IMG/VR virus record: IMGVR_UViG_3300020162_001673
Coordinates: 1 to 22,704 of that record
DNA length: 22,704 nt
DNA from: a virus
Direction: 5' to 3' (one strand)
Below the pieces are notes generated by a model. That model was not told where the DNA came from. It saw nothing but the letters and a program-made list of their open reading frames with translations, and searched no databases. Of this stretch, positions 1-22,704 are shown piece after piece (the stretch's first letter is position 1; every line of letters starts with the position of its first letter). A program made the translations under genes and the position numbers.

Positions 1-1466
1 CCAGCTTTTTGGATACCAAATGCGTAAGACGCTTTAGTAACATCACCATCAGAAGATGAAGCAAATCCTGGGATTGATTCAATGATAGTTGCTACTGAAG
101 GAGAACATACTAAGAAGTTAGCACCACCACGTAATGTTTTTTGGTGAATTTTGTTACTAACTTTTTGCATTTTAGTTCCTAAAGTTTGGAACCATTGACC
201 TTGTGTATTGAAGAAACCTAAATCATCATATCCTGTTTTACCAGCATTCAATGAACGGTTGTTTGTAGCTGACCACCACTCATCCCATGCATTAGCATCT
301 TGGATCAACATATCTAAGTTTTCTAAGTCGATCTCTAATGCGATGTACTCAGACATGATAGATGTTAATTCAGCTTCAGCATCCAATGATTGGTAAGCGT
401 TCAAATCTTGAGCGAACTCAGGAGTCCATTGTGCTTTCAACTTACGAGTTTTAGCAACAATAGCTTCAGATTTCATGTTAATGTTAATCTGTGGAATAGC
501 TAATTGATCAGTTGATGTAGAATCAGCATTTGGATAACCAGCACCGCTGTTATCTTCAAAGTCACCACGGTAGTTATCAGCTGGTTGTGAATTGTAGAAC
601 AAGAAGTTGTTTGTAGTTGCTGAACCAGTACCTGGTACACCACCACCTGCACCTGCTGCAGATCCTGAGAATACAAATGAAACTGTTGATGTACCATTAG
701 TAGTTGTATACTGAGGTAACAAGTTAGCAACTGGCACCGCTTGAGGAGCAGAAGCTGATCCTGAAGCTAATACGAATGCACGAACACCCTTAAAGTCAGG
801 ACGTAATGCGTTAGTACCAGAACCAACAGTAACAGTAACTAATGAATAATTACCAGCAGCAATTGATGCAGATAATTCAGCATTGTAATCAACATCAGCC
901 CAAGTAGCAGCTGTACGAGTTGTAGCTACAGAAGCAGAGAATTGATTAATTGTATAAGCAAAACGACCTGCACCATATAAACCTTGAGATGCATCAGCAG
1001 CAACTCCTGGGTTTGTGTTACCGTACATAGATGAAGTAGCACCATAAGTGTTTCCACCAGGACCAAAAGGACCAGAAGGAGCAGCTTTACCTGTTGTATC
1101 TCCATATTGGAAATCCAAGAAGAAAACTAGACCTGAAGGCAAGTTCATTGGTTGAACTGACATGAATTCTTTAGTTGATAAAGAACCGAATACTTTACGT
1201 ACTAATGGTAAAGCTACTCCAGCCCATTGCTCACCTTGTCCTACTGTAAATGTAGCACCACCTGCGTTAGTTGAAGATTGCTCAGTAACCAATTGTTTAG
1301 CTTGGTTTTCAAGGATCATAGCCATGTTGTTTTTCTCAACTTCACTTCCTAATCCTTCTAATAATCCCGTTTTACCCCATTTTGAGGACATACGAGCTGC
1401 GTCGCTTTGTAAGTTTTTCCAACTTCCAGCAGCGCTTTCTAGTAATGAATTAATACTATTTGACAT
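1..1466 (-). CDS. 23: Major capsid protein, T4 gp23-like (partial, C-terminus beyond left edge)
   Basis: The reading frame is open from the ATG at 1466 to the left edge, giving 488 residues without a stop. It forms the capsid hexamer lattice. Around residues 331-385 the sequence reads like the gp23 core helix region (RKLKAQWTPEFAQDLNAYQ followed by a DAEAELTSI segment), closely resembling T4 gp23. Residues 59-62 (LVTE, before QSSTNAGG) sit where T4 gp23 is cut by its prohead protease (after residue 65, LTE/A), so residues 1-62 are probably a removed propeptide. A Gly/Ala/Ser-rich stretch near residues 270-290 may be a surface insertion. The gene follows the scaffold gene with a 26-bp A/T-rich gap, the T4 order 22-23. 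The start is preceded by an A-rich leader with no Shine-Dalgarno. The gene is incomplete only because the window ends. Confidence 0.93.
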   Translation of the reverse strand, partial: MSNSINSLLESAAGSWKNLQSDAARMSSKWGKTGLLEGLGSEVEKNNMAMILENQAKQLVTEQSSTNAGGATFTVGQGEQWAGVALPLVRKVFGSLSTKEFMSVQPMNLPSGLVFFLDFQYGDTTGKAAPSGPFGPGGNTYGATSSMYGNTNPGVAADASQGLYGAGRFAYTINQFSASVATTRTAATWADVDYNAELSASIAAGNYSLVTVTVGSGTNALRPDFKGVRAFVLASGSASAPQAVPVANLLPQYTTTNGTSTVSFVFSGSAAGAGGGVPGTGSATTNNFLFYNSQPADNYRGDFEDNSGAGYPNADSTSTDQLAIPQININMKSEAIVAKTRKLKAQWTPEFAQDLNAYQSLDAEAELTSIMSEYIALEIDLENLDMLIQDANAWDEWWSATNNRSLNAGKTGYDDLGFFNTQGQWFQTLGTKMQKVSNKIHQKTLRGGANFLVCSPSVATIIESIPGFASSSDGDVTKASYAFGIQKA

Positions 1467-1492
1467 TGTTTTTTGTTTTTTAGTTTTAAAAA

Positions 1493-2539
1493 TTAAATAA
1501 TTCCAGCCAATTTTTGCATTCTTGAAAATGCCTCGTTTGACTCAACGATTGGTTTTTTAACGCTTGGTGTAATAGTACCTTTTGATGCGCTACCTAAGTG
1601 TTCTTTAATTGTATTTTTAGAAACTTTAATACCCTCGTTTAATGTTTCAAATACCATTTTAACTTCACCTACGTTTTTAGCTTTATCAAAAGAAGTTAAT
1701 ACTTTTACTTTTTGACTTTCATTCAAGTTTTTAGCTTTGAAGATTTTGTTTGTGTAAAGTAATTTTGCGTTTAATAAATTGATTTCATTCAATTCATCTT
1801 TAAGAGTTTCGATTGCAGAATAAGCTTCGTCAAGTTCTTTTTTCATTTTTTTCTTGTCTTCGTCTTCTTTCTTGTCTTCTTTCTCTTTTTTCTTTTTAGC
1901 TTCGTCGATAGATTCATTTTCTTCAACTTTTTCGATTTCTTCGATTTCTCTAAGTAATTCTGCTAAGTCGATTTCTTCTTCTTCTTCTCCGCTAACATCT
2001 TCCATTTCTTCAGATTCTTCTTCACCTTCCATGTCTTCATCTCCAGCTTCAAGTTCACCTGATTCCATCATGTCTTTGATAACGTCTTCAATCATTGATT
2101 TTAGATCCTCATCAGTCATGTCTTCTAGGTCGATTGGTTCACCTTCTTCTTCACCTTCTTCAGATTCTTCAGATTCCTCTTCTTCAGATTCCTCTTCTTC
2201 ACCTTCTTCGGCTTCGTTTAATGTGTCATCTTCCTCTTCGTTTAGCTCCGCTAAAAGTTCTTCCAAATCAATTTCCATCGTATCATCAGCTTCTTCCATG
2301 TATTTAGCTTCTTCCATGTCATCCATGTCTTTAGCTTCTTCCATTTTTTCTTCTGATTTATCATACATCTCTTCTAAACCTTCTTCCATTTCCATTTCTT
2401 GAAGTTTCATTGAGAACATTGATGTTAATTGAGGTGTGAAGGCTTCTTCTAGAGCAGCTTTTGCATTTGCTATTGCAGTTTCTTTAACAGCTTTAGCGTC
2501 AGCGATTGCTTCTTTAAGCATTTCTCTGTTTGTTGCCAT
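1493..2539 (-). CDS. 22: Prohead core scaffold protein, T4 gp22-like
   Basis: 348 residues. Predicted assembly scaffold of the prohead, degraded by the prohead protease before DNA packaging. The middle (about residues 48-235) is extremely acidic and Glu-rich, then switches to a Lys/Glu helical region. The C-terminus (EAFSRMQKLAGII) resembles the conserved end of gp22 proteins. Candidate protease sites of the L/I-x-E/[AGS] type lie at residues 107-110 (LNEA), 211-214 (IDEA), 272-275 (LNES) and 300-303 (LNEG), as expected for a core protein that is chopped into peptides. It lies between the protease and major capsid genes, matching T4 order 21-22-23. A terminator upstream (2684-2707) means it probably starts a new transcript from the 2540-2683 leader. 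The GAA/GAG-rich DNA produces a spurious Ser-rich frame on the other strand. Confidence 0.9.
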   Translation of the reverse strand: MATNREMLKEAIADAKAVKETAIANAKAALEEAFTPQLTSMFSMKLQEMEMEEGLEEMYDKSEEKMEEAKDMDDMEEAKYMEEADDTMEIDLEELLAELNEEEDDTLNEAEEGEEEESEEEESEESEEGEEEGEPIDLEDMTDEDLKSMIEDVIKDMMESGELEAGDEDMEGEEESEEMEDVSGEEEEEIDLAELLREIEEIEKVEENESIDEAKKKKEKEDKKEDEDKKKMKKELDEAYSAIETLKDELNEINLLNAKLLYTNKIFKAKNLNESQKVKVLTSFDKAKNVGEVKMVFETLNEGIKVSKNTIKEHLGSASKGTITPSVKKPIVESNEAFSRMQKLAGII

Positions 2540-2569
2540 TTTTCCTAAATTTAATTTTGTTGGGAAAGT

Positions 2570-2588
2570 ACGTTTATTTAAAAAACGT
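2570..2588 (-). promoter_or_regulatory. Candidate late promoter inside a small inverted repeat upstream of scaffold gene
   Basis: ACGTTT (2570-2575) and AAACGT (2583-2588) form a 6-bp inverted repeat. Read on the minus strand the centre holds TTTAAATA (2582-2575), one mismatch from the T4 late promoter element TATAAATA and similar to the exact copy at 6033-6040. It lies about 36-43 nt before the scaffold ATG, downstream of a terminator, where a promoter is needed. Whether it acts as promoter or RNA hairpin cannot be decided from sequence. Confidence 0.35.
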
Positions 2589-2607
2589 AATAGAATTCAT
2601 TTAATTG

Positions 2608-2637
2608 ATACCACATAATAGATTGAGGGAGTGGTAT
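2608..2637. repeat. 7-bp inverted repeat in the scaffold/capsid leader
   Basis: ATACCAC (2608-2614) and GTGGTAT (2631-2637) are perfect inverted repeats separated by 16 nt, about 70-100 nt before the scaffold start. It could be a protein-binding operator or a stem-loop in the leader RNA. There is no T-run after it on either strand, so it is not a simple terminator. Confidence 0.5.
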
Positions 2638-2683
2638 ATTCGGGTTATATGTATGTGTGGATATAGTCAAAGTCGCAAAGGAC

Positions 2684-2707
2684 AAAAAAAGCCCTCATTT
2701 GAGGGCT
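2684..2707 (-). terminator. Rho-independent terminator after prohead protease gene
   Basis: On the minus strand the stem AGCCCTCA/TGAGGGCT (8 bp with a 2-nt loop, or 7 bp with a 4-nt loop) is followed directly by seven T residues (the A-run at 2684-2690). It lies 23 bp past the protease stop and would end the 13106-2730 transcript before the scaffold and capsid genes. On the plus strand only a short TTTT follows after AA, so minus-strand use is favoured. Confidence 0.85.
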
Positions 2708-2729
2708 AATTTTCACCGGTTTGCATATT

Positions 2730-3362
2730 TTAAAATATAGGGCATGTACCTTTAGAACATAATATTTCTGTAACTAATGAGTTTGTTTTAGCATATGGAT
2801 CTAGGAATGTTGAACGTGATTCGTTTAATGCACCATTTTTCATCCATGAATCTGGGTTAGATGGGTTGGAGACTAAATCCCAAGTGAGTAATTCGAAGTC
2901 ATCTTGCACTTCCATTATTTCACCAACTTGTTTTAATGAACCCATTCCACGAGAAGAAATTCCAATTAATAAGCCATTTTTAACTAACGCTCCAGCTATA
3001 CGGCCAGATGAGGTACCTAAATCACCCATATCAGAGAAAATTTCTACTTTACCCCATATTTCATCACCTTTCCAATACAATTCACGCACCGCATGAGATG
3101 CATTTTTAAGGTTGATTACTTGCGAGTCAGGATGATCCAATTCACCACATGTTTCTGTAGATCTCATTTGGATTTTACGTGCAAAATTGTCAATTTCACG
3201 TTCCCATAATTCTCTAGGGTAGTAACGACCATTACCATTTTTAACTTCAACTGTAGCTAATATCCCCTCAACGAAAACATTTCCGTTGTTTTTCATTCCT
3301 TCCAATAATGACAATGGTTTAGGACTGAAATGTCTAGTTTCTATTAGTAGTTGCTTATTCAT
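2730..3362 (-). CDS. 21: Prohead core protease, T4 gp21-like
   Basis: 210 residues, similar to the roughly 212 of T4 gp21. Serine-type protease that acts inside the prohead, cutting scaffold, capsid and internal proteins after L/I-x-E. Visible hallmarks: an N-terminal LLIET like that of gp21, the GELDHP motif at 73-78 with the probable catalytic His77, and the SSRG motif at 136-139 with the probable catalytic Ser, followed by GMGSL. The ending CSKGTCPIF carries two cysteines not present in T4 gp21. The ATG at 3362 overlaps the upstream gene's stop by 8 bp, so the two are probably translationally coupled. A terminator follows the gene. Confidence 0.92.
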   Translation of the reverse strand: MNKQLLIETRHFSPKPLSLLEGMKNNGNVFVEGILATVEVKNGNGRYYPRELWEREIDNFARKIQMRSTETCGELDHPDSQVINLKNASHAVRELYWKGDEIWGKVEIFSDMGDLGTSSGRIAGALVKNGLLIGISSRGMGSLKQVGEIMEVQDDFELLTWDLVSNPSNPDSWMKNGALNESRSTFLDPYAKTNSLVTEILCSKGTCPIF

Positions 3363-4722
3363 TATCTGTTCCTAAATATTTACCAATTAAATCTTGTTTC
3401 AACATTTCTAATTCATCCGATTCAAGTTTCATCCATGGTCTTTTTTCGGTATTATTAGCATTATGAGTATCTATAATAGATTTAATAGTTTCTTTATCTA
3501 GATCATTTCCAACCAAATCCTTTAATTTAGGAGTAATATCACGAATCGCTAGATTGTAATTTTCTGATCTATCTTCTAATTCATTTTTTAATTTATTTCT
3601 ATTATTAAGAGATAAGTTAGGATAATTTGATAGAATAGAACTTATTTTTTGTCCTGCGTCTTGACGATTGTTAGCATCTTTAACATATTTGTCCGCCATT
3701 TCTTCTCTTTCATACTCATTTTCATCGTCTATTTCATCGATTACTTCTTTTTTGGCTTTACCACCCTTTTTGTTCAATATTTTGTCTAATTTAGCTTTTG
3801 CTTTTTCTAGAGCTTTGATGTCTTTTTCAATTTCTTTTACTTTTTTCTTGTCGGTAAGATCTTTCATATCTTCATCCTCATCAAGTTTAGTAAGTTGAGA
3901 TTGTTTTTTATCAATTAGGGATTGTACTTTTTCTAATTTAGAAGCGATAATTTCGTGTTCTGCTTCTTTATTGATTTCAGCTAATTCTTTTTCAACTCCT
4001 TCTTTTAATGATATTTTTGAATCATTTGCTAATTCTTCAGCAATCATTTCACGAATTACTTTACGTAATTTAGATTCTTCTTCATTGATCGGTTGGATTG
4101 ATTCATTTAAATCACCATATCCAGATGCTTTATATTTTCCTTTAGCCTCTTTTGGAGTACCTAAACCAGGAGCCTCTGTAGTGTATCCTAAACCTTTTTC
4201 TCCGAATTGACCATCTTTTGTATAGAAAATTGAATCTTTTGCTAAATTTTTCATTACGATATCCTTCAATTCTTGCATTGTTTTATCTGCATTTTTAGGA
4301 TCTTTTAATTCAGCATAATATCCAGTCATTACTTGATCAAAAATCAAGTTATCAATGTCTTTATTATCTTTTTGATCGTAAGCATGTGAATAATCTTCTT
4401 CTACTTTTTTAGAAGGTTTTTTCTCTTCAGCTTTTACTTTCTCGTCCTCGTTTTCTTTTTTCTTAGCTTCAGCTAAAAATGCCTCATATGCTAATTCATA
4501 TGATTCTTTGTTACTTGGAGAAAAAGGAGAATTAACAGCAGTCAAACCAACTATATTTTCAGCAATAATGTTTTTAGTTTGTAATGATGCTACAGCTTCA
4601 TCAAATGATGCAGCATTGCGTACGATATTAGGAAATTGACGTTTTGCTTCTGTTAAGAAAACACCTTTATGTCCTTTACCTTCTTTGATTAACAAATATT
4701 GATCTTGTAGAGTCTTTTTCAT
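3355..4722 (-). CDS. Putative prohead core/internal protein with many candidate protease sites
   Basis: 455 residues, highly charged (Lys/Glu), mostly predicted helical and coiled coil (residues about 215-330). No clear homologue recognised. It carries several L/I-x-E/[AGS] sites: IKEG (12-15), LTEA (23-26), LAEA (83-86), LNES (205-208) and LKEG (239-242). An internal copy of the amphipathic motif seen at other N-termini lies at 219-231 (LRKVIREMIAEEL). Located immediately before the prohead protease, in the interval where T4 carries core genes 67 and 68. I infer a core or packaged protein that is processed during maturation. Start is ATG at 4722, one base after the upstream stop. Function unproven. 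Confidence 0.8.
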   Translation of the reverse strand: MKKTLQDQYLLIKEGKGHKGVFLTEAKRQFPNIVRNAASFDEAVASLQTKNIIAENIVGLTAVNSPFSPSNKESYELAYEAFLAEAKKKENEDEKVKAEEKKPSKKVEEDYSHAYDQKDNKDIDNLIFDQVMTGYYAELKDPKNADKTMQELKDIVMKNLAKDSIFYTKDGQFGEKGLGYTTEAPGLGTPKEAKGKYKASGYGDLNESIQPINEEESKLRKVIREMIAEELANDSKISLKEGVEKELAEINKEAEHEIIASKLEKVQSLIDKKQSQLTKLDEDEDMKDLTDKKKVKEIEKDIKALEKAKAKLDKILNKKGGKAKKEVIDEIDDENEYEREEMADKYVKDANNRQDAGQKISSILSNYPNLSLNNRNKLKNELEDRSENYNLAIRDITPKLKDLVGNDLDKETIKSIIDTHNANNTEKRPWMKLESDELEMLKQDLIGKYLGTDNE

Positions 4723-4723
4723 T

Positions 4724-5167
4724 TTACTTGTTTAATAGTTCTTTTGCTTTTTTAATATATTCTAAAGCCATTGATGTCGGTTTATAAATACTAAACTGAC
4801 CTGGGTTTGCTTGGTAGTATTCTATGGTTTGATTTTTAGCGTTTGAAATTAATGCGTTTAATTCATCTTGTATTTGATCAAACTCGTTAATTCTTGCTTC
4901 TTGGAATTTTTTTACATCAGACATTTCCTCGTCTGCTTCCCAAAGTTTTGTAACTTCTAAATCAGATCCTTTAATTTTATCAGGTACTGGTTTGAATCCT
5001 AACTTATAGTAATAAATGTTTTTAGTTCCTTTAGAGTTAGTTTTAGAAGCAAATGCTGCCGGTGTAGCATAACCTTCACCTTGACCAGCAGAAAAAGAGG
5101 CACCACCTTGTCCGGTAGCGCTCATTTCTTTAATTTTTGTTCTAATTATTTCTTTAAGCTTATCCAT
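4724..5167 (-). CDS. Conserved-looking hypothetical protein, portal-protease interval
   Basis: 147 residues. Begins with an amphipathic segment (MDKLKEIIRTKIKEM), then a Gly/Ser/Ala-rich linker with GASFSAGQGEGYATP, a module type I recall from marine T4-like phages, then a mixed domain and a C-terminal helix. Overlaps the upstream 285-residue gene by 8 bp and lies 1 bp from the next gene, so the three genes between portal and protease form one translational unit. Possibly a prohead core component by position; function unknown. Confidence 0.78.
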   Translation of the reverse strand: MDKLKEIIRTKIKEMSATGQGGASFSAGQGEGYATPAAFASKTNSKGTKNIYYYKLGFKPVPDKIKGSDLEVTKLWEADEEMSDVKKFQEARINEFDQIQDELNALISNAKNQTIEYYQANPGQFSIYKPTSMALEYIKKAKELLNK

Positions 5168-6017
5168 TTACGGTTTCTAATTCATTGATTAAATCGTAAT
5201 ATTGTAATAAATCAACTAAATCATTATCATTTATCTTAGTATTTTTAGCTGGGGTATGAATGATAGAGATAATTTCGTCAATTTTGATCTTAGTAACCTC
5301 ATTTTTAGTTTTAGAATTTAATAAAGTTAATGTTTCTTTAATTTCATTAATTTTACCAGTGTAAAATTCTTTTAAACGAGAAGTATTATCGATTGATGTG
5401 ATATATTCTTTAAGAATTTCTTTTTGATTATTATGTAACGTATCGTATTTAGAATTAAAGTTTTCTAAAAGCATTTTATATGCAATGAAACGTACATCTT
5501 TATCTGATTTAGAGAATTCATCAATCACCTCATCACGTACTTTATCTTCTTTAATTTGAGCAGCTGTTAAATGCTCTAAAATAGTTACTTTATTGTTAAT
5601 CGTTTGTTCAGGATTAACCGCTTGAGGAGCATTTGTAATTTCTAATAACGTATAGAACGCAGCAAATACTTTATAATTAGGAAGTTTATGATTAAAAAAT
5701 TCATTTAAATCATAATGTTTTTGAATCTCACTAATCAAGTTATATTTTTGTCTTTTAATGACTCCTCTATTTAATGTTTTAGATGAATCAGTTAATGTGC
5801 TAACAACAATATTTGCTTTAGTTTCAGTTAATGATGTTTTTTTCAATAACGTTTCATATAACTTGTACTCACGACCCAATTCCGTTTTAACGAAATATTT
5901 TTTTAGTATATCTTTAGCCGGAGAATCCTTACCATCTAATGTATCTGTGGTGATTTGTCGAATTAATAATTCGAAAAGGATACCAGTATTCTTATACTTT
6001 GAATGTTTGACTTGCAT
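5160..6017 (-). CDS. Hypothetical protein downstream of portal
   Basis: 285 residues, soluble and mostly helical. The start (KYKNTGILFELLIRQIT) looks like a family found beside the portal gene in other T4-like marine phages, but I cannot name a function. No catalytic motif seen. It is the first gene after the portal and has a 39-bp upstream gap holding a T4-late-like TATAAATA on the coding strand (6033-6040). Positional candidate for prohead initiation or core assembly; this is inference. Confidence 0.78.
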   Translation of the reverse strand: MQVKHSKYKNTGILFELLIRQITTDTLDGKDSPAKDILKKYFVKTELGREYKLYETLLKKTSLTETKANIVVSTLTDSSKTLNRGVIKRQKYNLISEIQKHYDLNEFFNHKLPNYKVFAAFYTLLEITNAPQAVNPEQTINNKVTILEHLTAAQIKEDKVRDEVIDEFSKSDKDVRFIAYKMLLENFNSKYDTLHNNQKEILKEYITSIDNTSRLKEFYTGKINEIKETLTLLNSKTKNEVTKIKIDEIISIIHTPAKNTKINDNDLVDLLQYYDLINELETVNG

Positions 6018-6030
6018 TCTGTTATATTTG

Positions 6031-6044
6031 TTTATTTATAAATA
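6031..6044 (-). promoter_or_regulatory. T4-late-type promoter element (TATAAATA)
   Basis: On the minus strand the gap between portal and the 285-residue gene contains TATTTATAAATAAA, including an exact TATAAATA (6040-6033), the T4 late promoter consensus. It is 15 bp from the ATG at 6017, leaving room for a short leader. In an AT-rich genome this octamer can occur by chance, but related sequences fill several other intergenic gaps (11262-11275, 14810-14820, 18004-18016). Confidence 0.45.
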
Positions 6045-6056
6045 TATGAAATTTCC

Positions 6057-7955
6057 TTACTCTCGTATTTGTGATTCATCTAATAATGAATTCCCTCTAA
6101 TATCTGATTCAAAGATCATTTGTTTGTGTTGATTTTTGATATCATTAAAAACTTTAGTGTTTTTATTTCGTTTAGTTTTTGTCTCTAATGCTAATGGTGA
6201 TCCACCTTGGAATTTAGGTTTTGTTGAATCTGATTCATCTCCATCTTTTTTCATTCCCGAAGCGCCAATTCTATCTTTACCTAAAGCATTATCTTGAGTA
6301 TTTCTATTAGTTACTTTTTCTTCAGGTCTTCCTAGTTCTTCATCTTCACCGTATCCAACAGGTACATCTCCAGCATCATATCTACCTCTACCATATAGAG
6401 CAGCCAAGTCATGTGGTGTACCATATGATTTACCTGTTTCAAGTGGATCATTACCTTCGTTCTCAATTTGAGCCATACGGAATTTACGTTTAGCATCTTC
6501 AGCAAGCAAGTTTCTATATTCATCATATTGATCTTCACTCAAGTGGAATAAGTTCTCATAAATCCAATCAGTTGGAAGTAACTTATTTTCCATCATTTGA
6601 GCAGCTAAATCAACTTTTTCTTTCATCAACGCAATTCTTTCTTGATCGTAGATGATTGATGGAGTAGTTAAAGATAATTCAAAGTTTGTTAATGACTCAT
6701 CTGTATACCCTTGAGCGTACAAGTGAACCAAAGCAATTTTAGTCAACTCAGATACCACAATTCGTTGGATACGTTCAATTGTACGTGCAAATCGAATATC
6801 TTCCGCTGCTAATGTTGCTTTACCTGTTAAATCTTTTTCATAACCCATAAATGCTTTAGGCACTTTAAGGGCAGCAAATAATTTATCTCTTAAGTATTCA
6901 ACATCCTGGATTCCATCATATTGTAAACCACCTAAATTATCAATTTTAGTTGCTTGATCATTGCCACGAACCGGAATATAGAAATCCTCAAGTAAGTTTT
7001 GCATGTTGTACTTCAAGTTATAATCACCTGTTTGTTGATCAATGTATGGAGTACGTTTCATTTTGGAAATTGTTTTCTGCATAAAGTTTTCTACTTCAGC
7101 AGGTGCAATATTACCAACGTTAATATAGAATATACGTTTTTCAGGCGCACGAACGATTCTGTGAATCAACATCGCATCCTCCATCATTGTATATTGTTTA
7201 AACAATTTACGTCCCGGTTCCAAATAAGATCTACCATAAGGTAAGAAGTTAGTATCCGTTAATAAACGGAAGTGAGACATTTCATAGTTGTCAAAGTAAA
7301 TTGAATTAGCTTGTCCACCTGAATTTGGTACATTATAGTAACCATAATCAGAAGGAGATGAAATACCATCCGGGTCAAATCTAAATCTTACTGAATTTGG
7401 GTGGTCTGCATCATATCCATCTTGTCTTTCGATATGGAATGCATTGTAAGGAATTACATTATATACACCGAATTTTTCAGCAATTTCTAATTTTAAGAAA
7501 AAATCACCATATTTCAACATATTACGAATCCAAGGCCATAAATTAAATTCAATGTTTAATACATCATAGAATAAATTATATAGAATTTGTTGTACATCCT
7601 CATCCGAGCTACGGATTTGAAGTACCTCACCCATATCATTACGTAATGTACTTTCATCAGATATAATATCTAAAGCAGAAGCAACAATAGCATCTGTATC
7701 CATTGCATCATATTCTGAGTATAGGGTAGGTCTTAATGTTTGATAATTGAAACTACTTTGATATCCATAAATTGAGGTATGTGAATTTGTATAGATACGA
7801 TTAAATCTATCTACAAGTGCATTTGTCTCATATTCACCCGAAACTTGGATTTTGTTGATATCCATTACTTTCAATTGTGATCCTCCTTCGTTTCGGATAA
7901 TTACATCTGTTGAAAATAATCTTTGTAATCTACTAAATAGTCCTGTATTTGCCAT
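6057..7955 (-). CDS. 20: Portal vertex protein, T4 gp20-like
   Basis: 632 residues from the ATG at 7955. Forms the dodecameric portal through which DNA is packaged. The N-terminal half contains the gp20-like run with QTLRPTLYSEYDAMDTD, IRSSDEDVQQIL, WPWIRNMLKYGDFF and the central LKVPKAFMGYEKDLTGKATL segment typical of T4-family portals. The C-terminal 100 residues are charged and repeat-poor. A longer frame would begin with TTG at 7976 inside the terminase gene. I prefer ATG 7955 because it leaves an 8-bp gap after the terminase stop and has an A-rich leader. T4 places tail genes 18 and 19 between 17 and 20; here portal directly follows terminase. Confidence 0.92.
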   Translation of the reverse strand: MANTGLFSRLQRLFSTDVIIRNEGGSQLKVMDINKIQVSGEYETNALVDRFNRIYTNSHTSIYGYQSSFNYQTLRPTLYSEYDAMDTDAIVASALDIISDESTLRNDMGEVLQIRSSDEDVQQILYNLFYDVLNIEFNLWPWIRNMLKYGDFFLKLEIAEKFGVYNVIPYNAFHIERQDGYDADHPNSVRFRFDPDGISSPSDYGYYNVPNSGGQANSIYFDNYEMSHFRLLTDTNFLPYGRSYLEPGRKLFKQYTMMEDAMLIHRIVRAPEKRIFYINVGNIAPAEVENFMQKTISKMKRTPYIDQQTGDYNLKYNMQNLLEDFYIPVRGNDQATKIDNLGGLQYDGIQDVEYLRDKLFAALKVPKAFMGYEKDLTGKATLAAEDIRFARTIERIQRIVVSELTKIALVHLYAQGYTDESLTNFELSLTTPSIIYDQERIALMKEKVDLAAQMMENKLLPTDWIYENLFHLSEDQYDEYRNLLAEDAKRKFRMAQIENEGNDPLETGKSYGTPHDLAALYGRGRYDAGDVPVGYGEDEELGRPEEKVTNRNTQDNALGKDRIGASGMKKDGDESDSTKPKFQGGSPLALETKTKRNKNTKVFNDIKNQHKQMIFESDIRGNSLLDESQIRE

Positions 7956-7963
7956 GTTTTGTT

Positions 7964-9565
7964 TTATAAAAGCCAAGAAATATCTTCTTGACCATTTGAG
8001 TAAGGGTTATCTATATTGTATGGGTTATTATTATACTTATCAGCATACGAAACTCCAGTTGAATATCCACCGGAGTATTTTGAGGAATTTGAAGCAATTC
8101 CATTAAGCATGCTTTTAGTCATATCCATATTACTTTGTCTTAATTTAAAAGCGGTATCACGTAAATAACAACCAATAGCAAACGCCATAGTTAAATCATC
8201 ATTGTAACCTGATTGTGCTTCTGCTCTACCGTTTCTCCATATAAATACTTTCATTTCCTCTAATAATCGAGCAGAGTAAAAAACAACTCCTTTATCCATA
8301 ACTGCTTCTTGGAATTTACCAATTGCTATAGGACGAGTACCTGTAGACATAGTGAATCCAGGTGTCATTTTACTTGTGTCCATATATGGATCAAAGAAAG
8401 AATCTACATTATTTGCTCCACCTTTTGGTGAATAATAGAAGTTTTGGTAACCTCTATCTAATATTGTTTGTACTGTTGACCATCCAATACTTGAGTTTTC
8501 AACCGCTAATAAAGCATTATTATATTCAGTTGCAACACTAACTAATAGATGACCATAGTCTTTTGTATTTAATTGACCTTTAAATTCACCAACTTGAGTA
8601 AATGTCTCTACATCAAAAATATGGAATGCGGAATAATCTCTACCATCACCACGAGCAACATCAGCTACAATTAAATAGTTTCTTGAGTAATCTGCTGGTT
8701 CCCATATCCATAGGTTTTGATCGGTACCACGTTTTTCTAAAGGTTCTCTAACGTGGAATTGTTCATAAAATACAATATCTTCTGGTTGGAATACTGTATC
8801 ACCAGAGGTGGTAAAGTCACAGTCACACTCTTGTGCTGCCATTCTTACACCTAAATCTTTATCTTGTTGATCTCTCCATGTTTGATCTCGTTCAGGGTGA
8901 ACTTGCCAAGGTAATCTAATTGGTAAGAAACTATTCTCACCCATTTCTGCATTAACCCATGTTTGATGGAACCAGTTACCTGTACCATAAGGTGTAGATA
9001 ATGCTATACAGCCCCCTCCCGTAGCTAAGGTTTGTTGAGCTGATGCCCAAATCTCACCAATACTATGAATGAAGGCAGCCTCATCAATTATCAGTAAAGT
9101 AACGGCTTCTGAACGACCTGCATCACTTGATGCTGAAGTGGCTTTAATTTGTGAACCGTTATTTAAACGTAAGGTTAATTTACTTTCCTCGGCGGGTTTA
9201 TCTTTTTCTTTTAACCATGAAGGTAAGCTATTGTACATAAACTTAACTTTGGTAACCATGTTTTTAGCGGTTTCCTGTTTAGTTGCGATACATAGCACGT
9301 TTTTATCTTCATGAAATAGCATTAGCCAAAGTGAATAACCTGCTGCTAATGTTGAGATACCTAACTGTCTTGATTTTAATACAATTGAGTAAGGATTTTC
9401 TTGAAATAATGTTAAAACCTTTTCCTGAAACGGGTACAGGTTAAACTGAATACGTCCGCGTTTTGGATGCTGGATGTAACAGTATTTTTTCATAAAGTAA
9501 GCCGGTGATTGGGCACACTTTATATATTCCTCTCGGATTACCTGTTTTAAACTTCTTTCTTCCAT
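7964..9565 (-). CDS. 17: Terminase large subunit, T4 gp17-like
   Basis: 533 residues. ATP-driven DNA packaging motor and headful nuclease. N-terminal ATPase: Walker A variant SRQLGIST (65-72), Walker B LLIIDEAAF (157-165), coupling motif ALSTPYG (188-194). C-terminal RNase H-like nuclease: acidic residues in VADVARGDGRD (300-310), AVENSS (354-359) and NDDLTMA (455-461). The start LKQVIREEYIKCAQ resembles the usual gp17 N-terminus, so its similarity to the amphipathic starts elsewhere is probably coincidental. ATG at 9565 abuts the upstream stop with no gap. No small terminase subunit was recognised in the window. Confidence 0.95.
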   Translation of the reverse strand: MEERSLKQVIREEYIKCAQSPAYFMKKYCYIQHPKRGRIQFNLYPFQEKVLTLFQENPYSIVLKSRQLGISTLAAGYSLWLMLFHEDKNVLCIATKQETAKNMVTKVKFMYNSLPSWLKEKDKPAEESKLTLRLNNGSQIKATSASSDAGRSEAVTLLIIDEAAFIHSIGEIWASAQQTLATGGGCIALSTPYGTGNWFHQTWVNAEMGENSFLPIRLPWQVHPERDQTWRDQQDKDLGVRMAAQECDCDFTTSGDTVFQPEDIVFYEQFHVREPLEKRGTDQNLWIWEPADYSRNYLIVADVARGDGRDYSAFHIFDVETFTQVGEFKGQLNTKDYGHLLVSVATEYNNALLAVENSSIGWSTVQTILDRGYQNFYYSPKGGANNVDSFFDPYMDTSKMTPGFTMSTGTRPIAIGKFQEAVMDKGVVFYSARLLEEMKVFIWRNGRAEAQSGYNDDLTMAFAIGCYLRDTAFKLRQSNMDMTKSMLNGIASNSSKYSGGYSTGVSYADKYNNNPYNIDNPYSNGQEDISWLL

Positions 9566-9994
9566 TTATTTAATTACCACCAATGTAAGAATAGTAAGTA
9601 TGGAAGCCACGAATCCTCCACCTAACCATTTAATTCCTTTTTTTAAGCGATTATTTTTACGAGCCAAAGTAGCAACATCACCTTCTAATCCGGTAATGAT
9701 TTCATCTTTTTTTACAAGTATTTTATCGTAATTGGAAATTTGGGAAATGTAGTTTTCCTCTTTTACTACATATAATTTGATGATACTATCTTGTGTATCA
9801 ATTTTTTCGTTTAACTGCCAAACTAGTTTATTAACTACTTTTAATTCAGCAATAGCTGAATCACCCTTAACTAAGTCTATTGCTATTTTTTTAGCTGTAG
9901 AATAAGGGAAACAAATTTTACTAGTATCTTTCTGTGAAAAACTCGTTAAGCTCAGCAGGAGAAGAACTAGTAATGTCTTTAATTTTGTTGCCAT
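9566..9994 (-). CDS. Secreted coiled-coil protein with C-terminal membrane helix (spanin-like candidate)
   Basis: 142 residues from ATG 9994; a GTG at 10003 is also possible. Signal peptide: a Lys-containing start, a Leu-rich core (LLVLLLLSL) and an SFSQ end before KD, a form common in Bacteroidota. The middle (about 45-115) is a helical or coiled-coil region, and the last 20 residues form a hydrophobic segment ending in Lys. The gene overlaps the preceding gene by 74 bp in another frame, an arrangement reminiscent of nested or overlapping Rz/Rz1 spanin genes. No lipobox cysteine is present, so if it is a spanin it is not a classical lipoprotein Rz1. Function is inferred from topology only. 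Confidence 0.72.
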   Translation of the reverse strand: MATKLKTLLVLLLLSLTSFSQKDTSKICFPYSTAKKIAIDLVKGDSAIAELKVVNKLVWQLNEKIDTQDSIIKLYVVKEENYISQISNYDKILVKKDEIITGLEGDVATLARKNNRLKKGIKWLGGGFVASILTILTLVVIK

Positions 9995-10277
9995 AATATG
10001 CACGTGTTTTAGTTAGCTCTTTTTCTGTAATAGTAATTTCTTTATTTAATGAATCAACTTTAGCATATTGTGCTGTTAAACTTTCGTTTAATTTAATTTG
10101 ATCCTCTTTTAACCCATTGATAATATTTCCAAGACTATCTATTTCACGTTTTTGTTTATCGTAGTTGTTTGGAATGTCATGTGTTGGGTTACATTTAACA
10201 AGAAATATGACTAACAATAAAATTATCCCACCTATGATAAGATGGGATAACTTTAGTTGAAATGTTTTATCTTTCAC
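9921..10277 (-). CDS. Single-pass membrane protein with coiled coil (Rz/i-spanin-like candidate)
   Basis: 118 residues with a GTG start at 10277, 2 bp after the upstream stop; no in-frame ATG precedes the membrane helix. One N-terminal transmembrane segment (about residues 11-28, HLIIGGIILLLVIFLVK) is followed by a periplasmic-type helical region rich in Lys, Glu, Asp and Asn (about 35-95). This is the topology of an inner-membrane spanin. The pairing and overlap with the next gene supports a two-component lysis function. No endolysin or holin was recognised nearby, which weakens the case. Confidence 0.72.
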   Translation of the reverse strand: MKDKTFQLKLSHLIIGGIILLLVIFLVKCNPTHDIPNNYDKQKREIDSLGNIINGLKEDQIKLNESLTAQYAKVDSLNKEITITEKELTKTRAYYGNKIKDITSSSPAELNEFFTERY

Positions 10278-10279
10278 TT

Positions 10280-11254
10280 TTATCCAATTATACCTTTTAA
10301 AATATCATTTAAACTTGATCCTTTAGCTTTAAAAAGTCTTTGTATTTCTGAGTTTTGGTAGGCTTTTTTAAGAAGTGTTCTATCATCAGGTTTTTCTTCA
10401 CCATCTTCAATTCTTTTTATTTTAGCTTTAATACCTTTTAATGCTGTTTCATATTGGGTTTCTTCTTCGGGAGTTAATTTTTTAGAGTAGGCTATTTTTC
10501 CTAAATCTTTAGCCGTTTCATCACCACTAATTGCTTTTGTAGCTGCTGCTACTTCTTCATCTTCATCAGAATAAGATACATTATCAAATCCATCATCTTT
10601 AGCTGTACGAGTAGCTACTTTTGCTTTAGGTTCACCGGCTGGTCTTCCTTTTTTGCCTGTCGAAGGTGCTTTTTCTGGTTTGTTTGGATCAGCTTTTTTA
10701 CCACGTTTATCAGGAGCAACAAGACCTAAAGCTTTTTTAATAGCATTGTTTGTTTGATTAGCTTGTAAATCTTTTCCACTAATAGCCCCAAATTTATCAA
10801 CTTCAACATCCTGTTGTTTGTCAAGAGCTTTTACAACTCTAGGATCTTGAGAAATTCCTTTTCTTTTAGCTCCTAAAACTTTTTCTCTAATACTAGTAAG
10901 AGCTTCAGTTGCTTTAGCTTCATCTTTTTTAAGATCTTCAAGCGTAACACCCATATCTGCAAGAGTTTCACCAACAATAGCATCAACTGCATTTTGTAAA
11001 GTATCTTCTTCACCATATTTTGTTGCTACTCCTTGATCCAATTGACCACCAAAATCTGGGATTTCATTGAGTTCTTCTTCTTCTTCAAGAGCTCCACCTT
11101 TCATAATATCTCTTTCTTTAGCATCTAATGCTTTTTGTTTTGCATCAATAGCTTTAATTGCAGCTGCTTTAGCAGCTCTATCTTCAGCTTCACCTTCTCT
11201 TAAAGCACTAGCAATTTCTTCACGTATGATTTCAAATAAACGAGTTTGTTTCAT
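10280..11254 (-). CDS. Charged low-complexity protein, candidate packaged internal protein
   Basis: 324 residues, rich in Lys, Ala, Glu and Asp. It begins with the shared amphipathic segment (MKQTRLFEIIREEIASAL) followed at once by LREG (18-21), a candidate prohead-protease site after Glu20. A basic stretch near residues 190-215 contains KKGRPAGEP, an AT-hook-like GRP core, suggesting DNA contact. No enzyme motif. Just upstream is a 14-bp TATTTATTAATAAA element filling most of the 21-bp gap. I infer a DNA-associated protein carried in the head, like T4 internal proteins; no homologue recognised. Confidence 0.75.
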   Translation of the reverse strand: MKQTRLFEIIREEIASALREGEAEDRAAKAAAIKAIDAKQKALDAKERDIMKGGALEEEEELNEIPDFGGQLDQGVATKYGEEDTLQNAVDAIVGETLADMGVTLEDLKKDEAKATEALTSIREKVLGAKRKGISQDPRVVKALDKQQDVEVDKFGAISGKDLQANQTNNAIKKALGLVAPDKRGKKADPNKPEKAPSTGKKGRPAGEPKAKVATRTAKDDGFDNVSYSDEDEEVAAATKAISGDETAKDLGKIAYSKKLTPEEETQYETALKGIKAKIKRIEDGEEKPDDRTLLKKAYQNSEIQRLFKAKGSSLNDILKGIIG

Positions 11255-11261
11255 TTTATGG

Positions 11262-11275
11262 TTTATTAATAAATA
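11262..11275 (-). promoter_or_regulatory. A/T motif TATTTATTAATAAA, possible late promoter
   Basis: Occupies 14 of the 21 bp between the kinase stop and the ATG at 11254, 7 bp before the ATG. Nearly identical to the element at 6031-6044 and related to those at 14810-14820 and 18004-18016. It differs from TATAAATA by a T insertion, so promoter function is uncertain. Confidence 0.3.
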
Positions 11276-11806
11276 TTAGAGGGACATTACTTGTTTAATT
11301 TTCTGTATTCTCTCCTCGGTTGTACCCGATAATTCAGCATAATTTTTAATTTTAGGTTTATATGTATTGATAATCTTTTGAATTTCTCTATCAACTTTCA
11401 TTCTATACTTTGCATCTATAGTACGAACACCATTATCCTCCAATTCTACACCCTCAGGAGATATATAGAATATATAATCATATTCGCGAATCAAATATGA
11501 AGCTAATTGCTCAAAATCATCACCTATAAAATATGGAATCGATTTAGCTAAATTAGTAAACGCCATTACATCCACTACTGTGCGATCAGTTATAACATTT
11601 TCACACATTAATTCACTAGAACGTTCAGCTAAAAATACTATTTGACCTTTAATGGTTGAATCAGTATTTAATGGAATACCTAAATCACGTAGGTATTTTG
11701 AACGCTCTGTTGCAAACGTATAATCTTTAAACTCAGGTAATTCCTTTAATGCTTTAACCAAAGTTGTTTTACCAACTGAAACGGTTCCTGTAAATCCTAT
11801 CTTCAT
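11276..11806 (-). CDS. P-loop nucleotide kinase-like ATPase (AAA_28/NadR-like)
   Basis: 176 residues. Walker A GTVSVGKT at residues 7-14, an ER motif near 34-35, and TDRTVVDVMAF (73-83), the Walker B/DR motif typical of NadR-type ribosylnicotinamide kinases and the AAA_28 family; a basic helix (RMKVDREIQKI) could be the lid. Likely phosphorylates a small substrate such as a nucleoside or nicotinamide riboside; the substrate is not determinable here. Lies 1 bp after the oxidoreductase stop, so the two are co-expressed. It lacks the amphipathic N-terminal extension seen on neighbours and starts directly with the P-loop strand, suggesting a cytoplasmic role. Confidence 0.83.
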   Translation of the reverse strand: MKIGFTGTVSVGKTTLVKALKELPEFKDYTFATERSKYLRDLGIPLNTDSTIKGQIVFLAERSSELMCENVITDRTVVDVMAFTNLAKSIPYFIGDDFEQLASYLIREYDYIFYISPEGVELEDNGVRTIDAKYRMKVDREIQKIINTYKPKIKNYAELSGTTEERIQKIKQVMSL

Positions 11807-11807
11807 A

Positions 11808-13106
11808 TTATTTTATAAAACTTTCTACTACATAAATTGCTTGTGCTCCGGAAACTGTAATTCCACGTGCGCTTAAAGCATCTCCTACGAAATGTACGTT
11901 AGGATAATCGATCAAACTAAGATCCTCATAGTTTACTTTTACCTCAGGTGACAAATATTTTACCTCAGGAATATACATTCCCCAATCATCACCCAATGTT
12001 GGGAATACTTTTTTCATATCCTCAATAAAATCTTCTACATATTGAAAATAACCACCCATTACCTCTCTTACTCCATCTAAAAATTCAATTTGATATGATG
12101 TTACTCCATTACCCTCAGATGTTGTTGATGGTTGACGAGATGGACTATAATATAAACCAGTTCCATTAAATTGTAATTTAGAAACTACATCACGTGACCA
12201 TTTGAATGGATCTTCAATACCATTAATTTCCATTAATATACCAAAGTTAGTCATATTATTTCTATATGCTTCGTCTTTCTTAGCATGTCCATTATATGAA
12301 TGATCACCATATGTTTCCTCTACAGCAACATAAGCAGCATTGTTATTTGTACAAAATGAACGTAATGAAACTCCTTCATCATCAAATTTTCTATATAACT
12401 TAAAGTCATATGAAATATCGATTAGTTTTTGAAAGTGTTCTTGTGGTGCTTCAAATCGAACTCCAATTTGTACTGATTTTGGTTCATCTGGTAATTTATA
12501 TTGGTTAGCTAATTGTTGGGCAAAATCAATACCTGATTTACCTACTGCAAAAATGAGTTCATCATATTTTATTTCTCCAGCAAAGTCTTGGTTTGCAAGT
12601 GATACTTCATTTTTAGTAAAATCAATACTATAAACTTTATGTTCCCATACAAATTCAACACCTTTAGACACTAAATAATCATACCAATTTTTAGCAATTT
12701 CAGATAAATAATCTGTACCCACGTGCCATACAGGAAATAATCGTAAACCAAAATATGGTTTAATAAATTCTGGTTCCTCTTCAGGGTTTGAGCATTGTAC
12801 TTCTTCTGGTTTAGGGTGAAAACGTTTAAAGTTGGTAATGACTTGATCCATCAATTCCATTGCTTTTTCCTCACCACAATATTTTGATAATTGACCCCCA
12901 ATTGCTGTGTGGTAAGTTAATTTACCATCACTCCATCCACCAGCACCAAGGAAACCTGTCATTACTTCTTCAGGTTTACGTTGGTATGGATCTTTACCCA
13001 TATCAATGATTGTGATTAATTCTCCAGGATATCCATTATCCACTAATTTTGTTGCAGCGTTTACACCAGCAACTCCGGCTCCTACTATAACTATATTTTT
13101 GTCCAT
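11808..13106 (-). CDS. FAD-dependent oxidoreductase/dehydrogenase
   Basis: 432 residues. Dinucleotide-binding GAGVAG (9-14) in the N-terminal Rossmann fold, an Asp-ended second strand (ITIID), an internal LIFAVGKSG and a C-terminal HFVGDALSARG segment that should contact FAD. The overall pattern, including SLRSFCTNNNAAYVA, resembles uncharacterised FAD-dependent dehydrogenases (COG2509-like). Substrate unknown. First gene after the terminator at 13135-13165, with only an A/T-rich 28-bp stretch between, so it either has its own promoter or depends on read-through. It is an unusual metabolic gene next to the packaging genes, paired with a NadR-like kinase; a redox or NAD-related auxiliary role is inference. 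Confidence 0.86.
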   Translation of the reverse strand: MDKNIVIVGAGVAGVNAATKLVDNGYPGELITIIDMGKDPYQRKPEEVMTGFLGAGGWSDGKLTYHTAIGGQLSKYCGEEKAMELMDQVITNFKRFHPKPEEVQCSNPEEEPEFIKPYFGLRLFPVWHVGTDYLSEIAKNWYDYLVSKGVEFVWEHKVYSIDFTKNEVSLANQDFAGEIKYDELIFAVGKSGIDFAQQLANQYKLPDEPKSVQIGVRFEAPQEHFQKLIDISYDFKLYRKFDDEGVSLRSFCTNNNAAYVAVEETYGDHSYNGHAKKDEAYRNNMTNFGILMEINGIEDPFKWSRDVVSKLQFNGTGLYYSPSRQPSTTSEGNGVTSYQIEFLDGVREVMGGYFQYVEDFIEDMKKVFPTLGDDWGMYIPEVKYLSPEVKVNYEDLSLIDYPNVHFVGDALSARGITVSGAQAIYVVESFIK

Positions 13107-13134
13107 TTGTTAATTTTAATATATTTAATATACG

Positions 13135-13165
13135 AAAAAAAAGTGGCCATCCCAAAGGAGGCCAC
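13135..13165 (-). terminator. Strong rho-independent terminator separating two transcription units
   Basis: Minus-strand RNA forms GTGGCC/GGCCAC (13143-13148 with 13160-13165) with an inner TCC/GGA pairing and a 4-nt loop (one bulged base), followed directly by eight T residues (A-run 13135-13142). It lies about 52 bp past the stop of the 95-residue gene. A second weak hairpin (GACAG/CTGTC, 13192-13210) precedes it. Confidence 0.88.
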
Positions 13166-13216
13166 AGATCTCTAATAATTTTTTTTAAGTCGACAGGCTA
13201 TGAATCTGTCTATATG

Positions 13217-13504
13217 TTATGCTCTTGTTACTTTTGTTACTTTATAAATTTTATCATCAACATTGCTACGAGTAACATCTAACCAAAAACGGGATGGTTT
13301 TTCATTTAAATTTTTATTAAATTCTTCTTTTGAAATAGATACTTCTATTTTATCTCTTTCTTCACCTCCACCACCTCGGGCCTGAGTTAGGTATTCTATT
13401 CGGTAAGTGCCTTCTTCCATGTTTTCTAAAGACATATCTTTAAAATCTCTTAAAGCACTATTAAGTTCTTCTTTAACCAATTGTCTTAAGTTGTTTAGCT
13501 TCAT
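13217..13504 (-). CDS. Small hypothetical protein with amphipathic N-terminus
   Basis: 95 residues. The N-terminal segment MKLNNLRQLVKEELNSAL is one of the clearest copies of the shared motif; MEEG (29-32) follows as a weak candidate protease site. The remaining 65 residues look like a small beta domain (YRIEYLTQ, KIEVSISK, KIYKVTKV). Overlaps the previous gene by 4 bp (ATGA). Last gene before the terminator. No function recognised. Confidence 0.72.
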   Translation of the reverse strand: MKLNNLRQLVKEELNSALRDFKDMSLENMEEGTYRIEYLTQARGGGGEERDKIEVSISKEEFNKNLNEKPSRFWLDVTRSNVDDKIYKVTKVTRA

Positions 13505-13761
13505 GATTTATGTATCTTTAACTTTAAAGTTCCTGTTCCTTTTATTACACGATGCCATTCGTGTCTTGGGATAAATATACGTTCTTTTAGTGAGGTAGGC
13601 AAGCAATTATCTAATTGAAGTTGCCAATCTGTATCTTCTAGAATTTCAATTGTTCTAGCTTCATCATCACGATGCCACATAAGTTCAATTGGGTCTATAT
13701 TTTCGTTAAATTCACGAATAATATATTTGTCAGTAACTTCTATGTCAGTGTATGGTTTCAT
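13501..13761 (-). CDS. Cupin-like small protein
   Basis: 86 residues. Pattern REF-x(4)-D-x-x-ELMWHRDDEART, LPTSLKERIFIPRHEWHRVIKG suggests a one-domain cupin barrel, with WHRD and the IPRHEWHR turn supplying possible metal-binding His residues. I recall similar small proteins in T4-like phages, function unknown. Overlaps both neighbours by 4 bp (ATGA at 13758-13761 and 13501-13504). It lacks the amphipathic N-terminus of adjacent genes. Confidence 0.72.
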   Translation of the reverse strand: MKPYTDIEVTDKYIIREFNENIDPIELMWHRDDEARTIEILEDTDWQLQLDNCLPTSLKERIFIPRHEWHRVIKGTGTLKLKIHKS

Positions 13762-14132
13762 TTTCTTTCATCTACCCACCAAATACAAACATATTCAGTT
13801 GGATCAGCAGGGATTTCACCATCACCATGCCATTCTTTATAGTATTGACCTTCACATAGTTGTGTTTCCTTATTCCATTTAGCACAGTTAGCACACATAG
13901 CACCACCGTTTGGAACAGATTTTGCAGGTTGAAAACCATCAGGGAATTGAAGTTCTGGGGTTTCACCTTCGGAAAGTTTATTAATTTCCTTACCTGCTTT
14001 AACAGCTGATTTATATGCTTTAGATCCTTTTGGAGATGGTTTTTCTCCACGTTCACGTTTAGCACGTATATTGTCCCATAAACCAGGGCGTTCTTTAAGT
14101 ACTTCTTGTACTATTTTTTCTAATTTATTCAT
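13758..14132 (-). CDS. Two-module protein with Cys4 motif
   Basis: 124 residues from ATG 14132, which overlaps the previous stop by 1 bp (TGATG); a GTG at 14135 is in frame but less likely. Layout: amphipathic start (MNKLEKIVQEVLKE); a module RPGLWDNIRAKRERGEKPS followed by a Lys-rich stretch, a pattern I recall as recurrent in marine phages; LSEG (53-56), a candidate protease site exactly between modules; then a Cys domain (C80, C83, C93, C116, ending VCIWW) that could bind zinc or iron-sulfur. Function unknown. Confidence 0.78.
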   Translation of the reverse strand: MNKLEKIVQEVLKERPGLWDNIRAKRERGEKPSPKGSKAYKSAVKAGKEINKLSEGETPELQFPDGFQPAKSVPNGGAMCANCAKWNKETQLCEGQYYKEWHGDGEIPADPTEYVCIWWVDERK

Positions 14133-14809
14133 CACCAGAATCCTGAAAAGGATGATTTTAAACCTAATAATTTAGCATAACGTGGTAAGCGACAGCTCCA
14201 GTAAGATGCTTTTGTTTTATCTGTTTTATTTTTACAATCGTGACGTGCAGCAAATGCTCTACGTGCCTCTGGATTGTTTATTTTAGCTGATAGACCTGAT
14301 GTGTCTCCAAAACTAACTTTTTTAATTTTTTTGGTTTTAGGATTTTTCACATAAACATAGAATTTTTTAGATCCTCCACGTTTTGGTTTTCCAAGTGGTG
14401 GATTTTTCTTTTTATCAGCTTCTTCAAGCTCTTCATTTTCAAGTAAAAGTAGATCTAAAGGTACTTTTTGATTTTCATATAAACCATAGTTACCTAAGTC
14501 AGTTTCCTCTAGAATTTGTTTATCATCTTCATTTACATGAATAATTTCACGTAAATACAATGAACGAGCTTCTGCCCATAAATTAAGGAAAGATTCCGAA
14601 CCATATCGGAACGTGTTTTCGGTAAGTGGTAGTTGTTTATCCACGTGATAACGCAGATTTTCCGATAATATATCTTTTTTAACTAAACTTTCGTTTAGTA
14701 CAACACCTTCATTACCTACATTGTCACAGCTATGGCAACCACAGTTGCAGCTATCCTTTTTTGGTGGAGTAGATAGTACTTCTTTTATTAAATGTCTTAA
14801 ACGTTCCAT
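14132..14809 (-). CDS. Multi-module protein with C-terminal DUF5872-like domain
   Basis: 225 residues. Amphipathic start (MERLRHLIKEVLS); a dense Cys cluster C21, C23, C25, C28 with His26 that may bind metal; LNES (38-41), a candidate prohead-protease site; a middle helical module (about 66-125) ending in KVPLDLLLLENEE; a basic linker; and a C-terminal domain from about 144 (KKFYVYVKNPKTKKIKKV, then RRAFAARHDC and SYWSCRLPRYAK), which matches the DUF5872-type module common in T4-like phages. Role unknown; the basic C-terminus could contact DNA. A possible promoter element fills the 11-bp upstream gap. Confidence 0.82.
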   Translation of the reverse strand: MERLRHLIKEVLSTPPKKDSCNCGCHSCDNVGNEGVVLNESLVKKDILSENLRYHVDKQLPLTENTFRYGSESFLNLWAEARSLYLREIIHVNEDDKQILEETDLGNYGLYENQKVPLDLLLLENEELEEADKKKNPPLGKPKRGGSKKFYVYVKNPKTKKIKKVSFGDTSGLSAKINNPEARRAFAARHDCKNKTDKTKASYWSCRLPRYAKLLGLKSSFSGFW

Positions 14810-14820
14810 ATTAATAAATA
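14810..14820 (-). promoter_or_regulatory. A/T motif TATTTATTAAT before ATG
   Basis: The whole 11-bp gap between the 412-residue gene's stop and the ATG at 14809 reads TATTTATTAAT on the minus strand, the same core as at 11262-11275. It directly abuts the start codon, so it may be a translation-initiation leader rather than a promoter. Confidence 0.22.
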
Positions 14821-16059
14821 TTATTTATTTGTTCGTATGTTCATTCTTAAAGGAACTACACCTCCAGATGCGTTACGAGCTACAATTTGGTAAATTAATG
14901 GTACTTTAGGTCCTCCTTCTAATACTTTACTATTTGTTTCAATTTGAACCTCTAAAACTTTGGTTCCACCTTTTGAAGTATTACCAGGGTATTTTACTTT
15001 AACTGAATTTTGATTCAAATCACCTACCATATCATATGCATCTTCAGGAGTTGCTACATGGTGGATAAACAATTTATTTCCTTTTTTCTCTCTGATATAC
15101 CAATAACCATATCCAAAAGATGAAGCTAATAGATTTTTTACAGCATTTATGTCTTTTATATTAGCAGTTTCCCAATTAGTAGGTTCACCTGTTTTTGTAA
15201 TATAGTCATTTAAACCATCTGCTATTCTTTGAGAATCAATTCCTAAAATATCAAATATGTCTTTGAATAATGGATTATCATTATATTTTGATTTATCAAA
15301 TACTACTTTACCATCTTTATCCATTACAATAAATGGTAAATTACCTCCATTATATATTGCAGAACCACCTACATTTTTAATAGATAAATAATACATACCT
15401 TTCGGAGTCTTTATATTAATATCTGAAATGGTTTTTCCTATTAGTTGAGGTCCTTCAAATGAAAGTTGTCTTTTTGTGTCTGATGCTCCTGTAAAGTTAA
15501 TATCTTCGGGAGTAATTGTAGTTGGATCTATACCTAATGTTGTAAATATTTGTTTTACATCATCATATTCTATATCGTTCATTGGTTTACCAGCAGATGC
15601 TTTTAATTTAGCCAATAAACCTTGTTCGTATTTTTCACCTTCATTAGCACCACCTGCTAAAACAATTTGTACTTGACCTTCACCTTCCATATCAAATTCA
15701 AACATATTATATTTTGAACTTGTATTTGGGCTTTCTTTAGGACCATATACTTTGATTTTAGGTGAATTAAATACACTGTTAATGATTTCAATAAATTTAT
15801 CTTTATCTATTTTATTAACATTACCTATTCTGTAGGTATCAGCCATTTTAGTTAAACCAGATGCTTTACCAGCTTCTGAATTAGCTATGGCTTCAATAGC
15901 TTTACGTGTGTTTGAGGCTTTAGTTCCCTCTCTTAAATCAACGTTATATTTAAATAACTCACGCTCTAAAATTAAAATATCCTGTTCATTTTTCATGTCA
16001 GGATATCCTTTTGGGAATTTATAAGCTATACTTCGAATAAATTGTTCTAAAATATCCAT
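14821..16059 (-). CDS. Putative PD-(D/E)XK-type nuclease-like protein
   Basis: 412 residues. Amphipathic start (MDILEQFIRSI) followed by FPKGYPDM, then LREG at 42-45, a candidate prohead-protease site that would remove a 44-residue leader. Residues about 118-150 read EFDMEGEGQVQIVLAGGANE then GEKYEQGLL, a helix with a conserved-looking Glu; residues 213-228 read DINIKTPKGMYYLSIK, a D-x(n)-S-x-K pattern followed by GGS and YNGG. Together these resemble the E...D...(E/S)xK active site of restriction-endonuclease-like folds. The assignment is by eye and tentative. If right, a DNA nuclease may be packaged in the head. Overlaps the upstream gene by 1 bp. Confidence 0.8.
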   Translation of the reverse strand: MDILEQFIRSIAYKFPKGYPDMKNEQDILILERELFKYNVDLREGTKASNTRKAIEAIANSEAGKASGLTKMADTYRIGNVNKIDKDKFIEIINSVFNSPKIKVYGPKESPNTSSKYNMFEFDMEGEGQVQIVLAGGANEGEKYEQGLLAKLKASAGKPMNDIEYDDVKQIFTTLGIDPTTITPEDINFTGASDTKRQLSFEGPQLIGKTISDINIKTPKGMYYLSIKNVGGSAIYNGGNLPFIVMDKDGKVVFDKSKYNDNPLFKDIFDILGIDSQRIADGLNDYITKTGEPTNWETANIKDINAVKNLLASSFGYGYWYIREKKGNKLFIHHVATPEDAYDMVGDLNQNSVKVKYPGNTSKGGTKVLEVQIETNSKVLEGGPKVPLIYQIVARNASGGVVPLRMNIRTNK

Positions 16060-16520
16060 TATACTTCTGGTGTTTCTTCAGGTGTTTCTATGGGAGCGGG
16101 TTCTTCTGGGGTTATTCCAAGATCATCAATTCCTGCTCCTTCTTCTTCGGCTGCTACTTTAGCTCCATATCTTAATAAGTTTGCTATAGCTTCTGCTGCT
16201 CTTTCTTCTTCAGGTAAATTAAGTAAATAATATTTTTTACCTGCTACTTGAGCAACCCAACTTCTTTTACCATATATTAAGTAAAAGTTTTGACCGTTTT
16301 CTAAATTAATACGAAATGTAGTAGGACGGGGAGCAACCCAATCAATTGACGCTAAAAAATTATCGTATTCAGGAGTAAGTAAATCAACTATGACTTTTTT
16401 AAGTTCAGGAAATTTAGTTAACTCATCATACTCAATAGCTTCTTCAGGGGTAACTGTAGTAGCTGAGTAGACTTGGCGAGCTAAATCTTGAATACGTCTG
16501 GTAAGTTGATCTCTAGTCAT
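16059..16520 (-). CDS. Conserved hypothetical protein of T4-like phages
   Basis: 153 residues. N-terminal helix (LTRRIQDLARQVY), an acidic FPELKKVIVDLL helix, then a beta-rich domain (about 73-125: DWVAPRPTTFRINLENGQ, FYLIYG, WVAQVAGKKYYLL) and a Pro/Glu-rich tail from about 137. I recall this domain pattern in marine myoviruses without known function. Linked to both neighbours by 1-bp overlaps, so part of the same operon. Confidence 0.75.
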   Translation of the reverse strand: MTRDQLTRRIQDLARQVYSATTVTPEEAIEYDELTKFPELKKVIVDLLTPEYDNFLASIDWVAPRPTTFRINLENGQNFYLIYGKRSWVAQVAGKKYYLLNLPEEERAAEAIANLLRYGAKVAAEEEGAGIDDLGITPEEPAPIETPEETPEV

Positions 16521-17266
16521 TATTTCTGTTTAAGTTTAGCTAAAATAGCTTCTTTAATTTTTTTCTTTGTTGCTGTTGATGTAGCAATTTTACCTGCTTT
16601 TTCATCAGACATTCCTTTATCTTTTAAAGCATCGTAGATTTCTCCACGTTTTTTGATTTGTCCTTTTGACATTTCATCAATTGCTCCTTCTTCACTAGCA
16701 ACATCAACCATAGCATCTAATTGAGGTTCTTTTGTCTCAAAATCAAGATAGTGTTTAGCTGAAACTAACATATCTTTAGCTTCGATGATTTTAGCTTGCC
16801 ACCAATGAGGGAAATCAACTTCTTGTTCACCTTCAAATTGATCAACCATTTTGTAAAGCTCCATAGCATATTTTCCAATACGATATAGATCTGCTTTCAA
16901 CATATGTGGTTCATTATCTTCATGGCCTAAATCAAGATCTTCTTTTTGAATGGATTTTTCAATAGCGGCACCACGTTTTTTTTCATAATCTGAAAGTTGG
17001 TTATCTTTGTTTAGGTCTGCTTTTTTAGGGTTCATCAAAGCGGCTTTAACCATTTCTTTTAATTTAACGTCTTCCATAGGTTCTTCAGGTTTGTTGGCTT
17101 GTTTATTTCTCATTTGCTTGACGGCGATACTGTAAGCATACTGTTCGCCGTCTGAGCCTTTTGAGTTATAAAGTTTGTCTAAACGACTATTAACGATCGT
17201 TTTAAAATTCTTGTAAATCTCTTGAGATTCTTCTGAAGTAAAAGGTTCATTAATAGGTTTTTCCAT
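16520..17266 (-). CDS. Modular protein with EF-hand calcium-binding loop
   Basis: 248 residues built from recognisable modules: an N-terminal helical module with GSDGEQYAYSIAVKQM (37-52); a helix resembling the shared motif (VKLKEMVKAALMN, 67-79); a textbook EF-hand loop DLNKDNQLSDYE (84-95) with D, N, D, Q, S, E at positions 1, 3, 5, 7, 9 and 12; a module starting GHEDNEPHML (114-123) running to about 178 that I recall as widespread in marine phages; and a C-terminal module KKRGEIYDALKDKGMSDEKA (205-224) ending in a basic helix. Calcium binding is inferred from the loop; overall role unknown, possibly structural or head-internal. Confidence 0.82.
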   Translation of the reverse strand: MEKPINEPFTSEESQEIYKNFKTIVNSRLDKLYNSKGSDGEQYAYSIAVKQMRNKQANKPEEPMEDVKLKEMVKAALMNPKKADLNKDNQLSDYEKKRGAAIEKSIQKEDLDLGHEDNEPHMLKADLYRIGKYAMELYKMVDQFEGEQEVDFPHWWQAKIIEAKDMLVSAKHYLDFETKEPQLDAMVDVASEEGAIDEMSKGQIKKRGEIYDALKDKGMSDEKAGKIATSTATKKKIKEAILAKLKQK

Positions 17267-17268
17267 GT

Positions 17269-17439
17269 TTAAGCTTTATCTTCAGCAGTTGAAGCTTTTT
17301 TAAATTCAGCTGCTAATTTTTTAATTGAATTAGCTGCGCTACGAGCGCGTCCACGAGCTGCTTTAGATGTTTTTGCATGTTCTGCTTCTAATGTAGCTAA
17401 TTCTTCTTTAATTGCGTTTAAAATTTCTGTTGTGTTCAT
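17269..17439 (-). CDS. Small basic histone H1-like (Hc1-type) protein
   Basis: 56 residues, ATG at 17439. It begins MNTTEILNAIKEELATLEAE, which also fits the shared amphipathic pattern, and continues with a Lys/Arg/Ala-rich helix (HAKTSKAARGRARSAANSIK, then KLAAEFKKAS). The KAARGRARSAANSIKKLA core resembles Hc1/histone H1-like nucleoid proteins of Bacteroidota and chlamydiae. Likely binds DNA in the virion or the infected cell. The downstream gene starts 2 bp after its stop. Upstream, TATAATAAA lies in the 24-bp gap. Confidence 0.8.
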   Translation of the reverse strand: MNTTEILNAIKEELATLEAEHAKTSKAARGRARSAANSIKKLAAEFKKASTAEDKA

Positions 17440-17463
17440 AGATTTGATTTATTATAGATTTGA

Positions 17464-18003
17464 TTATTGTTCGTTTCCACCAATATATTCGCTAACGAAA
17501 AATTTCAGTGTATTTCCTACTTGTGTTTCAAGTTTTTCATTGTTCATTCCTTTGGCAATTTGAAATGCTTTCATTAAATTGTCCATAAGATCTGCTTCTG
17601 TACCTTTCATGTCAGCTGCAATATCTTCTAATCCACCATCAGCGGCAGGAGCATCTTCAGCAGGCATTTCATCTTCAGCAGGAACATCTTCCATTTCTGT
17701 ATCTGTTACCTCAATGTCTTCAACGTCTTCAACGTCTTCATCTTTTTTCTTAGCTTCTCCAACATAAGGATTATAATCAGAATCATCGGCTGATTTATTG
17801 ATATTTAGGTCTAATTCAGCAACAATCATATCTTTGATTTGTTTCTTCATTGCCTCTTTGTTCATTTTTTTCTTTTCTACTTCTTCACCTTTTTCGTATT
17901 CGTAAGCAGCTTCACCTTCATTTAAAGATTTAACTGATGGGTTTAGATTCTCAAGAGCTTTGCTCTCTTTTAAGAATTTTTTTAGGTCGAAATTATCTGA
18001 CAT
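17464..18003 (-). CDS. Acidic protein with candidate processing sites
   Basis: 179 residues. The N-terminus MSDNFDLKKFLKESKAL carries LKES (11-14), and LNEG follows at 27-30; both fit the prohead-protease pattern. An internal amphipathic helix (MKKQIKDMIVAEL, 52-64) matches the shared motif. The centre (about 88-135) is very acidic (Asp/Glu/Ala/Pro) and the C-terminal 45 residues form a helical domain. The acidic core and sites recall scaffold-like or head-internal proteins. No known family recognised. Confidence 0.77.
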   Translation of the reverse strand: MSDNFDLKKFLKESKALENLNPSVKSLNEGEAAYEYEKGEEVEKKKMNKEAMKKQIKDMIVAELDLNINKSADDSDYNPYVGEAKKKDEDVEDVEDIEVTDTEMEDVPAEDEMPAEDAPAADGGLEDIAADMKGTEADLMDNLMKAFQIAKGMNNEKLETQVGNTLKFFVSEYIGGNEQ

Positions 18004-18016
18004 TTTATTATAAATA
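18004..18016 (-). promoter_or_regulatory. A/T motif TATTTATAATAAA before ATG
   Basis: Fills most of the 17-bp gap upstream of the ATG at 18003 and directly abuts it. Shares TATTTAT and AATA with the elements at 6031-6044 and 11262-11275. Because it touches the start codon, a role in translation initiation is as likely as promoter activity. Confidence 0.22.
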
Positions 18017-18020
18017 TTAA

Positions 18021-18641
18021 TTATTTTTTCTTATTGGTTGCGTATAAATATTCAGAAAGTAATGTTCCTATAGCTCCTGCTTTCTGTCTAATGAAAATCC
18101 ATTCATTTTTAGCTAGTTTATGTTGTTTGTTATATGCAATAGCCATTACTCCTACCAAATGATTATCTAAACTATATAAACCAACCATATAAAATGATTC
18201 AGTACCGTATGACTTAGATACAGCCTCTAAACCATATGTTTCATTCTCTTTATTATATTCAGGAATTGCTAATTCTCCATTTTTATATACTTGAGCTAAA
18301 GCTTGTGGAAATAGAGACACAGGAATATTTTGGAATGTATGTTGGATGGATGGAGTATCAAGGGATATTTTTTCATAAAACATAGAGAATTTTTGAATTG
18401 ATTTACCTGTTGGGTAAAAGTGGCCCCCATTATGGAATTGAGCTATCCATACTCTATCACATTCTAATTCTTCTAAAATAATATGTAATTGTTCATCCAC
18501 TAAAGTATTAAATTCAATAGCTTCTTGCATTGGGCTAGTTAAGGATTTTTTCTCCATTTTTAATCGAGTCCAATTTACTATTATTGGTCCAATTATAGCA
18601 GTTATAAGTGCCACCATTATGGTAGTTACTACAGTTATCAT
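18021..18641 (-). CDS. Membrane-anchored GAF-like domain protein
   Basis: 206 residues. N-terminal hydrophobic segment (about residues 2-23, MITVVTTIMVALITAIIGPI) predicts a single membrane anchor with the bulk in the cytoplasm or periplasm. The remaining sequence (RVWIAQFHNGGHFYPTGKSI, then FYMVGLYSLDNHLVGVMAIA) looks like a GAF-type sensor fold, a family I recall from other phages. Ligand unknown. ATG overlaps the preceding stop by 4 bp (ATGA). Confidence 0.77.
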   Translation of the reverse strand: MITVVTTIMVALITAIIGPIIVNWTRLKMEKKSLTSPMQEAIEFNTLVDEQLHIILEELECDRVWIAQFHNGGHFYPTGKSIQKFSMFYEKISLDTPSIQHTFQNIPVSLFPQALAQVYKNGELAIPEYNKENETYGLEAVSKSYGTESFYMVGLYSLDNHLVGVMAIAYNKQHKLAKNEWIFIRQKAGAIGTLLSEYLYATNKKK

Positions 18642-19210
18642 TTTTTAAGTGAATTTAAATGTTTAATAGCTTCATCAAGTGATTTTTGAGCTCTTTCTTT
18701 ATTAATTCCGCCAACCCATTTTTGTACTTCACCATTTTCAGAAACATATCCTTCTTTACCATCTAAAAGAATACTTTCAAAATAACTTTTATATTCTTGT
18801 ATTTGTTGATCTATTTCAGCATTAAATGTTTTATCAACATGTGATTGCCATTCACCTGAGATTTTCATTTTGGTTTCGGTAGTTGTTCTGCAATCTAAAC
18901 ATTCACCAAAAGATTTATAATAAAATGAATCTAATTGTTTATCCATTACTTGTTTGCAGTTTGGGCAGAATAAGGGAACTGCTACTTTTTTAAATTTATC
19001 TAATTTAGTAACATTTTCTTTAATACCGTCTTTAATAGTCCAAGTTCTACCACCTTGCTGCCAAATATCTCCTTCTTTATGTTCCTCTTCTTGAGGCCCA
19101 TTATAACCAATTCCAACAGTAGTACGATTACCATGTTTACCTGCTACCAGGTTACGCAAACGTTCTACGTCTCTTTTTTGGAATTCTTTTTTTAAAACTG
19201 AATCAGACAT
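18638..19210 (-). CDS. Conserved phage protein with zinc ribbon
   Basis: 190 residues. N-terminal helix MSDSVLKKEFQKRDVERLRN and a VAGKHGNRTTVGIGY segment form a block I recall as conserved in T4-like marine phages, followed by GDIWQQGGRTWTIKDGIKEN. A zinc ribbon is formed by C82-x2-C85 and C104-x2-C107. The C-terminal third is helical. Likely nucleic-acid or protein binding; specific function unknown. TAATG 1-bp overlap with the HAD gene upstream. Confidence 0.78.
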   Translation of the reverse strand: MSDSVLKKEFQKRDVERLRNLVAGKHGNRTTVGIGYNGPQEEEHKEGDIWQQGGRTWTIKDGIKENVTKLDKFKKVAVPLFCPNCKQVMDKQLDSFYYKSFGECLDCRTTTETKMKISGEWQSHVDKTFNAEIDQQIQEYKSYFESILLDGKEGYVSENGEVQKWVGGINKERAQKSLDEAIKHLNSLKK

Positions 19211-19785
19211 TATATCTTGTATTTTTCTTTAAGTATTTTTAGAGTTTCGGGGGCCGATGTATGTAAAATTGCTTTACCACCACTTGCTCTCCAAGCATCC
19301 GTATTTTTTTTCATATCATCTATCAATATGTTTTTCGGACCAGCATATGTAGCTTTTTTAGGGGCCGGTACAAATATTTCTTCACCCACACCACTAAGAT
19401 TTTTTGAAATCCATTCTTTTTTTCCTTGAATAGCTTGATTTTTTTCAGGACTTAATTGTTCATCAGATGGAAGGCTAAAGTCTACTGCAGGGGCTGAAAG
19501 AATATTTGGGGTATATTGTTGGATAGATTTCCAAAGGTCTTTTCCTCCAGGTTGCCATGCTAAATTTGCCCAAAAATCTTTTTCTTTAATATTTTTTTCT
19601 TTAAGTTTTTCTCTAAACAATTTCCAAAAGTAAGGTTTGCCTATAGCATTAGCTTCTTGAGTAGACATATCAGTTAAATCAGCATACCCTTGATCAAAAT
19701 CACAAAGTACACCATCCATATCACAATAAATGGTATAAGGTTTAATTGCCTCGTATAAATCTAAAAGATTTGGTATTTTTTTCAT
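19210..19785 (-). CDS. HAD-superfamily phosphatase, possibly 5'(3')-deoxyribonucleotidase-like
   Basis: 191 residues. HAD motif I CDMDGVLCDFD (21-31) with nucleophile Asp22 and acid Asp24; motif IV NILIDDMKKN (152-161). The fold resembles phage and bacterial 5'(3')-deoxyribonucleotidases, which dephosphorylate nucleotides; a different phosphomonoester is possible. The N-terminus (LLDLYEAIKPY) includes LYEA (10-13), a candidate prohead-protease site just before the catalytic domain. TAATATG spacing (1 bp) after the 674-residue gene indicates coupled expression. Confidence 0.83.
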   Translation of the reverse strand: MKKIPNLLDLYEAIKPYTIYCDMDGVLCDFDQGYADLTDMSTQEANAIGKPYFWKLFREKLKEKNIKEKDFWANLAWQPGGKDLWKSIQQYTPNILSAPAVDFSLPSDEQLSPEKNQAIQGKKEWISKNLSGVGEEIFVPAPKKATYAGPKNILIDDMKKNTDAWRASGGKAILHTSAPETLKILKEKYKI

Positions 19786-19786
19786 A

Positions 19787-21811
19787 TTAAAATTTAGGTA
19801 AATTTAATGCCTTTAATCGGCCTCTCCAAATATCTAGTATCTCTTCTTTTTCTTCAGATGTTATATCTTGAGCATCTAAATAAGAATTTATAACATCTCC
19901 AAATGGACGTTTTTCTTTTTTAGCACGTAAATACATTCCTTGTAAATTAGCATCTATTTCTTTTTCAAGTTTAAAATAAGCTGCTTTAGGAAGCATATCG
20001 GCATTAATCATATCTCTTATAAATTGATCATCTGGGAGTAATTTAGGTGGATTTTCATTAAATCCTTCTCCATGAGTTAAATGTTCAATTTCATGGCGAA
20101 CAACATCTTTTAAATTCATAGAAATTTCACTCCAACTCTTGGGAAGCATAGATGGGTCTACCTCAAATCTTACTTCAAGATATCCAGTATCAGCATTAGC
20201 TCCTCCATCTATATTAAGTTTTTCACTTCCTGGGATGAATGATATGTTAGCGTCTATATCTATATTTAGATCATCTGTTTTAAATGTTTGGTCAAAACGA
20301 GAGGCATCGACTCCTTCTTCATAATCTTGTTTCCAATGATTAAAAATAGCAGAAGATATATCATTTGTGATTTTATCGTAGCGACCTTCATTTAATTGTT
20401 TTGGTGTATTATCATGTCCACATTTATGGCAAACATATAAATCATCACCCCCATCTTTTATGGGCCAACTCCAATCACAATTATCACATTCAATTCTATC
20501 TCCTACAATAGATTCATTTATATTTTCAATATTAGTTGGATAATTTCCTACTTTAGAATAAAATTCTTTCATCCAAGGTAATTCCTTCCATGAAGAAACA
20601 CCATTTGGAGTTTCAGCATCAAAATATTTACCATTATATTCAACCCAAACATGACCAAGTGTTTCATTTCTTGGATCTTCAGTACTCATTATTGTAGAGC
20701 CAGGTAAATATTTGGATAAGTTTTTCGCAAATATATCACAAAACCCATTATTACATTCTTTACCTCCAAATTTATCCCAATTTTTATCTACTATCTTTAA
20801 TGCTTCTTTCTCTGTTTGATCTAGGGATTTTTTAAAAACACCTTCAGTTAATGTATCTGTCCAATTACGAAAAGTCATATTACCTTTTTCATATGCTTCT
20901 CTTTCAATTTCAGGTAAATCTCCATCCTCATTTGTATTTTGGGTTTGGATATTACCTAAACGATCATCACAGTTTTGTTCATGATGGATCATTTCATGCG
21001 CGAATGAACGCATAATATCTTTTGGATGACGATCCTTTGTATAAAGTACTATAATGCGATTGTTCGGGTCATAATACGCTGTTTTACCAAAGAAATTTCT
21101 AGCGTTTTCAATATCATCTTCTACAAATTTTACTTTAGGTAAAGGACGAATATTCATTCCTTTATCTAACATATATTCTGTAAGTGATTTCATTAAATAT
21201 GGATAATCATTCTCGCTAGGTTCAGCGTACATCTCATTAAGTGGAGTTTTTTGTAAAATATCCCAAACTTCTTCTTTATCCTCATTGGAAAGTTCAGTTG
21301 GAAGATATGTTAAAAATTTATCTTTATTTCCACCAATTAAGGCAGCACGTGTGTTTGTACCACTAATACGATCTTCACCTTCGGATTTAATTACGATAGG
21401 TTTAAAGTTTTCGTATTTACCTTTCATACTATCGAAACGTTTCAAATCACCTAAATCCATTTCACCTCTAATCCCTACTACAGGATAGAACATTGTATCT
21501 GGATTATTTTTAATCATCGATCCAACATCTGAAATGGGGGATGAATTATCTGATAATTTTATTTCAACATTAGAGGGTAAGTATTTTTGATAAATGTCCC
21601 AAATTTCTTTACTTTCTTCTTTAGTTACACCATCTCGGGTTTTATGTCCTATAAGAACAATTACTTTAGATACCTCAGGATGTTTTGCTACTTGATCAAC
21701 TAGATAAAAGTGACCTAAAGTAGGTGGTTTAAAACCACCAGGTACTAAAGCAATACCATCTTGGTTTTCTTCCAATAATGGTTGTATAAGCGATTTAACG
21801 AATGAATTCAT
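19787..21811 (-). CDS. Multidomain polyprotein: nucleotidyltransferase, two metallopeptidase-like domains, Cys/His/Asp domain, zinc ribbon
   Basis: 674 residues. In order: amphipathic start MNSFVKSLIQPLLEEN; nucleotidylyltransferase (about 18-188) with GGFKPPTLGHFYLV (25-38; TLGH replaces HxGH) and ISGTNTR (149-155); zinc-peptidase-like domain with AHEMIHHEQ (HExxH at 272-276) and a downstream EIEREA; a domain with C358 (NGFCDIF), H387 (GHVWVEY) and D398 (YFDAE), like a transglutaminase or papain-type triad; zinc ribbon C442, C445, C461, C464; second zincin-like domain with HEIEH (573-577) and a later KEIDAN. Junctions carry LNEM (191-194), LTEG (321-324), INES (431-434) and LNEG (473-476), matching or near the gp21 cleavage pattern. 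I infer a head-packaged polyprotein cut into separate enzymes. Overlaps the upstream kinase gene by 17 bp. Confidence 0.85.
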   Translation of the reverse strand: MNSFVKSLIQPLLEENQDGIALVPGGFKPPTLGHFYLVDQVAKHPEVSKVIVLIGHKTRDGVTKEESKEIWDIYQKYLPSNVEIKLSDNSSPISDVGSMIKNNPDTMFYPVVGIRGEMDLGDLKRFDSMKGKYENFKPIVIKSEGEDRISGTNTRAALIGGNKDKFLTYLPTELSNEDKEEVWDILQKTPLNEMYAEPSENDYPYLMKSLTEYMLDKGMNIRPLPKVKFVEDDIENARNFFGKTAYYDPNNRIIVLYTKDRHPKDIMRSFAHEMIHHEQNCDDRLGNIQTQNTNEDGDLPEIEREAYEKGNMTFRNWTDTLTEGVFKKSLDQTEKEALKIVDKNWDKFGGKECNNGFCDIFAKNLSKYLPGSTIMSTEDPRNETLGHVWVEYNGKYFDAETPNGVSSWKELPWMKEFYSKVGNYPTNIENINESIVGDRIECDNCDWSWPIKDGGDDLYVCHKCGHDNTPKQLNEGRYDKITNDISSAIFNHWKQDYEEGVDASRFDQTFKTDDLNIDIDANISFIPGSEKLNIDGGANADTGYLEVRFEVDPSMLPKSWSEISMNLKDVVRHEIEHLTHGEGFNENPPKLLPDDQFIRDMINADMLPKAAYFKLEKEIDANLQGMYLRAKKEKRPFGDVINSYLDAQDITSEEKEEILDIWRGRLKALNLPKF

Positions 21812-22616
21812 TGATTTTACTTTGCGCCTCTTCTTTAGAAACTGAGGAATTAATGATGTTTGTTATTTGGTCTGATTGTAAGATATCTTGGATTTCTTGA
21901 GCTAGGTTATCTTTTTCAAGTTGATCTTTAGCTAATTCTTTTTCAGTTTTAGGTTTACCGTCTGTAACTTTGAATGGAGTAATATATGTTTTTAATATAT
22001 TTTGTATATCTTTCATGGTTTCAGATTCACCTGTGTTTGCAACAGATATAAAATTATCACCAAACAAATCTTGATACCCTTTAAAGTTTTTAGTTACATC
22101 TTTCCATGTATTTAATACCGCACCAGGCATTAGACTTCTATCTTTACCCTCTGATTTTTCAAATCGCTCTTGATTACGTTTTAGTGAATTTTCTAAATCA
22201 GTATAAACATATAACATCATTACATCATATCCTGCTTCTTTTAATTGATTAACCAATTTAAGAGTTTGATTATAAGATGCTGATGTTCCATCTAAAATGA
22301 ATGATTCACGATTTTCTATTGTTTGAGGGAGATCTCCTTTTATTCCTCTTTTTGGATTACCTTTTAACTTATCTGTTGCCACTCTCATAGCTTGCATAAA
22401 TTTACTTCTATCTTCAGCATCTGCTGCTTTTTGATTTAAAGTAAAATCTTGCTCTTTTGATAAAGCAGCAATAGTATCATCTAAGTTTAAAGTTTTTAAA
22501 CCAGATAAATTTAACCCTCCTAAAATAGTACCTTTTCCAGCACCTGGAGCTCCAGCAAGGATAATAGCTTTTGGGTTGGATTGTACCTCCTTTAATAATT
22601 GGATTAAACTTATCAT
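21795..22616 (-). CDS. P-loop kinase (zeta-toxin/AAA-like) with amphipathic N-terminus
   Basis: 273 residues. The N-terminal MISLIQLLKEVQ resembles the shared segment. Walker A GAPGAGKGT at 22-30, a possible substrate-binding LNLDD (44-48), FILDGTSAS (about 106-114) as Walker B region, and a basic LENSLKRNQERF lid. The arrangement resembles zeta-toxin-type and related small-molecule kinases of phages; substrate unknown. The C-terminal 60 residues are charged and helical with no domain recognised. No clear L/I-x-E/[AGS] site follows the N-terminal segment. Starts 11 bp after the partial upstream gene. Confidence 0.82.
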   Translation of the reverse strand: MISLIQLLKEVQSNPKAIILAGAPGAGKGTILGGLNLSGLKTLNLDDTIAALSKEQDFTLNQKAADAEDRSKFMQAMRVATDKLKGNPKRGIKGDLPQTIENRESFILDGTSASYNQTLKLVNQLKEAGYDVMMLYVYTDLENSLKRNQERFEKSEGKDRSLMPGAVLNTWKDVTKNFKGYQDLFGDNFISVANTGESETMKDIQNILKTYITPFKVTDGKPKTEKELAKDQLEKDNLAQEIQDILQSDQITNIINSSVSKEEAQSKINEFIR

Positions 22617-22627
22617 GATTATACGTA

Positions 22628-22704
22628 TTATGCTTCTTTTTTGACTTGTGTTTTAAATTCGGTAAATACAGGCGCTTCATTTGGATTTTCTAAATCAAAT
22701 AAAC
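22628..22704 (-). CDS. C-terminal end of an upstream gene (partial)
   Basis: An open frame enters from the right edge and stops at TAA 22628-22630, giving the last 24 residues: LFDLENPNEAPVFTEF followed by a basic KTQVKKEA end. The tight 11-bp spacing to the kinase ATG supports a real operon gene. Too short to name. Confidence 0.55.
   Translation of the reverse strand, partial: LFDLENPNEAPVFTEFKTQVKKEA

Follow-up and report, generated by a model that had tools for sequence, protein, structure and literature searches.

Prohead-protease-type motifs at the module boundaries of a putative cargo polyprotein from a T4-like phage

The window analysed here, a 22,704-nucleotide stretch of viral DNA (positions 1 to 22,704 of IMG/VR record IMGVR_UViG_3300020162_001673), derives from a T4-like phage, with Flavobacteria as the probable host. 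All main genes of the window lie on the minus strand, and they include a real open reading frame (ORF) that starts with ATG and encodes a 674-residue protein of five modules (L numbers below denote the viral loci of our comparison set). The features are as follows.

19787..21811, minus strand: polyprotein ORF, 674 residues (ORF listing; 60 related architectures)
21770..21811, minus strand: capsid-targeting-like N-terminal leader MNSFVKSLIQPLLE, residues 1–14, ending in the proposed cut site LLE14 (helix 3–13 in the model; leader kept in homologues)
21233..21769, minus strand: module 1, nucleotidyltransferase (NMNAT/PPAT-like), residues 15–193, ending in the proposed cut site LNE193 (PTLGH and ISGTNTR motifs, PHROG, Foldseek)
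20843..21232, minus strand: module 2 (MPa), zincin, residues 194–323, ending in the proposed cut site LTE323 (HEMIH at 272–276, EREAYEKG downstream; weak DUF6782 match)
20513..20842, minus strand: module 3, Cys/His/Asp (YunG-like), residues 324–433, ending in the proposed cut site INE433 (weak YunG-like match; 330-bp block missing in L001)
20387..20512, minus strand: module 4, 42-residue zinc ribbon CDNC...CHKC, residues 434–475, ending in the proposed cut site LNE475
19790..20386, minus strand: module 5 (MPb), zincin, residues 476–674, C-terminal, no site at its end (HEIEH at 573–577, EKEIDANLQG downstream)
19210..19785, minus strand: HAD 5′-nucleotidase gene whose leader is MKKIPNLLDLYE/A (in L068, a homologue forms part of the polyprotein)
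21795..22616, minus strand: zeta-toxin-like kinase gene that opens with the leader MISLIQLLKE/V and overlaps the start of the polyprotein
2730..3362, minus strand: gp21-type prohead protease (Peptidase_S77) with its own LLE/G and LNE/S (PF03420, 9e-27; phrog_207, 1e-47)

Module 1 has a Rossmann-like fold with (H/T)xGH and ISxTxxR motifs (PTLGH at residues 30–34 and ISGTNTR at 149–155). It matches a PHROG cytidyltransferase family (E 5e-10), and a Foldseek search with its model returned NMN/NaMN/pantetheine adenylyltransferases (NadM, NadD and CoaD, probability 1.0). NCBIfam and PDB sequence searches yielded only generic cytidylyltransferase or phosphopantetheine adenylyltransferase matches, with the NCBIfam equivalog cut-offs unmet, and we therefore leave the substrate unassigned. 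A role in NAD or nucleotide metabolism is possible but remains a guess; the NARP1/Namat role, considered because Namat restores NAD (PMC12774641), is likewise conceivable and has no supporting data. The zincin MPa matches only DUF6782, weakly, and has free-standing homologues in L037–L043 and L048, and a family profile search found no family match for MPb itself. That the zincins cut host or defence proteins is a guess that cannot be excluded; PADLOC returned no defence-family match.

Downstream of the polyprotein gene lie genes for a terminase, a portal, core proteins, the gp21-type S77 protease and a capsid protein. The protease gene is established by sequence, and the assignment of the terminase, portal, core and capsid genes is our own reading, backed by the annotation of the syntenic region in Flavobacterium phage vB_FspM_immuto (hereafter referred to as immuto), which includes gp20, gp21-type protease and gp23 genes. 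The equivalent of the polyprotein gene in immuto, immuto35A_182, is annotated only as an NMN adenylyltransferase and is followed by the same 5′-nucleotidase; among named phages, the full protein has a relative in immuto only. Across the 20 larger contigs that carry these modules, 18 encode an S77 protease that passes the family cut-off, and the two without one, each of about 50 kb, are probably partial. A leader similar to that of the polyprotein opens many neighbouring genes, including the 5′-nucleotidase and zeta-like kinase genes. In the immuto head block, an [LI]xE motif with its Glu at positions 7–20 is present in 21 of the 31 genes tested, as compared with 26 of 172 elsewhere (Fisher p 6e-9). 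This block was picked after the sequences had been seen, yet it is contiguous, from the tail genes to the capsid gene.

The polyprotein carries [LI]xE boundary sites at residues 14, 193, 323, 433 and 475. A preliminary description of the locus had recognized five modules in one 674-residue frame and had placed LNEM (21230–21241), LTEG (20840–20851), INES (20510–20521) and LNEG (20384–20395) in the linkers; the modules and the positions were confirmed, the motifs being exact translations at these coordinates. It overlooked the fifth boundary site, LLE14 (21770–21778), which lies at the end of the N-terminal helix and closes a 14-residue amphipathic leader (MNSFVKSLIQPLLE14). Its judgement that the motif count alone is weak also held, as the protein contains 8 overlapping [LI]xE motifs against 8.6 expected from shuffling, and requiring A, G, S or M at P1′ gives 4 against 1.6 expected (P = 0.07) in the window protein alone. 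The placement of the sites, unlike their number, is far from chance in sequence comparisons, and its view that placement at each domain boundary is the notable part was upheld by the comparative tests described below. Moreover, the absence of the sites from homologues, which would have spoken against the proposal, was not observed: E193 is invariant in the homologue alignment, the Cys/His/Asp module ends in INE/LNE in nine of nine cases, a leader ending in [LI]xE opens 67 of 69 N-terminal contexts of NMNAT-first homologues, and sites mostly persist when a module follows. Two further motifs, LTE212 and LPE301, lie within the first zincin fold and, if the protease cuts the chain, must be shielded by folding, an inference that we draw from sequence alone.

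An AlphaFold2 model of the window protein, built from 26 sequences, is weak (mean pLDDT 65). Its breaks with pLDDT below 50 (residues 10–13, 189–201, 321–437 and 470–476) contain or abut all five proposed sites, and motifs 212 and 301 are located in or at a helix of the first zincin. Sites 14, 193 and 475 are within or beside breaks that separate folded domains, rather than inside folded cores of the model. Sites 323 and 433 border module 3, which has no confident fold: residues 321–437 form a single long low-confidence stretch, and the module modelled alone with AlphaFold from nine close sequences reached a pLDDT of only 53, which is unusable. Thus, these two sites cannot be called linkers from the structure, and their linker status rests instead on the following-module test and on a 330-bp cassette indel, both described below.

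For comparison, we used four module queries to search 2.9 million viral contigs, obtained about 190 loci and called 1853 distinct proteins in them. The chains combine multiple unrelated enzymatic domains in mosaic orders (60 architectures), with at least 60 module orders and a longest protein of 1507 residues. In related phages, cassettes bounded by the proposed cut sites are swapped, inserted, duplicated or found free-standing with a leader, and their swapping at the sites is demonstrated by sequence. Some junctions carry V/M/F-x-E or no site, and two of the domain matches are marginal, that to DNA_pol_B_palm in L067 being barely over the cut-off and that to Tox-ART-HYD1 in L045 below it.

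We defined module borders as the ends of local homology, set without reference to the motif. Among 958 clusters of such homology edges in 233 proteins, 40% have an [LI]xE within 7 residues, as compared with 19% expected; the commonest position of a left edge is the L itself (67 cases), and that of a right edge is the E itself (46 cases). The controls [LI]xK, [LI]xD, [LI]xN, [LI]xS and [AG]xE were at or below expectation. Two other motifs were also raised at junctions: [VF]xE (152 against 84 expected) and E-x-[LI] (283 against 189 expected). The latter excess probably arises from an L or I that often follows the cut Glu. Because [VF]xE is raised and V is the third commonest P3 residue, the specificity here may be hydrophobic-x-E.

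The presence of a site depends on whether a module follows, a dependence that is directly visible in the sequences. A site follows MPa in 36 of 44 distinct contexts with a module behind it but in only 3 of 40 in which MPa is C-terminal (p 1e-12); for MPb the counts are 10 of 10 and 0 of 17 (LNLPLFE/SKN versus LNLPKF-stop), and for NMNAT 60 of 79 and 0 of 9. Nothing comparable was seen with control motifs. The homologues are related, so that these p-values do not come from independent events. With clusters at 80% identity the test gave p values of 1e-3 (MPa), 5e-5 (MPb) and 3.5e-4 (NMNAT), and with 65% clusters and [LI]xE the test stayed clear for MPb (0.002) but was only marginal for NMNAT (0.04) and lost significance for MPa (0.2).

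The motif is also fixed at the starts of modules, in fused and free copies alike. An [LI]xE lies directly ahead of the ART core in 17 of 17 fused and 32 of 36 free copies, and directly before MPa in 26 of 27 fused and 6 of 6 free copies. For the ART-like module, a free copy reads MIKLIDLLNE/GKQVGTLYH and a fused one DNNPALNE/GKQVGTLYH; for MPa, the corresponding sequences are MIKLSSLLSE/IYAEPS and KTPLNE/MYAEPS. Free and fused copies thus have L-x-E alone in common, and the remaining upstream sequence is unrelated.

Within module cores, [LI]xE is depleted to 0.47 of expectation (230 observed, 490 expected, 314 cores) and is under-represented in each of the eight module families tested, whereas the ratio is 1.02 in immuto non-head genes and 1.13 in other genes of the loci. 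[LI]xK and [LI]xD show no depletion in the cores. Owing to kinship within families, the independent units of this test are the eight families and not the 314 cores. Such depletion is expected if these proteins truly meet the protease.

These patterns bear on a first alternative, in which the ORF encodes an ordinary multi-domain 'polyvalent' protein that stays whole, the L/I-x-E motifs being a trait of flexible, Glu-rich linkers. In its favour, polyvalent proteins that contain zincins, ARTs and NTases are known from phages, the N4 virion RNA polymerase is packaged uncut (PMC5512222), and the raw motif count is at chance. Against it, the motif is lost in C-terminal modules, is fixed directly before module starts in both fused and free copies and is depleted within cores, and other Glu- or Leu-containing motifs mostly lack these patterns. 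We consider this alternative unlikely.

A second alternative holds that the L-x-E sites are DNA seams left where modules were shuffled or genes fused, as remnants of downstream leaders, with no proteolysis involved. Cassettes clearly do move at the sites. The polyprotein of L001 (94% identical) lacks the Cys/His/Asp module through an exact 330-bp indel that starts at the residue following LTE323 and extends through the E of INE433. The flanking DNA is 98% and 94% identical between the window and L001, and the ends of this indel share TGAA. In L074 and L075, two hydrophobic-x-E sites flank the Cys/His/Asp module in a small, unrelated gene, of which immuto has a version without the module. This exact exchange of a cassette also counts in favour of the polyprotein reading proposed below. 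However, P3 is L, I, V or M, encoded by 12 codons, and P2 is free (mostly N), which argues that selection acts on a protein motif rather than on a DNA seam. Furthermore, of the leader, fused copies retain nothing but L-x-E, and a seam would leave the core depletion unexplained. This alternative therefore appears very unlikely.

We propose instead that the ORF is probably a T4-like phage cargo polyprotein, in which a leader would target the chain, the prohead protease would cut it and the modules would be injected; loading, cutting and injection are inferred by analogy to T4. In T4, gp21 cuts after L/I-x-E, and a 10-residue leader is enough to target foreign proteins to the head, as in a packaged beta-galactosidase fusion (PMC9026906), and our proposal for cutting and loading rests on these observations. 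The first ~14 residues would serve as a capsid-targeting leader and bring the entire chain into the prohead core. As the head matures, the gp21-type serine protease would then cut after E14, E193, E323, E433 and E475, removing the leader and freeing the nucleotidyltransferase, the two zincins, the YunG-like Cys/His/Asp protein and the 42-residue zinc ribbon inside the head. The freed enzymes may then enter the host together with the DNA and work early in infection. Loading into the head, cutting in trans and injection are inferred from the comparison and from T4 biology, with no virion or biochemical data for any member, and we found no virion mass-spectrometry data for these phages in the open-licence literature searched. 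The reading of the ORF as a prohead-processed polyprotein, first offered in the preliminary description, is thus supported by the comparison of about 190 loci, with cleavage, encapsidation and injection still inferred; the chain, presented there as a would-be delivery device, is one case of a general arrangement, with dozens of module orders, stand-alone genes bearing the same site and an N-terminal leader.

A third alternative retains a cut polyprotein but assigns the cutting to its own zincin modules rather than to the capsid protease. Zincin self-processing of polyvalent proteins was proposed by Iyer et al. (PMC5512222), and the window protein has two zincins. In contrast, the leaders of many zincin-less proteins end in the same sites, which also bound the modules of zincin-less polyproteins such as L074, L075 and L117, and the site matches the gp21 motif published for T4. 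We regard this alternative as highly improbable, and zincin self-cutting as a general rule was rejected because zincin-less proteins have the same sites; the zincins could still do part of the cutting themselves.

Besides the junctions with V/M/F-x-E or no site, the two motifs within the first zincin, the kinship of the sequences, the weak structure model and the lack of virion data, one group of proteins counts against the cargo-polyprotein reading. The NTase-first polyproteins of immuto (gp182, L065:19173-21896), L045 (7128-10508) and L067 (1460-5980) have no N-terminal leader, and their head targeting is unexplained. These proteins start with a Pol-beta-like NTase (MSGSAGGNRI...) and keep an internal leader-like helix with L/I-x-E, LFKGLVRELILPLIE/AD.

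A comparison with known systems places the proposed cargo polyprotein between several of them. T4 IPI–III and Alt share with it the short N-terminal leader ending in L/I-x-E, the S77/gp21-type protease, the T4-type head genes and enzymes that are likely injected, but they comprise one cargo protein per gene with terminal propeptides, whereas the window protein has several enzymes per chain and internal sites. The T4 scaffold and core proteins gp22, gp67 and gp68 are likewise single chains that gp21 cuts many times at L/I-x-E in the prohead; these scaffolds are degraded to peptides, whereas the window protein is a string of folded enzymes with sites confined to the linkers. The ejection proteins of phiKZ and SPN3US are head-packaged, ejected and processed at multiple sites by a gp21 relative, but the processing takes long propeptides off single proteins, and we found no modular enzyme polyprotein in the relevant literature sections. 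Polyvalent proteins (Iyer et al. 2017, PMC5512222) resemble the window protein and its relatives in joining 2–15 unrelated domains per phage protein in mosaic orders, in their predicted packaging and injection and, as far as the marginal domain matches allow, in their zincin, ART and Pol-beta NTase domains. Unlike the present proposal, their processing is ascribed to internal zincins or, rarely, to a C-terminal assemblin-like peptidase, and prohead-protease boundary sites, a targeting leader and free/fused equivalence were not found in the relevant sections of that study. The window case thus combines a polyvalent mosaic enzyme chain with a capsid-targeting leader and with capsid-protease sites where the modules meet. 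The open-licence literature searched contained no description of an enzyme polyprotein that is packaged in the head and cut by a prohead protease, although absence is not proven.

If the proposal is correct, a tailed phage loads several different enzymes in the form of a single chain and separates them inside its own head, and the prohead protease is an effector-processing as well as a capsid-maturation enzyme. A 'leader plus L-x-E cassette' rule would make injected phage effectors findable without other data than sequence; in immuto, about two thirds of the tested head-block genes bear the leader mark. The arrangement also suggests that counter-defence cargo can evolve fast, cassette by cassette, and that several proteins could be loaded in equal amounts, which is relevant to protein-delivery engineering with T4-like heads. 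A bolder reading, which as a joint claim we favour only by a narrow margin, is that immuto-related T4-like phages run a general plug-in cargo system, in which any L/I-x-E-bounded domain could be inserted into a capsid-targeted polyprotein, loaded in equal copies, released by the protease at head maturation and injected. Such a system would parallel, in a DNA phage, the polyproteins of eukaryotic viruses and would work as a fast-evolving multi-effector delivery platform.

Several further features were observed in these loci. Within the head cluster of the window, positions 11276–13106 hold ATPase/kinase-like and FAD-dependent oxidoreductase-like genes without a leader. Upstream of the terminase gene, an overlapping pair (9566–10003 and 9921–10277), one with a signal-peptide-like start and the other with a membrane helix and coiled coil, is a possible spanin pair. 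Two small genes, at 13758–14135 and 14132–14809, also resemble strings bounded by cut sites (VLKE/RPGLWDNIRAKRERGEKPSPKG...KLSE/GETPELQ) and may yield small basic head peptides. The putative scaffold (window 1493–2539) ends in FSRMQKLAGII, and a small immuto gene (L065:23717-24181) begins with MKKQILSEQFRRMQKLAGIITE/S; the two have RMQKLAGII in common, which could be a core-binding signal. A spacer of about 20 residues, DPFGLNE(L/Y)AR.., is repeated between modules (L068, L067, L072 and L109; about 25 proteins overall) and resembles an internal copy of a targeting or core-binding helix; a second inter-module spacer, DPQAGTALPYGSG..KE, occurs in the same protein set. The ART-like KQVGTLYH module (L129–L191) is widespread, both in stand-alone genes with a leader and in cassette form, and it has distant ART-like relatives in Dickeya jumbo phages.
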